Source of the DNA: Lachnospiraceae bacterium
Lineage (GTDB): Bacteria > Bacillota > Clostridia > Lachnospirales > Lachnospiraceae
Direction: 5' to 3'
DNA: 64,000 bases
Assembly: GCA_021200995.1 (NCBI GenBank)
Contig: JAJQFS010000082.1
Span: forward strand, 47,442 to 111,441
In this document: piece after piece, positions 1 to 64,000 of the stretch
How the letters are laid out: every line of letters begins with the position of its first letter
Position numbering within the stretch: the first letter of the stretch is position 1
The notes under the pieces: generated by a model
Databases searched by the model: none
Told to the model about the DNA's origin: nothing
The model's input: the letters and a program-made list of their open reading frames with translations, nothing else
Made by a program: the position numbers and the translations under genes

Positions 1-358
1 CCCTCGGATGCAGACCATTGGAGAATAAAAGCAGGATATCCTTTCTCTCCACACCCACACTGTAAAGCTCGTCCAGGCAGGCCCGAATGGAAACCTTTCT
101 GTGGGAGGTCGGCTGGTTGCCGCCCTTCACGATATCCGGAATGACGATCACGACCTTATCTCCCGGCTTTGCCAGCTCTGTCAGGGTTGGCATGCCGATC
201 GGGCTGCGGATGGATTCCAGGGTGGCGTTATAGAGGCTGTCCCAGTCCTGCTTAAGGCAGGGCGGATCCGGCACGGTCTCCCCCGGAATAAAGACATCTG
301 TGGTATCAGGCAATTCGGCACTTATCATACCGTTGCCATATTCAAAATCAAGTTTCAT
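1..358 (-). CDS. LarA-like (DUF2088) nickel-dependent racemase family protein, N-terminal part, cut by window edge
   Basis: Translating the minus strand from the ATG at 358 gives about 119 residues, open at the window edge. They begin MKLDFEYGNG and include FIPGETVPDPPC, KPGDKVVIVIPDIVKGG and the ending LLLFSNGLHPR. This matches the N-terminal domain of the LarA/DUF2088 family, which includes lactate racemase; members use a nickel-pincer cofactor bound further downstream. An AGGGAG ribosome site lies just upstream of the ATG. The gene follows galM by 104 bp on the same strand and could be the last gene of that operon. The catalytic histidines and cofactor lysine lie outside the window, so the substrate cannot be judged; many family members act on 2-hydroxy acids other than lactate. 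Confidence 0.75.
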   Translation of the reverse strand, partial: MKLDFEYGNGMISAELPDTTDVFIPGETVPDPPCLKQDWDSLYNATLESIRSPIGMPTLTELAKPGDKVVIVIPDIVKGGNQPTSHRKVSIRACLDELYSVGVERKDILLLFSNGLHPR

Positions 359-462
359 ACGTTTCTCCCTTCTACTGCAATGTGTTTATGGATCATGTCC
401 GTTACGCTCGGCAAAAATCTTTTCTGTCTATCGGAAAAAATTTGGTGTTAGTCTGCAAACTA

Positions 463-1467
463 TCATATAATAAAATGATACCATGTTTCGGTCTGAAATA
501 ATGTATCCGCCTTCAAAACCGGTTTTTCAAATTCCGGATTATCGAGATTGACGGCATTGGTATAAAACTGGCTCTCAAAACAGATCGCGTTCTGCATCGC
601 GCCGTCCCAGGCGCCGGGCGTGTCCGGAGATGTGTAAATCAGCAAACCCGGCAAATCGGTATGCACTTCCAGTGCAATGCCTGTCTGATCCCCTGTGCAG
701 CGGGCACGGGGCTTCTCCAGACAATGATAAGGTTCCTTACACCAGTTGTCATCCAGCGGATGCTCCACGGACCGCTCTGTCGTATAGTCAAATCCGGTGC
801 CGGCTACCGGGAGTATTCTGCCGGTCGGGACGCCGTCTGCCGTTTCCGTGCGGCGGGTCGAATCCACCCATAATCGGTGTTTCCAGACAGTTCCCTGCCC
901 GTTTAAATTAAAATAAGCGTGATTGGTCATATTGAACAGCGTGTCCCGGTCGCTGACCGCCTGATAACGGATCTGAACCATGTTGTCATCCGTCAGCCGG
1001 TATGTAACCGTCAGGCTTAAATTCCCGGGATAGCCCTGATCCATATGTGGACTGAACAGAGAGAAACTAACGCTGTCCTCTTCCTCATCCGGTTGTGCCT
1101 GGTACATACGCTGATCATAATAGTCCGGACCGCTGTGAAGATTGAAATCCTGCCCGTTCACACGGCCTGCAGCAGGCAGATAATAGGTATGGTCATTTAA
1201 AGCAAATGAAGGGCCGGAGCCGACGATATAACTGGAAACGCGGCCAATGGGAGACCCTCGATGTCCTTTCCCTTTCTCGTATTCCGCAACCGTGTCATAA
1301 TGCTGCATCATGTCCACTGTATTTCCCGCTCCCGGCAATTTTACATTTACCCATATAGCCCCATAGTCGGTGAACTGAGCCTGGCAACCATTTTGGTTGG
1401 TAATCGTATATAGTTTTGCGGCCTGACCCTTTGAGGTAAGACCAAAATCCGTAATGGTGATGCTCAT
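463..1467 (-). CDS. galM: aldose 1-epimerase (galactose mutarotase family)
   Basis: A 334-residue GalM-family protein that would interconvert alpha and beta anomers of hexoses in the cytoplasm. Visible motifs are an IGRVSSYI stretch at the family's GRxxNRI position, FNLHSGPDYYDQ (His of the LHGG motif), TNHAYFNLNGQG (second catalytic His) and FESQFYTNAVN (catalytic Glu near the C-terminus). Length is normal. The ATG at 1467 follows AGGAAAGGA. It is the distal gene of a fba-pfp-tpi-galM run with short spacers. The GR motif (SSY for the usual NRI) is divergent, so the sugar preferred may not be glucose or galactose. Confidence 0.85.
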   Translation of the reverse strand: MSITITDFGLTSKGQAAKLYTITNQNGCQAQFTDYGAIWVNVKLPGAGNTVDMMQHYDTVAEYEKGKGHRGSPIGRVSSYIVGSGPSFALNDHTYYLPAAGRVNGQDFNLHSGPDYYDQRMYQAQPDEEEDSVSFSLFSPHMDQGYPGNLSLTVTYRLTDDNMVQIRYQAVSDRDTLFNMTNHAYFNLNGQGTVWKHRLWVDSTRRTETADGVPTGRILPVAGTGFDYTTERSVEHPLDDNWCKEPYHCLEKPRARCTGDQTGIALEVHTDLPGLLIYTSPDTPGAWDGAMQNAICFESQFYTNAVNLDNPEFEKPVLKADTLFQTETWYHFII

Positions 1468-1503
1468 AGCTGGTTCCTTTCCTGTAATATGACGAGGTTC
1501 TCA

Positions 1504-2340
1504 TCACTCGCCCAGATAGGTGCGGATGATTTCAATATATTCGTCCGGATAGAAACCGATCTCGCCTGAGAAACGTGTCAGCGCGATCAGGCCGCCGTCA
1601 ATCTCCTCGATGGAGGCGAGCATTTCAGCGTTGTCCGTTTTCAGACCGCCGCCGTACACTACGTCGATACCCGGTATGACTTCCTTAATAAAACGGGCGA
1701 TCTTTGTAATGTAGGGCTTGTCCGCCGGTGTCTTGCCGGGTCCGATGGACCAGACCGGTTCATAGCCGATGACAACCTTGCTCACATCCACGCCGTCCAG
1801 GCCAATTTCCAGCTGTGCGCGCAGCACTTCCTGCCAGCGGTCCTGCTCCTCGCTCTTCTCGCCGATGCAGTACAGCACCGTCATGCCCTGGGCGATCGCC
1901 AGGCGGATCTCCTGATTCAGAAGACGGTTTACCGCGTCCGGATCGGTGACGCCGGCCTCTGCCAGGATCCCGTTTTTATCATTTCTCTCCTCGCAGTGGC
2001 CAATAATCGTGGAAGTCACTCCCATCGCCGCCATGGCGCTGGCCGGACGGTTGGTGGTGAAGGCGCCGAAATTGCCGCCCACCGCCGTGTTCATGCGGTA
2101 TACGCTCTGGCAGCCCACCTGCACAGGCGAATTCTCGCACTGCGCCGCAGCCGCGTTCAACAAATGCGCCTCCGGAAAATACTGTACAAACTCCACTTCC
2201 GCAGGGTCGTATACCTTCAGTGCCTCCTGGGTATTCTCCACAATGTAGCTTCCCCATTTTTCTATCGGGGCGATGCGGTTGACGCCGCCGTACTCTGTCG
2301 GCACGTCAAATCTTTTTAAATTTAAATACAGATGTTTCAT
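1504..2340 (-). CDS. tpiA: triose-phosphate isomerase, divergent lineage
   Basis: 278 residues with the TIM catalytic set: Lys in YLNLKRFD near the N-terminus (normally NWKMN), His in GHCEERN (normally GHSERR) and Glu in YEPVWSIGPGKTP with the mobile loop. The phosphate-binding GGG appears as VVYGGGLKTDNAEML. The ATG at 2340 is preferred over an upstream TTG because GAGAGGG sits seven bases before it. It lies between pfp and galM and would equilibrate dihydroxyacetone phosphate with glyceraldehyde 3-phosphate made by the aldolase of the same operon. The atypical N-terminus puts it away from housekeeping TpiA, so a role on another ketose phosphate is possible. Confidence 0.85.
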   Translation of the reverse strand: MKHLYLNLKRFDVPTEYGGVNRIAPIEKWGSYIVENTQEALKVYDPAEVEFVQYFPEAHLLNAAAAQCENSPVQVGCQSVYRMNTAVGGNFGAFTTNRPASAMAAMGVTSTIIGHCEERNDKNGILAEAGVTDPDAVNRLLNQEIRLAIAQGMTVLYCIGEKSEEQDRWQEVLRAQLEIGLDGVDVSKVVIGYEPVWSIGPGKTPADKPYITKIARFIKEVIPGIDVVYGGGLKTDNAEMLASIEEIDGGLIALTRFSGEIGFYPDEYIEIIRTYLGE

Positions 2341-2363
2341 GTTCAAACCCTCTCTTCAAACCC

Positions 2364-3518
2364 TCACCTTAACTGCGCGTACTTCGGCAACTCATCCATC
2401 ATCAGCGGCAGCGCGTAATCAAAGAACGCGTCAGAAATCTGATTGCCGCCCACAATCCACTCCACGGGGAATTTCTTTTCCACATTCGCCACCTTGTCAA
2501 GCGGCGCCAGGAACAGATCGTAGGAATACTTCGCGCCACGGTGTGCCTCGATGGCGACCATATATCCGCTCTCGCCTTTCAAGGCGGCTTCCATGGCGTA
2601 ACGACCAACCGCGTAAGCCTCCTGTCTGTCGATTTCAGAAGCATAGGGAATGCTGGCGCGGCCAAGAAGGCCCGGCTTCTCCGCTCTGGATTTCAGGTTC
2701 AGCTTCTCCATGATCTGATTGGAAATGTACTGTGCGGTGCCGCCCGGCACCGTATGTCCGAAACCGTCCACAATCCCGCTGTCCGCCAACGGCTTTCCGT
2801 CCAGGCCGCAGATGCCTTCGCTGACCGTCACGATCAGGCCCTTGCCCTTCGCATACTCCCGCTCGATATCGGCCAGCATCCAGTCCACATCTACCGGCAC
2901 CTCGGGCAGATAGGTCAGCTGTCTGCAGGTCGTCACCCTCGACGCCAAAGCGCTCGCGGCCGTCACCCAGCCGGCGCCGCGGCCCATCAGTTCCAGCACC
3001 ACCACATGGATGGGCAGGGAGGAGGCGTCCAGCGCCAGCTCCGAGGCGCTCAGCGCCGCGTATTTGGCTGCGGAGCCAAAGCCCGGGCAGTGGTCCGTGA
3101 TATCCAGATCATTGTCCATGGTCTTGGGAACGCCGATGACTCTTAAATCCAGCCCCTCCGCCTTCGCCAGCTCATTAACCTTATTACACGTATCCATGGA
3201 ATCATTGCCGCCATTATAGAAAAAGCAGTCAATGTCAAATTTTCTGAGAGTTTTCAGCACCGTCGGATAGTCTTCTTCCGTCAGCTTCCTGCGGCAGGAA
3301 CCGATCGCGGAAGCCGGCGTATTCGCCAACAGACTGATGGTCGAAGCGGGCACATCGGTCAGATCGATGAGATCTCCCTTTAAAATGCCCTCCGCGCCGA
3401 AACGGGCCGCGTATATTTTATCAACTTTTCCGCTCTCGCGGGCCGCTTCCACCACACCCTGCAGCGAGCTGTTGATCACCGCGGTGGGGCCGCCGCCCTG
3501 CGCAAATAAAATATTCAT
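2364..3518 (-). CDS. pfp: PPi-type 6-phosphofructokinase
   Basis: 384 residues of the PfkA superfamily. The N-terminal ILFAQGGGPTAVIN is the nucleotide/phosphate loop, GGNDSMDT replaces the ATP-enzyme GGDGS, and PKTMDND replaces PGTIDND. In this family Asp at the fourth position of GGxDS plus Lys before T(I/M)DND marks pyrophosphate dependence, so the reaction is inferred to be fructose 6-phosphate plus PPi giving fructose 1,6-bisphosphate plus Pi, reversible. MGRGAGW and the substrate stretch near LPEVPVD are present. The gene is 19 bp downstream of fba and 23 bp upstream of tpi, giving a compact glycolytic cassette beside nagBA, whose product is fructose 6-phosphate. Confidence 0.88.
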   Translation of the reverse strand: MNILFAQGGGPTAVINSSLQGVVEAARESGKVDKIYAARFGAEGILKGDLIDLTDVPASTISLLANTPASAIGSCRRKLTEEDYPTVLKTLRKFDIDCFFYNGGNDSMDTCNKVNELAKAEGLDLRVIGVPKTMDNDLDITDHCPGFGSAAKYAALSASELALDASSLPIHVVVLELMGRGAGWVTAASALASRVTTCRQLTYLPEVPVDVDWMLADIEREYAKGKGLIVTVSEGICGLDGKPLADSGIVDGFGHTVPGGTAQYISNQIMEKLNLKSRAEKPGLLGRASIPYASEIDRQEAYAVGRYAMEAALKGESGYMVAIEAHRGAKYSYDLFLAPLDKVANVEKKFPVEWIVGGNQISDAFFDYALPLMMDELPKYAQLR

Positions 3519-3537
3519 TTTCCCGTTGCTCCTTCAT

Positions 3538-4689
3538 TCAGTTGTTTTTATAGAAGTCAATCATCTCTTCCAGGGTTTTCTGTTCTACCAGCGGAGCCTT
3601 GCCATAGGAGCCAAAGTTCACGATCAGGGAACCGACCGCTTCCTTCACGCCCGCTTCTACTCTCTCCATCAGCAGCGCCACATCGTCGTCCGGAATGTTG
3701 CCGGTCAGCACGGTATCCATGATCGGCGGGAAGAAGACTCTGGGATCAAACGCGCTCTTTTTCTCTTCCAGAAGGCGATACACGCCGCCGATGGAAGGAG
3801 ATGTCTGTAAGGAGGGCTGCTGCGCGAACAGCTCCTTCATATTCCTCGTCACGGCCAGACGAATGTCCGTATCCACATTGATCTTGCGGATGCCGCAGGG
3901 AATCGCGCTCATCAGCTCTTCCACCGGGATGCCGTACGCGTTCTGAATGTCGCCGCCCAGGTCATTGATTTCCTTCACAATATACTGCGGAACTGTGGAG
4001 GAGCCGTGGGACACCAGCGCGCAGAAGATGCCCATATGATTGATGCATTCCTTGATGGCGATAGCGATCTCTTTGCGGACCTTCGCGTTTTTGCCCTTAT
4101 TGGCGCCGTGCTGGGTGCCATAGGAAATAGCCAGCGCGTCCACGCCTGTGTTCTGAATGAAGGTGACCGCGTCCAGCGGATTGGTATAAGTAGAGTTCGC
4201 GGCAAAAACATGATCCTCCTGGCCGGCCAGCACACCCAGCTCACCCTCCACGCTGACGCCTCTGGCGTGCGCGTATTTGACCACTTCTCTCGTCAGCTCC
4301 ATATTCTGCTCAAGGGGCAGGCTGGAGCCGTCGATCATCACGGAGGTATAGCCACCGTCGATAGCGGCCACACAGGAGTCGAAATCCTTGCCATGGTCTA
4401 AGTGCAGAACAATCGGAATAGGAGAATTCTCCCCGTACTTTTTCACCGCGTTCGCGATATTGCGGGCGCCGATTTTTTTGTCCTCCAGGGTGCCGTTGGC
4501 AAAATCCACCCTGCCGCCCATAAAGGCATTGGCAAGGTCCGCGCCCTGTAAAATCGCCGGAGAGCGGAACGTCTCATGCATCTCGATGACCGCCTTGGCC
4601 TGCGCGACGGCGTTCACGTTGAACGCGCCCTGCGCGTAATTATATTTTTCAGCTGCCTCCATCAGAGGTCTTAAGGGTACTGATGGCAT
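3538..4689 (-). CDS. fba: class II fructose-bisphosphate aldolase
   Basis: 383 residues. Class II zinc aldolase motifs are visible: QGAFNVNA near the N-terminus, HLDHGKDF (metal His), SVEGELGVLAG (Glu), SYGTQHG (His), LVSHGSS (metal His) and KINVDTDIR (phosphate and substrate binding). It would cleave fructose 1,6-bisphosphate to dihydroxyacetone phosphate and glyceraldehyde 3-phosphate. It is longer than the ~290-residue GatY/KbaY type. The ATG at 4689 follows GGGAGG with an 8-base spacer. It is first in the operon fba-pfp-tpi-galM and diverges from the ROK regulator; the 17-bp palindrome at 4721 lies in the shared control region. Confidence 0.88.
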   Translation of the reverse strand: MPSVPLRPLMEAAEKYNYAQGAFNVNAVAQAKAVIEMHETFRSPAILQGADLANAFMGGRVDFANGTLEDKKIGARNIANAVKKYGENSPIPIVLHLDHGKDFDSCVAAIDGGYTSVMIDGSSLPLEQNMELTREVVKYAHARGVSVEGELGVLAGQEDHVFAANSTYTNPLDAVTFIQNTGVDALAISYGTQHGANKGKNAKVRKEIAIAIKECINHMGIFCALVSHGSSTVPQYIVKEINDLGGDIQNAYGIPVEELMSAIPCGIRKINVDTDIRLAVTRNMKELFAQQPSLQTSPSIGGVYRLLEEKKSAFDPRVFFPPIMDTVLTGNIPDDDVALLMERVEAGVKEAVGSLIVNFGSYGKAPLVEQKTLEEMIDFYKNN

Positions 4690-4720
4690 AACATAATCCT
4701 CCCATTTCTGTTTTGAACAA

Positions 4721-4737
4721 CAATTTATGATAAATTG
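4721..4737. promoter_or_regulatory. perfect 17-bp palindrome between fba and ROK gene (candidate operator)
   Basis: CAATTTATGATAAATTG is a perfect 8-1-8 palindrome. It ends two bases before the -35 of the ROK promoter and about 30 bp upstream of the fba start, where an autoregulatory ROK site would sit. The half-site is AT-rich like the nag operators but not identical, so the binding protein is inferred. Confidence 0.5.
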
Positions 4738-4739
4738 CC

Positions 4740-4768
4740 TTGAAATTATCCATGCTCTGTGATAGACT
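4740..4768 (+). promoter_or_regulatory. candidate sigma-A promoter of the ROK gene
   Basis: TTGAAA (4740-4745), 17-bp spacer, TAGACT (4763-4768). The ATG at 4815 has AGGAG ten bases upstream, giving a short leader. Confidence 0.45.
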
Positions 4769-4814
4769 AAACATCAAATGTGATTCAACAGCTATCAGCA
4801 AAAAGGAGTCCCTC

Positions 4815-6035
4815 ATGATCGACGGAAGCAACCTGTCAAAAGCAAAAACCTTAAACCAGTCAGCCATACGTAAAATCATCTATCACTCAGGTCCCGTCTC
4901 ACGGCAATATATCGCATCTCAGCTTTCTCTCACCCTGCCTACTATCACAACCAATGTTTCGCGGCTGATTTCCCTTGGACTTCTCAAAGAAGTTCCTAAC
5001 ACCTCCACATCAGAGCCGTCGATCGGCCGCAAGGCTCAGCTGGTTGACATTGAGGAAAATTCCCGTCTCTTTCTGGGAATTGAGATGAGGACCATTCTCA
5101 GAAGAGCTGTCATCACGACATATCGCGGACATATTCTGTACCAGATCAGCGATGATACCCCTCATACCTCCTATGAAGACTGCATCGCTTCTACCTGCCA
5201 GCTCATTCAACGGCTGCTGCTCTCAAGCGGACTGTCTAAAGAAGACATTTCCGGCATCGGGATCTGCCTGCCCGGCATCGTCGATACGGAAAACGGCATT
5301 CTGTCCAAGTACGGACGTCATAACTGGACCGATAAGCCAGTAAGGGAAGATTTCGCAAAGCAGCTGAATTATCAGGGACCCATCAGCGTGGAAAACAACT
5401 CCTGCGCCAGAGCCTACGGCATTTACATGTTTCATAAAGACATTTCACAGCAAACGAACCGTTTTGCCTATTTTATGATAGCCAGCGGTATCGCCTGCCC
5501 TATTATGAATTCCGGCATTCAGGATACGCATCCCGTGCTGGCCAGCGGTGAAATCGGCCACATGGTCATGGTTCCCGGCGGACTTCCCTGTCACTGTGGA
5601 AACAGGGGCTGTCTGGAAGCCTATTCCAGTGAGGACGCCATGATAGCCCGCTGCCAGGAGCTCTTAGATACCGGCAACGCCCCCTACCTGGAGAAGCTGT
5701 GTCAAAACGAACCTCTCTCCATGAAACATATTCTGGCCGCTCAGAATTACGGAGAAGCTTCTGTCTGTAAAATTGTGGACGACGCCATCTTTTATCTGGG
5801 TATCGCCATCGCCAACATCGAGAATTTCATCAGAACGCAGTCTTTCATTGTCGACTGTGTCCTCTTTTACAATCCGCAGAACAGTCAGAACCTGTCGGAA
5901 ACCATCAAACAGAACCTGTATACCAAAACGCTTCCCGAAGCCAAGTTTATTTTCCGGGTACCGGATGAGTTCAGCGGCGCAATCGGTGCCGCCGCCGTTG
6001 CGGTCAATCACGATCTGCAGACCTTTATCGAGTGA
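4815..6035 (+). CDS. ROK-family transcriptional regulator (NagC/XylR type)
   Basis: 406 residues: an N-terminal winged helix (SAIRKIIYHSGPVSRQYIA through LISLGLLKEV, about residues 15-60) and a ROK sugar-kinase fold ending in the zinc signature CHCGNRGCLEAYSS. ROK repressors bind a sugar or sugar phosphate in the kinase fold and release DNA. The start at 4815 is chosen over an upstream ATG at 4740 because AAGGAG precedes it. It diverges from the glycolytic operon and converges on nagA, with the last 11 bp of the two genes overlapping. It is the best candidate to bind the palindromes at the nagB and importer promoters. Amino sugar or GlcNAc-6-P sensing is inferred from neighbours only. Confidence 0.85.
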   Translation: MIDGSNLSKAKTLNQSAIRKIIYHSGPVSRQYIASQLSLTLPTITTNVSRLISLGLLKEVPNTSTSEPSIGRKAQLVDIEENSRLFLGIEMRTILRRAVITTYRGHILYQISDDTPHTSYEDCIASTCQLIQRLLLSSGLSKEDISGIGICLPGIVDTENGILSKYGRHNWTDKPVREDFAKQLNYQGPISVENNSCARAYGIYMFHKDISQQTNRFAYFMIASGIACPIMNSGIQDTHPVLASGEIGHMVMVPGGLPCHCGNRGCLEAYSSEDAMIARCQELLDTGNAPYLEKLCQNEPLSMKHILAAQNYGEASVCKIVDDAIFYLGIAIANIENFIRTQSFIVDCVLFYNPQNSQNLSETIKQNLYTKTLPEAKFIFRVPDEFSGAIGAAAVAVNHDLQTFIE

Positions 6036-7167
6036 AAACGCGTATACCGGATACATAGGTACTGTCCACTTCCAGCTCATCATCCAGTATCACAATATCT
6101 GCGTCCTTGCCCTCAGCAAGAGATCCTTTCCGGTCATACATTCCCAGGAGTGTGGCTGGATTTCTGGTCAGAAGAGGCAGAATTCTGTCAAGCGGCTCTC
6201 CTGTAAATTTTACCAGGTTGCGCAGGGCCTGTCCTGTCGTTAACGTGGAGCCCGCTCTTACACCTGTATCAGCAAGCTTCGCGTCCCCATCCTCTACCAC
6301 AATGTCGTTGACTCCCAGCCTGTAATGACCGTCAGGCAGCCCGGCCGCCTGAACTGAATCTGTTGCCGCTATTACCCGATCATATCCTTTACAGGATAAA
6401 AGCATACGTACTGTGCCCGGATGCAGATGTCGTCCGTCACAGATTGCCTCGCAATATACATCCCTCTCCAGTGCCGCTCCCATAATAGCCGGTTCATGCT
6501 GATGGAAAAGCCGCATCGCGTTGAACGTATGCGTAATATTTTTTGCGCCCGCGTCAATCGCCGCAATCGCGGTTTCATAATCCGCGTTGGAATGTCCAAG
6601 TCCGATCACAATCTCATTGGAGATTTCCCTGATCAGGTCGATCGCGCCTTCCGTTTCCGGAGCCACCGTCATATAACGGATTGCGCCGCCTGCGGCCTTC
6701 TGATATGCTCTGAAAAGTTCAATACTGCCCTTCTGCAGCAAACATTCCGGCATGGCTCCCTTATATTCCTTTGACAGGAATGGACCTTCCAGGTGAATAC
6801 CCAGAAGCTGCGCGCCGTCAATCGGCGCGGCCATCGCTTCCTTTGCCTGGCCGATACACCACAATGTCTGTTCTCTCGTATCCGTCAGCACACTGCAAAG
6901 CCAGGCGGTCGTACCGTTCCTTGCAAAAAAGCGGCCCAGCGTGTGCAGATCCTGCGCGGCAGCCGCGTTCACATCAATATGATCCCCGCCGTGCGTATGA
7001 ATATCAATAAAACCGGGAACTACTTTTTTGCCGTTCAGATCTACCGTTTCACAGTCTCTGTGTAAATCTCCAATGGCAGATATTTTTCCATCCGCCATCA
7101 GAATATCTCCATCAATCACCTGTGTCTCCGTATAGATCTGACCGTTCTTTAAAAGCAGTTCCCTCAT
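6025..7167 (-). CDS. nagA: N-acetylglucosamine-6-phosphate deacetylase
   Basis: 380 residues of the amidohydrolase fold. Metal and catalytic motifs: PGFIDIHTHGGDHID, HLEGPFLSKEYKGAMPE (metal Glu), GLGHSNADY (His), THTFNAM (His), CDGRHLHPG (His) and AATDSVQAAG (catalytic Asp). It removes acetate from GlcNAc-6-P to give GlcN-6-P for NagB. The ATG at 7167 begins MRELLLKNGQ; the reading frame is open 51 codons further upstream but that part lies inside nagB and is not family sequence. It is 23 bp downstream of nagB, as one operon. Confidence 0.92.
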   Translation of the reverse strand: MRELLLKNGQIYTETQVIDGDILMADGKISAIGDLHRDCETVDLNGKKVVPGFIDIHTHGGDHIDVNAAAAQDLHTLGRFFARNGTTAWLCSVLTDTREQTLWCIGQAKEAMAAPIDGAQLLGIHLEGPFLSKEYKGAMPECLLQKGSIELFRAYQKAAGGAIRYMTVAPETEGAIDLIREISNEIVIGLGHSNADYETAIAAIDAGAKNITHTFNAMRLFHQHEPAIMGAALERDVYCEAICDGRHLHPGTVRMLLSCKGYDRVIAATDSVQAAGLPDGHYRLGVNDIVVEDGDAKLADTGVRAGSTLTTGQALRNLVKFTGEPLDRILPLLTRNPATLLGMYDRKGSLAEGKDADIVILDDELEVDSTYVSGIRVFTR

Positions 7168-7190
7168 GGTTTTGTCCTCTGTATTCCGTA

Positions 7191-8009
7191 TCAAAACGGC
7201 TGCTGCGCAGCAATGTGATTTGTATATATGATCGCGTCGGGATGTCCCTGCAGAAGCGCAGCAGGAAACGCGGCGCTCACCTCGCCATATGCCGCCCTGC
7301 GAATTACACTCCGGTGCCACTCCCTGAACACACCCAGTCTTACCTTCCTGGCAGCAAGAATCTGCCGGATTCCGATCGTCACCGCCATATTCGGCATGGC
7401 TTCAATTGCCCCGCCTCTGTCGGAAATCGCGTTTGCTGTTTTCGTCTCCGGAGTCAGTTTCAAAACTCTGGTGCCCAGAAGCCGGAATTCCTCCGCCGTG
7501 ATATCCTCTCTTGCTTCATTAAATGCCAGGTGTCCGTTGATCCCGATCCCGCCGAAGCAGATATCCGCTCCGCCCAGCTCCTCCAGAAGTCTGTCACCCC
7601 TTTCGGGCGTATGCGGATCAGGAAAAACGCGCTGCCCTGCCGGCATCAGAAGTTCCTCGTCAATCTGTGAATAAACCTGGCGCTGCATGAAGCCCCGAAA
7701 AGACAGTGGACTGCTGATGTCAATATAGGTGCCGTCGTCATTCAGGTATTCGTCCATGTTAAAGAACCAGCAGTTTTTCAGGCTGATTCTCTCTTCATTT
7801 ACCATTCTGACAAAAATCGGATACTGCCCTACAGGTCCCACAGGACAGATAAAAACAGTCCTTTTGCCGGCCGCATTATTCGATTTGATTGTATCGGTCA
7901 TTTCCGCGGCAAGTGTCGTAAAAACTTCTTCAGAATCATGCAGTTTGATAATCGGTATTCTGGAAGCTTCTCCCAGGTTTTGTTCTGAAATCTGATAGTA
8001 TGTCATCAT
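7191..8009 (-). CDS. nagB: glucosamine-6-phosphate deaminase
   Basis: 272 residues. FNMDEYL carries the conserved Asp, and GGIGINGHLAFNEARED matches the GxGxDGHIAFNEP catalytic loop with the His kept and the Asp before GH changed to Asn, a variant I recall from some Firmicutes NagB proteins. It converts GlcN-6-P to fructose 6-phosphate and ammonia. The ATG at 8009 has AGGAGG seven bases upstream; an in-frame upstream ATG at 8039 has no ribosome site. The N-terminus (about 25 residues) is longer than in E. coli NagB. First gene of nagB-nagA, driven by the promoter at 8060-8088. Confidence 0.88.
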   Translation of the reverse strand: MMTYYQISEQNLGEASRIPIIKLHDSEEVFTTLAAEMTDTIKSNNAAGKRTVFICPVGPVGQYPIFVRMVNEERISLKNCWFFNMDEYLNDDGTYIDISSPLSFRGFMQRQVYSQIDEELLMPAGQRVFPDPHTPERGDRLLEELGGADICFGGIGINGHLAFNEAREDITAEEFRLLGTRVLKLTPETKTANAISDRGGAIEAMPNMAVTIGIRQILAARKVRLGVFREWHRSVIRRAAYGEVSAAFPAALLQGHPDAIIYTNHIAAQQPF

Positions 8010-8036
8010 GCCCTCGCCTCCTGAAATGAATGCAGA

Positions 8037-8088
8037 CAATTAATTAAATAATTTAATAAATTATAGCATCGTCCTCCTGTACTGTCAA
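8037..8088 (-). promoter_or_regulatory. nagBA promoter with overlapping AT-rich palindromic operator
   Basis: Read on the minus strand: TTGACA (8083-8088), 17-bp spacer, TATAAT (8060-8065), a perfect consensus promoter. A palindrome with left half TTAATTAAAT, a central A and an almost matching right half (one change) runs over and past the -10. The same element, over 20 identical bases plus the same TATAGCA edge, occurs at the importer promoter at 14104. Confidence 0.75.
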
Positions 8089-8173
8089 GGGACGGCCGTT
8101 TCGCGATTCTATTTTCTATGTTTTTGCCAAACTTTTCCAATGAGTTTTGGAAAAAATCACGATGATTGCGCGA

Positions 8174-8224
8174 TTGACAAATGAGAAAAAGGTACTGATA
8201 ATATTTTCATAAGAAACCGTTTCT
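8174..8224 (+). promoter_or_regulatory. promoter and candidate operator of the DUF4838 gene
   Basis: TTGACA (8174-8179), 17-bp spacer, GATAAT (8197-8202), then AGAAACCGTTTCT (8212-8224), an odd-centred 13-bp palindrome at about the transcription start. This differs from the nag palindrome, so a second regulator may act here. No LacI-family gene is in the window. Confidence 0.6.
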
Positions 8225-8274
8225 CTTTTCACTTTCTTTTTCAAAATCCGGCCGTGAGGAGGCGGCCACAACCG

Positions 8275-10164
8275 ATGAATATTCTGCTATATTATGACCA
8301 CGAAAACCAAACGATCGCCTATGCGGCGCAGGAACTGTTAGAGCACCTGGAACTGCTTTCCCTGCCGGCCACGACAGCATCGCTCTCATATACTTTGTCA
8401 GTTGATCCCGGCATGGATGATTCTATGGAGCATTATCACATCCGGTCTTCAAAGCCGGATATTACCATTACCGCCTCGAATGCCCGCGGTGTTTTGCTGG
8501 CCGTATATGCCTATCTGCGCCGTCTGGGTTTTCGTTTTCTCATGCCCGGAAAGGACGGCACCTATGTGCCGGAAGCGATGGATTCTGACACCCTGTATCA
8601 GAATTTCGAATATCAGGAAGAGTTCCGTCACAGAGGCGTCTGTATCGAGGGCGCGAATTCCCTGGAAAACATTCTGGAGTTCATCGAGTGGCTGCCAAAG
8701 CTTGGATACAACGCGTTCTTTATTCAGTTTGCGGAGCCCTACGTCTTTTTGCAAAGATGGTACAGCCATGTGAACAATCCGGAATATCATGAGGCGGAAC
8801 CGGATGATTCATTTTATGCTTCCTGTTATACCGCCATCCGGGAGGCAATCTCCCTGCGCGGCCTGAACTGCCACGCCGCCGGTCATGGCTTTACCGCGCA
8901 GGCGCTTGGCTATCCTTCCATCGGCTGGGTGACAGCCGCCAAACCTCTGGCGGACGACAAAAGTGAGCTGGCGGCCATGGTGAACGGAAAAAGAGAGCTT
9001 TCCAGAGGAATCCCATCCAATACCAACCTGTGTTATTCCAACCCGCAGGCGCTTGACTGCTTCTGCGACGCGGTTCTGAAATACATTCAGGAACATCCTG
9101 ACACGGACTATCTCCATGTCTGGCTGGCCGATGAGCTGAACCGCATCTGCGAATGTGAAGACTGTGTGAAGTCCACTCCTTCCGATCAGTACATCCACCT
9201 GATGAATCTGCTGGACGAGCGGCTCAGTGAACACAATATCGACTGCAAAATCGTCTTTCTGCTGTATCTGGAGCTTTTATATCCTCCGAAGACAGAACGT
9301 CTGAAAAATCCCGATCGTTTTGTTATGATGTTCGCCCCCATCAGCAGAACTTTTCAGGAATCCTATCCCACGCATCCAAAGATCATGCCTCCAAAGCCTT
9401 GTGTGCGCAACCGCATGACACTCCCGGTAGATATCAATGAGAATCTCTCCTTCCTGGAAGGCTGGCAGCAATGTTTTGACGGGGACAGCTTTGTCTACGA
9501 TTATCCGCTGGGCAAGGCCCATTACGGAGATTTTGGCTATATGTCCATCAGCCGCGTCCTATATGGCGACATCCAAAGGCTGCACGACCTGAACCTGAAC
9601 GGGTATATGAGCTGTCAGGAATTGCGGGCGGCTTTTCCGAATACCTTCCCCAATTATGTCATGGGACTGACTCTGGAAGATTCTTCCCGTTCTCTTTCGC
9701 AGATGACAGAGGAATATTATTCCGCCGCTTACGGGGAACAGTATCGAACCGCCCTTTATTACCTGGAGACGGTTTCCTCCCTCAGCTCCACTGATTACTT
9801 CATCGGAAAAGGCCCCAGGATTTCGCCTGAGGCATCCGCTTCCTATCAGGAGCTGCTTGACTTCCTCATCAAAGAACAGCCATTGCTTCACCGCACGTAT
9901 GAGGAAGCGCAGAAAGCCACCGGATTAAACGCCGGTCTGCAAAAACAGTTCTGGGCCATCCTGGATTATCACGTAAACTGCTGCATTCCGCTCACAAAGG
10001 CGGTCATGTACCTCTCCGCCAACGACAACGAAAACGCCGCGAAATACGATCGCGAATTCCTTCAGTGTATCCGTTCACATGAGCCGGAATTTCAGCCATA
10101 TCTGGACGTCTATCGTCTCATTGAGGTTTCCGCGAACTATACCGGTTTTAAGAAGCTGCGTTAA
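8275..10164 (+). CDS. DUF4838 family glycoside hydrolase (GH163-type), cytoplasmic
   Basis: 629 residues with no signal peptide or membrane segment. A hexosaminidase-like N-terminal domain (ITASNARGVLLAVYAYLRRLGFRFL) is followed by a TIM-barrel region containing YLHVWLADELNRICECEDC at about residues 279-297, the Cys-rich signature of DUF4838 proteins. DUF4838 includes family GH163, where characterised Bacteroides members are endo-beta-N-acetylglucosaminidases on N-glycans. The ATG at 8275 follows AGGAGG by 12 bases; an upstream GTG at 8254 is less likely. It diverges from nagBA and faces the CUT1 importer, so cleavage of an imported GlcNAc-containing oligosaccharide inside the cell is inferred. 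The exact bond cut is unknown. Confidence 0.75.
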   Translation: MNILLYYDHENQTIAYAAQELLEHLELLSLPATTASLSYTLSVDPGMDDSMEHYHIRSSKPDITITASNARGVLLAVYAYLRRLGFRFLMPGKDGTYVPEAMDSDTLYQNFEYQEEFRHRGVCIEGANSLENILEFIEWLPKLGYNAFFIQFAEPYVFLQRWYSHVNNPEYHEAEPDDSFYASCYTAIREAISLRGLNCHAAGHGFTAQALGYPSIGWVTAAKPLADDKSELAAMVNGKRELSRGIPSNTNLCYSNPQALDCFCDAVLKYIQEHPDTDYLHVWLADELNRICECEDCVKSTPSDQYIHLMNLLDERLSEHNIDCKIVFLLYLELLYPPKTERLKNPDRFVMMFAPISRTFQESYPTHPKIMPPKPCVRNRMTLPVDINENLSFLEGWQQCFDGDSFVYDYPLGKAHYGDFGYMSISRVLYGDIQRLHDLNLNGYMSCQELRAAFPNTFPNYVMGLTLEDSSRSLSQMTEEYYSAAYGEQYRTALYYLETVSSLSSTDYFIGKGPRISPEASASYQELLDFLIKEQPLLHRTYEEAQKATGLNAGLQKQFWAILDYHVNCCIPLTKAVMYLSANDNENAAKYDREFLQCIRSHEPEFQPYLDVYRLIEVSANYTGFKKLR

Positions 10165-10260
10165 GGCCATTCACCGACAGGGGACTTCCAGCAACCAATT
10201 TTATAAACCGTATCCGGTTTCCGGCTTATGGTTTTTGGCTTTTGGCAAAGCATCAGAAAA

Positions 10261-10287
10261 GGGGCTGTCGCACCAGGCGACAGCCCC
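10261..10287 (+). terminator. intrinsic terminator after DUF4838 gene
   Basis: GGGGCTGTCGC, 5-base loop, GCGACAGCCCC: an 11-bp perfect stem followed by TCTCTTTG. The 10165-10260 stretch before it shows nothing else. Confidence 0.8.
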
Positions 10288-10377
10288 TCTCTTTGATTAA
10301 CAAAACTCAGTTCTTGTCAGGTCTGAAACATTCGTAATCCGCAAATCAAATTTAAATAAGAAATCCATTCTGTCTTT

Positions 10378-12027
10378 TTAGAACACACCATCCAGATAGT
10401 CCTGCCACCACTGGACCCAGTCATAATACTGGTAAGTGTCAAGTCCCGCCACAAAGCTGTCCCAGGAAGAATCATCGATTCCGCTGACAGCGCTGTTGGC
10501 GATGAACGCAGAAACATAGGTTACCAGCTCCGTCTGGATCATGGTACGCTCAGAGGTCTTCTCCTCAGACACAAAGTGGATCGGCATAATCTCTGTCGGG
10601 AGATAATCCCAGACCGCTTCCGTCATCTGAATGCGATAATATCCTGAAGAGTCCTCATCCTCCGGGATATCCAGTGTTTCCTTTAATGTGGAACCATCCA
10701 CAAGACCATAGGTATACTTATAATTCTCTACGGTGAAGGTGTCGCTGAGGCCATCCGGAGCCTTCTGATAGTGATTGCCATCCGCGTCTACATCCCAGAA
10801 ACCGCCCTGCTCGCCATAGGCCATGACATAAGGCATGTCGCCGGTGGAAAGATAATCCCACCAGTCAAGCAGACGCTCGATGTCAGAACAGGCTGTCGTA
10901 ATCGCAAAGCCTGCCTGCTTCGGAATCAGTCTGCCCTGCGCGCCGGACTTCACAAACTCATAGCCATCCGCCGCAATACACGGAACAACCGCGTGCTTGC
11001 TGATGGTTTCTTCATCATCAAACCAGGCGTAGGGAGAGTAAGCCATGAACGCGCCTACCGCGCCGCTCTGGATCTTGGTCGTGTATTCAGCAGAAGTGCT
11101 CGTAAAGGATTCCTTGTCCAGAAGGCCTTCGGAAACCAGCTTATTGGTATACTCCAGGAAATCATGGAAGCCCTGTGTATCCAGCGTGGGAGATACCACT
11201 CCGTCCTTCTGCTGATAGTAATAGTAAACGTCTCCATTGTTATTGCCGGCAATGCCAAAAGCGTTTGCCAGATTGATCACATGACCACACCAGAAGCTGT
11301 CGCACATTGCGAGCGGAATCGTGTTGCTGCCGCCCATTTCATTGTCACGGAACGCGCAAAGCACATCATAGAGCTCATCGGTGGTGGTCGGAATGTCCAT
11401 GCCAAGCTCATCCAGCCACTCCGTATTGATCATCATGATACCCATCGCATCATTGCTGATATTTGTTACGCAGCCGGTCGGCAGGCAGCGGATGGATCCA
11501 TCCTCCCATGTCTGGTTGTTCATATCATAGCCGAGTTCCTCATAGCTGGCCAGCATATTGGGAACATACTCGTCTGTCATATAAGGGCTGATATCCACAA
11601 AGGAATCATAGGCGCTGGCGATATTGTCCTGACCCAGCAGATACAGGAACGCATCCGGCAGATCTGCGGTCAGAAGCGCGGTAATCTTATCGCTGTTGCC
11701 CTCATCCACATAGGTCCAGTTAATATGTACATTGGTAGCCGGTTCCGCAGCAGCAAACGCGGGCATTTCGTTGAAATCATCGCAAATGCTGTTTGCGCTC
11801 TTGATCACCGCAATATTAAACTCAATGTACTCTTTTTCTTCTACAACCTCAGCCTCTTCCGAAGAACTGGAAGTTTCCTCCGTGGTTGTCTCTGTGGTTG
11901 TCTCCGTGCTCTCACTGCTGGAGCTGGTGCTGGAACTGCTGGAGCAGCCGGTAAGTGCCATCAGGCCAACGGCTCCGAGTCCCGCACCCGAGAATCTCAA
12001 AAAGTCCTTTCTTGTGAAAGTTTTCAT
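10378..12027 (-). CDS. CUT1 extracellular solute-binding lipoprotein
   Basis: 549 residues. The signal region has a twin-arginine-like TRKDFLRF and the lipobox MALTGC with Cys28; a Ser/Thr/Glu-rich linker follows, then a family 1-type solute-binding fold of the LplA class with many Trp/Tyr residues near the C-terminus (YYDWVQWWQDYL). It should bind an oligosaccharide outside the membrane and deliver it to the two permeases upstream. AGGAGG precedes the ATG. It is last in the order permease, permease, binding protein. No ATPase gene is present; CUT1 systems in Firmicutes commonly share MsmK. The RK variant makes Tat export uncertain. Confidence 0.88.
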   Translation of the reverse strand: MKTFTRKDFLRFSGAGLGAVGLMALTGCSSSSSTSSSSESTETTTETTTEETSSSSEEAEVVEEKEYIEFNIAVIKSANSICDDFNEMPAFAAAEPATNVHINWTYVDEGNSDKITALLTADLPDAFLYLLGQDNIASAYDSFVDISPYMTDEYVPNMLASYEELGYDMNNQTWEDGSIRCLPTGCVTNISNDAMGIMMINTEWLDELGMDIPTTTDELYDVLCAFRDNEMGGSNTIPLAMCDSFWCGHVINLANAFGIAGNNNGDVYYYYQQKDGVVSPTLDTQGFHDFLEYTNKLVSEGLLDKESFTSTSAEYTTKIQSGAVGAFMAYSPYAWFDDEETISKHAVVPCIAADGYEFVKSGAQGRLIPKQAGFAITTACSDIERLLDWWDYLSTGDMPYVMAYGEQGGFWDVDADGNHYQKAPDGLSDTFTVENYKYTYGLVDGSTLKETLDIPEDEDSSGYYRIQMTEAVWDYLPTEIMPIHFVSEEKTSERTMIQTELVTYVSAFIANSAVSGIDDSSWDSFVAGLDTYQYYDWVQWWQDYLDGVF

Positions 12028-12119
12028 TTTTTCCTCCTTTTTCAGAATTACGTTCTTATTCCTGGTTTCAATGTTTCTCCTGACAAGTATCCTCCTTTGG
12101 TTAATTTCGCATCTTGCAT

Positions 12120-13025
12120 TTATCCTTTCACAGCACCGATCATAACGCCCTTGACAAAGTATTTCTGTGCGAAGGGATACGCGCAGATAATCGGCACTGT
12201 AGACACGACAATAGCAGCATATTTGATCAGCTGAGCGGCCTGCTGCAGCTGAATGGCAGCCGTCGGATCTGTCTCCGACGTGGAATCTATGGCGGACGAC
12301 GCCACCAGCAGAATATTACGCAGTACCAGCTGCAGCGGATATTTATTGGTATCCGTCAGATACAGCATGGCGCTGAAATAGGAATTCCAGTAAGCAACTA
12401 CAATGTAAAGCGCAATGACCGCAATCACCGCTTTGGAGAGCGGTACCACAATGGAGACGAAAAACCTTCCGTTTCCGCAGCCGTCAATCTCCGCGGCGTC
12501 CTGCAGATCTCTCGGGATATTGGACTCCATAAACGAGCACGTCACAATAATATTGTAACAGCTAAGGCAGCTGCAGATGATCATATAGAACCGGCTGTTG
12601 ACCAGCCCCAGGCTCTTAACGACCAGGTATGTAGGAATCATGCCGCCGCTGAAATACATGGTAAAAATCAACAGCAGGGAAATGACGCGTCTGCCGGGCA
12701 GATCACTTCTTGACAGAGCGTATCCCGCCATAATGGTAGCGATCAGGCCAATGACGGTTCCTGCGCCAGCATACAGAATCGTGTTGGCATATCCGATCCA
12801 GATACTTGAATTTGCAAAGACTCTTTTATAGCCCAGAAGCGTAAAACCCTTCGGCCATAAAAGGAGTTCGCCGCTGTTGACATACATAGGATCAGAGAAG
12901 GAAGCCACCACCACATAATAAATCGGATACAGCACGATCACTACGAGGAAGACCAGCAATACTCTGGTGATTACGGTATAAATGACATCACTCAGACAGT
13001 GATTATGGATTCTAATATTACTCAT
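12120..13025 (-). CDS. CUT1 sugar ABC transporter permease (LplC/MalG type)
   Basis: 301 residues with six predicted membrane segments and the EAA loop as DLQDAAEIDGCGNGRFF, which docks the ATPase. The ATG at 13025 (MSNIRIHN) follows GGAGGAGGG; upstream codons are discarded because they cover this ribosome site. It ends INCAYPF-like with EKYFVKGVMIGAVKG-type family C-terminus (QKYFVKGVMIGAVKG). Co-transcribed 17 bp behind the LplB-type permease. The product is half of the membrane channel for the sugar bound by the 10378 lipoprotein. Confidence 0.9.
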   Translation of the reverse strand: MSNIRIHNHCLSDVIYTVITRVLLVFLVVIVLYPIYYVVVASFSDPMYVNSGELLLWPKGFTLLGYKRVFANSSIWIGYANTILYAGAGTVIGLIATIMAGYALSRSDLPGRRVISLLLIFTMYFSGGMIPTYLVVKSLGLVNSRFYMIICSCLSCYNIIVTCSFMESNIPRDLQDAAEIDGCGNGRFFVSIVVPLSKAVIAVIALYIVVAYWNSYFSAMLYLTDTNKYPLQLVLRNILLVASSAIDSTSETDPTAAIQLQQAAQLIKYAAIVVSTVPIICAYPFAQKYFVKGVMIGAVKG

Positions 13026-13042
13026 ATGAATGCCCTCCTCCC

Positions 13043-14017
13043 TTACCACAGACTGATGTCGCTGACCTTACTGGAAATCTTATTCACAGCCATCAGCAGT
13101 ATGAAATTGATCACGTTGTTAAACAATCCGATCGCGGAGGCATAGCTGTACATCTGCTGTTCCAGTCCGATTTTATACACATAGGTGGAAATCACCTCAG
13201 ACACATCTACATTCAGGCTGTTCTGCATCAGATATACCTTCTCATAGCCCACGCCCATAATACTGCCGCAGCGCATGATCAGCAGAATGATGATAGTCGG
13301 CAGAATGGCCGGCAAATCGATATGCAGGACACGCTGTATTTTATTGGCTCCATCCACTCTGGCCGCCTCATGCAGTTCCTGATCCACCCCGGTTAAAGCC
13401 GCCAGATAAATAATAGAATTCCAGCCCATGTTCTGCCAGACGCCGGACCAGACATACATATGCCGGAAATACTTCGACTCACCCATAAAAAAGATATCGC
13501 CGCTGAAGCCGAGCGCCTCCAGCATATTGTTAACCCAGCCTGAATTCGTGGAGAAAAAAGCCGACATCATGCCCACCAGTACGACTGTAGAAATGAAATA
13601 AGGCATATACGTAACCGTCTGCGCGAACTTTTTGGCCTTCATATTTTTGATGTCGTTCAGAATAATCGCCAGTACGATCGGCAAAGGAAAACCGACAATC
13701 AGCTGATAGATGCTAAGAACCAGAGTGTTTCTCAAAATCTGCCAGAATCTCGGCGTTTCAAAGAACTGCTTGAACCACTTCAGTCCTACCCAGGTACTTC
13801 CCCAGATACCAGTCGCCGGCCTGTAATTGCGAAACGCGATCTGCAGCCCATATATGGGAGCATAGTGAAAAATGGCGAAGTATACAATTGTGGGTAGCAG
13901 GAACAGATAGAGAACCCAGTTCTTTTTCATCAGTTTCAGAGTCTTCTGTCTCTTTCTCATCCGTGCTTCTTTTCTGGCGCTGGGGGTTTTTGCATTGCTT
14001 TTTGTTACCGCATCCAT
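13043..14017 (-). CDS. CUT1 sugar ABC transporter permease (LplB/MalF type)
   Basis: 324 residues, six membrane segments after a basic N-terminal tail, and the EAA loop LHEAARVDGANKIQRVLHI. WVLYLFLLPTIVYFAIFHYAPIYGLQIAF is the typical LplB start of segment one, seen here in shorter form as LFLLPTIVYFAIFHYAPIYG. The start codon at 14017 (MDAVTKSN) is chosen since AGGAGG lies seven bases upstream of it and would be one base from the alternative ATG at 14023. It is first in the importer operon, directly behind the operator-bearing promoter at 14104-14155. Confidence 0.9.
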   Translation of the reverse strand: MDAVTKSNAKTPSARKEARMRKRQKTLKLMKKNWVLYLFLLPTIVYFAIFHYAPIYGLQIAFRNYRPATGIWGSTWVGLKWFKQFFETPRFWQILRNTLVLSIYQLIVGFPLPIVLAIILNDIKNMKAKKFAQTVTYMPYFISTVVLVGMMSAFFSTNSGWVNNMLEALGFSGDIFFMGESKYFRHMYVWSGVWQNMGWNSIIYLAALTGVDQELHEAARVDGANKIQRVLHIDLPAILPTIIILLIMRCGSIMGVGYEKVYLMQNSLNVDVSEVISTYVYKIGLEQQMYSYASAIGLFNNVINFILLMAVNKISSKVSDISLW

Positions 14018-14103
14018 CCGCATTCCTCCTGAATCTTTTGAACCATAAACACCTACAGCTACTCGAATCCTCACAAAACTGCCCCTCGTCTCAGTTTCGA
14101 TGT

Positions 14104-14155
14104 CAATTAATTAAATAATTTAATTAAATATAGCACCTCAACAATCCGCTGTCAA
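14104..14155 (-). promoter_or_regulatory. importer promoter with perfect 21-bp palindromic operator
   Basis: On the minus strand: TTGACA (14150-14155), 17-bp spacer, TATATT (14127-14132). Overlapping and following the -10 is a perfect 10-1-10 palindrome, TTAATTAAAT, A, and its reverse complement. It matches the nagB element at 8037 over more than 20 bases. The remaining part of this 372-base gap holds the terminator at 14225-14264 and no gene. Confidence 0.78.
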
Positions 14156-14224
14156 GCAAAGGTCATGTGATGTGGTGAAATTCTATATTTTTGACAAACT
14201 TCCTCAACTTATTTTGGTTATTTT

Positions 14225-14264
14225 TTCTTTTCAAAAAGAAGCAGGGCGGCCTTCCGGAACCGCC
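14225..14264 (-). terminator. probable terminator of the 14390 gene, read leftward
   Basis: Minus-strand GGCGG / CCGCC stem (14245-14264) with a TTCCGGAA-containing loop, followed by TTCTTTTT. Confidence 0.5.
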
Positions 14265-14389
14265 ACGCTTCAATATTCTGGTATCGTTTTCCCACTGATT
14301 GTCATTCTATCTGCTCTGGTACTGTTCTGTTGGTTTTATACTGTCCTGTTTACCCGCTGGTTTAAGCTTCATCACTGATGTGTGCCGCA

Positions 14390-16903
14390 TCACTGATTTT
14401 CGCTGATGTAAATGCTCATCCTGGACTGAATGATCTCACAGACCTCATCCACAGTCTTCTGTCCGTTAAAGTAGGCGTCCGCCTCCTCAAAAATAATGTT
14501 TGTCACTTCCTCAGAAGCGCTGGAAGCCTTCGTGTCCACACTGTAGATGTAATCCAGCCACTCCTGCGCCTCCTCCTCGGTGGCCGGATCAATCACAAAT
14601 TCCGTGTCGCCGATCCAGGCGGTATTATCATAGTATACACGCTCGCCCTCATCGTCCAGATAATAATTACGCTCCGTCATCCGCTCCACAAGGGCTTCGA
14701 CTGCCGCCTTTAAAACCGGAATGCCGTAGTAATATTCTCCCTCCTCAGGCATCTGTGCCTCCTCTGTGATAAAGCTTCTGACAAACTCCCAGGCTCCCTC
14801 GACATTGTCGGAGGCTGAGCAGATGGCAAAGGCAGAATCCGTGTAAATCACGCCGTTGATCCCGCTGTTGTTGGGGAAGCCGACTGGCGTCGCGTCTTCC
14901 ATGAAGGTCGAATAGTAGTTGGATTTCAGGTACTGCAGGCTGTACAGGGTCATGGAATACAGAAGGTTCTGATCTGTGATATAACGCTCGTCATAACTGG
15001 CCCAATAATCATCGGTATACAGCTCATCGTAGTTGATTTCATCCGGGAACTGTGCAATAAAGGCAAGCAGGCTCTTGAATTCGTCGCTTGTGAAATCGCA
15101 GGTTCCTGCCTCCTCATCCACAAATTCTCCGTAGCAATATGACATCGCATAGGTCAGGACCGTACTCCTGTCAAAATAGTCCTCAAACACAGTCGCGTCC
15201 GGATACTCCGCCAGGATTTCATTCAGGCGATCCCATGTCAGGCTCTCCTCCCCGAAAATACTGGTCTTGCCCATGAAGGTATTGATGCGGAAGGAAGTCA
15301 CAAGCTGGCAGAGCCTGCCGTCATACTCATAGGCACGGAAGATATTCTCACAGTAATCCTCCACATTCAGCTCCTCATCCGCCTCGATCAGCTCGTAGAA
15401 ATCCATCAGAATCCCCATCGCCGCATAGGAATCCATGTCAAAATAACCGGCGTCATAGATGATATCCGGAATATTGCCCGCCACGATTTCATTATTGAAC
15501 TTCGTCACACCGGCCAGATAATCCTCGTCCGTCGCGTAGCTGGAATAATAAATCACATTGATCTTATAGGTCTCGTTTGTTTTATTAAATTCAATAATCT
15601 TGCGCAGAACATCTGAATCCGTGTAGTACATGGCCAGGGTCAGTATCGTACGGTCCGCTACATCCTCCGGCGGCACATGCGTCAGCAGGGAAAAATGCTG
15701 CTCGTATTCCGTGATATCGTAATAAGAAGCAAGCACAGTATCCTCGGTCAGGAAAATCAGGTTATACAGGCTGGTGGTGGGCAGATCGCTGTCAATATAA
15801 TTTAAAATCTGCGTCACATCCTCATCGCCAAAATTGTAACCGTAAACCGCGGCGGAATCGGTCACCACCAGGTCATACCCGCTGTTGCCGCCGTCATAAA
15901 TGCTGTAATTCTGCAGGGTGTCCAGCACTTCTACTTCCTCGCCGACCTCTCCTGTAGTCAGATCCACCGTCACATAGGAGGATGTGGTGTAATCACTGTC
16001 CCAGGCCTGGAATACCGGATTTCCCTCATAATAGAAGGCCGCCTGGTACAGGTCGAGGGAATCATCCACATCCACCATGGAAAGGAGATTGCCCTCCATG
16101 TCCAGCGTCACGATCATCGACCAGTTCCAGAGAATCAACTGATCCTCATGGGTGAAATCCATGGAGTAAAAATATACATACTCGTATTCCTCACCCCAGT
16201 CCGCGGTGCTGATGTGGAACTGCTCGGTGCCGTCCGCCGTCACGCCGACCAGGAAGCTGGTATCCTCGTAATAGGTCCAGTCATCATTGTAAATTGTGGT
16301 CTCTTCCAAATAATAGAGGACGCCGTCCGGAGAAATCCAGTAGTTGTAGATATAGGTATCCTCGTACAGGTCTTCTGTCTCTTGAAGCGGAGAGGAGCCG
16401 GTTTCGGCAGTCTCTTCTTCCGTTTCTGTTTCCACGTCCTCCTGGTTGGATGCCTCGCCTGTATCCGCTGCGGTCTCTTCTTCATCCACGACTTCGGCAG
16501 TTGTGATTGTATCACTCGCGATTTCCTCTTCTGAAAGTGCTTCTATGCCTGAATCATCGTCATCTGTCTCCCAGTCATACCGGTAAATTTCAAGATCTGT
16601 CAGCAGGTTTCCTTCCAGATCCCAGGTAGAGAAACGATAGCTGTAACCGCTGGAATCGTCCAGTTCCGCCACCAGATAGAATGTGTCATCATAGCACTCG
16701 ATTGCGTTAACGTAGCCGTCATCCCCAAGGTATGCATTCATCTCACCGAATTCGCTCTCACTGAATACATAGTCCCTGGAAACAGTCGATGTGCTCTCAC
16801 TTGAACTGCCGTTACTGGAGTTTCCGCCTCCACAGCCGACAGCCGTCAACATCATTGCCGCGCACAGGCCGGCGGCAAGCCATCTTGTGATATTCTTTTT
16901 CAT
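14390..16903 (-). CDS. giant solute-binding lipoprotein with N-terminal propeller-like domain
   Basis: 837 residues. Signal peptide with lipobox TAVGC (Cys24), then about 400 acidic residues with repeated WDLEGNLL, VTADGTEQF and LDMEGNLLSMV strand-turn units, read as a beta-propeller-like sensor, then a family 1-type solute-binding domain (ILTLAMYYTDSDVLRKIIEFNK onward). The ATG at 16903 follows AGGAGGGG. It is distal to the HlyD-like and MacB-like genes. Sequence style closely parallels the 21682 lipoprotein, so they are paralogs. A ligand cannot be named. Propeller assignment is by eye only. Confidence 0.75.
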   Translation of the reverse strand: MKKNITRWLAAGLCAAMMLTAVGCGGGNSSNGSSSESTSTVSRDYVFSESEFGEMNAYLGDDGYVNAIECYDDTFYLVAELDDSSGYSYRFSTWDLEGNLLTDLEIYRYDWETDDDDSGIEALSEEEIASDTITTAEVVDEEETAADTGEASNQEDVETETEEETAETGSSPLQETEDLYEDTYIYNYWISPDGVLYYLEETTIYNDDWTYYEDTSFLVGVTADGTEQFHISTADWGEEYEYVYFYSMDFTHEDQLILWNWSMIVTLDMEGNLLSMVDVDDSLDLYQAAFYYEGNPVFQAWDSDYTTSSYVTVDLTTGEVGEEVEVLDTLQNYSIYDGGNSGYDLVVTDSAAVYGYNFGDEDVTQILNYIDSDLPTTSLYNLIFLTEDTVLASYYDITEYEQHFSLLTHVPPEDVADRTILTLAMYYTDSDVLRKIIEFNKTNETYKINVIYYSSYATDEDYLAGVTKFNNEIVAGNIPDIIYDAGYFDMDSYAAMGILMDFYELIEADEELNVEDYCENIFRAYEYDGRLCQLVTSFRINTFMGKTSIFGEESLTWDRLNEILAEYPDATVFEDYFDRSTVLTYAMSYCYGEFVDEEAGTCDFTSDEFKSLLAFIAQFPDEINYDELYTDDYWASYDERYITDQNLLYSMTLYSLQYLKSNYYSTFMEDATPVGFPNNSGINGVIYTDSAFAICSASDNVEGAWEFVRSFITEEAQMPEEGEYYYGIPVLKAAVEALVERMTERNYYLDDEGERVYYDNTAWIGDTEFVIDPATEEEAQEWLDYIYSVDTKASSASEEVTNIIFEEADAYFNGQKTVDEVCEIIQSRMSIYISENQ

Positions 16904-16934
16904 GATTCCCCTCCTCTGCTTCTGATTTCTGTTC

Positions 16935-18146
16935 CTAATCAAGATAATCCTGTGTGTCATTTATTTCATCCGGCTCCTCCTCAAACAGCGTATCGTCCTC
17001 CGCCTCGTCCTCGAAGGTCAGCAGTTCAAACGCGTTCTCCTCAATTCCCAGTCTTTCATTCTTCTTTTTCCGACGCTTCGCGCTGCTCTCATAAATTACG
17101 TCCTCAATCCAGAAGACCACGTCCCGCGTGCGCCACCTTCTGTGAAGCCACGCCCGCCACAGGGCGACAACAGCCACAATCAGGACAAAGGAAAGCAGCA
17201 GCACCTGCGCAAACAGGATTCCCGCCAGGATATCCTCATAGCCTCTGGCAATATTTTCCCAATAGGGGAAAACAACGCCGGACAGACCCATGCTGCGGGC
17301 GCCGAAGTCCTGCCAGATTTCTATAAGATTCTCCGGGTCAAAGCGGTTCTGGTTCTCCACGATCACCACATCGCGGCTGCTCAGTTGCTCTGTCACCAGA
17401 TCCAGGGCATACCCGGTGACCGGATTGGGAATCAAAAGCTCGATTGTCTGCAGGCCACTGTCCGTGCCATAGAGGAAAAGACTTTCGCCGGAGACATAGA
17501 CGGTGCTCTCCCCATTACCAGCGGCATCGTTCATATAGCCGCTTTCCCGTTCATAAACCCCCACAACCTTATGCGGGATGTCCTGAATGTAGACATACTG
17601 TCCCACCACGTCGCTGCTGCCAAAGAGCTGCCAGGCCGCTTCCTCGTCGAGAATCACCACGTCCTGCATGATGTTATCCTCGCTGAAATAGCTGCCGTAT
17701 TTCAGTGTCAGCGGATGAAAGAGAAAGAAATCTCCTCCCACGCCGTACGCGTTGAGCGTAACGGTCGTCCTGTCTGACTCCATGGTAACGCTCCCCTGTG
17801 AAGCGTAGCTGTACGCCACGAGTCTAGCCGATTCGGATGCCTCCTCACCGACTGTGATGGAAGCCTCCTCCAGTTCGGAAAGCAGGTTATAATACAGCTC
17901 CAGCACCATATATTTCTGATCCTCGAGGCTGGAAAGCATCGACAGCTTCTCGCTCTCAGACAGATATACGCTGATATGCGCTGTTGCGCCGGTAGAATCC
18001 CAGGTGGACGCGACCTGCTCATGAAGAAGTCCCTTTTTCATTTTGCCGGATATAATCTGCAGGATTCCCGCCGCAATCAGGCAGATCAGGCAAAGTGTCA
18101 TCCATATGATTTTTTTCAGTGAAAGATGCAGCTGAAATCCGCTCAT
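16935..18146 (-). CDS. MacB-type periplasmic core domain protein without FtsX membrane domain
   Basis: 403 residues. A membrane segment at about 13-33 is followed by a 260-residue extracytoplasmic domain resembling MacB_PCD (LDEEAAWQLFGSSDVVGQYVYI, VVGVYERES), then one more membrane segment near 305-332 and a basic-then-acidic cytoplasmic tail. MacB/FtsX permeases have four membrane segments and pair with an ATPase; here two segments are seen and there is no ATPase gene in the window. It is 10 bp behind the HlyD-like gene, the usual adaptor partner. A structural or sensory role on the outer face of the membrane is inferred, not a standalone pump. Confidence 0.7.
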   Translation of the reverse strand: MSGFQLHLSLKKIIWMTLCLICLIAAGILQIISGKMKKGLLHEQVASTWDSTGATAHISVYLSESEKLSMLSSLEDQKYMVLELYYNLLSELEEASITVGEEASESARLVAYSYASQGSVTMESDRTTVTLNAYGVGGDFFLFHPLTLKYGSYFSEDNIMQDVVILDEEAAWQLFGSSDVVGQYVYIQDIPHKVVGVYERESGYMNDAAGNGESTVYVSGESLFLYGTDSGLQTIELLIPNPVTGYALDLVTEQLSSRDVVIVENQNRFDPENLIEIWQDFGARSMGLSGVVFPYWENIARGYEDILAGILFAQVLLLSFVLIVAVVALWRAWLHRRWRTRDVVFWIEDVIYESSAKRRKKKNERLGIEENAFELLTFEDEAEDDTLFEEEPDEINDTQDYLD

Positions 18147-18156
18147 AGCCTCCGTC

Positions 18157-19548
18157 CTAATCTGCCAGCCGGATCAACTGTCCGGCTTCCACCGGCGCAG
18201 TGGATGTAGTGATCACGAACTCGCCGCCGGTAAACGCGCCGCTGACTGCCGTGCGGCTGTCATCGCTCGCCAGCGCCTCCACACTCATACGCTCCGCGTA
18301 ATATCGGTTGCCAAGAGGGGAAGATTTCTGGGACACAATCAGTACAAATTTGCCGTTGGAATCCTCCCTGACGGCGCTGTTCGGCACCGTATAGGAATAG
18401 GTGGCGGATTTCTTCCCGATGGAAATGCTCAGGCTCTGTCCGTCCACAACGTCTCCCGTCACGGTAAAGGTCAGAATCTTATTCTGGCCGCGGCTTGTGG
18501 TATCCGTGGTAATCTTGGAAAGGACGACCGTGATGTCATTGTAATACCAGGAATTCTGCAGCTCCGCCACGTCCCCGAGGCTTAATGAATTGGCCTGTTC
18601 CGTGGTCACCGTGATCGTCATGGTATAGTCCTCGCCAGCGGGGTAAATTTCCACCGTGACCTCATCGTCGCCGACGGTTCGCCCGGCCCTGACATTGACC
18701 GTTTTGATCGTGCCGGAAACGGGCGCCTTGATCTCCGGGTCAATGGTATTGTCGTCCTCATTCAGCTCCGCCTGCAGTTCGGCGATCAGCTCCTCCTGAT
18801 CGGACATATCCTGCAAAAGCGTCAGGAACTTTTCCTCCGTAGTGTATTCCGCGATGATATCGTTGATTTCTTCTTTATTTTCCTCTACCTCGGCTTTCAT
18901 TTCCTCGACATAATCCTGATTGATGGTAATGACGTTGGACAGTCTGTCATACTCATCCTGGTCATCATTACTCTGCGCTTCTCGCAGAAGATCCTCCAGC
19001 CATTTGATCTCGTTCTCGTAAATATCGATTTCCTCTTCCAGCTTTTCATTTTTGCTTCTCAGCACGTTGATCTGTTCCTGGAAACCGCCAAACCCTGTGG
19101 TAGTACCGGTCTGGAGATTATAGGAGGTCTCGGTTGTCATATCAGCAGACAAAAGAAGCGTCTCATATTCTTCCCGCAGCTCCTGCAGCTTTTTCTGCGC
19201 CTCCTTCAGTTCGGTGGTGTCCTTTGCCTCCGCCTCGGGCACGTCCAGGGTAAAGAGAACGTCGCCTTCCTCCACTTCGTCGCCTTCCTTTACCTCCACG
19301 CTGATGACCTTCAGGGGCTCTTCTCCGGCCTCGGTGTAAACTTCCCAGGTGTCGCTGGCTTCCACGGTACCGGTGCCACGGATTTTGGTGGTGATGGTGC
19401 TGCTGGAAACATACTCGGCGGAGACCTCCGGCAGTGAATAGTTCATAATGGTGTTGGAAAAGAAGGTGAGGAGGAGCATGATGATCAAAAACACGATGAC
19501 CGCGTTTTTGATCCAGTCTCTTCTTTTGGTGGTTCCGATTTCGTTCAT
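18157..19548 (-). CDS. HlyD-family membrane fusion protein
   Basis: 463 residues: N-terminal membrane anchor (about 15-35), barrel and split lipoyl halves (GTVEASDTWEVY, VKEGDEVEEGDVLFTL; then IKAPVSGTIKTVNVRAGRTV), and between them a long coiled coil (about residues 97-265) rich in Glu/Lys/Leu. In Gram-positives such proteins pair with MacB-like permeases for export. GGGAGG precedes the ATG by nine bases. It starts the second half of this operon, after the inverted-repeat element at 19592-19744. The coiled coil is as long as in Gram-negative adaptors, although no outer membrane is expected here. Confidence 0.82.
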   Translation of the reverse strand: MNEIGTTKRRDWIKNAVIVFLIIMLLLTFFSNTIMNYSLPEVSAEYVSSSTITTKIRGTGTVEASDTWEVYTEAGEEPLKVISVEVKEGDEVEEGDVLFTLDVPEAEAKDTTELKEAQKKLQELREEYETLLLSADMTTETSYNLQTGTTTGFGGFQEQINVLRSKNEKLEEEIDIYENEIKWLEDLLREAQSNDDQDEYDRLSNVITINQDYVEEMKAEVEENKEEINDIIAEYTTEEKFLTLLQDMSDQEELIAELQAELNEDDNTIDPEIKAPVSGTIKTVNVRAGRTVGDDEVTVEIYPAGEDYTMTITVTTEQANSLSLGDVAELQNSWYYNDITVVLSKITTDTTSRGQNKILTFTVTGDVVDGQSLSISIGKKSATYSYTVPNSAVREDSNGKFVLIVSQKSSPLGNRYYAERMSVEALASDDSRTAVSGAFTGGEFVITTSTAPVEAGQLIRLAD

Positions 19549-19591
19549 TCCGATTTGCCTCCCATGCTATTGTACAATTCCAGCTAAGATC

Positions 19592-19744
19592 CGCATGAGA
19601 CACATAAACTGTTTCGCTCATGCTGTGCTGGACATTCCGATGAGCCTATGGGCGTAACAATCGTGTTCAGCAGAGGCTTCCACGATTGTTAATAGTCTCA
19701 TCTCCATAGCACATAAATCGCTCGACAGTTTATGTGTCTCATGC
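19592..19744. repeat. 153-bp element with 20-bp perfect terminal inverted repeats and nested stems
   Basis: The ends are GCATGAGACACATAAACTGT (19592-19611) and its exact reverse complement (19725-19744). Inside are AACAATCGTG paired with CACGATTGTT around 19657-19699, a CTATGG/CCATAG pair, a GCTCAT/ATGAGC pair and a second copy of CACATAAA that could compete for pairing. No coding potential is seen. It lies between the MalG-type permease and the HlyD-like gene. It may be a non-autonomous mobile element (MITE-like) or a structured mRNA segment; no clear target-site duplication is visible. Confidence 0.7.
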
Positions 19745-19781
19745 TCGCCTTGCAGCAATTTATGCGCTGAAAATCTAGATT

Positions 19782-20699
19782 CTAACCCTTAATTCCGCCT
19801 TGATATGTAATGCCCTCTACTAAATAATCCTCCCCATAGAGGAACACGAACAGGCAGGGGATCATGTAGATCGTGGCCACGGCGAAGGCCAGGCCCAGCT
19901 CTTCGCTGTTGATTTTGCTTAAGTATACGCTCAGCGGCTGGAGCGTGGAGTCCGATAACAGGATGATAGGCTGCTCCACCATATTCCAGTAGTCGATGAA
20001 GACCAGGATCGCCACAGAGCAGACCGCGCTCTTGCATAAGGGGAGGGCAATCTGAACGAAAATCTGGAATTCGCCGGCGCCGTCGATTTTGGCCGCCTCG
20101 ATGATACCCACCGGGATGCGCTTCATATATTTGGTCAGCAGATAGACTGAAAACGGAGAGAAAATGCCCGGCAGCCAGATGGCCCAGCGGGTGTCCAGAA
20201 TATTCAGCCAGTCGCTGACCAGGTAGTTGGGCACGAGCGTGACCTGGTAGGGCATCAGCATCAATATAATATAGGAAAAGAAAATAATCTGGCGCAGTCT
20301 CCCGTCATAGCGATAAAAGCCGTAGGCCGCAAGCGCCGCCACCACGATCTGAAACACCACAATCGGCACGACTAAAATCACGGAATTCCAGAACTTCAAA
20401 AGGTAGTCCGGACTTTTCAAAAGGACAGTGGCGTACTGTTCAAAGGACACCATATCCGGAATAAACTTCAGATTGACCTGCTCGGAAATAAAGACCTTGC
20501 CGCCCGACTCGGTCGTCGAAAAAATCACGCCGTAATTTGCTGAGATTTCCGTACTCGACATAAAGGAATTGGTGATGGTCAGCACGATCGGCGTTAAAAA
20601 CAGGATCGCGAAGCAAGCCGCGATGATGAAGGCGAAGGTCATCTGAACGATATGCAGGCTTTTTTTCAGAGTGCGTTTTTTTGTTTTTTTCTGATTCAT
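19782..20699 (-). CDS. CUT1 sugar ABC transporter permease (MalG type)
   Basis: 305 residues, six membrane segments, EAA loop IIEAAKIDGAGEFQIFVQI. The start ATG shares its A with the TGA stop of the MalF-type gene upstream, so the two are translationally coupled. An insertion of about 30 residues between segments one and two (VIFSTTESGGKVFISEQVNL) lies outside the membrane and is typical of the glycerol-phosphate/oligosaccharide branch. Its transported solute is unknown. Partner permease 20699-21619, binding protein 21682-23994. Confidence 0.9.
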   Translation of the reverse strand: MNQKKTKKRTLKKSLHIVQMTFAFIIAACFAILFLTPIVLTITNSFMSSTEISANYGVIFSTTESGGKVFISEQVNLKFIPDMVSFEQYATVLLKSPDYLLKFWNSVILVVPIVVFQIVVAALAAYGFYRYDGRLRQIIFFSYIILMLMPYQVTLVPNYLVSDWLNILDTRWAIWLPGIFSPFSVYLLTKYMKRIPVGIIEAAKIDGAGEFQIFVQIALPLCKSAVCSVAILVFIDYWNMVEQPIILLSDSTLQPLSVYLSKINSEELGLAFAVATIYMIPCLFVFLYGEDYLVEGITYQGGIKG

Positions 20700-21619
20700 C
20701 AGCCCTCCACGTCCTTTCCGAAATAATTCTCAATGAGAAAGAGGATCCCGATCACCACGATCATAAAGAGACTCATCAGGATGGCCGCCGCGGACAGGTT
20801 CTGGTAATTGAGCTTGCGGAACATATTGTTCATATAATGCTGCAGCATGTAAATCCAGTCCGTCGGATTGTCTCCGGTCAACAGGTAAACCTCGCGGAAG
20901 ACCTTGAAGGAATTAATTAATGACATGATCGTCACAAATAATACTGTGGAGGTCATATACCGAAGCTTCACATGCCAGAAAATCTGGAACTGGCTGGCCT
21001 TCTCCAGCACGGCCACCTCCACCAGCTCCTGCGGGATATTGGACAGGGCCGCCATGAAGAGGATCATGTTGTAGCCCAGGTTTTTCCATAAGAATAAAAT
21101 GACGATAACGATGGTTCCGTATGAGGATTTCAGCCAGTCGATTTTATTCTCCACGCCGATAAAGGAGAACCACTGGTTGACCGCGCCGTTGTAGTCAAAG
21201 AGCACCTGCCAGACTAAGACGACGCTGGCCACTGGTACCATCATGGGGCTTAAAAAGAAGGTGCGGAACTGACTGCGCAGGGGAATCTTCCACTGCAGCA
21301 CCAGGGCCAATAACAGAGACAGCACCACGGCTAACGGCACCGCGATTGCTGAAAATCGCAGGGTATTGCGCACGGCCTGCTTAAAAGCGGTATTATTGAC
21401 GAGCTTCACAAAGTTGTCGAGGCCGACGAAGTTCATGCTGACCGGGTTGTCCACTACAGAGTAGGCAATCACAACCAGAAAAGGGACAAAGAAAAAAGTA
21501 AGCACACCCAGAAGGCTCGGCGCCAGGAACGCGGCGGAAAGGTGCTTGATTTTGCGCCTCTGCCTGCCCGCCTTCGCTTTGGGTTTCACGGATGTATTCT
21601 TTTTTGGTATGAAACCCAT
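20699..21619 (-). CDS. CUT1 sugar ABC transporter permease (MalF type) with degenerate EAA loop
   Basis: 306 residues with six membrane segments. The ATG at 21619 (MGFIPKKN) has AGGAGG eight bases upstream, so the upstream in-frame ATG at 21646 is rejected. The cytoplasmic EAA loop reads LVEVAVLEKASQFQIFWHV: the Gly of the usual EAAxxDGA motif is Lys and the Asp is Glu. The partner MalG has an intact loop. ATPase docking may therefore be asymmetric or use a special ATPase. Ends ENYFGKDVEG. Confidence 0.87.
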   Translation of the reverse strand: MGFIPKKNTSVKPKAKAGRQRRKIKHLSAAFLAPSLLGVLTFFFVPFLVVIAYSVVDNPVSMNFVGLDNFVKLVNNTAFKQAVRNTLRFSAIAVPLAVVLSLLLALVLQWKIPLRSQFRTFFLSPMMVPVASVVLVWQVLFDYNGAVNQWFSFIGVENKIDWLKSSYGTIVIVILFLWKNLGYNMILFMAALSNIPQELVEVAVLEKASQFQIFWHVKLRYMTSTVLFVTIMSLINSFKVFREVYLLTGDNPTDWIYMLQHYMNNMFRKLNYQNLSAAAILMSLFMIVVIGILFLIENYFGKDVEG

Positions 21620-21681
21620 TTCAGGTGCCTCCTTCATGTCTCTCAATCCTGCGGTTATGTTCTGTCCCGTTCTGCAAATGA

Positions 21682-23994
21682 TCAGCTGTTCTCGCTTAAA
21701 TATAAACTCACGCGATTCTGAATAATCGCCGCCGCGTCATCCACGCTCTTCTGACCGGAGAAGAAGCTGCCCGCCTCCTCCTCAATGATCGCCAGAATCT
21801 CCGAATTACCGTCACTGTTTTCCACTGCCACAGCACCGTTCAGAAGCTCATAGAATTCCTCCACGTCCTCCTCCGTGCAGGGCACATACCAGTACTCCCA
21901 GCCGTCCTGATAGCCGATGCCGCTGCTGCCGCCGATCACAATCGGGTTGCCGTCCTCATCCAGGTAAGGGTCGCCGTTTTCATCCACCTCATACTCGACC
22001 GTCGTCTCTTCCTCAAAATAAGCATCCAGCTCTTCCTGCAGAACAGAAAAACCATATCCACCCCATGTCGTTTCTTCGGTCAGTGTAGACACAATAAAGT
22101 CCGCCGCGGCGTCCTTGTACTCCGATTTGCTGCAGATCGCGTATGCGGAGCCGGCCGCGTTGATGACCGCGCCGTTCCCGCCCACGCCCGGAAAACCAAT
22201 CTTTGTATACTCTTTTCCCTCAAAATGGGCTCTGTACAGCTGGAGCGATTCCAGGTCGTAAATATAGAGCTCCTCAGCTGCAAGTGTCCCATTCTGAATC
22301 CTGGTCGGTTCACTCTCCTCCCAGGAACCATCGAATTCCTCCGGGAACGAGGCCGCCAGTTTCAGCAGCGCCTTGAATTCCTCGCTGTCGAAGCTGCAGG
22401 TATTGTCCTCCTCATGGATAAAACTGCTGTATCCATAGGTAAGCAGCTCATTCAGCATCGAACTTCTCGTCCAGCCCATGAACCACTCCATTCCTTCAGG
22501 AAGGTTCGCGATTACCTCCGCTGCCTCCTCAAGCGTCCAGCCCGGTTCACTGCCCACCAGCTCCGTCAGGGCATAGACAGTCCGTATGGTGAACTGTCCC
22601 GGCAGTTCATAAAGACTGCCGTCGCGCAGATAGGCGTCATAAACCTGCGTTACAAACTGATCCCGGGTATATCCTCTCTCATTCAGATACGGCACCAGAT
22701 CCTCTAAAAGTCCGCTGCTGATCAGGGTATTTGTATTCACGCCATAACCTGTCATGATAATATCCGCGCCGTCGCCGCTCACCAGGTCGTTCTGCATCCG
22801 GGTCACAGCGTCATCATAATAGGTCTCATAGTCATTATAATCAATTGTAGTATAATCCAGATAGGTCTTAATTTCAATGCGGTACTGGTCATTTGCCTTA
22901 TTAAAAGCGACGACATATTCCTGGGTATAGCTGTCGTTGGAAAAGAGTGCCAGGGTAAGCGTTGTCTTCTCCGACACCTCGCTGCTCTCCTTGCGCGTCA
23001 CGAGCGACATGCTCTCATTGTAGGAGTTGGCAGAGTAATCATAAGTCTCCACCACCATGGTATCCTCATCTATGTAATACACCGCGTCGACATTATAACC
23101 CACAATGTCCAGGCTGACCCAGTCAAAAAGAATCTCTGTCTCGCCGGTCGAAGCGTCATAGCGATACATATTCATGCCGGAGCTGTCGCCGTAAATCACA
23201 CTGCCGTCTGCAAGGACATTGACCGTATTGGAATCAAAATTCGTCACCCCGAAATCAATCGGCTCGAAAGCCTCTGTATCAGGGTTGACAAAGGCCAGCT
23301 GATATCCGTCTTCATAATAGGTAGCGAACACCCGTCCGTCCTCAGACAGTGCCAGCGAATTCAGCCAGTTGGGAACCGCGATCTGAGCAATCTGATTTCC
23401 CTCCATGTCCATCACCACCACGGCGGAATCACAGCCCAGATAGATATATCCGTCCATGCCGACAATCACCTCGCTGATATAGGCATAATCGTTCTGTTCC
23501 TCCAGTCTGGACATCAGATCATCCAGTGAAAACTCACTTTTCGTCTCTCCGTTTCCGTCCAGAACCTTCAGCGAATAGTGTGTTTCCTCGTCATAATAAG
23601 CCTCCAACAGTACAAAGCCCGCTGAATCACCCTCCGGTATAATCGCGGCATTGTTCACATAAAAATCCCCGGCCGGCTTATAGTCTATCGTCTTTACGGA
23701 ACCTGTGTCCAGATCCATCACGAGCAGACCGATATTCGTTCCATCCTCATCGTACACGGTATGGGATCTGAGAAGCTGGTGTACGAAACAGCCGTGAGTT
23801 GAATAGTAGCCGTTTTCGCTGTCATCCTCAAGACCCCAGTCCATGTCCTCCAGAACATAGACCCAGGTGAGCGCGTTCTCCTCCTCCTTTTGCGTATCAT
23901 TGCTGCTGTCCGCGCTTTGTGAGGAACAGCCCGTAAACAGCATAAGAACCATCAGCAAAGTCGATAAGATAACCGTCAGGGTTTTCTTTTTCAT
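21682..23994 (-). CDS. giant solute-binding lipoprotein with N-terminal propeller-like domain
   Basis: 770 residues; lipobox LFTGC with Cys23. Residues ~40-385 carry repeated strand motifs with MDLDTGSVKTIDY, VVMDMEGNQIAQIAV and LALSEDGRVFATYY, like propeller blades, and from about 390 a family 1-type solute-binding domain starts (KTTLTLALFSNDSYTQEYVVAFNK). The ATG at 23994 follows AGGAGG by five bases; upstream in-frame codons overlap the region before comM's end and are not family-like. First gene of the operon running to 14390. Paralog of the 14390 protein. Confidence 0.78.
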   Translation of the reverse strand: MKKKTLTVILSTLLMVLMLFTGCSSQSADSSNDTQKEEENALTWVYVLEDMDWGLEDDSENGYYSTHGCFVHQLLRSHTVYDEDGTNIGLLVMDLDTGSVKTIDYKPAGDFYVNNAAIIPEGDSAGFVLLEAYYDEETHYSLKVLDGNGETKSEFSLDDLMSRLEEQNDYAYISEVIVGMDGYIYLGCDSAVVVMDMEGNQIAQIAVPNWLNSLALSEDGRVFATYYEDGYQLAFVNPDTEAFEPIDFGVTNFDSNTVNVLADGSVIYGDSSGMNMYRYDASTGETEILFDWVSLDIVGYNVDAVYYIDEDTMVVETYDYSANSYNESMSLVTRKESSEVSEKTTLTLALFSNDSYTQEYVVAFNKANDQYRIEIKTYLDYTTIDYNDYETYYDDAVTRMQNDLVSGDGADIIMTGYGVNTNTLISSGLLEDLVPYLNERGYTRDQFVTQVYDAYLRDGSLYELPGQFTIRTVYALTELVGSEPGWTLEEAAEVIANLPEGMEWFMGWTRSSMLNELLTYGYSSFIHEEDNTCSFDSEEFKALLKLAASFPEEFDGSWEESEPTRIQNGTLAAEELYIYDLESLQLYRAHFEGKEYTKIGFPGVGGNGAVINAAGSAYAICSKSEYKDAAADFIVSTLTEETTWGGYGFSVLQEELDAYFEEETTVEYEVDENGDPYLDEDGNPIVIGGSSGIGYQDGWEYWYVPCTEEDVEEFYELLNGAVAVENSDGNSEILAIIEEEAGSFFSGQKSVDDAAAIIQNRVSLYLSENS

Positions 23995-24113
23995 GAAGAC
24001 CTCCTGGTAAAGTGATTGTACCGCCAGATTGTATCCAAGTTGTAACATCCGGTACCAGATAGAGTATACAACAGATTCATTCAGAATACTATTTAAGAAT
24101 TTATGAAGATTAC

Positions 24114-25628
24114 CTACCTCTGCATCCGGTAGCATGCCGCCTCCTTCAGATGCGCCTCCTGTATCAGCTCACTGCCCTCTAAGTCCGCGATCGTCCGCGC
24201 CACCTTCAACAGTCTGTGATACGCCCGCGCTGACAGCTGAAGACGTTCAAACAAAATGCCTGCGCACCGCTCAGTCTCCTTTGTCATGGAACAGTAACGC
24301 GCGATATCCTTTGCAGGAATCTGAGAATTAAAGCGGATCGGCGTCCCCATAAAACGCTCCTGCTGCCGTTCTCTTGCCCTGAGAACACGGGCTCGCATCA
24401 CGGCGCTGCTCTCGGAAGGCTTCCTCTCTCTTAACTCCTCAATCCGCACGGCCGACACCTGACAGCACAGATCGATCCGGTCGAGGATAGGCCCGGAAAT
24501 TTTCCCCAGATAACGCTCGATTTCCGCGTCCGTGCATTTACAGCGGTTACGGTCCGGATAATAACCGCAGGGGCAGGGGTTCATCGCCGCCACCAGCATG
24601 AAATCCGCCGGGAAGGAATAGATTGCCTCGCTTCTGGCGATCTGCACCCGTTTTTCCTCCATGGGCTGGCGCAGCACTTCCAGCACGTCCCGCCGAAACT
24701 CCGGCAGCTCGTCCAGAAAGAGAACCGCGCGGTGCGCGAGAGAAATCACGCCCGGCCTGGGAATGCGGCCACCGCCCGCCATGGCCTGCACAGACATGGT
24801 GTGATGCGGATTTAAAAATGGGCGCGTGGTGATAAAGGGCGTGTTTTCATCCAGCTTTCCGGCCACACTGTAAATGCTGGAAATTTCCATACTCTCTTCG
24901 GCGGAAAGGGGCGGCAGAATGGAGGGCAGTCGCCTGGCAATCATCGTTTTCCCCGCGCCGGGAGGCCCGATCAGGAGGAAATGATGGAAACCGGCGGCCG
25001 CGATCTGCGCGGCCCTGCGCGCCTGCAGCTGTCCCTGCACCTCCGAAAAGTCCGCTGTATCCAACGCCGACTTTTCCTGAAAATAAGCCTCCGTATCCAG
25101 AACATAAGGCTCCCTCTTTTCTCCGGACAGCAGCTTAAGGACATCTGTCAGGTTGTCCATGCCGTAAACCTCTATGCCCTGAACAAACGCGCCCTCCCCG
25201 GCATTTGCCAGAGGCAGGACCACCCTTGCAAAGCCCTGCTTTTTGGCCTCATTCACAATGGGCAGGACGCCCTGGACGCCCCTGAGCTCCCCGTTTAAGC
25301 CCAGTTCTCCTAAAAAAAGCGTCTCCTCAAGCCCTTCCGCTTTGATTTCCCCGGACGCGTAAAGCGCGCCGACGGCGATGGGCAGGTCAAGCCCCGTGCC
25401 TGCCTTTTTTAAGTGCGCCGGACTGACATTGACCGTGATGCGCAGGTTCGGCAGCTGTTTTCCGATATTTTTGACCGCCACGCGGACGCGCTCCCTGGCT
25501 TCTTTGACCTCAAAGGCCATATTGCCCACCATATCAAATGAAGGCAGGCCGAAAGACGCGTCGACCTCGGCCCTAAGCATCCTGGCATACATGCCCTGCA
25601 TCATCCCGCTGTAAACATACGTGTACAT
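24114..25628 (-). CDS. comM: YifB/ComM family AAA+ branch-migration helicase
   Basis: 504 residues, full length. N-terminal Lon-protease-like fold (MYTYVYSGMMQGMYARM, NVSPAHLKKAGTGLDLPIA), Walker A GPPGAGKT (221-228), Walker B VLFLDELPEF (301-310), the zinc cluster CPCGYYPDRNRCKC (351-364) and the Mg-chelatase C-terminal helical domain. ComM promotes integration of transforming DNA by branch migration. GGGGAGG lies seven bases before the ATG but is fully buried in the 16-bp stem at 25636-25680, which also occurs upstream of dprA. That points to shared control of natural transformation genes. Confidence 0.93.
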   Translation of the reverse strand: MYTYVYSGMMQGMYARMLRAEVDASFGLPSFDMVGNMAFEVKEARERVRVAVKNIGKQLPNLRITVNVSPAHLKKAGTGLDLPIAVGALYASGEIKAEGLEETLFLGELGLNGELRGVQGVLPIVNEAKKQGFARVVLPLANAGEGAFVQGIEVYGMDNLTDVLKLLSGEKREPYVLDTEAYFQEKSALDTADFSEVQGQLQARRAAQIAAAGFHHFLLIGPPGAGKTMIARRLPSILPPLSAEESMEISSIYSVAGKLDENTPFITTRPFLNPHHTMSVQAMAGGGRIPRPGVISLAHRAVLFLDELPEFRRDVLEVLRQPMEEKRVQIARSEAIYSFPADFMLVAAMNPCPCGYYPDRNRCKCTDAEIERYLGKISGPILDRIDLCCQVSAVRIEELRERKPSESSAVMRARVLRARERQQERFMGTPIRFNSQIPAKDIARYCSMTKETERCAGILFERLQLSARAYHRLLKVARTIADLEGSELIQEAHLKEAACYRMQR

Positions 25629-25635
25629 AAAATTA

Positions 25636-25693
25636 CCTCCCCGTGCATATAGTTGTTCACCTTATATATGCACGGGGAGGCCATTTTTTCGCG
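25636..25693 (-). promoter_or_regulatory. Shine-Dalgarno-sequestering hairpin upstream of comM, shared with dprA
   Basis: Perfect 16-bp inverted repeat (arms 25636-25651 and 25665-25680) around a 13-base loop. In the comM mRNA the 3' arm ends GGGGAGG, the ribosome site, seven bases before the ATG. The inner stem GTGCATATA/TATATGCAC, the GTGAAC core of the loop and the CGCGAAAAAA block at 25684-25693 are all repeated at the same spacing upstream of dprA. It could act as a translational switch, an attenuator or a DNA operator. Confidence 0.75.
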
Positions 25694-25730
25694 TTTTTAT
25701 TTTATTAAATTTTTATAAACCGATTTTCAA

Positions 25731-27428
25731 TCATTCCGCAGCGGTTCCCGCCTCAATCAGGGCATACAATTCTTCAGAACTGTCGAAACCAAGCACCACA
25801 TATCCATTCTCATCTGTATAGATGATATAATCCTCATCATAATAAGCCAGCTCCGGATTGACTTCTCCGTCCTGCGGATTAAGTAATACAAAAACCTTTC
25901 CTTCAGGCGCCACATCATGATCTTTGGACTGGAGCCACTGATAAATCGTCATCGACCAGACATTGTCGACCACCCAGACCTCAACCTCGCCGTCTGTCAG
26001 CTCCGTCAGCAAATCACCGTTCCAGAAGGAAGCATATCCCTGTGTGTAGTCATTCTCAGCCAGCCATTCGCCCACCTCGCTCAGACCCGGACGGGTGCGG
26101 GGCGGCAGCTCCAGGAAACGAACCACCGTACTGAAGCTGGTGCAGACTACCGTAAACAGCAGGCATGCCGTCACTGCACCACGAAGCGCGGAGGTTCGAA
26201 AAGACTCTGTTCTGATTTCAATGGCGGTTACCGCGATTGCCAACGGGATCAGCGGCAGCCAGTAGCTGGCGTAAATCGCGCTCACATCCTCCAGGAACGA
26301 ATACACAATTGTATTCACGGCGAAACACATCCAGAATGTCAAAAGCACCATAAGCTGCGGGAACGTCAGATCCTTCATACGTGTCAGCAGACGTACAGCG
26401 CTGAATACCACCAGGGCCATGAAAACAAAGCCAAACGCCCCAAACAGACCGGACCTGCTGAAGAGATAGTTTTCCTGTCAGGCAATCGCTGACCAGTAAG
26501 GTCCCGTCGGGTAACCGAAAAGGCTTAAGAACTTGCCCCAGATGTTCAGGACCAGATCCAGATCAAAATCCCTCCAGTACTGATTCTGTGAATAAATCTC
26601 AAACGTGTAATATCTGGAAAGGACGCCGGTATTGATCAGATAACCCGCTCCACATGCCACTGAAGAGAGCGCTGTTACGACTCCCAGACGGATTTCAGGC
26701 ATGGATCTCCATGGCTTTTCGAACGGCGCCTTCTGAATCCGCACCGCCAGTGCCAATACACAGGCCGCCAGAAGCGGGATGTACAGATTCATCAGCATCC
26801 GCACACCACTGAGTCCCTGCAGAAACGCCAGCAGAAGCATCAGGAAAAGACAGACTCCGCTGTGTTTTCCTTTCCTGGCAAAATGCAGAGCAAGCGCAAG
26901 TCCGACACTGACAAAAATCATGAACGACAAGTAAGAACCATTATATGTTCCATACCACATATACCAGAAACCAAAGGGGCACATCAGAATCGCGGCGCTG
27001 TAAACCCCGATCCGTTTCAGGCCGCATTCATGCGTTAAAAAGAGATAGCTGCCCGCATGCATGGCCAGCATAATGGCCTGGGAAAAGGTTCTCGCGAAAT
27101 GCCAGTTATGCGGAAAGAGCAGAAGGCCGAGGCAAAGTGTCAGATGACGATTCAGCACCCATATTTCCGTGGAATAATACCAGTCGGAACTGAGCACGAA
27201 CTCACCTTTCTCCAGCAGCTGTTTTGCCAGCAGGATTTCCGCGGACATATCCGAGTTCAGAAGCTGCTTTCCGTAAATCAGATGAAAAAGGACCGCCGCC
27301 AGATATGCCGCCGCCAGACAAAACCAGGGCAGAACCGCCGCCAGCTTTTCCTGACTGAGTATCGTGTAAAATTTCCTGAGCTCTTTTCCGCCGGCTTTTT
27401 CCCGCTGCGGCGCTTTTGCTTTTTTCAT
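25731..27428 (-). pseudogene. polytopic membrane protein (GT-C glycosyltransferase-like) interrupted by in-frame TGA
   Basis: Two open stretches in one frame, 26478-27428 and 25731-26477, are separated only by TGA at 26478-26480 (…YWSAIA stop QENYLFSRS…). Reading through gives about 565 residues with some ten membrane segments. An early outside loop with LLNSDMSAEILLAKQLL followed by SSDWYYSTEIWVLN resembles the acidic first loop of GT-C glycosyltransferases, and a C-terminal outside domain starts near WLAENDYTQGY. One G-to-A change from TGG would explain the stop. The probable start is the ATG at 27428 (MKKAKAPQ). The 3' part alone has an internal ATG at 26420 without a clear ribosome site. 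Confidence 0.75.
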
Positions 27429-27555
27429 TTGTATCATGGCCCCCTGTAATCTGAGTATTGTGTCGTTTTCTGTCACATTTTAGCATATTTTAATATATCT
27501 GCAAAGAGCTTTCTTCCCTGATTCACTGATCTGACCCGTTAAAAGTCGGAGGGAT

Positions 27556-28793
27556 TCACCTGGGCACCACGGCATACATTCCGCCCACATTTCTGCATTT
27601 TCCCATTAACTCCAGTTCCATTAAACCGGTTAAAAATTCCGGCAGGCTTTTTTGACCATCATTTTCCTGAAAAGAACGGTACAGCGTCTCCACCGGCTGC
27701 GGGGTCGTATCGAGCAGAGACGAAAGCTGATTTAGAAATGGAGAAAGAGAAGGATCATAAGTCAGTTTTTCATCTTCTGAACAGAAACCTCTCTGTCCGG
27801 CTTCCGAGGGCAGGAAAAGCCGTGCGCCATGTGCTCGTTTCTGACAACGTCTCCGGCAAGATCTCTGTCGTCTCCGGAAGCGACAGTCTTCCTGACAACC
27901 CCGCGGTCTCTGTTTTCCCGCCTGAGCGCAAACGCTTCCCACACCATCTGCGTCATCTCCTGCGGCGAAGTGACCAGGTGCGCGCCCTGACTGTAGAGTT
28001 TATGGCAGCCCTGGCTTAACGCGTCCGTGATCCGACCCGGCAAGACCGCTACCTCCCGCCCCTGCTCCAGGGCCATGTCCACCGTAATCAGCGTACCGCT
28101 TTTCTCCCTGGCCTCGATCACCAGAACCAGATCCGCCAGACCGGAAATCAGGCGGTTGCGGGGCGGGAAATTTTGATTCAGCGGCTGCATGTGCAGCGGA
28201 TACTCGCTGATAATTCCCCCTTCTGATGCCAGCTGCTCATACAGTGGCCGTGCCTCAGGCGGATAGCAGACATCCGCACCGCTTCCCAGGACAGCAAAGC
28301 TTTTTCCACCCCCGTCCAGGCAGGCCCGCTGACTGATACTGTCAATTCCCCGCGCCATGCCGCTGATCACCTGTATCCCGGCCGCGGCCGCGGCGCTCCC
28401 CATCAAGCGCGCGGCTTCCCTGCCATAAGCGGAGCAGGCGCGCGCGCCGATCATGGCAACAGCAGGCCTGTCAGGGGCAGGCAACGCGCCCTTCATGAAA
28501 ATCCCGTAAGGTGGATCAGGGATTTCTTTCAGACGACCAGGGAAACGCTCTTCCCATACCGTCACATATTCCACCCCGGCTCTCTCGCACTGTCTCATAA
28601 GCCCATCCGGCGTCTGAGAAAATTCCCGCAGGCTTTTGATCTGCGGCGGCCTCAGAACCGTACGCAGTTCCTCTTCCGATGCCGCCGTGGCCTGTCTGAG
28701 CGAACCAAAAGTCTCCTCCAAATGGTAAATTGTCCTTCTTCCGATTCCCGGGACGCTCTGAAACCACAACGCCCACAGATTTTCTTCGCACAT
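27556..28793 (-). pseudogene. dprA: DNA processing protein DprA, frameshifted before its winged-helix domain
   Basis: Residues 1-~300 (28793 down) give the SAM-like and Rossmann domains: VPGIGRRTIYHLEE, VAMIGARACSAYGREAA, GMARGIDSISQRACL, LGSGADVCYPPEA, SEYPLHMQPLNQNFPPRNRL, EAREKSGTLITVDMALEQGR. This frame stops at 27762. The C-terminal winged helix (LLDTTPQPVETLYRSF to GGMYAVVPR) is in the -1 frame and ends at 27556. DprA loads RecA on incoming single-stranded DNA. The N-terminal product alone may still fold. The same sequestering hairpin as comM precedes the ATG; GGGAGGG is seven bases upstream. The shift lies in the poorly conserved linker between 27762 and about 27940. Confidence 0.88.
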
Positions 28794-28799
28794 AAAAAA

Positions 28800-28858
28800 G
28801 CCCTCCCGTGCATATAGTCGTTCACTCTATATATGCACGAAAGAGCCTTTTTTTCGCG
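28800..28858 (-). promoter_or_regulatory. Shine-Dalgarno-sequestering hairpin upstream of dprA, shared with comM
   Basis: Arms about 28800-28816 and 28830-28847 around a 13-base loop. The core GTGCATATA/TATATGCAC equals that at comM, while the outer pairs differ in a compensated way: two Watson-Crick swaps (C-G to U-A and U-A to C-G) and three C-G to U-G changes. The ribosome site GGGAGGG forms the 3' arm. In the dprA mRNA the stem is followed by CTTTTTTATG, so it could also terminate transcription. Confidence 0.75.
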
Positions 28859-28877
28859 AAAGTTTTTATAAAAACTT

Positions 28878-29354
28878 TCATCCGACTTTTTTGTCCGCTT
28901 TCTTCGTCGCGAACACCCACTTTTTCTGAATGACATAGCTGATAAAGAAAATCCCGGTGTCTACAATCGCCTTCGACAGCACAGTCGGGATCGCCGTCGG
29001 CATCATCGTCACCAGCTGCGCGCTGGCGAGCATCTTGCCCACAAATAATATCGCGTATTTCACCGCCTGAGAGCCCATGAACTGCGCCGATGCGCCGCCT
29101 GACCCGCCGAAGCTCCAGAATTTATTCATCAGGAAATTCAATGTCCCGGCAATCACCCTGGAAATGGCCGTGGCCAGGTAAATCATCTGCGCGCGCGGCA
29201 GGGGAATAACCTGGCAGAGCAAATAGAAAAGCAGCAGCTCCACCGCCGACCCGGTCAGGGAGGAAGTTACAAATTTAAGGAACGGAATCCGTTTTTTTAT
29301 AAATTCGATCACTTTTTGCAAGACAGTACTTTTTCCTTTCCGGAACTTCCACAT
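28878..29354 (-). CDS. GtrA-like flippase family membrane protein
   Basis: 158 residues with four membrane segments. The family signatures LNFLMNKFWSF after segment two and FFISYVIQKKWVF at the end are present. GtrA proteins are thought to flip undecaprenyl-phosphate-linked sugars. It sits between dprA and the large activase, close to a GT-C-like protein and two GT8 enzymes, which fits envelope glycosylation. The start is uncertain: the ATG at 29354 lacks a good ribosome site. Confidence 0.82.
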   Translation of the reverse strand: MWKFRKGKSTVLQKVIEFIKKRIPFLKFVTSSLTGSAVELLLFYLLCQVIPLPRAQMIYLATAISRVIAGTLNFLMNKFWSFGGSGGASAQFMGSQAVKYAILFVGKMLASAQLVTMMPTAIPTVLSKAIVDTGIFFISYVIQKKWVFATKKADKKVG

Positions 29355-29439
29355 TCATTCAGGAAATCAGCTATTCCAGTATCTGGATAAGCCTTCTTTT
29401 CGACGAACTGAGCAAATACACAGTCCATTGTTTTCACTC

Positions 29440-32400
29440 TCAACGGTTCATCAGAAGCATCTGCAGCCGGTTCTCCACATTTGCGTAGCTGGTGTCCGGA
29501 TCCAGATCCAGCGGCAGAATCTGAATGTCAGGGAACTCTTCCTTCAGCCTCTTGATGGTACCTCTGCCGCAGACATGATTGGGCAGGCAGCCGAAGGGCT
29601 GCAATATCACGAAGCTTTTCACACCTTCCTTCGCGTAGTGGGCGATCTCCGCCGCCATCAGCCACCCTTCGCCGCAGCTTAAGGTCTCCGGAATGATGTC
29701 CTTAACGCCCTGATACATATCCCTCGGGCGCAGAGTCTTTTCATACAGCGGGTGCCTCACCGCCACCTTCTCCAGCCTTTTCTGGATCTCGTCAAAAAGC
29801 CAGGTTACAGCGAACGGATACGGGAAAATATTGGCATGGTAGTCTGAAATCTCACACTCCGTGGCGCGGAAATCCTTGCGCAGCTGATCCGTAATTCTGG
29901 GGAAGACCGCCTCCATGCCGTTTCGTTCCAGATAACGCTCGATGTCAAAATTGGAGCCCGGATGATAGGTCACCAAAAGCTCGCCGGTCACAAACACGCG
30001 CGGCTTTAAATGACTTCTGTCATATGGGATGGCCGCCATCTGATCGATACAGACTTCAAACGCCTTTCTGGCCTCTCCGATTCCTTTGCGGATACCGTCC
30101 GCAATCTGCTGCACGCAGGACTGATAGACCCGGTCCGTCTCACCGGATTTTATTTCATAAGGGCGGATTTTGCGGCAAAGCTCGGTCAGAATGTCCAGCA
30201 TTTCAAAGACCCAGACCGCCTCCAGTACCGCGCTGACGCCCAAAAGAGAAACGCCGGGATGCATATCCTTGGAATCCCCCATATCCGTCGTCAGAACCGG
30301 CACCTGTGAAAATCCCGCGGCATCCAGACCCTTACGCAGAAGCCCCGCGTAGTGGGACATACGGCAATCGCACTGGAATTTTACCATACCAACCGCCACT
30401 TCGTCCAGATTATAATTTCCTTTCTGCAGCGCGCCGATCAGTTCACCTATCACCATCTGACAGGGGAAACAGATGTCGTTATGTACGTATTTTTTGCCAA
30501 GACCGATTTCATGAAGACCGCCCACCGGTATGGACTGCACAATGAAATTTTCCTTTTCCAGAATGGCGCACAACAGAACGGATACCTCCGCCGAAATGTT
30601 AGGAATCAGCAGGGTTCGGATCTTTTTATCTTTTTTATAAAACTTCACAGGGCTCGGGGCGGGCAGCGGGCAGATTTCAGACGCCTGTCCATTTTGGGCC
30701 TTTCGTCTGATTTCCGCCGTTTCCAGGAACGATTCCACGCGAATTCCCAGCGAACCCTGCGCGTCGCTCTCATCGACCTTTAAAATCAGCGGCGGCTTGT
30801 CGGCCCGTTCCGTCATAATCCTGACAATCTCATCAGAAAGCACCGCGTCATGGCCGCAGCCAAAGCTGACTAACTGCACATATTCCAGCGCCTCATTTTG
30901 TGCGGCGACCATGGCCCCAGCCAGCATTCTGGTGTGGAAATTATTCGTAATCTCGATACGGGTATTTTTCAGGTCCTGCTTTTCAAGCCCCGGCAGACTG
31001 TCCACCGGCAGCACCGAAATTCCCTTTTTCAGGAATAATTTCGAGATATCATGGGAAATAAAGGGATCGGTGTGGTACGGACGCCCAGCCAGCACCACCG
31101 CGTAACTGCCCTCCTTCCGGGCCTGCTCTATGATTTGTTCTGCCCTCTGCGTCAAAGTTTCCTTAAACAGCCGGATAGCGGCCTCTCCCTGATGAAAGGC
31201 TTCCTCCGCCTCCTTCTGCGTCACATGATAGGTATCGACAGCATACTGACAGATCTGCTGCCTGCGGTTCTTTTCCGTAAACCAGTGGAAGACCGGCGTG
31301 TCATAAATCACGTCATAGCGGCTATCCGGGTTCTGGGAATTGCGCACCACCATGGGATAGCCCTGCAGGACGGAGCAGACGTAAGGGCTCTGCTTGTCCA
31401 CGCCCTCCGGCGGCATATGCATGACATAGGGAAAGAAAATCCGGTCCACCTTCTGCTTCGCCAGATCCGCCACATGGCCGTGTACCAGCTTGGCCGGGAA
31501 ACAGATGGTGTCGGAAGCGACAAAGGACAGCCCCTCCTCATACATTTTACGATTGCTTTTGCGCGAAAATTTCACCTGAAAGCCCAACGCCTTAAAAAAT
31601 GTGCTCCAGAAGGGCATACTGTCCCAGAATTCGAGCACGCGCGGCAGGCCGATGACTTCCTGGCGAGTAGTTGACGCATGGTAATCATATTCCTGGAAGA
31701 GCAGTTTCTCACGTTCTGAGAACAGGTCTACAGGCTGTGATTTATATCTGCTTCTGTCATTCGTATATTCACATTTTCTGGTTCCGGTGCTACTCTCAAT
31801 ATTCGCCTTTCCCTGAACCGCATCTACGTCGCCTTTCTCATAATCTGACATCCCGGCGTCTTCCGTACCGTTCTTCTCAGAAGCCGACCCACTGACTTCT
31901 TCAGTAATACCGTTTCTCTGCCCCTGTTCAAAAGTAATCGACCTCTCCCCGCGCTCGCACCGATTCCCTGTGACAAAATATTTTCCGTCTGAGAAGGAAA
32001 TCACCGTGCGGCTGCAGTGATTGGCACAGCCCGGGCACACTACGCCGGTTCTTGTCTCATACTTAAAATGAGCAAGCCCCTCCCGGCCGATAAAAGAAGT
32101 CCCTTTTGAATCCGCGTACCCGTACTCCTCAATCCGCTGCTTTGTCAGCATCGCCGCCCCGAGTGCGCCCATCTCCCCGGAATACGGCGCCAGATGAACT
32201 TCCCTGCCCAGGTACTCCTCCAGCGCCCGCAGCACTGCCGCATTGTTAAATGTCCCTCCCTGCACCACGACGCAGTCTCCCAGCGTATCCGTGTTGGAAA
32301 GGCGCACCACCTTCGTAAACACATTTTCAATGATGGAACGGCAGAGTCCGGCCATGATGTCCTGCGGATTTTTGCCGTTACGCTGCTCGTTGATGATCGT

Positions 32401-34089
32401 GCTGTTCATAAAAACGGTGCAGCGGCTGCCAAGACGCGCGGGATTCTCAGAGGCAAAAGCGGCATCCGCAATCTTCTCCACCGGAATGTTCAGGCTTTCC
32501 GCGAAGGTCTCCAGAAAGGATCCGCAGCCGGAGGAACAGGCTTCGTTTAACATGATATTGGTAATCACACCGTCCTGAAGCCAGATAGCCTTCATATCCT
32601 GGCCGCCGATGTCCAGAAGGAAGGTAGCCTGCGGATAATATTTCAGCGCCGCCGTGGCGTGCGCCACCGTTTCCACGATATGATAGTCAGCCCCGAAAGC
32701 CTTCGCCAGCATCTTCTCGCCATATCCGGTCGTGCCAACCCCCAGGATATTCAGTTTCACACCCTGGGATTCATATTTTTCATAAAAGCCGCGGATACCG
32801 TCACAGACGACGCGCAGCGCCTGCCCCTGGTTGGAAGCGTAAAAACGGTCGATCACCCGCTCGTTTTCGTCCATCAGTACCATCTTGGATGTGGTGGAGC
32901 CAGAATCGATTCCCAGCCAGGCGCGAAGTTCCCCTCTGAATATCTCAGATGCTTCAATCCCGGACTCCCCAGGCACGGATTCTGTCATCTCAGGCGCCTT
33001 CAATCCGGTTTCTTCAATTTCGGGCTCTTCAACTTCCAGCCGCTCTTTGGCATGGCGCAGCTCAAAATCCGCCCGCTCTTTTGCATCTGCAAAAAACGGC
33101 CGGCTCTTATTTTCTGCCTGTTCGTTTTTGTTTTTCAGGCAGCTGGAAAGGCGCTCACTCAGCATTTCGAGTGTCACCCCGTCATCGTCTTCCCCCTCCG
33201 GGAACAGCTTATCAATCGCGATAGCCGTCCCCAACGCCACGATCGTCTCCGGATGATCCGGAATGATAATCTCTTCCTCTTTTAAATGCAGACGCTCCGC
33301 GAACACCTTCACCAACGTAGGATGAAACGTCAGCGGACCGCCTTCAAAAATGATCGGCGGAGTAAGCTCCAGTCCCTGGGAAAGACCCCCGATCGTCTGC
33401 TTCGCGATGGCATGAAACGCGGAGAGCGCAATATCCTCTCTCGCAGCGCCCTGAATTAAGAGCGGCTGAATGTCCGTCTTGGCAAACACCCCACAACGCC
33501 CGGAAATATCATAGACATGCGTTCCGGCTGCCGCCAGAGCCTCGTAGTTCTCCGGCTCTACATGCAAAAGCGCCGCGATTTCATCGATAAAAGCGCCTGT
33601 GCCGCCGGCGCAGCTCCCGTTCATGCGCATATCCGACGCGGTCGGTTCCTTTTTCTCCTCATCATAGTGGAAGAAAATCAGCTTCGCGTCCTGACCTCCC
33701 AGCTCCACCGCAGTCCTGGCCTGCGGATACAACGCGCAGACCGCGGCGGCATTCGCCACCACTTCCTGAATATAGGGAATGCCAAGCGCCTCTGCTGTCG
33801 GTTTCCCACCGGAACCGCAGACCGCGGCTCTTACCTTCCATAACGGAAATAAGGCGGCCGCCTCTTTTAAAAGCGCCGCCGCGGTCTCCATCTGCCTGGC
33901 ATGATGCCTGCGGTAGACAGAATATATCACCTGATATGTATGGGCGTCGATGATCACCAGCTTCACTGTGGTGGATCCCATATCGACGCCCAGTCTGAAC
34001 TCGCCTGTTTCATTTGCTTCCCCAGCTGGATCAGTCTCCTGCTCTCCTGCCCTGGGATCTATGTTGTATTTCGTCTCTTTATTTTTCAT
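29440..34089 (-). CDS. giant 2-hydroxyacyl-CoA dehydratase activator-like protein (two BcrAD/BadFG ATPase domains plus HgdB-like region)
   Basis: 1549 residues. Domain one begins FRLGVDMGSTTVKLVII and has NGSCAGGTGAFIDE and ISGRCGVFAKTDIQ; domain two begins AWLGIDSGSTTSKMVLMD and has NEACSSGCGSFLE and GSRCTVFMNS. These are ASKHA-fold activases with cysteines placed as in HgdC, where a [4Fe-4S] cluster bridges a dimer. A CPGCANHC motif follows near residue 690, then a DUF2229 region and an HgdB-like C-terminal half (CFPAKLVHGHV, VQLVSFGCGHDA, PFGCLPNHVCGRGTI). The family is common in anaerobes; its reaction is not established. Twelve bases downstream of plsC, with AAGGAGG inside the plsC end. 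Confidence 0.85.
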   Translation of the reverse strand: MKNKETKYNIDPRAGEQETDPAGEANETGEFRLGVDMGSTTVKLVIIDAHTYQVIYSVYRRHHARQMETAAALLKEAAALFPLWKVRAAVCGSGGKPTAEALGIPYIQEVVANAAAVCALYPQARTAVELGGQDAKLIFFHYDEEKKEPTASDMRMNGSCAGGTGAFIDEIAALLHVEPENYEALAAAGTHVYDISGRCGVFAKTDIQPLLIQGAAREDIALSAFHAIAKQTIGGLSQGLELTPPIIFEGGPLTFHPTLVKVFAERLHLKEEEIIIPDHPETIVALGTAIAIDKLFPEGEDDDGVTLEMLSERLSSCLKNKNEQAENKSRPFFADAKERADFELRHAKERLEVEEPEIEETGLKAPEMTESVPGESGIEASEIFRGELRAWLGIDSGSTTSKMVLMDENERVIDRFYASNQGQALRVVCDGIRGFYEKYESQGVKLNILGVGTTGYGEKMLAKAFGADYHIVETVAHATAALKYYPQATFLLDIGGQDMKAIWLQDGVITNIMLNEACSSGCGSFLETFAESLNIPVEKIADAAFASENPARLGSRCTVFMNSTIINEQRNGKNPQDIMAGLCRSIIENVFTKVVRLSNTDTLGDCVVVQGGTFNNAAVLRALEEYLGREVHLAPYSGEMGALGAAMLTKQRIEEYGYADSKGTSFIGREGLAHFKYETRTGVVCPGCANHCSRTVISFSDGKYFVTGNRCERGERSITFEQGQRNGITEEVSGSASEKNGTEDAGMSDYEKGDVDAVQGKANIESSTGTRKCEYTNDRSRYKSQPVDLFSEREKLLFQEYDYHASTTRQEVIGLPRVLEFWDSMPFWSTFFKALGFQVKFSRKSNRKMYEEGLSFVASDTICFPAKLVHGHVADLAKQKVDRIFFPYVMHMPPEGVDKQSPYVCSVLQGYPMVVRNSQNPDSRYDVIYDTPVFHWFTEKNRRQQICQYAVDTYHVTQKEAEEAFHQGEAAIRLFKETLTQRAEQIIEQARKEGSYAVVLAGRPYHTDPFISHDISKLFLKKGISVLPVDSLPGLEKQDLKNTRIEITNNFHTRMLAGAMVAAQNEALEYVQLVSFGCGHDAVLSDEIVRIMTERADKPPLILKVDESDAQGSLGIRVESFLETAEIRRKAQNGQASEICPLPAPSPVKFYKKDKKIRTLLIPNISAEVSVLLCAILEKENFIVQSIPVGGLHEIGLGKKYVHNDICFPCQMVIGELIGALQKGNYNLDEVAVGMVKFQCDCRMSHYAGLLRKGLDAAGFSQVPVLTTDMGDSKDMHPGVSLLGVSAVLEAVWVFEMLDILTELCRKIRPYEIKSGETDRVYQSCVQQIADGIRKGIGEARKAFEVCIDQMAAIPYDRSHLKPRVFVTGELLVTYHPGSNFDIERYLERNGMEAVFPRITDQLRKDFRATECEISDYHANIFPYPFAVTWLFDEIQKRLEKVAVRHPLYEKTLRPRDMYQGVKDIIPETLSCGEGWLMAAEIAHYAKEGVKSFVILQPFGCLPNHVCGRGTIKRLKEEFPDIQILPLDLDPDTSYANVENRLQMLLMNR

Positions 34090-34101
34090 CTGTACCGGGT
34101 T

Positions 34102-34965
34102 TTACGCCTCCTTCGCAATCCACCCCGCCACGTCCCCCTCTTCGTAAGCGTATGTCAGTTTTTTCCCATAAGCCTTCTCATAAGCAGCCACCTTCTGCCT
34201 GTAGTCTAAGTCCATCATTTCCAGACTGTTGGTCCGCACATCCTTTTCAGGATCCGGATAGATCGGCGGCAGGACATGCATCACCCACTGTGTACGGTAA
34301 AACTCCTCCGTTTCCTGCTCAGGCAACGTCTTTATCTCCACGAAACAGGAGATGACCGGCACATTATTTAAGGCTGCGTAATAATAAGCGCCCCGCTTCG
34401 GCGGCCTGGGCTTGCGGTAATTAAACCACATCTCCTGCTCCGGATAGATCAGGATTTTATCGCCCTGCGCCAGCTTTTCGGCGATGAACGGCTCAAAGAA
34501 CTCACTGGTATATTTTTTGCTCTTTGTGATTGGGATGTTGTCCACATAATTCATGATAAAACCAAAGAGACCGGTCATGGCCAGATTGGTCTCCTGCACC
34601 ACCGTGTACAGCCGCCCCTGCTTTCCGCGCCGCATGGTTTCCCGCACCACGGTATTATCCAGCTGATTGAAATGATTGCTGGTAACGATGGCGCCGCCCT
34701 GCACCTGCGACAGATTTTCCATCCCCTCCACCTTTGTGCTTCTGTTTATAAACAGGTCAAAGAAATAAAGAAAGGTCATGGCCAGGCAGTTTTTCATCCA
34801 GTATCCCACTGTGCCCCGGTTTCTGGCGTAACGCAGCGCCAGCTCGGTTTTTTCCTGTGAAGTGATATTTGGATCGCCCACCTCCGTTTTATTGTTATAA
34901 TTTCCGCTGTCCAGATTTGTTTTTATATTTTCCACGACCGCGGCTTTGTTTCCGCCAAAAATCAT
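34102..34965 (-). CDS. 1-acyl-sn-glycerol-3-phosphate acyltransferase family protein
   Basis: 287 residues of the PlsC/LPLAT fold. The catalytic HX4D motif is SNHFNQLDNTVV, and the lipid/phosphate pocket motif is LIYPEQEMWFNYRKPRPPKRGAYYYAA. A hydrophobic segment near residues 57-77 would anchor it to the membrane. GGAGG precedes the ATG. It is 12 bp upstream of the 1549-residue activase and likely co-transcribed. A second LPLAT paralog is at 36992. Confidence 0.87.
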   Translation of the reverse strand: MIFGGNKAAVVENIKTNLDSGNYNNKTEVGDPNITSQEKTELALRYARNRGTVGYWMKNCLAMTFLYFFDLFINRSTKVEGMENLSQVQGGAIVTSNHFNQLDNTVVRETMRRGKQGRLYTVVQETNLAMTGLFGFIMNYVDNIPITKSKKYTSEFFEPFIAEKLAQGDKILIYPEQEMWFNYRKPRPPKRGAYYYAALNNVPVISCFVEIKTLPEQETEEFYRTQWVMHVLPPIYPDPEKDVRTNSLEMMDLDYRQKVAAYEKAYGKKLTYAYEEGDVAGWIAKEA

Positions 34966-35067
34966 GATAAGCCTCCGTGCCTGCTATTGCGGACATCATG
35001 TATTGTCTGATATCAGTTCCTCTCATCAGAGTGTGCCAGTACTCTCATCTGTCCGTCGACAACGCTC

Positions 35068-36033
35068 TCACAGTTTAACCCGCTCTCCTCCGTCTCTGAG
35101 TTTCCGGAATGTCACAGGTCTTTCGTCCAGCACCGCCGCCTTCCTGATCATCGTTGCCATGCAGTCAGTGTCAGACTGTTTCTGCTCCCCGGAATAGCTT
35201 TCCTTATACTGCAAAATCTCCTGATAAAACGGGGACTGCTTCGCGTATTTCCAGAAATATTCCTCATAGGGAATGTTGTCATAACACCATGGCTTTGAGA
35301 ACAGATTGTAATGAATGAGTTTTGGGTTTGCCATCAGCGCCGTGTTTTCTCCGGCTGGCGGCATGACGTCCCAGGTTCCATCAAGCATCACCACTCTTCC
35401 CTGGCAGATCGCGTTTAAATAATCCTGGTCCGGCGCAATGCAGTCCACATGCCAGGTATTCAGCAGATGCATAAACTGATCCGCAAACTTTTCTTCTCTC
35501 AGTTTCTTTAAATTCATCACCATCACACCAGAATTGAAATAATCCGTATTTTTCACACCGATAGAATGCTCCGCGTAGTGGGACAACTCCGGCACCGCTT
35601 CCACCGCCTGATCCATGCAGACTGCCAGCAAATTATTTCCAAGCTCAGTTGCATATAATTCAGAAACATCTCCCGGCACCACAATGTCGCTGTCAAGATA
35701 AAGGCTCTTGTCATACTGCGGGAACATATCCGCGATAAAAAGTCTGAAATAAATGGTCAGCGTGAAATAATCACAGCGCAGCCAGTTTTCCTCCCGGTCC
35801 GTCAGCCACCCGTAACTGTCCTCCATGCGGATAAACTCTATCTCGAAAGGCTCTTTCACAGCGGCTTTCAGCATTGCTTTCCGCTCTTCCTTTAACCCCT
35901 GTTCCATCACTATAATTTTATAATGAAATTCCCGGGAAGCATTCTCCATCATGGAGCGCAAAGCACAGTCCAGATAGGGCGCGTAACCGTCGTCAATTGT
36001 AAAAAATACAGGTATTTCTTTCATATCATTCAC
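35068..36033 (-). CDS. family 8 glycosyltransferase
   Basis: 321 residues with the GT8 fold: FFTIDDGYAPYLDCALRSM at the start, the metal-binding DXD as SLYLDSDIVVPGDVSEL, a substrate stretch YFNSGVMVMNLKKLRE, PDQDYLNAICQGRVV and the final metal-binding HYNLFSKPWCYD. It transfers a sugar from a nucleotide donor with retention. It is 9 bp behind a second GT8 gene. No membrane segment. Acceptor unknown; lipopolysaccharide-like or protein/teichoic glycans are possible. Confidence 0.88.
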   Translation of the reverse strand: MNDMKEIPVFFTIDDGYAPYLDCALRSMMENASREFHYKIIVMEQGLKEERKAMLKAAVKEPFEIEFIRMEDSYGWLTDREENWLRCDYFTLTIYFRLFIADMFPQYDKSLYLDSDIVVPGDVSELYATELGNNLLAVCMDQAVEAVPELSHYAEHSIGVKNTDYFNSGVMVMNLKKLREEKFADQFMHLLNTWHVDCIAPDQDYLNAICQGRVVMLDGTWDVMPPAGENTALMANPKLIHYNLFSKPWCYDNIPYEEYFWKYAKQSPFYQEILQYKESYSGEQKQSDTDCMATMIRKAAVLDERPVTFRKLRDGGERVKL

Positions 36034-36042
36034 ACTTTCTTT

Positions 36043-36882
36043 TCAGCAGGCAGCTTCCTTCGCCGCACTCTGCATTCCGGCCTTCACACCTATGTATTCG
36101 GCCAGCAAATCATCATATTCATGTAATTTCAGCACGCTGTGTACCTTTTCTACTTCCCATGGCTTCACCGTCAGGGTGCGCACCCTTGGGAAGAAACGAA
36201 ACGTGGTCGAAAAATGCTGCATCACCGTGTCCTCATGAAAGCGCCTCTGGTCGTTGTACTGCCTGTTGCAGATCTTTTTATGCTCCGCCAGCTTGTTGAT
36301 CGCGGACTGATCCGGCATGAACATTTTCTTCGTCTCACAAAGGCTGCGGCAGCGTTGAAAAAGCCCCGTCTCGCGGATCTTTTTCATATTTAACAGCAGA
36401 ACGCCTGAGTTCAGATAATCGCGGTGAAACAGGTTTCTCCTGAAAAACCAGCTTCCATAATAATCCAGCACGCCCGCCAGCTCCTCATTTTCCATCTCCT
36501 GGTGATAGAAATCGCCAAAATCCCGCCGACAGACCACATCATTGTCCAGATATAAAATCCGCTCGGGCATGTCCGGAATCTGATCCGCGTACAGCCGCAG
36601 CATACAGCAGGGTGTGAAACGGGTTTCCATATTTGCGGCGGGTATCTGCTTTAAAAACAATTCCGTGGCATCGATCAGGCTGACGCGGTTTTCAGGATTT
36701 GCTTCCTTCGCCAGAAGATCCAGATACCGAACGGTTTCTTTTGTTACGGGTAGGATTTCATCATGCGAAAGCGTCATCACCAGAATATTCAGTTCTTCCG
36801 TGGCATTTTTTAACAGCGACAGGACTGAAATAATCAGGCCGTCCTCAATATTCCGGTCGCCGCAGTATAAGATATTGATCAC
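36043..36882 (-). CDS. family 8 glycosyltransferase
   Basis: 279 residues starting at a GTG at 36882 (INILYCGDRNIEDGL); AGAGGGAGAG lies upstream of that GTG. DXD is present as ILYLDNDVVCRRDF, followed by LNSGVLLLNMKKIRETGLF and PDQSAINKLAEHKK. The C-terminal metal His is likely in SVLKLHEYDD, less canonical than in the neighbour. Probably acts with the 35068 enzyme on one glycan. Confidence 0.83.
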   Translation of the reverse strand: MINILYCGDRNIEDGLIISVLSLLKNATEELNILVMTLSHDEILPVTKETVRYLDLLAKEANPENRVSLIDATELFLKQIPAANMETRFTPCCMLRLYADQIPDMPERILYLDNDVVCRRDFGDFYHQEMENEELAGVLDYYGSWFFRRNLFHRDYLNSGVLLLNMKKIRETGLFQRCRSLCETKKMFMPDQSAINKLAEHKKICNRQYNDQRRFHEDTVMQHFSTTFRFFPRVRTLTVKPWEVEKVHSVLKLHEYDDLLAEYIGVKAGMQSAAKEAAC

Positions 36883-36991
36883 GCTGTTACTCTCCCTCTT
36901 TCCGCATTTGTACAATGTACTATTTCATTTTATATCCGGCACGTCCGCCGCTCTGACTGACAGAGCTCATGATATATCCCATTGCGGCTGC

Positions 36992-37837
36992 TCATTCATC
37001 CGCCATCTTTTCATAACGGATATACTCGTACGTGCTCGCCCGGCTCCTCCCCTGCATACAGTCCGAAACCTCATCGTGCAGCTTTTTGACCGCCTCTTTT
37101 TTACTCAGGTTCGGATCCGGTAAAAACGGTCCGTCAATATAGGTGGTAATGCGGGGCTTTTCTCCACGTCGACGCTTCTGGTAGGTCGTCGTCATGCAGT
37201 AAACAGGTGCCCCAAACTGCACCGGATAATGAAAAGAAGTCTCCGGAAATGGCCTGACAAAGCTGCAGTACGGCCAGACGTGCGCCTCCGGATAAATGAT
37301 AATGCATCGTCCATGCTCCAGGTGATACCGCATGGCCTCCTGAAATGACTTCATCTGTGACAAAGACTCCGGCAAAATCAGCGCCCCCAGCATGGGAAGC
37401 AGCTTTCCCAGTACCGGGATTCCCAGGTTTGCCGCGCCCGCCACGGTAGTCAATCTTTTCGGGAAAATATACATGGCCGGGGCGAACGCATCCCCCATCG
37501 GCTGCGTATGGTTTCCGTACAGGAAAATGCCTTTCTCCCTGCATGCCTTCAATTTCTCTCTGCCGACTACCCTGATATGCAGGACAGCATATGAATAGAT
37601 ATAAGCAAATATCACCGCGATACCATACAGGATGGCCGAAACCACCCGGTACAGCGGATTTTGATGCAGCCACTGAAAATCCTTTGGCAGCCGTTTGTCC
37701 TGCTGCCCGCTCTCCACAAAATCATCCGTAAAATCGCGGTAATACCGTACTTCTTCCCTCATATCTGTTTGCATCCTGGCCTTCACGGCAGCTTTACTGC
37801 TCTTTTCCTGCACACATCCCGGCTTTTTCTTCTGCAT
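36992..37837 (-). CDS. PlsC-like acyltransferase
   Basis: About 281 residues if begun at the ATG at 37837; the reading frame is open to 37957 but the extra part is Cys/Arg-rich and unlike the family. Membrane segment near residues 60-82, active-site region LYGNHTQPMGDAFAP (one residue longer than the usual HX4D), and IIIYPEAHVWPYCSFVRPF matching the pocket motif. It precedes the two GT8 genes on the same strand. The start remains uncertain because no good ribosome site is seen. Confidence 0.78.
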   Translation of the reverse strand: MQKKKPGCVQEKSSKAAVKARMQTDMREEVRYYRDFTDDFVESGQQDKRLPKDFQWLHQNPLYRVVSAILYGIAVIFAYIYSYAVLHIRVVGREKLKACREKGIFLYGNHTQPMGDAFAPAMYIFPKRLTTVAGAANLGIPVLGKLLPMLGALILPESLSQMKSFQEAMRYHLEHGRCIIIYPEAHVWPYCSFVRPFPETSFHYPVQFGAPVYCMTTTYQKRRRGEKPRITTYIDGPFLPDPNLSKKEAVKKLHDEVSDCMQGRSRASTYEYIRYEKMADE

Positions 37838-38002
37838 ATCAATACAGTTTATACTTTCCTGCCCTCTGCATCGCTTTCTGTGCCGGTACACACCACGGCT
37901 ATCTTTCCCAGTATTTCCGAAGACGCAGCTTTCTATCCCGGCACAACTTCTCTTCACAGTACCAGGACAGTATAAGGCCTCAATTTCAACTCAGAATAAA
38001 CA

Positions 38003-38035
38003 ATCGGGCAGGAAACCTTTAATTTCCTGCCCGAT
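38003..38035 (-). terminator. terminator of sigK
   Basis: 13-bp perfect stem ATCGGGCAGGAAA / TTTCCTGCCCGAT with a 7-base loop, 20 bases past the sigK stop and followed leftward by TGTTTATT. Confidence 0.8.
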
Positions 38036-38056
38036 CGCCTTTTCATATCCATTCCA

Positions 38057-38698
38057 TTACAGATATTCCGCCTCGCGGAACACACGCCTGAGTTTCTCCA
38101 GTGCCTTTTTCTCCAGCCTCGATACATAACTCCTCGATATCTGAAAGTGCTCCCCTACCTGAGACTGCGTATATACCCTACCGCCATTTAATCCATAGCG
38201 CATGGTCAGGATTTCTTTCTCCTTTTCCGTCAGGACACTGTTTAACGCCTGCGTCAGAAAGGTAAGCGTCTCCCGCTCCTCTGCGTCCGCGGTCATATCC
38301 TCATCCTGCGTACACGCATCGATGATCTGAATCTCATTGCCCTCTTTATCCGTCCCCATCGGTTCATAGAGGGAGACCTCGCGGGAAAACTTCTTTTTGG
38401 TGCGTAACATCATGAGAAGTTCATTTTCAATACACCGGCACGCGTACGTCGCGAGCTTTCCGCGCCCGGCGTCAAAGGTATCAATGGCTTTTAAAAGTCC
38501 CAGGATACCGATGGATATATAGTCCTCCGCCTCCTGCCCGGGACCCTGATATTTCCTTGCGATGTGGGCCACTAACCGGAGGTTGTGCATGATCAGTTTA
38601 TCTCTGGCAAGGAATGCCGCCTCCTCGTCCTCCCCGTGCAGAAGCTTCAGATACTGCGCTTCCTCCGCGGGGGAAAGAGGCTTTAGGAAGGTCTGCAT
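38057..38698 (-). CDS. sigK: sporulation RNA polymerase sigma factor SigK, uninterrupted
   Basis: 213 residues. Region 2 is visible as NLRLVAHIARKYQGPGQEAED, ISIGILGLLKAIDTFDAGRG and LATYACRCIENELLM; SLYEPMGTDKEGNEIQIID is diagnostic for the SigK/SigE group; region 4.2 is YTQSQVGEHFQISRSYVSRLEKKALEKL. The ATG at 38698 follows GGAGG. SigK directs late mother-cell genes in spore formation. The gene is continuous, with no skin-type insertion. The organism is therefore probably spore-forming, or recently was. Confidence 0.88.
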   Translation of the reverse strand: MQTFLKPLSPAEEAQYLKLLHGEDEEAAFLARDKLIMHNLRLVAHIARKYQGPGQEAEDYISIGILGLLKAIDTFDAGRGKLATYACRCIENELLMMLRTKKKFSREVSLYEPMGTDKEGNEIQIIDACTQDEDMTADAEERETLTFLTQALNSVLTEKEKEILTMRYGLNGGRVYTQSQVGEHFQISRSYVSRLEKKALEKLRRVFREAEYL

Positions 38699-38747
38699 TT
38701 CAGCCTCCAAAAAACCCTTTCTACCAGTATGTGTGACAAAAAAAGAG

Positions 38748-38787
38748 AAGTGCCTTTCCGAATTTTTTTACTTCCGGAAGGGCACTT
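38748..38787 (-). terminator. terminator of the 38811 small ORF, upstream of sigK
   Basis: Arms 38748-38760 and 38775-38787 (one mismatch), followed leftward by CTCTTTTTTTG. Confidence 0.75.
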
Positions 38788-38810
38788 CCCGCGACCGTTA
38801 CAGTAAATCT

Positions 38811-38990
38811 TTAAGTATCCCAGTCAATAGCATTATGCGGTACCGTTGGCGCTGTGTCCAATCTGGCAGCCTTTATTGCTTCTATTTCGTCTGGTTCCGG
38901 AGCATCTTCAGGGACAAGCTGCGTATCTGCTGAGTTAATGTATTTAACCGCATTCTTTTTGTACTCTATCTGCAACGCTTCGCCCTCCAT
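38811..38990 (-). pseudogene. 59-residue hybrid: RelE/ParE toxin start joined to an antitoxin-type C-terminus
   Basis: ATG at 38990, TAA at 38811. The first part, LQIEYKKNAVKYINSAD, looks like the first strand and helix of RelE/ParE toxins. The second part, LVPEDAPEPDEIEAIKAARL and then VPHNAIDWD, looks like the acidic C-terminus of small antitoxins. A deletion joining a toxin gene to a neighbouring antitoxin gene in frame would give this product. Both matches are from memory of family sequence, so the call is tentative. It has its own terminator and could still be expressed. Confidence 0.45.
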
Positions 38991-39277
38991 TATTGGTGTT
39001 CATTCAAGTTCCCGTTGTTAATACAACTATATCAACGTTTTATCTCTATAACAAGCAATAATTTAATAAAATCAAAAATTTTATAATGTACTTCTTGTAA
39101 ATAAATTGCTCGTGTTATATCATGAGTAAAAGACACTCATGATCCAATTCGCCGTTCGCCACGAGTGAGCACGCTCCCTCGGACTCGCTTGCGCTCATTA
39201 TATCGTATAACTGATCATTGCAAAATAAGCCAAATCGCATTACCACATAGTACATAAAGGGAAAAGAGGTATCTGCC
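38991..39277. other. intergenic region with a short hairpin
   Basis: AT-rich, no gene seen. ATCATGAGT and ACTCATGAT (39119-39143) form a 9-bp stem with a 7-base loop. Confidence 0.5.
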
Positions 39278-39463
39278 ATGTGCCAGGCAATTCAAACTTT
39301 AAATGAAAGAGCTGCTGAAAAAGCGGCAAATGAACGGCAGATTGAGGTCTTGTTACAGAGTGTCAAGAATCTGATGAAAAATTTAGGTCTGTCTTCCGAC
39401 CAGGCCATGGATGTGCTGGGTATCTCTAATAGCGACCGCAATTCCATTGCATCAAAGCTTTAA
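39278..39463 (+). CDS. small helical protein, possible Rpn/PD-(D/E)XK transposase C-terminal remnant
   Basis: 61 residues, all helix-prone: ERAAEKAANERQIEVLL and LMKNLGLSSDQAMDVLGIS. Ends of Rpn-family (recombination-promoting nuclease) proteins have this style. AAGAGGT precedes the ATG and an intrinsic terminator follows at 39495-39536, so it may be a real short gene. A fragment of its 5' end is repeated at 40629-40659. Confidence 0.45.
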   Translation: MCQAIQTLNERAAEKAANERQIEVLLQSVKNLMKNLGLSSDQAMDVLGISNSDRNSIASKL

Positions 39464-39494
39464 ATCTCAGTAGCTTCTCTTTCGTACGGCAAAA

Positions 39495-39536
39495 CCTCCA
39501 GTCAGGTAACGAATGAACGACCTGACTGAAGCTTTT
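39495..39536 (+). terminator. terminator after the 39278 gene
   Basis: AGTCAGGT / ACCTGACT core stem extended with one mismatch, followed by CTTTTTAT. Confidence 0.65.
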
Positions 39537-39766
39537 TATGGGAATAATGTTGCGGTGGACGAATATTGGGGCAATGACGGCGAAGCTCCAAAGTGGCTAC
39601 TAGATATGAATATCGGGAGTAAAATCAAATGAAAGGCGTTGAAAATATTGCACTTGAGTTTTGTCGTGAGAACGATATAGAAGTAACGCTGTCATACGAT
39701 ATGCCTGCAGGATATGAAACTGCGAGAAAGAAATCCTGCCAAATACCCTATGCAAAAACTACCTGA
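39513..39766 (+). pseudogene. two tiny overlapping ORFs, likely remnants of a mobile-element gene pair
   Basis: 39513-39632 encodes FYGNNVAVDEYWGNDGEAPK and more; its TGA overlaps ATG 39629, which starts a 45-codon ORF with ENIALEFCRENDIEVTLSYD and MPAGYETA. The second is like the start of short metallopeptidase-like proteins often found in accessory regions, cut off early. The first start lies inside the terminator stem, so expression as annotated is doubtful. Confidence 0.35.
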
Positions 39767-39850
39767 TTACCGATTATGCCACCTTTGCATAATCAATAAC
39801 AGAAAACTCCTTCGAAACCGCGAAAAAGTCGAAATCGCACAAAGCAAAGA

Positions 39851-39885
39851 CAAGCGAGCTGTCCCTCTAATGGACGGCTCGCTTG
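39851..39885 (+). terminator. intrinsic terminator
   Basis: CAAGCGAGCTGTCC / GGACGGCTCGCTTG (one G-U pair), then CTTTTGC. It can also serve the PIN gene on the other strand only poorly. Confidence 0.65.
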
Positions 39886-39918
39886 CTTTTGCGGTAAAAA
39901 CACATAATTAACACTCAT

Positions 39919-40346
39919 TCAATAAATCCAACTATCAATAATCTCACATTTTATTTCTTCAAACTGCAGTAATTGCCTGTCGTTTGTCAGAAACAGATCG
40001 CAGCCTGACTCACATGCCGCTGCCAGTTGTAGCGCATCCATTGCTTTAAAATCTTTAAACTTGGCTCGAATACGTGCGGCTTTTTGAGCTATCGCCCTGT
40101 CAATTTCAATGATTTCTATCCCGGCATCTTCGCAAAAGTCATAGAACCTTTCAATTAAACTATAATTTCCCATGCGGTAAGGATACACACAGTATTCCTC
40201 CGCCGTAATCGCCGAAGAAACAAGCATTCTATCCTGCTCAAGACATTCCTCAAGGAATTTTTTACCACATTGTGATAGAGCGGATGTTCTTCAAGATAGT
40301 ATATCAGAGGTGCCGTGTCAATAAACACCTTATTAAATTCTGTCAT
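39919..40346 (-). pseudogene. PIN-domain (VapC-type) toxin, single-base frameshift
   Basis: The N-terminus from ATG 40346, TEFNKVFIDTAPLIYYLEEH, carries the first PIN Asp. After an A6 tract (40258-40263, read as A on the minus strand) the frame shifts; adding one A gives continuous VVKKFLEECLEQDRMLVSS and then ITAEEYCVYPYR. The rest, FKDFKAMDALQLAAACESGC and LFLTNDRQLL, has the later PIN acids. PIN toxins are Mg-dependent RNases. The gene overlaps the antitoxin 40333-40548 by 14 bp, a normal toxin-antitoxin arrangement. As read it cannot make active toxin. Confidence 0.82.
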
Positions 40347-40548
40347 TTCCCCGCATCTCCTCCATATATGTCTCCACATTTTTACCTCTTTCTGTGGGAG
40401 TCGCATATTGATTCAGATCTAGCTTTCTGCGCTCACGCCCTGAAGTTGAAGTTTCCAACACCACAATCAACCTCTGTCCTTTTTTCATCTCAATTTCTTT
40501 ATCCAGCACGATACTGTTTCCGTTGTAATAGCCATTCACTGCCAACAT
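40333..40548 (-). CDS. small antitoxin-like protein paired with the PIN toxin
   Basis: 71 residues. The N-terminal half, VNGYYNGNSIVLDKEIEMKK then GQRLIVVLE, is a small beta domain like AF2212/DUF2281-type antitoxins; the charged C-terminal half (TERGKNVETYMEEMRG) would wrap the toxin. AAGGAGGTG-type ribosome site precedes. It overlaps the toxin start by 14 bp. Confidence 0.65.
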   Translation of the reverse strand: MLAVNGYYNGNSIVLDKEIEMKKGQRLIVVLETSTSGRERRKLDLNQYATPTERGKNVETYMEEMRGNDRI

Positions 40549-40628
40549 AAAAACACCTCCTTGCAGTTTTCATCATTATACTCCCCATTTATTATCCGGG
40601 CAACTGATTTTATGATTAAATTTTCAGT

Positions 40629-40659
40629 AGGCAATTCAAACATTAAATGAAAGAGCTGC
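40629..40659 (+). repeat. 31-bp direct copy of the start of the 39278 gene
   Basis: Matches 39285-39315 with one mismatch, and is followed by CTGAAGCTTTT as in the terminator at 39525-39535. The two copies bracket the PIN/antitoxin module. Confidence 0.7.
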
Positions 40660-40672
40660 CTGAAGCTTTTCA

Positions 40673-41821
40673 TCAATCATACACAGAAAGCACTCCATAA
40701 TACTTGGAAATTGTTGATTTATCTTTGACATACTGTCCTTCTGTGTCCAGCCGGTAATTCAGCAGAATATAATCCATGTCGTGCAAGAGGTAATACAGCT
40801 TTTCAGCATGTTCCACATCATGGGTTTCAGCGGCAAGTCTTGCTTCATCAATGATTTGCTGCAGATCGTTTTTCAACGCCTCATTTAAAACGGATCCCTG
40901 TATTTCCTCCAGTAACTGCGCAAACTCTTCGGCGCTGTATTTATTCTCCGCTACAACCTTATTTCCATACTTTTCATAATACTCAGTCTCCGTCAGGCCT
41001 TCCTGACTCATAATTTCCTGTATTGTCTGTTCATCATCGCCGGTAGCCCATCCGATCTGAATTTCACCGCTTTCGTCAAAATAGTTCCATTTCAGATCAT
41101 CCGGGTCAGACAGGCGCGAAAAGAAATTGTCATATATAATCAAGGATTCCATTTTGGTATCCGCCTCTTTCATCAGGGAACAGAGGTGTTCAGCGTCTTC
41201 CTCAGACATTCCATCCAGTACAATTTCTCTCATTGCCATCACATCAGCCTTGTCCGGAGCTGTTATTTCAACGCTGCCCGCTTCCTCCTGATCTGCCTCC
41301 GATACCCCTGTCAATTCATCCAAAACATCCGAATCCTCCATGAAAGATTCGTCCATTGTCTCTTCGATACCGTTAGTTGCGGTCACTCGTTCCCGAAAAT
41401 TAGTCATGTTTTCAAACGAAACAGCTTCGATCGGGAAATCGGTCTGCCCTTTATCCGCATATGAAACAACATATACCTGGCCCTCTGACATGAGCTTAAA
41501 AAATGAGTAAAATGGTCCATTCATTCCCGATAGATCTATGAAACCTGTACTTCCAACTGTCAGTAGCCCCACGTTAACACCGGATAAGGAAACGTCTTCA
41601 AAGTCAATCACCTCACCTCGGACATTATAGTTTTCAAGGTCAATTTCAACAATTTGAATACACACATAGGCATAATCGCCATCTAACTCCGGCATATCGG
41701 AAGCATTTTCGTTATCATCCGAAGAGCGCAGCAGCATAAACACACAGAATACAAGTGCCAGAGTTTCGATTGGGATTAATATTCTTCTATAGCGTTGTAG
41801 TAGATTTACTAAATTTCTCAT
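40673..41821 (-). CDS. membrane-anchored extracytoplasmic protein of unknown function
   Basis: 382 residues. One membrane segment near residues 14-32, then an outside region with a beta-rich first part (YAYVCIQIVEIDLENYNVRG) and an acidic helical second part. No family recognised. GGAGGTG precedes the ATG. It follows the 41851 gene by 29 bp on the same strand, probably one operon with 43001 and 41851. Confidence 0.6.
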   Translation of the reverse strand: MRNLVNLLQRYRRILIPIETLALVFCVFMLLRSSDDNENASDMPELDGDYAYVCIQIVEIDLENYNVRGEVIDFEDVSLSGVNVGLLTVGSTGFIDLSGMNGPFYSFFKLMSEGQVYVVSYADKGQTDFPIEAVSFENMTNFRERVTATNGIEETMDESFMEDSDVLDELTGVSEADQEEAGSVEITAPDKADVMAMREIVLDGMSEEDAEHLCSLMKEADTKMESLIIYDNFFSRLSDPDDLKWNYFDESGEIQIGWATGDDEQTIQEIMSQEGLTETEYYEKYGNKVVAENKYSAEEFAQLLEEIQGSVLNEALKNDLQQIIDEARLAAETHDVEHAEKLYYLLHDMDYILLNYRLDTEGQYVKDKSTISKYYGVLSVYD

Positions 41822-41850
41822 CAGAACACCTCCGGAAATGTCTTTTTCCC

Positions 41851-42873
41851 TTACCCCTTCGCCGCCGGAATCTCCTTCAGATACGACTCGTCCAGCAATG
41901 CCACAATCTCCCTGTAGCTGTAATACGGAATATCATTACATTTCACAGCCTGTTCGGACGGATAAACCGCCTCCAGCGCCGCGGCGTATTCCTCCGCGCC
42001 GAGCTCCTCGCCGTCCCAGTAATAGCGGTCCTCGTCCAGGTTATTGCCGCTCCATTCGATCTCACCATCATGCATCGCCCACAGACCCCGACAACCTGTC
42101 GCGATCAGCGTTACCTGTCCATCCACGATACTGTAGACATCATCCGTGTAAAGCCCCATATTGCCCTCCGCGTTGAGCAGCAGATTCCCATAGGGAATAT
42201 AGGAATAATACAGACGGTTGGATTGTGTGGCATATACTGTCCCGTCATTGTAATGCAGGATGAGGAAGCCGGTGGCCTCATCCGGCCCCGAGACAATAAG
42301 CTCCGGGTAATTGTCGTCATCCATATAAATCAGCTGGTAGCCCATATAATCGGAACCTGCCACATTTTCCATGATATATTGAACATAAGCCGTCAGTCTC
42401 TCCTGCATGTCGTCGTCCGCAATCTCGATCTCGTTAACGATTTCCATGCCGTAAACACTGTCCTCATTGAGCCTGACTCCAAAGCTTAACGGCACCTCAT
42501 CGTCCGCGGTCAGCCCTGTCAAAGCCGTCGCAGTGATTACAAACACCTCGTCAGTAAAACCGTTCCTGAAAATATGGATACTGTCCGAAACCACTGTATT
42601 CCCAATGCCATCTGCCTGCTGGTCTTTATATACTTCATGATCATTCAGCATCGCCTCTGCCGACTCATAAAGTTCAGGATATTCCTCACGGCTTACGAGC
42701 ATACCCGAATAATGTTCCTCGTCTGAGAGAGATGTGTCTTCAGCCTCCTGCTCATCCGGCAGAAGGCTGTCAAAGGAGCGTGGAACCATCCGCCAGCAAA
42801 GCGCCGCCCCAATCAAGGCGACCAACACAATCATTCCCACCCGGAAATTTCTTTTAGAATTCTTCTCTCCCAT
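41851..42873 (-). CDS. membrane-anchored extracytoplasmic protein of unknown function
   Basis: 340 residues, membrane segment 12-28, then an outside domain. The middle part (YQLIYMDDDNYPELIVSGPD, FLILHYNDGTVYA) resembles the repeat style of integrin/VCBS-like surface proteins. AAGGAAT precedes the ATG. No family is named. Confidence 0.6.
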   Translation of the reverse strand: MGEKNSKRNFRVGMIVLVALIGAALCWRMVPRSFDSLLPDEQEAEDTSLSDEEHYSGMLVSREEYPELYESAEAMLNDHEVYKDQQADGIGNTVVSDSIHIFRNGFTDEVFVITATALTGLTADDEVPLSFGVRLNEDSVYGMEIVNEIEIADDDMQERLTAYVQYIMENVAGSDYMGYQLIYMDDDNYPELIVSGPDEATGFLILHYNDGTVYATQSNRLYYSYIPYGNLLLNAEGNMGLYTDDVYSIVDGQVTLIATGCRGLWAMHDGEIEWSGNNLDEDRYYWDGEELGAEEYAAALEAVYPSEQAVKCNDIPYYSYREIVALLDESYLKEIPAAKG

Positions 42874-42902
42874 ATTCCTTATCCCCCTCAGACATTCTTA
42901 TT

Positions 42903-42947
42903 TTTTACTCAAACTTCCCATAGTAAAAATGGGAAGTCTGAGTAAAA
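42903..42947. terminator. long hairpin between 41851 and 43001 genes
   Basis: About 18-bp stem (42903-42921 / 42929-42947) with one mismatch, A-rich on one side and T-rich on the other. It follows the 43001 gene on the minus strand. Confidence 0.55.
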
Positions 42948-43000
42948 TTATTATGATAGAATCATTTCGGTGTGTCAAGAAGAGGCAGACGCCCGATTTC

Positions 43001-43504
43001 TTAAGATTTCCTGAAGCTGCCGCCGCATGATATAACCGTGATGCCTCGCAAAAAGAATTCCACAACATACAACACGCCGGTGTTTTCATTCCAGAAAAGA
43101 AAGATTTCATCTCTGCCATCCTCATCCTGTTGATACCAATACAGACAGTACGCATAGTCAGGAAACTCTTCCTGCGGGACACCAATCTGACTCAGCCATT
43201 CATCGCAAGCCACCACATAGCTGACATATACTCCCATCTGCCATGAAAACATTTCATCGATCGGTTCAGGGTTTTCGCAGGAAAATACATGATAACGGAT
43301 TCCATCTCCAAAGACAGAAGCCTCCGATTCCAGGCTGTAGATTTCAGAATAATGCGCTTCCTTCGGCAGTGAAAAGCCCCAGTTGATATTAAGAGTCGTG
43401 GAGTAATCGGTCATCCTGTCCCAGATCGCATTCGCTCCAGCAAACACAAGACAGAGACAGACTACTACACAGGCCATGACTATCCAGATTTTTCTCTTTT
43501 TCAT
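43001..43504 (-). CDS. small membrane-anchored protein of unknown function
   Basis: 167 residues from ATG 43504 (MKKRKIWIVMACVVVCLCLVF starts a membrane segment at 6-24), then an outside domain with CLYWYQQDEDGRDEIFLFWN. Upstream in-frame codons to 43573 are Gln/Glu-rich and less likely. No family recognised. Confidence 0.55.
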   Translation of the reverse strand: MKKRKIWIVMACVVVCLCLVFAGANAIWDRMTDYSTTLNINWGFSLPKEAHYSEIYSLESEASVFGDGIRYHVFSCENPEPIDEMFSWQMGVYVSYVVACDEWLSQIGVPQEEFPDYAYCLYWYQQDEDGRDEIFLFWNENTGVLYVVEFFLRGITVISCGGSFRKS

Positions 43505-43607
43505 TCCGTACCGCCATTCCTGAGTTTCCTTATATCGCTCATGTTCATTTCTTTTCTGAGAGTTCGTTTGCATGATAATTTCACTTTTTCAAATCCTGAT
43601 GCCCCTA

Positions 43608-44488
43608 TTATTCTTCCCCTGTTGCCTCAATGTAAGCATCTGTACCAATATCCTCCCAGGCTGTTTTCCCGCTGCTTACAACAGTTCCGACTTCATGCAC
43701 ATACGCATAAATATCAAGAATAACTGCATTTTCAGGTGACCATGTGCCATCTTCCGCTTTTTGACTTTGATAATATACATACAGTCCACATTCATCATTT
43801 TGTGAGTTTCTGTCATAGACCAGATACTTTATGGTATCATCATTTTCTGATATGACACATTTCGTGGATGACTCTGAAGCGCCATAACAGACTTCAAAAT
43901 TATCAGTATCATGATCAGAAAGAAGATCGTATATTGCTAAATATCCATCTTCAATCTGCCATTGCCCTGAAAAAAGTTCTTCTTCCGTGTCGTCTTCCTC
44001 ATTTTCCGCACCGCCCGTGTTTTCTCCTGTTTCATAGCCATACCAGTGTTCACGATCTCTGCCATAATGAGTATCAAGCGTCTCACTTTCAACCTGCCCG
44101 TCATAATATAACCGGAACAGCTCGTCAAACTGTCCTGACCGGATAAAATAATTTCAACATAATCATCCAGCCATGTGACTTTCCACGCATTCTCCGTGAA
44201 CGGTCCGCCGTCATTGGCAATCTCAAACCTCGTCCTGGAAATCACGGTTTCGTTCTCTTTCAGCACCAATCGGCCAGGAGCTCCTCCAAATGGAAAATAT
44301 GGCTCGCCAACCGACTGCAGCTTTAACTCATAAGCGCCGTCCGGCGATTGCTGCATATCTATGGTTTCAACCTTGTATTTCGTCATATAGAGAAGGCTTC
44401 CGGACAGTACAGCAAGAGGAAGCACAAACAGAACGCTGATAAAAATAATGATTCCCCGTTTTTCGTGATTCTTGTTTTTGCCAGCCAT
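43608..44488 (-). pseudogene. DUF5412-like membrane-anchored protein, frameshifted
   Basis: From ATG 44488 after GGAGGAAAA: MAGKNKNHEKRG, a membrane segment, and DAYELKLQSV-type text (PDGAYELKLQSVGEPYFPFG, ENAWKVTWLDDYVEIILSGQD). Near 44130-44140 the frame must change by one missing base; the other frame then runs without a stop as FDELFRLYYDGQVESETLD through to CYGASESSTKCVISEN and ends EATGEE with TAA at 43608. The combined product is about 293 residues. The 881-nt span is one base short of a whole number of codons. Confidence 0.72.
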
Positions 44489-44546
44489 TTTTCCTCCAAC
44501 ATAGTTTGTCTCTCTCTGTTCAATAATCTGCATAAAGCGTTCTATT

Positions 44547-44768
44547 TCATTCCGTACCGCCCTTCCTGTACTCCAACAGATCGCCTGGCTGGCAGTCTAA
44601 GGCCTCACAGAGCCTGGCTAAAGTGGATATCTTCAATGCTTTCGCCTTCCCGTTTTTTAATATGGATACGTTGGAGATCGTGATTCCGACGCGCTCCGAC
44701 AGTTCAGTCACACTCATTTTTCTTTTCGCAAGCATGACATCAATATTAAAAATAATTTCTCCTTCCAT
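44547..44768 (-). CDS. small Cro/C1-type HTH regulator (YozG-like)
   Basis: 73 residues: MSVTELSERVGITISNVSIL is the helix-turn-helix, followed by KALKISTLARLCEALDCQPG and a short tail. It follows the DUF2975 gene by 41 bp, the same pairing as yoaS-yozG in Bacillus. Possibly autoregulatory; the partner membrane protein may tether or sense. Confidence 0.85.
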   Translation of the reverse strand: MEGEIIFNIDVMLAKRKMSVTELSERVGITISNVSILKNGKAKALKISTLARLCEALDCQPGDLLEYRKGGTE

Positions 44769-44809
44769 TGCTGACCTCTCTTCTTTTCATCTCGCTTGAA
44801 CAATACTCA

Positions 44810-45289
44810 TCAGATCGTCAAGTCACTCTGTTCCTGCAAATCAGCCGCTTTATTGACCAGGTGCGACAATGCAGCCGACGCTACAATCACCGCCACTCCG
44901 ACAAATACCACAATCAACGACAGCAGCGTGACGGCCGGATGACTCATGTTCAATAATAACAGCACCACATTCCCACCAAAAAAGAATGCGGTATCCACCG
45001 CCGTTACATAAGAAATCCATTGAAAAAGCTTCGCATTCTCAGAAGAAAAAGAGCGGTCCCTGCCAATATTGACCACAATCTTCCACGCCAGCACAAGCAC
45101 TGTATAGCACGGAATCCCCGATATCCAGAGAAAGATCAGCCACGGCCAGTAGCAATAGGAAAACTCCGGATATCGTGCCAGCAGATCCTGTCCAAAAGAA
45201 GGCACAATAAAAAAGAAAAAAATCAGCCCGCAGACTCCGGTGCCGATAATAATGCATTTTAACCACTTTGAAAGTGTTTTCTGTTCCAT
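44810..45289 (-). CDS. DUF2975 family membrane protein
   Basis: 159 residues from ATG 45289 (MEQKTLSKW). Four membrane segments, spaced as in DUF2975, with IGRDRSFSSENAKLFQWISY between the second and third. AAGGAAC precedes the ATG. Function unknown; the family is always next to a small HTH gene, as here. Confidence 0.85.
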   Translation of the reverse strand: MEQKTLSKWLKCIIIGTGVCGLIFFFFIVPSFGQDLLARYPEFSYCYWPWLIFLWISGIPCYTVLVLAWKIVVNIGRDRSFSSENAKLFQWISYVTAVDTAFFFGGNVVLLLLNMSHPAVTLLSLIVVFVGVAVIVASAALSHLVNKAADLQEQSDLTI

Positions 45290-45432
45290 GTTCCTTGTCC
45301 TCCGATTCACGATTGATAGAAAATGCGTCAGTTCCATTCAGCTGACAAGGAAATCATATCACTGTGTTATCTTAATGTCAATATTTTTTTATTGTATCTC
45401 AATAAATTTTTGCCGATTTTCTGCTTGACAGG

Positions 45433-45500
45433 AAAAAGGCGCAGGTTAAAAAGGCGCAGTTTAAAAAAGCGCAGGCTGAATTGAGGCTGAATTGAGGTAG
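45433..45500. repeat. tandem short repeats upstream of the DUF2975 gene
   Basis: Three ~15-bp copies of AAAAAGGCGCAG plus three bases (45433-45477) followed by two copies of GGCTGAATTGA. Phased by about 15 bp, not a helical turn. May be slippage products or binding sites. Confidence 0.7.
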
Positions 45501-45540
45501 TGTAAAAGAAGGCTGTCAGGCTTGTCTCTTTCACACAGCA

Positions 45541-45588
45541 AATAACCCATTATAACCAATTGACAAAATGGTTATAATGGGTTATTCT
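45541..45588 (+). promoter_or_regulatory. promoter inside an 18-bp perfect inverted repeat, upstream of AAA ATPase
   Basis: Arms AATAACCCATTATAACCA (45541-45558) and its exact complement (45569-45586) flank a 10-base spacer holding TTGACA (45560-45565). Seventeen bases on is TATTCT (45583-45588) as -10. A bound dimer would cover the whole promoter. ATG is at 45644 with AAGGAG upstream. Confidence 0.65.
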
Positions 45589-45643
45589 ATGAGCAGAATG
45601 TAAAACTGTGTTTTAACAGCACCAGACACAAGGAGTTTCCCAT

Positions 45644-47452
45644 ATGTCAGATGATTATACAAGAATTATGGAACTTGAGCAGGCCATTTCTAGGCTTCCC
45701 CAGGGCGGAATCACGTATAAGAAAATCAATGGAAAAGCACAGCCCTATCTTCAGTGGACTGAAAACGGAAAGAGCAAAAGCAAATATGTCAAACTTGCAG
45801 AACGTGAAAAAGTGTTTGAGCAGGTGGAGCTTAGACGTAAATTGCAGGAAGAGTTGAAAACGCTGAAGCGGAATGTTCCCGCCCCTGATCCTGCGCCCGC
45901 CAAAGTGCAATTTGAAACCTATGTAGTAATGGGTTCCGGTCTTAAGGCCTTTACCAGAGGAATTCAGAACTGGGAAAAGAGAGACTGCTATCAACAGCTT
46001 TGCCAATATATCAACAGCGATCTCACAGATCGCGTTTGTCTGATATACGGCCTCCGCCGCACAGGCAAAACCACCATGCTAAGACAGGCTATTCTGGAAA
46101 TGACCACGGAACAGTTCTCTGAGACGGTATATATCAAAGCACGAAGCACCGACACCATGGCTGCACTGAACCGGGATCTGAACAAACTGTTTGAGCTGGG
46201 CTATCAATATATCTTCATTGATGAAGTGACACTGATGGCCGACTTCATCGACTCCGCCGCGGTTTTTTCCGACATTTACGCTTCCATGGGTATGAAGATT
46301 GTTCTGTCGGGAACCGACTCTCTGGGCTTTTGGTTCACCCTTCATCAGGAATTGTACGACCGGGCGATTTCCATCCACACTACGTATATTCCGTTCCGGG
46401 AACACAGCAGACTGCTGGGCATAGACAGCATCGACGAGTATATTCGTTACGGCGGAACTCTCCGCGCAGGAGAAACAGACTTTGAAAGCAACGAAATCAA
46501 TGCGGATGACGCCTCGTTCCGTGATGATGAGTCGACCAGAAGATACATCGACACCGCCATCTGTAAAAATATCCAGCATTCGCTGGCCTGCTGCAAGGAC
46601 GGAAGATACTTCCGCCATCTGCAGTCTCTGTATGATGCAGATGAATTGACCAACGCCATTAACCGCATCATCGAGGACATGAACCATCGCTTTGTCATCC
46701 GTACCCTGATCAGGAAGTTCAAATCCCATGACCTGGGATCTGCCGCAGAACTGCTGCGTAAAGAGCAGGTTCCTGAGCGCAGATCGGATATTCTGGATCG
46801 AATTGATACCGATGCAGTGACGAAACGGCTGATGGAGATCCTTCATATCAGGAATCAGGAAGAACAGTCTATTGGCATCACAGCGGCGCATGTTGCCGAA
46901 ATCAAAGAATATCTTCTGGCGCTTGATCTGATTGTTGAAAACCCTGTGGAAACATCCATGAAAGACGCTGACCCCCTGGAAGGGATTCTGTTTGCGCAGC
47001 CTGGTATGCGTTATTGTCAGGCTCAGGCCCTGGTTTATTCACTTCGAAAAGATCCTGTGTTTGCAGAACTGAGTGAGGGCGAGAAAGACATGGTCTGCGG
47101 CCGGATGCTGGAAGAAGTCCGCGGACGAATGATGGAGGAGATTGTCCTTCTCGAAACTGTCAAAGCCGCTAAGCGCACGAGGCAGGTATTCAAGCTTACC
47201 TTTGCACGGGCAGAGTTTGATATGGTCATATACGATCATGAAACCAACTCCTGCGAGTGCTATGAAATCAAGCGCAGCACACAGGTCGTCGACCGACAGG
47301 CACAGTATCTGTCCGATGAAGGCTACCTTGCGGAAACCGAGCGACGTTTTGGCCAGATAACGAAACGGTGTGTCATTTACAGAGGACCCGATGCGATGCT
47401 GGGCAACGGGATTGTTTACCTGAATGTGGAATCGTATTTGAAGGCGTTATAA
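45644..47452 (+). CDS. AAA ATPase with DUF6788-type N-terminus and C-terminal PD-(D/E)XK-like nuclease domain
   Basis: 602 residues. N-terminal ~70 residues (ISRLPQGGITYKKINGKAQP to RRKLQEELKTLK) resemble DUF6788. Then Walker A LIYGLRRTGKTTML (about 136-144), Walker B YIFIDEVTLM (about 190) and sensor-like LSGTDSLGFWF. The C-terminal FDMVIYDHETNSCECYEIKRS gives D...ExK of a restriction-nuclease fold. This architecture is the AAA_14/DUF4143-like class widespread in gut anaerobes; cellular role unknown. Single gene with own operator-like promoter and terminator, which is typical of accessory islands. Confidence 0.78.
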   Translation: MSDDYTRIMELEQAISRLPQGGITYKKINGKAQPYLQWTENGKSKSKYVKLAEREKVFEQVELRRKLQEELKTLKRNVPAPDPAPAKVQFETYVVMGSGLKAFTRGIQNWEKRDCYQQLCQYINSDLTDRVCLIYGLRRTGKTTMLRQAILEMTTEQFSETVYIKARSTDTMAALNRDLNKLFELGYQYIFIDEVTLMADFIDSAAVFSDIYASMGMKIVLSGTDSLGFWFTLHQELYDRAISIHTTYIPFREHSRLLGIDSIDEYIRYGGTLRAGETDFESNEINADDASFRDDESTRRYIDTAICKNIQHSLACCKDGRYFRHLQSLYDADELTNAINRIIEDMNHRFVIRTLIRKFKSHDLGSAAELLRKEQVPERRSDILDRIDTDAVTKRLMEILHIRNQEEQSIGITAAHVAEIKEYLLALDLIVENPVETSMKDADPLEGILFAQPGMRYCQAQALVYSLRKDPVFAELSEGEKDMVCGRMLEEVRGRMMEEIVLLETVKAAKRTRQVFKLTFARAEFDMVIYDHETNSCECYEIKRSTQVVDRQAQYLSDEGYLAETERRFGQITKRCVIYRGPDAMLGNGIVYLNVESYLKAL

Positions 47453-47494
47453 CGTCTCTCCTTAGAACCGCAAATAATATCCTCTTACAACAGT

Positions 47495-47534
47495 AAAGCT
47501 CCAGCCCAGTGATGAACAGCCTGACTGGAGCTTT
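47495..47534 (+). terminator. terminator of AAA ATPase gene
   Basis: AAAGCTCCAG / CTGGAGCTTT stem with a 20-base loop and T-run. Confidence 0.6.
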
Positions 47535-47635
47535 TATATACCACTATTTAAATCCTATCTGGCCAACCTTTGAAACAACCTTGCGTTCCAAAATGTCATA
47601 TCAAGCTCATCAACATAGAAATGCAGAATGCTGTC

Positions 47636-47794
47636 CTATTCCGTCACAAACGTCAGAATAAGCCCGAAAACGCCAATCACAATTCCCGCTATCCATAACA
47701 GGCCAAACGCGTCCGAATTGGCCACCGGAATACTTGCAACTGAAAGCAATATGCCAAAAAGAAGCATTGCAATGCCGCGCATCTGATATTTCAT
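47636..47794 (-). CDS. 52-residue membrane protein
   Basis: ATG 47794 with a GGGGGG ribosome site nine bases upstream; stop TAG at 47636. Product MKYQMRGIAMLLFGILLSV, then ASIPVANSDAFG and a second membrane segment LLWIAGIVIGVFGLILTF. Two-segment hairpin, unknown role. It follows the BlaR1-like gene closely and may belong to its operon. Confidence 0.6.
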   Translation of the reverse strand: MKYQMRGIAMLLFGILLSVASIPVANSDAFGLLWIAGIVIGVFGLILTFVTE

Positions 47795-47820
47795 ACTCAT
47801 ACACCCCCCTGATCATTCTA

Positions 47821-50800
47821 TCAATCTGTAAAGCTATAATCCGTCAATCCAAAGTCCCCTCCATCCGAGTAGGTCACCCTTGCCGTAACGCTCTTCGCCC
47901 CATAATCCGAGGCGACCGCCTCATCCCCTTCCTTCCAGATTTCCAGGTCCATGGTCAGCACAATGTCGTCATCCTCCACGGAAAATCTCATCTGACTGCC
48001 AACGGACACCCTGACAGGAATTCCCGGTGATACATAACCGTCAGCCAGATCCTCTGTTTCATAATCCCGGATTTCCCAGGACGCTCCGCCGTCCAGGGTC
48101 ACAAGAAGGCCGTTGTCTGTCCGCTCCCCTGCAATGTGTTCCTGCGCCTTAGCACTGAAATCGCTTTGCAGATATTCCCAGACATACAGATTTCCTTCCG
48201 CATCCGGGTCCGCTATCATAAAGGTGTCCACATACAACCCGGTGCCGTGCTTGAAGTTTATCTTCAGAGCAAGCTCCATCGTCCCGTCTTTGTCAAAATC
48301 CCCTTCCCATAGCTCCGGTGGAATCATGTAATTGGAGACATAAGTTTCTTCTATGCAGGCATAGCTTTGCGCTTCTTTATCATACACCAGCATGGATTCA
48401 TAATCTCCCTTTCCATACAGGATAAAGTACTCCGTCTCGCCCAGCAGATAAGTCAGAGCCTCCGTTCCCTCCTCGGGTATATAGGACATCCGCTCGAAAC
48501 GATCTCTGATATCTGTTATTTCCTCCATATTCCATCCTGAAGCCGCCGGATCACATGGCATCCCAGCCAATGATATCTCATCCTGCTGTAACGCCTCCTC
48601 TGTCAGTGTCACTCTCCGCAAATTTTCTCCATTGAAGTCCGTCACAAGCCAGGCTTCCTCCAGAAGGGCATCCCGCCATCCCACACTGACACCCTCCCGA
48701 TAGCCCCATTGGGCTGCATAAACATAGATCAGATCTCCTGTCACATTCACCTCTGTATAGCTGATTCTGTCTCCGCTCTCCCAGGCTGATTCCCAGTCTG
48801 ACAGGATACCCGTTACATCTTCATTCAGAAGATACTCCATATCCACCAGCACAACGGTTTCCTTGCTTTCCGGATCAAAGAGAATGAGATTCTGACAAAT
48901 ACCATTTTCTGAGGTCCCTGAAACCAGGACCTGACCCGATGACGGCGCCACATCCACAAGAGTCAGATTTTCCGATAACACCTCCTCTTCGGCAAGTCCA
49001 AAATCAATTCTGCACAAAGAATTTTCATTTCCCGGTCCGTTGGTATACTTCTGATAATACAGATACTCCCCCATCACCGCAAAGCTGTCCGAATCCGTCA
49101 GAGAAACTGTGAAAAGTTCACCTGTTCCACGGTCATAAGAATAAAAGCTTCCGCTGAAAAGCCCGGCGCTGCCCTCATAAATGCCTGCCGCCAGCAGAAT
49201 ATAATCCTCTCCCACAAAATAACAGCTGATCTCTGACGCCTCAATTCCCTGCTTTGCAATATCCCAGATCAGGCTGCTCTCCTGCGTCTCGATCTCCCAG
49301 GCATAAAGGTTCCCTTCCAATACATAATAAAGGATTTTGCCGTCATCGCTGCAGCCCACAATGCTTCCTGCTGTCAGCTGCCGAAACTGCAGGCTGTCTC
49401 CTTCCAATCCGTGCTGATAAATGTAAGGCTCATCACTCCCGGAGGAATAATACAGATAATTTCCATCTGAATACAGCGTCAGGCCATCCAGATAATAAAG
49501 CTGACCGCCCACAAGGATAATTTCACCGCCGTTATTCACTACTGAGAGACCTGCTGTCCCGCTTTCTGACCCGCCTGTTCCTTCGGTGACTGAATCATTC
49601 CCTTCTGCAGTCGTTTCAGTCATTTCGCCGACCTGCGTCATTGATGTCTGATCAACATCCCCGTCCCCGGAAATTGTCTCATTGACCTCATCTGTTTCTT
49701 CTGTATTCCCTGTTCCATCGTCTTCTGTCCGCAGGAGCAGCCCTGCGCCCACCAGCAGCACGATCACCAGCGCCGCGCCGCAGACGAACGCTCCCTGTTT
49801 TCGATAGTGAAGGATATTGGATACCCTGGAGCGCAGGGAAGGCTCCCCGAAGGTCAGCGGCGCGAACAAGTAGCCGTTCTGTCTGGCGGCGTATTTTAAG
49901 AGACTGGCGGCATACGCTTTCCGCACATCTTCGCCGGCCTGCCCAAGCACCGCCTCATCACAGGAAATTTCCATATCCTTACAACAAAAGCTGTATGCCA
50001 GCCAGGCAAATGGATTAAACCAATGCATGGCAGTGATGAGAAATAATACCCATTTTGCGATATGATCTCCCCCGCTTTTTGTGGCAGCGCTCATGGCAGA
50101 GGATATAGTCCAGCTCCGATTCTTCCAGACCCTCCGGGAGACAGATTGCCGGTCGAAGCAGTTCCCACAGACACGGGGAGGACAGATTCCGCACAATATA
50201 AATTCGTTCCTCCCCTTTCACTCTGTGCCCTGCTCTTAACAGTCTGTGCATTTTGAATGTCACAATTCCCTGATAGAAAAGCATCAGAAACAACCCTGCC
50301 GGCCAGACTGCGAAAAGTCCGGGCCATGACAGAATGACTGCCGCCTTCCGGTTAACAGTTTCCATCAGATTGCCAATACGCGCTCTGATTTGTCCGATAC
50401 AATCACGGATCCCAGCCAAAACGGATACAGCGGCCACGTCTGTATTCAAATTAGTTTCCTCATTCTCTTCCTCTCGCACCTCACCAGTACCGGAAGAAAG
50501 CGATGTAAGCTGATCGACAGCCCAGGCCGTATCTCCTGCAGTCTCTGTACCGTCACCCGCTTCTGCATCGTTGTCCGCATCCACCGCAGAAGTTCCTCCA
50601 CCGCTTTCCGTTTCCATCGAAAGGAGCCCCGCCGGATTGCTCAACCACCCCGGCATAAGGCTCACCGGTGCCTTAAAAGAAAACGGCAGGCACAGATTTA
50701 AAAATACAACCAACCACAGATAATACGCGTAACGTCGCGGACTGTGAAGTACCCTGATCAGCAAAAACCTTACAATCAAAACCAGTGGCACACAATAACA

Positions 50801-50833
50801 CCCTGTCAGGCTCATTTGTAATAATGTCCTCAT
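47821..50833 (-). pseudogene. BlaR1/MecR1-type M56 metallopeptidase sensor with propeller-like outer domain, one-base frameshift
   Basis: The N-terminal part (50833 down) has membrane segments and the M56 motif DYILCHERCHKKRG with HExxH. In a run of five G (50069-50073) one G is extra; removing it continues RGDHIAKWVLFLITAMHWFN, then CKDMEISCDEAVLG. After a membrane segment (AALVIVLLVGAGLLL) comes a ~600-residue outside region with DUF5050-like blades (GGQLYYLDGLTLYSDGNYLY) instead of a penicillin-binding domain. Such sensors cleave BlaI when the outer domain is occupied. Total about 1003 residues. BlaI lies immediately upstream. Confidence 0.85.
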
Positions 50834-50944
50834 AACATTCCCCTCTCAATTCCCCTCTAAACCACTTTATCTTTTTACAAAATAATCCGACGGATATGCT
50901 GTTTTTTGTTACTCTTCATCCTGACACTCCTCGTTCTGTTGCTG

Positions 50945-51322
50945 CTACTCATTCTCACATTCCTCGTCCCGGTACTCCTCTATCATCCTGGCAATCTCTT
51001 CAATCTCCGTCCTGCTCAGCTTCCTTTTTTTCAGAAACGCCGCTATGAACCCCGGCAGCGAGCCCCCGTAATTTTCCTCCAGATAATTTTCTCCTTTCCT
51101 GCGGGCGTACTCCTCCTTACTCATCACCGAAGAAATCACACTCTGCTCATTGCGAAAAATCCCGTTCTCACAGATTTTCCGCAGCACCGTATAGGTGGTT
51201 GACTTTTTCCAGTTTAAGCGCTCTGCGGCAAGCTTCACCAGCTCCCCGCTTCCAACCGGCTCCTGCTCCCAGATGATGTTTGCCAGCTCCATCTCCGCTT
51301 CTGTCATCATATAAATCAGCAT
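50945..51322 (-). CDS. BlaI/MecI-family repressor
   Basis: 125 residues. MTEAEMELANIIWEQEPVGS, then a winged helix with WKKSTTYTVLRKICENGIF, which is the BlaI recognition helix, and a helical dimerisation tail (LSRTEIEEIARMIEEYRDE). The start at 51322 follows AGGAGAG. First gene of the blaI-blaR1-like operon; it should bind the two GTTTAAAA palindromes in its own promoter and be cut by the M56 protease. No beta-lactamase gene is present, so it may respond to other envelope cues. Confidence 0.9.
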   Translation of the reverse strand: MLIYMMTEAEMELANIIWEQEPVGSGELVKLAAERLNWKKSTTYTVLRKICENGIFRNEQSVISSVMSKEEYARRKGENYLEENYGGSLPGFIAAFLKKRKLSRTEIEEIARMIEEYRDEECENE

Positions 51323-51342
51323 ATCGCATCTCTCCTTCATTG

Positions 51343-51401
51343 GTTTAAAAGTTTTAAACCTCCTTTTCAGTAAGTTTATAATTTTTAAACCATCTTGTCA
51401 A
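51343..51401 (-). promoter_or_regulatory. blaI promoter with two BlaI-type operators
   Basis: Minus strand TTGACA (51396-51401), 17-bp spacer, TAAACT (51373-51378). One operator (51374-51390, one mismatch) covers spacer and -10; a perfect 8-1-8 palindrome GTTTAAAA/TTTTAAAC is at 51343-51359 downstream. The remaining gap, 51402-51635, shows no gene. Confidence 0.75.
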
Positions 51402-51635
51402 GTCCCTCATTAAAATTTTCTGGCAAACATATTGCGTATCCGGTGATACGAAATCGGGCAGGAGGCGGTGATTAGCCGCCGTCGTGTATCCCTGCTCTGC
51501 ATACTCCTTCCCTCGTATCTGCCTGCCGCATTTACCCCGCATGATTCCGTGTAGTTATTGGGCTTTGGCTTGGTTGACAGTCTTACCCTCACGCGTGGCC
51601 TTATATACGAAGAATCGCGCGAGGCAGGAGTGAGT

Positions 51636-54038
51636 TCAGAAAATCTGTCTGCTCTCCCCTGCCTTTACCCTCACCGGGATCTTCCTCCCGTGATAGATCA
51701 CCACAGTCTGGTAATCCGAACCGGCAAAAATCACCGCTTCTTTCAAGATGCCTTTCTCCCAGGTCATCTCGAGAGAAGCGTTTCCAATCAGACGAAGTCC
51801 CCTCACAGAACCGGTCTCCCATGCCTTCGGCAGCGCAGGCAAAAGGACAACTGAATCATCCCTGCACTGCGCCATCATATTGCAGATTCCGGCGCAGGCG
51901 CCGAAGTTGCCGTCGATCTGAAACGGCGGATGTCTGTCAAATAAGTTCGGATAGGTCGAAATTGCCAGAAGTTTCTGTATGTTCTCATATGCCTTCTCTC
52001 CGTCCCAGAGTGCCGCCCAGAAGTTGATGATCCAGGCGCGGCTCCAGCCGGTGTGGCCGCCGCCGTTTTTAAGGCGTCTCTCAAGCGTTTTTCGTGCCGC
52101 CGATGCTAGTTCAGGCGTCTGGTCTACTGTAATCTGTGTCCCCGGATAGAGGGCAAAGAGATGGGAAATATGCCTGTGACCCGGCTCCGCCTCCTCATAA
52201 TCCTCGCTCCATTCCTGCAGCGTCCCGTATCTGGGGCTGATCTGATCCGGACGAAGTCTTTTCAGACAGGCAGAAATCTCTTCCATCAGACTGGGGATGT
52301 CCGTCACTCCCTCAATCTTTTCCATACCCTCGATCTGAAGCATCTTCTCTTTCCAACACACTGTCGGCACTGTCGGGGTCTGACCCCACGTCTCCCACGT
52401 CTCCGATACACTGTTGGGGTCTGACCCCAGCGTCAGCACATCCCATGCCGCCAGCACATCTCCAAACAACTCTCTCAGAATCTGATTGTCCATGGCAGCG
52501 CCAATGCAGGCATGGCCCCTGCTGCCATCTGGCAGAAAATAAGAATTCTCCGGAGATACGGAAGGGTTGGTCGCCAGATATCCATTCTCCTCCGTCAGAA
52601 AATCCACGAAGAACAAAGCCGCTTCCGCCATCACCGGGAAAGCTTTTTTTAAAAATTCCAGATCCCTGGTATACTGATAATGCGTCCACAAATGCGTACA
52701 CAGCCAGACTGCGCCCATCACCCAGTACGACCCTGCATGCCAGATATCCTGCGGCGCAGTATCCGCGTGGATGTCCGTATTGTGATGGCAGACAAAGCCG
52801 CGGCAGCCGTACATTTCACGCGCGGTCTTACGCCCGCTTTCCCTCATTCTGTAAATCAGGTCAAAGAGCGGCTCATGACACTCGCTTAAGCTGCAGGGCT
52901 CCGCCATCCAGTAATTCATCTCCGTGTTGATATTGACCGTATATTTGCTGTCCCAGGGCGGATTCATGGAAGCGTTCCACAGCCCCTGTAAGGTGGCGGG
53001 CAGGCCGCCGGGACGCGAACAGGAAATCATGAGATACCGGCCGTAATCCATCAGCATACGGTTCAGCCCCGGATCCGCCCTGCCCTCTTTCACCGCAGCA
53101 AGGCGCTCATCCATGGGCTCGTTTTCATATTGCTCCTCACCTTCTAAGGAAAAGGAGAAGCGGTCAAAAAGAGAATGATAATCCGCCTCATGCTCTTTCA
53201 GCAGTGTCTCCCAGTCCTTCTCCATGGCACTGTCCAGACGCTGAGCCAGTTTATCTTTTAAATTCTTTTCTTTCTCGTTATAATGCCAGGTCGTATCAGC
53301 CGTGAAATACAGGACCGTCTCAGAAGCTCCTTTTACACACAATGTCTCTCCCAAAACCTCAACACTGCCGCCCTTCACCGAAGCACGCAGAGCCATAGCA
53401 TACTCGCTGCCGCCTCCGCCCAGATTCCCATGCAGACAGATTCCATCGCCGCAGAATCTCCCGACGCCGTCGAAATTCTTCCCTCTGTTAAGCTTCACAT
53501 AAAAGGTCAGCCGGTCCGGTCCCTCCGCTCGAAAGCGCATAACCATGCAGTCCGCCGGCCGGGAGATAAAAACTTCTCTCAGATACCTGGTCTTACTGCT
53601 TTGGAATCCGACCCGGCACAGCGCCTCGTCCAGAGAAAGGCTTCTCTCATATTCTGACACACCCTCCAGGTCAAAGTCCTTTTTAAAACGGCCGATAGCA
53701 TCCGTCTTCTTTCCCCCGATGTCGTCAAAATAAAACTGCAGCTCCCCCAGCGTCTGATACGGATGCATACTGTCCGGACAGCCGGCAAACGTCAGATCCA
53801 TCAGTCTCTCCGCTTCCTGCGGTTTTCCATCCCGCAGCAGCTGTCTCACACGCGGCAGCGCCTCCTTCGCGTCCGGATTCAGCCGGTTCACAGGACCGCC
53901 GTACCAGACACTCTCCTCATTGACCTGGATCAACTCCCTGTCCGTGCCGCCATACACCATGGCGCCCAGGCGGCCATTTCCTAACGGGAGTGCTTCCTCC
54001 CACTCCTTTGCAGGTTGTCTGTACCATAATCTGCTCAT
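51636..54038 (-). CDS. GH95 alpha-L-fucosidase-like glycoside hydrolase
   Basis: 800 residues, no signal peptide. Starts MSRLWYRQPAKEWEEALPLG followed by NGRLGAMVYGG, the GH95 N-terminal beta domain. The (alpha/alpha)6 catalytic part has SCSRPGGLPATLQGLWN, YTVNINTEMNYWMAEPC and ATNPSVSPEN, the last with the probable catalytic Glu. GH95 enzymes release alpha-1,2-fucose or galactose by inversion. A ~24-residue stretch (GSDPNSVSETWETWGQTP and on) at about 537-560 is encoded by a palindromic repeat and is not typical for the family. Being cytoplasmic, it should act on imported glycans. The upstream AraC gene lacks its N-terminal domain. Confidence 0.9.
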   Translation of the reverse strand: MSRLWYRQPAKEWEEALPLGNGRLGAMVYGGTDRELIQVNEESVWYGGPVNRLNPDAKEALPRVRQLLRDGKPQEAERLMDLTFAGCPDSMHPYQTLGELQFYFDDIGGKKTDAIGRFKKDFDLEGVSEYERSLSLDEALCRVGFQSSKTRYLREVFISRPADCMVMRFRAEGPDRLTFYVKLNRGKNFDGVGRFCGDGICLHGNLGGGGSEYAMALRASVKGGSVEVLGETLCVKGASETVLYFTADTTWHYNEKEKNLKDKLAQRLDSAMEKDWETLLKEHEADYHSLFDRFSFSLEGEEQYENEPMDERLAAVKEGRADPGLNRMLMDYGRYLMISCSRPGGLPATLQGLWNASMNPPWDSKYTVNINTEMNYWMAEPCSLSECHEPLFDLIYRMRESGRKTAREMYGCRGFVCHHNTDIHADTAPQDIWHAGSYWVMGAVWLCTHLWTHYQYTRDLEFLKKAFPVMAEAALFFVDFLTEENGYLATNPSVSPENSYFLPDGSRGHACIGAAMDNQILRELFGDVLAAWDVLTLGSDPNSVSETWETWGQTPTVPTVCWKEKMLQIEGMEKIEGVTDIPSLMEEISACLKRLRPDQISPRYGTLQEWSEDYEEAEPGHRHISHLFALYPGTQITVDQTPELASAARKTLERRLKNGGGHTGWSRAWIINFWAALWDGEKAYENIQKLLAISTYPNLFDRHPPFQIDGNFGACAGICNMMAQCRDDSVVLLPALPKAWETGSVRGLRLIGNASLEMTWEKGILKEAVIFAGSDYQTVVIYHGRKIPVRVKAGESRQIF
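52375..52428. repeat. palindromic repeat pair inserted in frame in the GH95 gene
   Basis: Two copies of GGGGTCTGACCCC (52375-52387 and 52416-52428), each after CACTGT(C/T)G, 41 bp apart. The 41-bp period is not a multiple of three, so each copy is read in a different frame. Such palindromes resemble REP-like sequences. Confidence 0.65.
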
Positions 54039-54140
54039 CGTCCGTCTCTCCTTTATCTATAACCACTCTCATCTGTGGTCAATCATGGCTGTCGCCGCTC
54101 TCAGCAACTTCCGCTTCTGAAAACCGTTTTACTCAGTTCT

Positions 54141-55386
54141 CTACCGCGCCTCCCTGGGGCTGACCCCCTTCACCCGGATAAATGCCCTGCGGAAAGTCCT
54201 CGCATTATTATATCCGACTCGCTCAGCCACTTCGTTGATTGTCAGGGAAGAATCCTTTAGCAGGCGGCAGGCCTCCTCAATCCGCATCGTTTCCAGATAT
54301 TCCGCGAAATTAACGCCGGCCTGCTCCTTGAAAATGGTGGAAAGATAACTCTCCGACATCTGGAACGCGCCTCCCACACGGCTTAAGCCCATATCCGGCT
54401 CCCTGAAATACTGTTCAATATAGCTTCTGATCTCATCCACCGTGCGGCCACGCTGCTCCTGCTTCTGTGTCGCGGCGTCAGAGCAGATTTTACGGCAGAA
54501 CGCCTTCAGACGGTAAAAATAAGCCTCTCTGTTAATCTGCGGCTCCATCAGCAGCTCGTTTAAGCATAAAATAACCTCATCGAAATCTTCTCTTATCCAA
54601 ACGCTATTTAAAAGCTCCGTAAACACACGACTCAGACGGATAAACTGCGAACGGCTTAAACTTCGGAGAGAGCAGTTCTCCGTCTCCAGCACCTCCAGAA
54701 TCTCCTTCACTTCCTTCCACTGTCCGGAAACCAGGCAATCCTTAAGACGTTCCTGCGCGGTCGCAGGGAAATAAAACGTGTTGCTGTCAATCAGTTCCGC
54801 ACGGTACATTCTGACCGGTTCCGTCCTGCTGCAGAACTGCAGGGCCAGCTGCGCTTCCTCCAGAGAATGCCAGAACAAGAGCAGGTCCCGGCAGGTGCCG
54901 CCGATTCCCCAGGCCGGTTCCACTTGACATTCCTTTAAAAACCACTCCCTCGTTTCTTCTACCAGCTGAGGAACATCGTTTGCCAGATGATCCACGGAAA
55001 AAACCACCGCCATGGTATTATAATTTTCCCTGTAAAACCATACCATGCCACCCGCCGCTTCGTAAAGCCTGTTTTTCATAATTTCCAGCAGTACGCTCAC
55101 GTCGTTTAAAGTCTGCTCATCTGCGGAATAGAAATCATTTTCTGAAAAAAGGCGAATCAGGACGACCTGATAAACCTGATTCTCAATCTCCAGGCCGGCT
55201 TTCTGTGCTTCGGTCTTCAGCTGCTCCTCATTGCTGAAGCCGCCATTTAGCAGATCGCCGAAAAAGACCTTTTGCAGCGATGCCTTATTGTTTTCCGCCT
55301 CCCTGAGCATGGAGGCGTGTCTCGTCACCACCTCGGAAACCGCTGTTCCCAGATTCCGATAAGAATATTCTTCTATTGCACCGGAT
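54141..55386 (-). pseudogene. AraC-family regulator lacking its N-terminal sensor
   Basis: About 415 residues. The C-terminal DNA-binding part has FREPDMGLSRVGGAFQMSES, and SSLTINEVAERVGYNNARTF, typical of YesN/AraC proteins. The middle (LREAENNKASLQKVFFGDLL) is the linker found after the membrane sensor of large YesN-like regulators. Full-length members are over 700 residues with two membrane segments. Upstream of about 55378 the sequence changes abruptly into an aldo-keto reductase gene, so the sensor is lost. The ATG at 55409 lies in the other gene's remains. It is next to the GH95 gene, its likely former target. Confidence 0.75.
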
Positions 55387-55875
55387 CCCTTCCTGAACAA
55401 GCTGTTCACACTGCCGCCAGGCGATCATGAATTCCTCTGTCCGAAACGGTCTGGAATCAGGATTTCGGGAATCTCCATCACAGCCCGGCGCATGATAGTT
55501 AGGGAATGGCCAGTGAATAAAATACAGGTCGATCTGCGAAAGTTTCAGATCCTGCAGACTCTTTTTGCAGGATTCAATCACCTTCCCCTCACCATGCATG
55601 TCATTCCAGACTTTAGATGTAATAAAAAGGTCCTCCCTTTTTACAATACCGTCCCGCATGGCTTTTCCAATCGCCTCTCCGACCTGTGTCTCATTCTGAT
55701 ATACGGATGCGCAGTCAATAAGACGGTATCCGGTCCGGATCGCGCCATATACTGCGTGCGCGATCTCTTCCGCTCCATATTTATCGGAGCCAAATGTTCC
55801 CAGCCCGATCGCCGGGATCTTGCCTCCATCCTGCAGTGTCAGCCACGGTATTTTATTCTGCTCAATGACTCTCAT
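55385..55875 (-). pseudogene. aldo/keto reductase, N-terminal half only
   Basis: Start ATG 55875. WLTLQDGGKIPAIGLGTFGS and GYRLIDCASVYQNETQVGEA carry the catalytic Asp and Tyr; LFITSKVWNDMHGEGKVIES and LKLSQIDLYFIHWPF the Lys and His. After EFMIAWRQCEQLVQEG the family sequence ends at about 55387; the frame runs on to 55285 as unrelated residues. The NADPH-binding C-terminal half is absent, so no active enzyme is expected. Confidence 0.82.
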
Positions 55876-55894
55876 CCGGTTATCTCCCTCATCT

Positions 55895-56302
55895 TTACTC
55901 CGGAAAGACTATGGCCACCTTTCCACAATTTCCGGATGCCATCAGCGCATACGCCTCATCCGCCTGCTCCAGCGAAAACTCATGCGTAATCAGCTCCTCC
56001 GGATGGATATTCCATCTGACCAGGCGTTCTACCAGCTCTTCCATCTTCCACAGAGAAGTAACCCAGGAGCCATAGATTGTCTTCTGGCCGTGAATAATAT
56101 CAGGACTCGGCGTAAAAGTACAGGTTCCTCCCTCACCGACAAAAGCAATTTTTCCCCAATCCCGCGTTGCACGGATCGCAAGCTGTCTGCCAGCGTCGTT
56201 GGCGCTTGCATCAATCGCGCGCTCTACGCCCCTGCCCTTTGTCACTTCCATAATCTTGTCCATCGCCTCATCCGGCGTAAAGACATAATCCGCCAACAGC
56301 AT
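55895..56302 (-). pseudogene. zinc-type medium-chain dehydrogenase, C-terminal part only
   Basis: 135 residues: ADYVFTPDEAMDKIMEVTKG, GKIAFVGEGGTCTFTPSPD and ITHEFSLEQADEAYALMASG match the C-terminal third of MDR alcohol/polyol dehydrogenases. The zinc-binding N-terminal domain and first half of the Rossmann fold are missing; the sequence breaks off about 30 bp from the palindrome at 56333. It ends 20 bp before the AKR start. Confidence 0.82.
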
Positions 56303-56332
56303 ATATACAAATCAAATCGCGAAAAGACCGCA

Positions 56333-56364
56333 AAGGCCCGCGCGGGATATCCCGCGCGGGCCTT
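56333..56364. terminator. 32-bp perfect palindrome, likely terminator
   Basis: AAGGCCCGCGCGGGAT followed by its exact complement without a loop; T-rich bases on the right, A-rich on the left. It lies between the transketolase genes and the truncated dehydrogenase, exactly where the truncation occurs. Confidence 0.65.
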
Positions 56365-56444
56365 CTTAAAATGAGCTATGTCTCCCTCAGATATTTTTTA
56401 TTTGAAGATGAACGCTCATTCAGTCATTTACGCTTCAGGAGCGC

Positions 56445-57383
56445 TCACTGAAGCATGTTTCTACACTGCGCCGCGATATTCTCCGCACTTAAACCAAACT
56501 GCTTTAAAAGCGGTACCGCAGGACCGGAATGACCGAAAACATCATTGACGCCGATCCGTTTCAGCGGCGTCGGCAGCGTCTCGGATAAAAGAGAGCAGAC
56601 CGCCTCTCCCAGTCCCCCGATCACGCTGTGTTCTTCCACCGTGACGATTCTGCCGCAGTCCGCCGCCGTTTTTAACACAAGTTCCTCATCTAACGGCTTG
56701 ATAGTCGCCATATTAATGACGCGGGCCGAAATGCCTTCCGCTTTCAGGGCTTTTGCCGCCTCTACCGCCTCCGGCACCAGGATACCATTTGCAATAATCG
56801 CGATATCCTTTCCTTCGGATAAAACCTCGCCCTTTCCGATTTCAAAATGAAAGTCCGCGGGATGATAAACCGGCGTTGCCAGGCGGGAAAAGCGCATATA
56901 AACCGGTCCCTCCATCTCATAGGCGGCCTTCACGACCGCTTTCACCTCCACATCGTCGGAGGGACAGATGACCGTCATGCCCGGAATGGACCGCATCAGG
57001 GCAAAGTCTTCACAGCATTGATGGCTGGCGCCGTCCTCCCCCACGGAAATGCCACCGTGAGTCGCCCCGATTTTCACATTCAGATGCGGATAGCCGATAC
57101 TGTTGCGCACCTGCTCAAAGGCTCTGCCCGCCGCGAACATGGCAAAAGTCGAAGCAAACGGCACAAGTCCCATCGTGGACAGGCCCGCCGCTACGCACAT
57201 CATATTGGCCTCCGCGATACCGCAGTCAAAATACCGGTCCGGAAATGCTTTGTGAAAGGTCAGCGTCTTAGTGGCATTCCCTAAGTCCGCGTCCAGCACC
57301 ACCACGTCCTCATGGGCAGCGCCCAGCTCTTTTAAAGCGTTCCCGTAGCTGTCTCGCGTCGCAACTTTGATCATTTCACTCAT
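56445..57383 (-). CDS. transketolase, C-terminal subunit
   Basis: 312 residues, the pyrimidine-binding and C-terminal domains of a split transketolase. ATRDSYGNALKELGAAHEDV, VVLDADLGNATKT, DRYFDCGIAEANMMCVAAGL (catalytic Glu) and VGEDGASHQCCEDFALMRSI are typical. The ATG at 57383 follows GGAGGG, overlapping the upstream gene's end by 8 bp, so it is translationally coupled to the N-terminal subunit. Together they transfer two-carbon units in the pentose phosphate pathway. Confidence 0.92.
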   Translation of the reverse strand: MSEMIKVATRDSYGNALKELGAAHEDVVVLDADLGNATKTLTFHKAFPDRYFDCGIAEANMMCVAAGLSTMGLVPFASTFAMFAAGRAFEQVRNSIGYPHLNVKIGATHGGISVGEDGASHQCCEDFALMRSIPGMTVICPSDDVEVKAVVKAAYEMEGPVYMRFSRLATPVYHPADFHFEIGKGEVLSEGKDIAIIANGILVPEAVEAAKALKAEGISARVINMATIKPLDEELVLKTAADCGRIVTVEEHSVIGGLGEAVCSLLSETLPTPLKRIGVNDVFGHSGPAVPLLKQFGLSAENIAAQCRNMLQ

Positions 57384-58233
57384 CTTCGCCCTCCAGTCCG
57401 GCGCGAATGGCGGCCAGATCCGCCATGCCCCTCTCAAACTCCTCATCGTTTGGCGCTTTTCCATGCCAGTCCACTTCATTTTCCATATAACTGACATCCT
57501 TACCCTTCACGGTATGCATCAGGATCACTGTCGGCTTTCCGCTCCCGTGATTTTCATGGAACCAGTGAAAGGCCGACTCCATCTTATCAAAGTCATGACC
57601 GTCAATCTCCACTACGTCAAAGCCAAAAGAGCGGAATTTTTCATCCACCGGCTTTGTGTTCATGACAAGTTCCGTAGGGCCGCTGATCTGCAGGCCGTTT
57701 AAATCCACGATCACACAGAAGTTATCCAGGTGATAATGGGCGGCAAACATGGAAGCCTCCCAGACCTGGCCCTCCGCCAGCTCGCCGTCGCCTAAAACCG
57801 TGTAAACGTTGACATCCTTTTTAAGATATTTCGCGCCCTTCGCCATACCGGCGGCAGCGGAAATGCCCTGCCCCAGAGAACCAGTAGACATATCTACGCC
57901 CGGAACCGTCTGCATATTGGGGTGACCCTGGAGATAAGAATCGATGTGTCTGAGCGTAGCCAGATCCTCTTTCGGGAAAAACCCGCGCTCCGCAAGCGCC
58001 GCGTATAGTCCAGGCGCTGTGTGCCCTTTGGAAAGTACGAAACGATCCCTGTCCGGGTCTTTAGGATCTTGTGGATTGATTCTCATTTCCCTGAAATATA
58101 AATATGTAAACATATCCGCGGCGGACAGACTTCCGCCCGGATGTCCGCACTTCGCACCATGCGTACCGATCAGAATTCCTTCTCTGACTCCAACCGCGTG
58201 AAGCTTTAACCGCCTTCTTTCTTCGTCTGTCAT
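57376..58233 (-). CDS. transketolase, N-terminal subunit
   Basis: 285 residues. The TPP motif GDGELAEGQVWEASMFA to VIVDLNGLQISG, plus THGAKCGHPGGSLSAADMFT and FVLSKGHTAPGLYAALAERG, is complete. The ATG at 58233 (MTDEERRRLK) follows GGGAGG; the open frame extends to 58302 but that part is the hairpin leader. First gene of the pair, downstream of an AraC gene that now has a stop codon. Confidence 0.92.
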   Translation of the reverse strand: MTDEERRRLKLHAVGVREGILIGTHGAKCGHPGGSLSAADMFTYLYFREMRINPQDPKDPDRDRFVLSKGHTAPGLYAALAERGFFPKEDLATLRHIDSYLQGHPNMQTVPGVDMSTGSLGQGISAAAGMAKGAKYLKKDVNVYTVLGDGELAEGQVWEASMFAAHYHLDNFCVIVDLNGLQISGPTELVMNTKPVDEKFRSFGFDVVEIDGHDFDKMESAFHWFHENHGSGKPTVILMHTVKGKDVSYMENEVDWHGKAPNDEEFERGMADLAAIRAGLEGEDE

Positions 58234-58259
58234 CTCAGACCTCCCTGTGCAAAAATATA

Positions 58260-58309
58260 CCCCACGGTCAAAGAGCGCTGACATGAAGTCCGCCTCTTCC
58301 ACCGTGGGG
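58260..58309 (-). terminator. hairpin between AraC-like and transketolase genes
   Basis: CCCCACGGT / ACCGTGGGG stem extended by AAGAG/CTCTT inside, followed leftward by TATATTTTTG. Could terminate the AraC transcript. Confidence 0.55.
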
Positions 58310-58332
58310 TCATTTTATCACTTTCTATTCAT

Positions 58333-59187
58333 TTATGTATGCGATTCATTGGCATTTTCGGGGCCATTTCTTAGCATTTCCCGATATTCACCAGGCAGCA
58401 TGCCGTATTTCTTTTTAAAGGCCCTCGTCAAAGCCTTCCCGGAAGGGAAGCCGTTTTGCAGCGCAGTCTCCAGAATGCTGAAGCCGCCCGCCTTTAAGTC
58501 TTTCAGCGCGTGTTCCAGACGGGTACTCTGCAGGTAGTCCCGATAGGTAATCCCCGCGTAGGTCTGAAACATACGCGACAAATGGGTTGGGGAATATCCA
58601 AACACCGCCGCTACGCCATCAAGCCTCAAATCCTCGGCATAATGATTCTGTATATAAGAGGTAATCACGGAAAGTTTATCCAGATTTTTATTCTTACGCA
58701 AAAACACGGGATTGACCTCCGGCATCCTGTACTCCGTTACCAGCAAATGCAGAAGACGTTAAAAAAGACTTAAGACCATCAGACTGCTGCCATAATCCCC
58801 GGCGCTGTAAACACTCCACATTTCCTTGACCGATGACATGAATGTTTCATCAGCCGCGCCCGCCTCATGTACAAACCAGATAAACTGTTCACCCAGAAAA
58901 TAATCCTCAAACAGCTGAAGGGGAATCTGAATCACGATCGTCTCATTCGGCAGCGGCGCATCAATGGCATGGATCTCGTTTGAATTGACGATCATAAAAT
59001 TGCCGGGCTTCAATTCACGTACACCGCCCTCCACCCAGAAGTCTATCTCTCCGCTGCAGACCGCGAAGATCTCAATCGGACGGTGCCAGTGTTTTTCCCT
59101 GCGATAGGATCCGTCCTTGCCCTCAAAAAGAAACATTTTAAACGGGAACCCCTCGTTGGGGGTGATCAGTTCATAGGAGGAAGTCAT
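58333..59187 (-). pseudogene. AraC-family regulator with in-frame TAA between cupin and HTH
   Basis: The cupin sensor (YELITPNEGFPFKMFLFEGK, REKHWHRPIEIFAVCSGEID) ends at TAA 58759-58761; the same frame continues as RLLHLLVTEYRMPEVNPVF into a full HTH pair (LDGVAAVFGYSPTHLSRMFQ, SILETALQNGFPSGKALTRA). One base change (such as GAA or AAA to TAA) would split a 284-residue AraC/XylS protein this way. Restart at a TTG at 58746 is possible. It sits upstream of the split transketolase, its probable target. Confidence 0.8.
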
Positions 59188-59263
59188 CGCTTATCAGTCC
59201 ATGCTGTGTACGGCCAAAATGCTGATAGATCTGGCCGTTTTCATAGGTAACCGCAATTCTCAT
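59171..59263 (-). pseudogene. NifX/NifB-associated domain protein, first ~20 residues only
   Basis: ATG 59263 after AGGGAGAG. MRIAVTYENGQIYQHFGRTQ is the start of the NifX-like (dinitrogenase cofactor) domain commonly found beside Mrp ATPases; it then runs into the AraC start region and stops at 59171. It is 19 bp behind mrp. A deletion removed the remainder and the AraC promoter area. Confidence 0.65.
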
Positions 59264-59282
59264 GATATTCTCTCCCTTCGAT

Positions 59283-60110
59283 TTATACCCGCTCCAGGGC
59301 CGGGATCATATCATTCAGCCACACAGCGTCTATGTCCTCGATAGTGCCGTGGTCGCAGGCCGCAGCCATATCCGCCAGGATGGGGATTCGTGCAATATTG
59401 GAAATCCCATACTGCGCAGCCATCTCTTCAATGTGACTGTCCCCGAAAATAAAATGCTTTTCATGGCAGGCGGGGCATTCAAAATAGGACATATTTTCCA
59501 CAATGCCCAGTACCGGGACATTCATGGCTTCCGCCATCTTCATAGCTTTCCCCACAATCATTCCAACCAGCTCCTGCGGTGAGGTCACAACGATAATGCC
59601 GTCTACCGGCAGAGACTGAAACACCGTCAGCGGAACGTCCCCGGTTCCGGGCGGCATGTCCACAAACATATAATCTACATCACCCCAGCAGACATCCGTC
59701 CAGAACTGCTTCACAACACCGGCGATCATCGGGCCTCTCCAGATGACCGGATCAGACGCATCCTCCAGCAAAAGATTGAGGGACATCATGCGGATGCCGT
59801 TTTTCGTTTCCACCGGCTCAATCCCGACCTCATTGGCGTACGCCAGCTCCTTTATTCCAAACATCTTCGGAATGGACGGGCCTGTGATGTCCGCGTCCAG
59901 GATAGCGGCGCTATATCCCTTTTTCTGCATGGCAGAGGCTAACAGCGATGTCACCAGGGACTTCCCCACGCCGCCCTTTCCGCTGACGATGCCGATCACT
60001 TTTCCGACATGGGACGCTTCATTGGTAAATTCTAAAAAGCTCTGCGGCTCTGTGCGCTCTGCGCAGTCGCTGCCGCAGGATGAACAATTGTGAGAACATT
60101 CCTCGCTCAT
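59283..60110 (-). CDS. mrp: Mrp/NBP35-type iron-sulfur carrier P-loop ATPase
   Basis: 275 residues. N-terminal Cys cluster CSHNCSSCGSDC, deviant Walker A SGKGGVGKS (about 43-51), DADITGPSIPKMFG, VDMPPGTGDVPLT, and the C-terminal FECPACHEKHF motif binding the bridging cluster. It loads [4Fe-4S] clusters into targets. It lies between a NifX-like stub and feoAB, consistent with an iron/iron-sulfur cluster operon. Confidence 0.92.
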   Translation of the reverse strand: MSEECSHNCSSCGSDCAERTEPQSFLEFTNEASHVGKVIGIVSGKGGVGKSLVTSLLASAMQKKGYSAAILDADITGPSIPKMFGIKELAYANEVGIEPVETKNGIRMMSLNLLLEDASDPVIWRGPMIAGVVKQFWTDVCWGDVDYMFVDMPPGTGDVPLTVFQSLPVDGIIVVTSPQELVGMIVGKAMKMAEAMNVPVLGIVENMSYFECPACHEKHFIFGDSHIEEMAAQYGISNIARIPILADMAAACDHGTIEDIDAVWLNDMIPALERV

Positions 60111-60161
60111 GGCGATTCCTCCTTTATCCTTATATAGAGTGCCTTTATGTAAGCACGTCCT

Positions 60162-61834
60162 TTACAGCAACAGTCCGATCACACGCACCACAGCTGCAGC
60201 CAGCCAGGCAATGACACACTGCTCTATAACCACACTGACAGCCCATTTGCCGCCCAGCTCCCGTCTGATGGAAGCGATCGCAGCCACACAGGGAGTGTAC
60301 AGCAGACTGAAGACAAGCAATGTCGCCGCGTTGAGAGGTGAGAGAATAGACGCCACATCTCCCGCGAACAGAAGCTCCATAGTGGAAACCACACTCTCTT
60401 TGGCCATAAAGCCGCTGATCAGGGACGTGCAGATCCGCCAGTCCCCCAGACCAAGCGGTTTAAAAAGTGGCACTAACAGACCTGCCACAGACGCCAGAAT
60501 ACTCTCCTGTGAATCGGTCACCACATTCAATTTCAGATCAAACGTCTGCAAAAACCAGATCACATTGAAGGTCAGGAAAAATACGAGCAGCATAATGCCG
60601 ATAAAACAGGGAATAGCCGTATATTTGCCGGTGAGAATCCTGTCGATTTTCTCACTGCGCTGCCGCTCCTTACTCTCCTTCGGCTTTTGTACCGTCTGGG
60701 CGCACAGCTTCTGAATAAAGGAAAACCGCATGTCGGCGATGGCGGCGTTGCGGTCCAGACCGCGTTCCTCCTCCATCTGTACCAGGATGTGCTCGACCAT
60801 TTCTTTTTCATTTTCTGACAGATTCAACTGTTCCAAAATCAGTTGATCCCCCTCCGCCACCTTTGTCGCGGCAAAACGGAGAGGAATATCCGCCTCCTGC
60901 GCATGGTCTTCAATTAAGTGCATGATGCCGTGCAGCGCCCGGTGAACGGCTCCGCCGTGGTCGTTTTTGTCACAGAAATCCTGTCTTTTGGGACGCTCCT
61001 GATATTTCGCCACATGGATCAGGTGGCTCACCAGTTCATCGATGCCCTCATTTTTGGCCGCAGAGATCGGCACCACGGGGATTCCCAGAACCTCCTCCAT
61101 CTCATTGATCAGGATGGAGCCGCCGTTCTCGCGCACCTCGTCCATCATATTCAGGGCCAGCACCATCGGCGTGTCCAGCTCCATCAGCTGCATGGTCAGA
61201 TACAAGTTGCGCTCAATATTGGTCGCGTCCACGATGTTGATGATGCCGTGCGGGTGCTCATTTAAGATAAAATTTCTCGACACCAGTTCCTCGCCGGAGT
61301 AAGGCGACATGGAATAAATGCCCGGCAGATCTGTGACCAGGGTGTCATCATGACCCCGGATAGCGCCGTCCTTGCGGTCCACTGTGACGCCGGGGAAATT
61401 TCCCACATGCTGGTTGGAGCCGGTCAACTGATTGAACAGAGTTGTCTTGCCGCAGTTCTGGTTGCCCGCCAGGGCAAAGGTCAGCACCGTCCCATCGGGC
61501 AGCGGATTCTCATTTGCCTTATCGTGATATTTGCCGCCCTCTCCAAGGCCAGGGTGTATTCCTTCCTTCGCCGACGGCTGTCCGGCAGCCGCTTTCTTTT
61601 TCTGTGATTCCGTCACCGGTGTGATGTCGATTTTCTCCGCGTCCGCCACCCGGATCGTCAGCTCATAGCTGTGCACGTGGATCTCCAGCGGATCCCCCAT
61701 CGGCGCGAACTTCACCATGGTCACTTCCACGCCGGGGATCAGGCCCATGTCCAGAATGTGCTGTCTGAGCGCCCCTTCTCCGCCGATCGTTTCTTGACGA
61801 CGCTCTTTCCGATCTCAAGTTCCTTTAAAGTCAT
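60162..61834 (-). pseudogene. feoB: FeoA-FeoB fusion ferrous iron transporter, frameshifted and internally deleted
   Basis: ATG 61834 gives FeoA text MTLKELEIGKSVV, then one base is missing in a short A-run (61790-61792); adding it gives VKKTIGGEGALRQHILDMG and joins the rest. The G-domain has GNQNCGKTTLFNQLTGSNQH, NFPGVTVDRKDG, DLPGIYS and ALNMMDE. In the membrane part FFLTFNV runs directly into IWFLQTFDLKLNVV; in other FeoB proteins these are separated by roughly 200 residues, including a Gate region. The C-terminal GFMAKESVVSTMELLF and LLYTPCVAAIASIRRE are present. Neither defect leaves a normal channel. Span is not a multiple of three. Confidence 0.82.
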
Positions 61835-61969
61835 GACAAGCCGTTCCCGCTCTTCTCTGATGTAACTCTTAAGCGTTCCCGCTTCCCGGCAAATGCGGTT
61901 CTTTCCATTATCACTGCAATGACATTGCCGGCGGCCGGTCCGCTGTTCGTGATGACTTCCTCTTCCCTG

Positions 61970-62014
61970 ATTATAGTGGAAAACAGCAGGATTTCAAGTG
62001 AAATATCAAATCCT
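61970..62014 (-). promoter_or_regulatory. feoAB promoter with inverted repeat
   Basis: TTGAAA (61992-61997), 16-bp spacer, TATAAT (61970-61975), minus strand. AGGATTT / AAATCCT (61988-61994, 62008-62014) overlap the -35 and may be an operator. The rest of the gap to 61835 shows no gene. Confidence 0.5.
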
Positions 62015-62044
62015 GCGCAAAACCAGTTAAGAGACGGATATCCT

Positions 62045-62398
62045 TCACTGCCCATTCTGCGCCTTATAATTCTCACCCCACTCCTGCATGGCATCAAGAA
62101 TCGGCTTCAGGCTGTAACCAAGATCCGTCAGGGTATATTCCACATGAGGAGGCACCTCCGCAAATACAGTTCTGGTCAGCAGTCCGCTTTCTTCCATCTG
62201 CCGCAGCTGCGCGGTCAGTACCTTTTGCGAGACGTGACCGATCGATTTTTTCAGTTCGCCGAACCGTTTCGTTCCCGGCATCAGATCGCGGAGAATCAGA
62301 ACCTTCCATTTGTCGCTGATCATCGTCAGCGTTGTTTCCACCGGACTGGCAGGCAGTTCCTTGGCTGGTGTATCCAGAATGTCGTTTTCCGTTTCCAT
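62045..62398 (-). CDS. HxlR-family transcriptional regulator without the usual N-terminal cysteine
   Basis: 117 residues: SPVETTLTMISDKWKVLILR, then FGELKKSIGHVSQKVLTAQL, RQMEESGLLTR and VEYTLTDLGYSLKPILDAMQ. HxlR proteins commonly have Cys-Pro at SP and use it to sense electrophiles or oxidants; here it is Ser and no Cys occurs in the protein. The ATG at 62398 follows AGGAGG. It is transcribed away from the macrodomain/sirtuin pair. Confidence 0.9.
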   Translation of the reverse strand: METENDILDTPAKELPASPVETTLTMISDKWKVLILRDLMPGTKRFGELKKSIGHVSQKVLTAQLRQMEESGLLTRTVFAEVPPHVEYTLTDLGYSLKPILDAMQEWGENYKAQNGQ

Positions 62399-62412
62399 GT
62401 ACAACACCTCCT

Positions 62413-62483
62413 ATGGTTTCTTTTTGGTAACTATGGCACAATAATGTGCTTACTTTACAAATCATCTGTACGTCCTTATCATA
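62413..62483. promoter_or_regulatory. promoter/operator repeat R1 beside hxlR
   Basis: First copy of a 63-bp direct repeat (62413-62475). It contains GGTAACTATGGCACA and TGTGCTTACTT, and on the plus strand TTTACA (62455-62460), 17 bp, TATCAT (62478-62483). It lies 15 bases upstream of hxlR. Confidence 0.65.
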
Positions 62484-62555
62484 GAAGCAGCAAGCGAAAA
62501 TTGCAAGATGATCATGATCAAATCATCTCCCGAAGTACAGAAAACCGGCAAGAGT

Positions 62556-62626
62556 ATGGTTTCCAGCTGGTAACTATGCCACAACATTGTGCTTACTTCA
62601 CAGATCGGCTGTACGTCAATATAATG
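62556..62626 (+). promoter_or_regulatory. promoter/operator repeat R2 upstream of macrodomain gene
   Basis: Second copy (62556-62618), offset 143 bp, 52 of 63 bases the same as R1. TTCACA (62598-62603), 17-bp spacer, TATAAT (62621-62626) drives macro-sirTM. Confidence 0.7.
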
Positions 62627-62659
62627 TAGACAGAAGGAAATATGCTAAGAAGGATAGCC

Positions 62660-63433
62660 ATGACCCAGGAAGAACGCAGAGTATATTTAATTAAGGCGCT
62701 TCTTGCAGAGGAAGCGCAGTATCAGAATATGGAAATTCCCGCGGATATGCAGCAGCAGAAACGGTTTCTGCGGGCTCTGTTCAACGTGCGGATGCCGAAA
62801 CCGGTCAGTGAGCCGTTCCTTGAAATACAGGACGCTTATCTGCAGGAGGAAACCCGTCAGAAAGGCATTACGGATATTGCGGACCTGACGCCGATGCAGG
62901 AAGGAATCTATCTCTGGCAGGGTGACATTACAACCCTCCGCTGCGGAGCCATTGTCAACGCGGCCAATTCTCAGATGCTCGGCTGTTTCTGCCCGAATCA
63001 TGGCTGTATCGATAACGCCATCCATACCTACGCAGGCATTCAGCTTCGAGCAGCCTGCGCGGAGCTGATGGAGAAACAGGGGCATGAGGAGGAAACCGGC
63101 AGGGCAAAAATCACTCCGGCTTTCAATCTGCCCTGCGACTATGTGCTGCATACTGTCGGCCCCATTGTCAGCAGTTGGCTGACCGGAAAAGATAAGAATC
63201 TGCTCGCTTCCTGTTACCGTTCCTGTCTGGAGCTGGCAGAGAAAAATGGCATCCACAGCGTCGCCTTCTGCTGCATCTCCACCGGAGAGTTTCACTTTCC
63301 AAATGACAAAGCGGCACAGATTGCCGTCGATATGGTAAAGGAATATAAAGAACAGACCAACAGCGAAATTGAGGTAATTTTCAATGTCTTTAAAAACATC
63401 GATTTACAGATTTACAGACGGCTTCTTGGGTAA
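62660..63433 (+). CDS. zinc-containing macrodomain ADP-ribosyl hydrolase (Zn-Macro)
   Basis: About 257 residues from ATG 62660 (an upstream in-frame ATG at 62642 is also possible). The macrodomain core IYLWQGDITTLRCGAIVNAA NSQ is present, and LGCFCPNHGCIDNAIHTYAG is the zinc loop that defines the Zn-Macro class. VLHTVGPIV and FCCISTGEFHFP complete the ADP-ribose pocket. Zn-Macro proteins remove ADP-ribose that the linked SirTM adds to a lipoyl-carrier-like protein in Staphylococcus and Streptococcus. It overlaps the sirtuin gene by 50 bp. The carrier (GcvH-L) and LplA2 genes are not in view. Confidence 0.9.
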   Translation: MTQEERRVYLIKALLAEEAQYQNMEIPADMQQQKRFLRALFNVRMPKPVSEPFLEIQDAYLQEETRQKGITDIADLTPMQEGIYLWQGDITTLRCGAIVNAANSQMLGCFCPNHGCIDNAIHTYAGIQLRAACAELMEKQGHEEETGRAKITPAFNLPCDYVLHTVGPIVSSWLTGKDKNLLASCYRSCLELAEKNGIHSVAFCCISTGEFHFPNDKAAQIAVDMVKEYKEQTNSEIEVIFNVFKNIDLQIYRRLLG

Positions 63434-64000
63434 ATCCACCGACAATTCTTATAGTGAGCCAGTCACAACGGCTGGCAAAATCCTGCGGCTGAAAAATGAA
63501 ATCGAGACAGCGGACGCCATCGTCATCGGTGCCGGGGCAGGTCTTTCCACTTCGGCCGGTTTAAGCTACAGCGGGGAACGGTTTGAAAGATATTTTTCAG
63601 ACTTTCACAGAAAATACGGCATTAACGATATGTATTCCGGCGGCTTCTATCCGTTTGACGGACTGGAAAAATACTGGGCGTATTGGAGCAGATACATCAT
63701 GGTCAACCGTTATATGAACGCGCTCAAACCAGTTTATCAGGAATTGCTTTCACTGGTAAAGGATAAGGATTATTTTGTACTGACAACGAATGTGGATCAC
63801 TGTTTTCAGAAGGCTGGATTTGATAAAAAAAGACTCTTTTATACGCAGGGCGATTACGGGCTGTTTCAGTGCAGTGCTCCCTGTCCTCAAAAAACGTATG
63901 ATAATGGGGAAGCAGTACGTCAGATGGTAGAAGCACAGGGATATACAATAAAGGAAAACGGCGAGATGAAGCTGCCGGATAACACGACTGCTCAAATGAC
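63384..64000 (+). CDS. class M sirtuin (SirTM-like protein ADP-ribosyltransferase), cut by window edge
   Basis: Open from ATG 63384 to the window end, over 205 residues. GAGGT lies eight bases upstream, inside the macro gene. AIVIGAGAGLSTSAGLSYSG is the NAD-binding start of sirtuins, with GERFERYFSDFHRKYGINDM and TTNVDHCFQKAGF characteristic of the SirTM group; a Cys pair follows (FQCSAPCPQ). SirTM acts as an NAD-dependent mono-ADP-ribosyltransferase, with the Zn-Macro next door as eraser. Its 3' end is outside the window. Confidence 0.85.
   Translation, partial: MSLKTSIYRFTDGFLGKSTDNSYSEPVTTAGKILRLKNEIETADAIVIGAGAGLSTSAGLSYSGERFERYFSDFHRKYGINDMYSGGFYPFDGLEKYWAYWSRYIMVNRYMNALKPVYQELLSLVKDKDYFVLTTNVDHCFQKAGFDKKRLFYTQGDYGLFQCSAPCPQKTYDNGEAVRQMVEAQGYTIKENGEMKLPDNTTAQM

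Follow-up and report, generated by a model that had tools for sequence, protein, structure and literature searches.

The dprA and comM genes of the window (the whole 64,000-nucleotide stretch of Lachnospiraceae DNA analysed) are each preceded by a hairpin that has the Shine-Dalgarno (SD) sequence as its 3′ arm and shares its inner 5′ arm and loop with a promoter-like motif. We put the probability that a dedicated promoter is folded into the SD-hiding hairpin at each leader at roughly 60%. Specifically, a genus-specific promoter type, with GTGAC or GCGAA and GCMTATATA as its elements, would drive both genes. Its -10 would constitute the inner 5′ arm and the SD the 3′ arm; the spacer ahead of the -10 is complementary to the SD. 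RNA reading through from upstream genes would contain both arms, fold into the hairpin and hide the SD. RNA from the dedicated promoter would start in the loop or the 3′ arm, lack the 5′ arm and leave the SD freer. Translation would thus be tied to the dedicated promoter.

Both hairpins lie on the minus strand where the sequence-only reading had placed them, and the details that it listed were reproduced. The inner stem, GTGCATATA/TATATGCAC, is identical at comM and dprA. The 13-nt loops (TAAGGTGAACAAC and TAGAGTGAACGAC) share a GTGAAC core, and CGCGAAAAAA is equally distant in the two leaders. In an alignment of the two copies, the outer stem shows two full pair swaps and three changes of C-G to U-G, and no other difference. 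The SD (GGGGAGG or GGGAGGG) is the 3′ arm of each hairpin, and 7 nt separate it from each ATG. The identities of ComM/YifB and DprA were likewise upheld (Table 1). The predicted folding energies were -33.8 kcal/mol for comM (z = -6.7) and -39.5 kcal/mol for dprA (z = -7.3), and 0 of 200 shuffles were as stable as the hairpins. The dprA copy reaches only -27 kcal/mol when read as plus-strand RNA, compared with -39.5 kcal/mol in the sense direction. The U-G changes pair only in sense-strand RNA, which shows this RNA to be the selected molecule.

Table 1. Coordinates of the two window leaders, their genes and two kinds of gene found directly behind the motif. Positions without a locus number are those of the window; R2 is the sequence-only motif model described in the text.
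Feature	Position	Strand	Remark
comM leader hairpin	25636..25680	-	5′ arm 25680-25665, 13-nt loop, 3′ arm 25651-25636
comM leader -35-like GCGAA	25688..25692	-	R2 match 25693-25655, 34.9 bits; putative role
comM leader -10-like TATATA in GCATATATA	25663..25668	-	predicted start near 25656
comM SD GGGGAGG, in 3′ arm	25636..25642	-	7 nt before ATG at 25628
comM, YifB-type Mg chelatase-like AAA ATPase	24114..25628	-	TIGR00368, 556 bits
dprA leader hairpin	28801..28845	-	5′ arm 28845-28830, 13-nt loop, 3′ arm 28816-28801
dprA leader -35-like GCGAA	28853..28857	-	R2 match 28865-28819, 34.8 bits; putative role
dprA leader -10-like TATATA	28828..28833	-	predicted start near 28821
dprA SD GGGAGGG, in 3′ arm, then T run	28801..28807	-	ATG at 28793
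dprA, DNA-processing protein	27762..28793	-	TIGR00732, 222 bits
Membrane-protein gene upstream of dprA, co-directional	28878..29354	-	GtrA-like by appearance
mazE-like antitoxin gene, then mazF-like reading frame	L280 5201-5539; L283 2890-3228	-	directly behind motif; G003, G005
Protein of ~182-192 aa (HTESYIDHESVDSN...), no known family	L320 1479-2051; L325 1616-2158	+; -	directly behind motif; G000, G002, G008

Conservation was evaluated in the nine genomes of one Lachnospiraceae genus in our collection, the window's genome being G000. In all nine, the operon that contains dprA and comM has the hairpin immediately ahead of its first gene. This gene is dprA in eight genomes; in G004, with the order comM-dprA, it is comM. 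An additional comM-leader copy is present in G000, G002 and G008, and a leader duplication in this sub-group is its probable origin. In an alignment of 11 leaders from the nine genomes, 96.5% of the stem cells are paired and five pairs co-vary in a compensated manner. No shuffle reached the covariation score, and slid registers were at most 66% paired. It is thus nearly certain that the SD-hiding hairpin has been selected as RNA; the stem pairing may also take in the start codon. Only two copies of the element with this inner stem and loop are present in the 2.81-Mb genome of the window. When a pattern for the inner stem was run over 98 relatives, its true sites were the dprA/comM leaders of the genus, and the remainder were chance-like. 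In other genera, the comM upstream regions inspected showed no comparable hairpin over the SD. In the G006 assembly, the dprA reading frame and the first ATG past the hairpin are in different frames.

The same comparison bears on the possibility that the hairpins act as intrinsic terminators for the genes upstream, their closeness to the SD being incidental. At dprA, a T run follows the stem, and the co-directional upstream gene stops approximately 20 nt ahead of the motif. At comM, by contrast, the stem is followed by TAATTTT only, a weak run; our terminator consensus scan is blind to 13-nt loops. Moreover, the leader is constant while the upstream genes differ between genomes, and termination does not need a conserved inner 5′ arm, loop and SD. 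We consider this explanation very improbable, although a side role in termination is possible: the T run at dprA may also end part of the read-through RNA. The likely source of that RNA, judging by gene arrangement, is the upstream membrane-protein gene itself, for which the name GtrA-like rests on appearance, as it has no NCBIfam match. Just ahead of the dprA motif (window 28858-28880, minus strand) lies a perfect palindrome, GAAAGTTTTTATAAAAACTTTC, which occurs in the sub-group G000/G002/G008 only.

The inner 5′ arm and the loop are part of a motif of approximately 46 bp, TTYTGTGACRAATYGGC-N6-CRTGCMTATATA-WRGTRRAG. It consists of a -35-like GTGAC and a -10-like GCMTATATA at constant spacing in the sites used. 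Sixteen bases lie between the pentamer (GTGAC or GCGAA) and GCMTATATA, which makes 19 up to TATATA, and 18 when the hexamer GTGACG is taken as the -35. Most other sites carry GTGAC; the comM and dprA copies of the window carry the weaker form GCGAA. A sigma-54 reading of the GGC..TGC letters was dismissed by eye, the spacing being one base short and the GG not being kept. A scan for ordinary sigma-70 sites found none in front of either window hairpin.

The motif was searched for using two models, whose E-values are rough. Strong matches to R1, a covariance model of the dprA/comM leaders, were limited to dprA/comM in the genus; weaker ones marked a third locus that has the same architecture with a different stem (e.g., TTTGTGACAAAATGGCCTCCTCATGCCTATATAAGGTAAGGAGGTCATTTTTTATG). 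Such a search had been proposed in the sequence-only reading, and it indeed met this architecture before a Tad-type pilus operon. Over 299 family genomes, R1 also returned matches of 24-39 bits near assorted genes; those inspected were mostly AT-flanked hairpins without the motif, and the matches truly sharing the architecture were limited to the pilus sites of the genus and the nuclease sites of G004. An exact pattern for the shared part yielded 2-5 sites per genome, with almost none for the backward control. R2, a sequence-only model, was built from 19 sites, none of them at dprA/comM. It nevertheless recovered every dprA/comM leader, and found approximately 60 sites over the nine genomes; the number of independent sites is smaller because the leaders of the Rpn-type genes are partly paralogous. 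Outside the genus, R2 gave one weak match in one of 297 other family genomes. Thus, among the 299 family genomes, sets of sites occur only in the two that belong to the genus.

The pattern of change within the leaders is consistent with a promoter in the 5′ arm. From the -35-like element through the inner 5′ arm, the 11-leader alignment is gapless, whereas the loop and the inner 3′ arm are gapped. Column identity is 98% in the inner 5′ arm versus 90% in its partner. Counted as cells, which are not independent events, one-sided changes in the outer stem number 12 on the 5′ side versus 3 on the 3′ side, and in the inner stem 8 on the 3′ side versus 1 on the 5′ side. This lopsidedness is as expected if the SD and the -10 are the constrained strands. 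At comM of G002, the inner 3′ arm and the loop have decayed and the motif is intact. In addition, some sites lie 100-200 nt upstream of genes that have no hairpin at their SD; the motif is therefore primary, and the anti-SD spacer has been added to it. On these sequence comparisons, the motif is likely to be an embedded promoter.

We then weigh a regulatory RNA, in which the promoter would be further upstream and the hairpin, always present in the mRNA, would be opened by a protein, a small RNA, temperature or a ligand at the loop. The stability and covariation of the hairpin, its conserved loop and the SD in its 3′ arm all agree with this explanation. However, the same "loop" letters occur at sites without an SD hairpin, and the motif survives in G002 comM despite decay of the hairpin. 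Conservation also starts at the -35-like element and not at a promoter further upstream, and no Rfam family reached its gathering score, the only matches being chance-level ones to microRNA models, far below gathering. A regulatory RNA of this type is therefore unlikely. The sequence-only reading had proposed an RNA switch. What stands of it is an SD-hiding RNA element kept by compensatory change, with dprA and comM co-regulated; a self-standing switch with a ligand- or protein-binding loop does not, as the loop and inner 5′ arm belong to a motif that is also upstream of hairpin-less genes. Its emphasis was probably wrong.

Predicted SD accessibility agrees with the embedded promoter. In read-through RNA, the unpaired fraction of the SD was 0.00-0.18, versus 0.23-0.99 in RNA from the predicted start. 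For the window leaders, the values changed from 0.00 to 0.76 at comM and from 0.00 to 0.35 at dprA. Shuffled spacers that hid the SD equally well were rare (0-6 of 60 per leader). In four dprA leaders, the SD is still partly paired in the short RNA (0.26-0.35). This is one of the points that count against the mechanism, together with the weaker GCGAA in the window, the partial loss of TATATA at the G004 pilus copy and the lack of the motif at comEC. The motif is also longer than a usual promoter.

In the genome of the window, the seven sites are located before dprA, comM, a second Tad operon, three Rpn-like genes and the gene of a 192-aa protein. Sites in relatives also precede further Rpn-type genes and mazE-like antitoxin genes (Table 1). 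Among the relatives' Rpn-type proteins, one each scored above cut-off for PF04754 and PF12784, the rest being assigned by resemblance or from scores under the cut-off. Horizontal transfer has been proposed as a role of Rpn proteins, which are nucleases, and anti-phage defence by them has been reported in E. coli (PMC10327210).

This gene content raises the alternative that the motif is the end or target of a mobile element, or a repressor or activator site that is not itself a promoter. Its length, approximately 46 bp, would suit such an origin, as would the location of most sites before Rpn-type genes, which move horizontally (PMC10327210). Against this, sites are oriented with the gene before at least five unrelated gene kinds, the GTGAC-TATATA spacing is constant in the sites used, and two exact-pattern scans of viral contigs found no copy of the motif. 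We rate this alternative as improbable. If an activator box were fused to a -10, the outcome would be the same as with the embedded promoter.

The second Tad-type pilus operon has the motif ahead of it in all nine genomes of the genus. Its first gene encodes a TadA/VirB11-type ATPase of 340 aa that scored above cut-off for PF00437 and, at 88 bits, below the model cut-off for TIGR03819; T2SSF-like and CpaB-like genes follow. Here, a different stem surrounds the same motif, and the sequence before the -10 is again complementary to the SD. The G004 copy (G004:C27:12013-12060, minus strand) has kept the anti-SD hairpin and partly lost TATATA (GCCTAAAGG). The other Tad ATPase of the window's genome (G000:C37) is a different gene, without a motif site. 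Searches that started from the C88 ATPase gave only TadA-sized matches in the genus, while most relatives also gave PilB- or PilT-sized ones, which suggests that the genus is without a ComG/type IV pilus system. In a weak test outside the genus, no motif common to comM and the pilus ATPase gene was found in G021, G023 or G030.

These genes bear on the competence regulon that had been proposed for the lineage. dprA and comM indeed stand behind one element. However, comEC, present in all nine genomes, has no motif nearby in the eight regions scanned, and in the window's genome comEA, ssb and recA are not among the genes behind the seven sites. As many sites are before nuclease or antitoxin genes, the proposal is only partly borne out; a competence regulon is plausible. 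The motif being common to the second Tad operon, Rpn nucleases and a few others, the hairpin would be used in one branch of a lineage regulon in which DNA uptake probably has a part. More tentatively, and with a little less than even odds, the genus may run a dedicated DNA-uptake programme in which the specialised Tad-type pilus replaces the usual competence pilus. A sigma factor or activator would read GTGAC-N16-GCMTATATA, and anti-SD spacers would tie translation of the key genes to the promoter, having arisen with one stem at dprA/comM and another at the pilus operon.

The principle of a promoter embedded in a hairpin is already known from phage T4. In I-TevI, I-TevII, I-TevIII, segB and late genes (soc, e) of T4, and in mobE of phage Aeh1, the promoter sits inside a hairpin that hides the ribosome binding site (RBS), and early read-through RNA of T4 is therefore not translated (PMC2988022). 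Like T4 I-TevI, the leaders described here form, by folding prediction and alignment, a stable hairpin in which the 3′ arm carries the RBS. The overlap of the motif with the 5′ arm predicts a further likeness, a promoter placed so that its own RNA lacks the inhibitory arm, and read-through RNA is predicted to be silent. Unlike in T4, the setting is a bacterial chromosome and transformation genes, the motif is shared by several genes, the promoter is of another type and the starts are predicted. The proposed embedded-promoter hairpin sits on chromosomal transformation genes. If true, it would constitute a chromosomal device of the T4 type that keeps recombination genes from being expressed by accident, and different stems would have led to it at two kinds of locus. 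In IS10 and IS50 transposase leaders, the start region is hidden by a hairpin that forms in RNA coming from outside, and the element's own promoter lies within. Those hairpins protect a transposase from outside transcription and have no sequence relation to the leaders here.

Transformation in Micrococcus luteus requires Tad genes, as determined using mutants (PMC4322843). There, too, Tad-type pilus genes are connected with transformation; here, the connection is a motif common to the pilus, dprA and comM, and the phylum is different. In the ComX regulon of Streptococcus and the ComK regulon of Bacillus, a common promoter element groups dprA with DNA-uptake genes. In the present genus, the motif differs and comEC is outside; in a comparison by eye, the nearest likeness to the ComX and ComK boxes was ACGAAT in the -35-like part, which is missing from the window's copies. 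We found no description of the motif or the leader, and nothing on the regulation of natural transformation in Lachnospiraceae, in the open literature, coverage of which leaves out most subscription papers. This regulation is largely undescribed in gut Clostridia. The occurrence of one motif at dprA/comM, a pilus operon and many nuclease genes hints at an undescribed DNA-uptake programme, and the motif joining dprA, comM and the Tad-type pilus provides a concrete gene list and a signature for finding the regulator.

Two irregularities were observed in the window's operon. Between dprA and comM, a membrane-protein gene (25731-27476, minus strand) has one in-frame TGA at 26478-26480, which splits it into two same-frame reading frames of 332 and 229 aa. 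It is an insertion, absent between dprA and comM in G002 and G008. The end of DprA (LTYDPSLSPFLNQL...; 27556-27942, minus strand) is in a different frame from the rest of the gene (27762-28793, minus strand). In G002, this end is continuous with the upstream part, so the dprA of the window seems to be frameshifted or to contain an assembly error.
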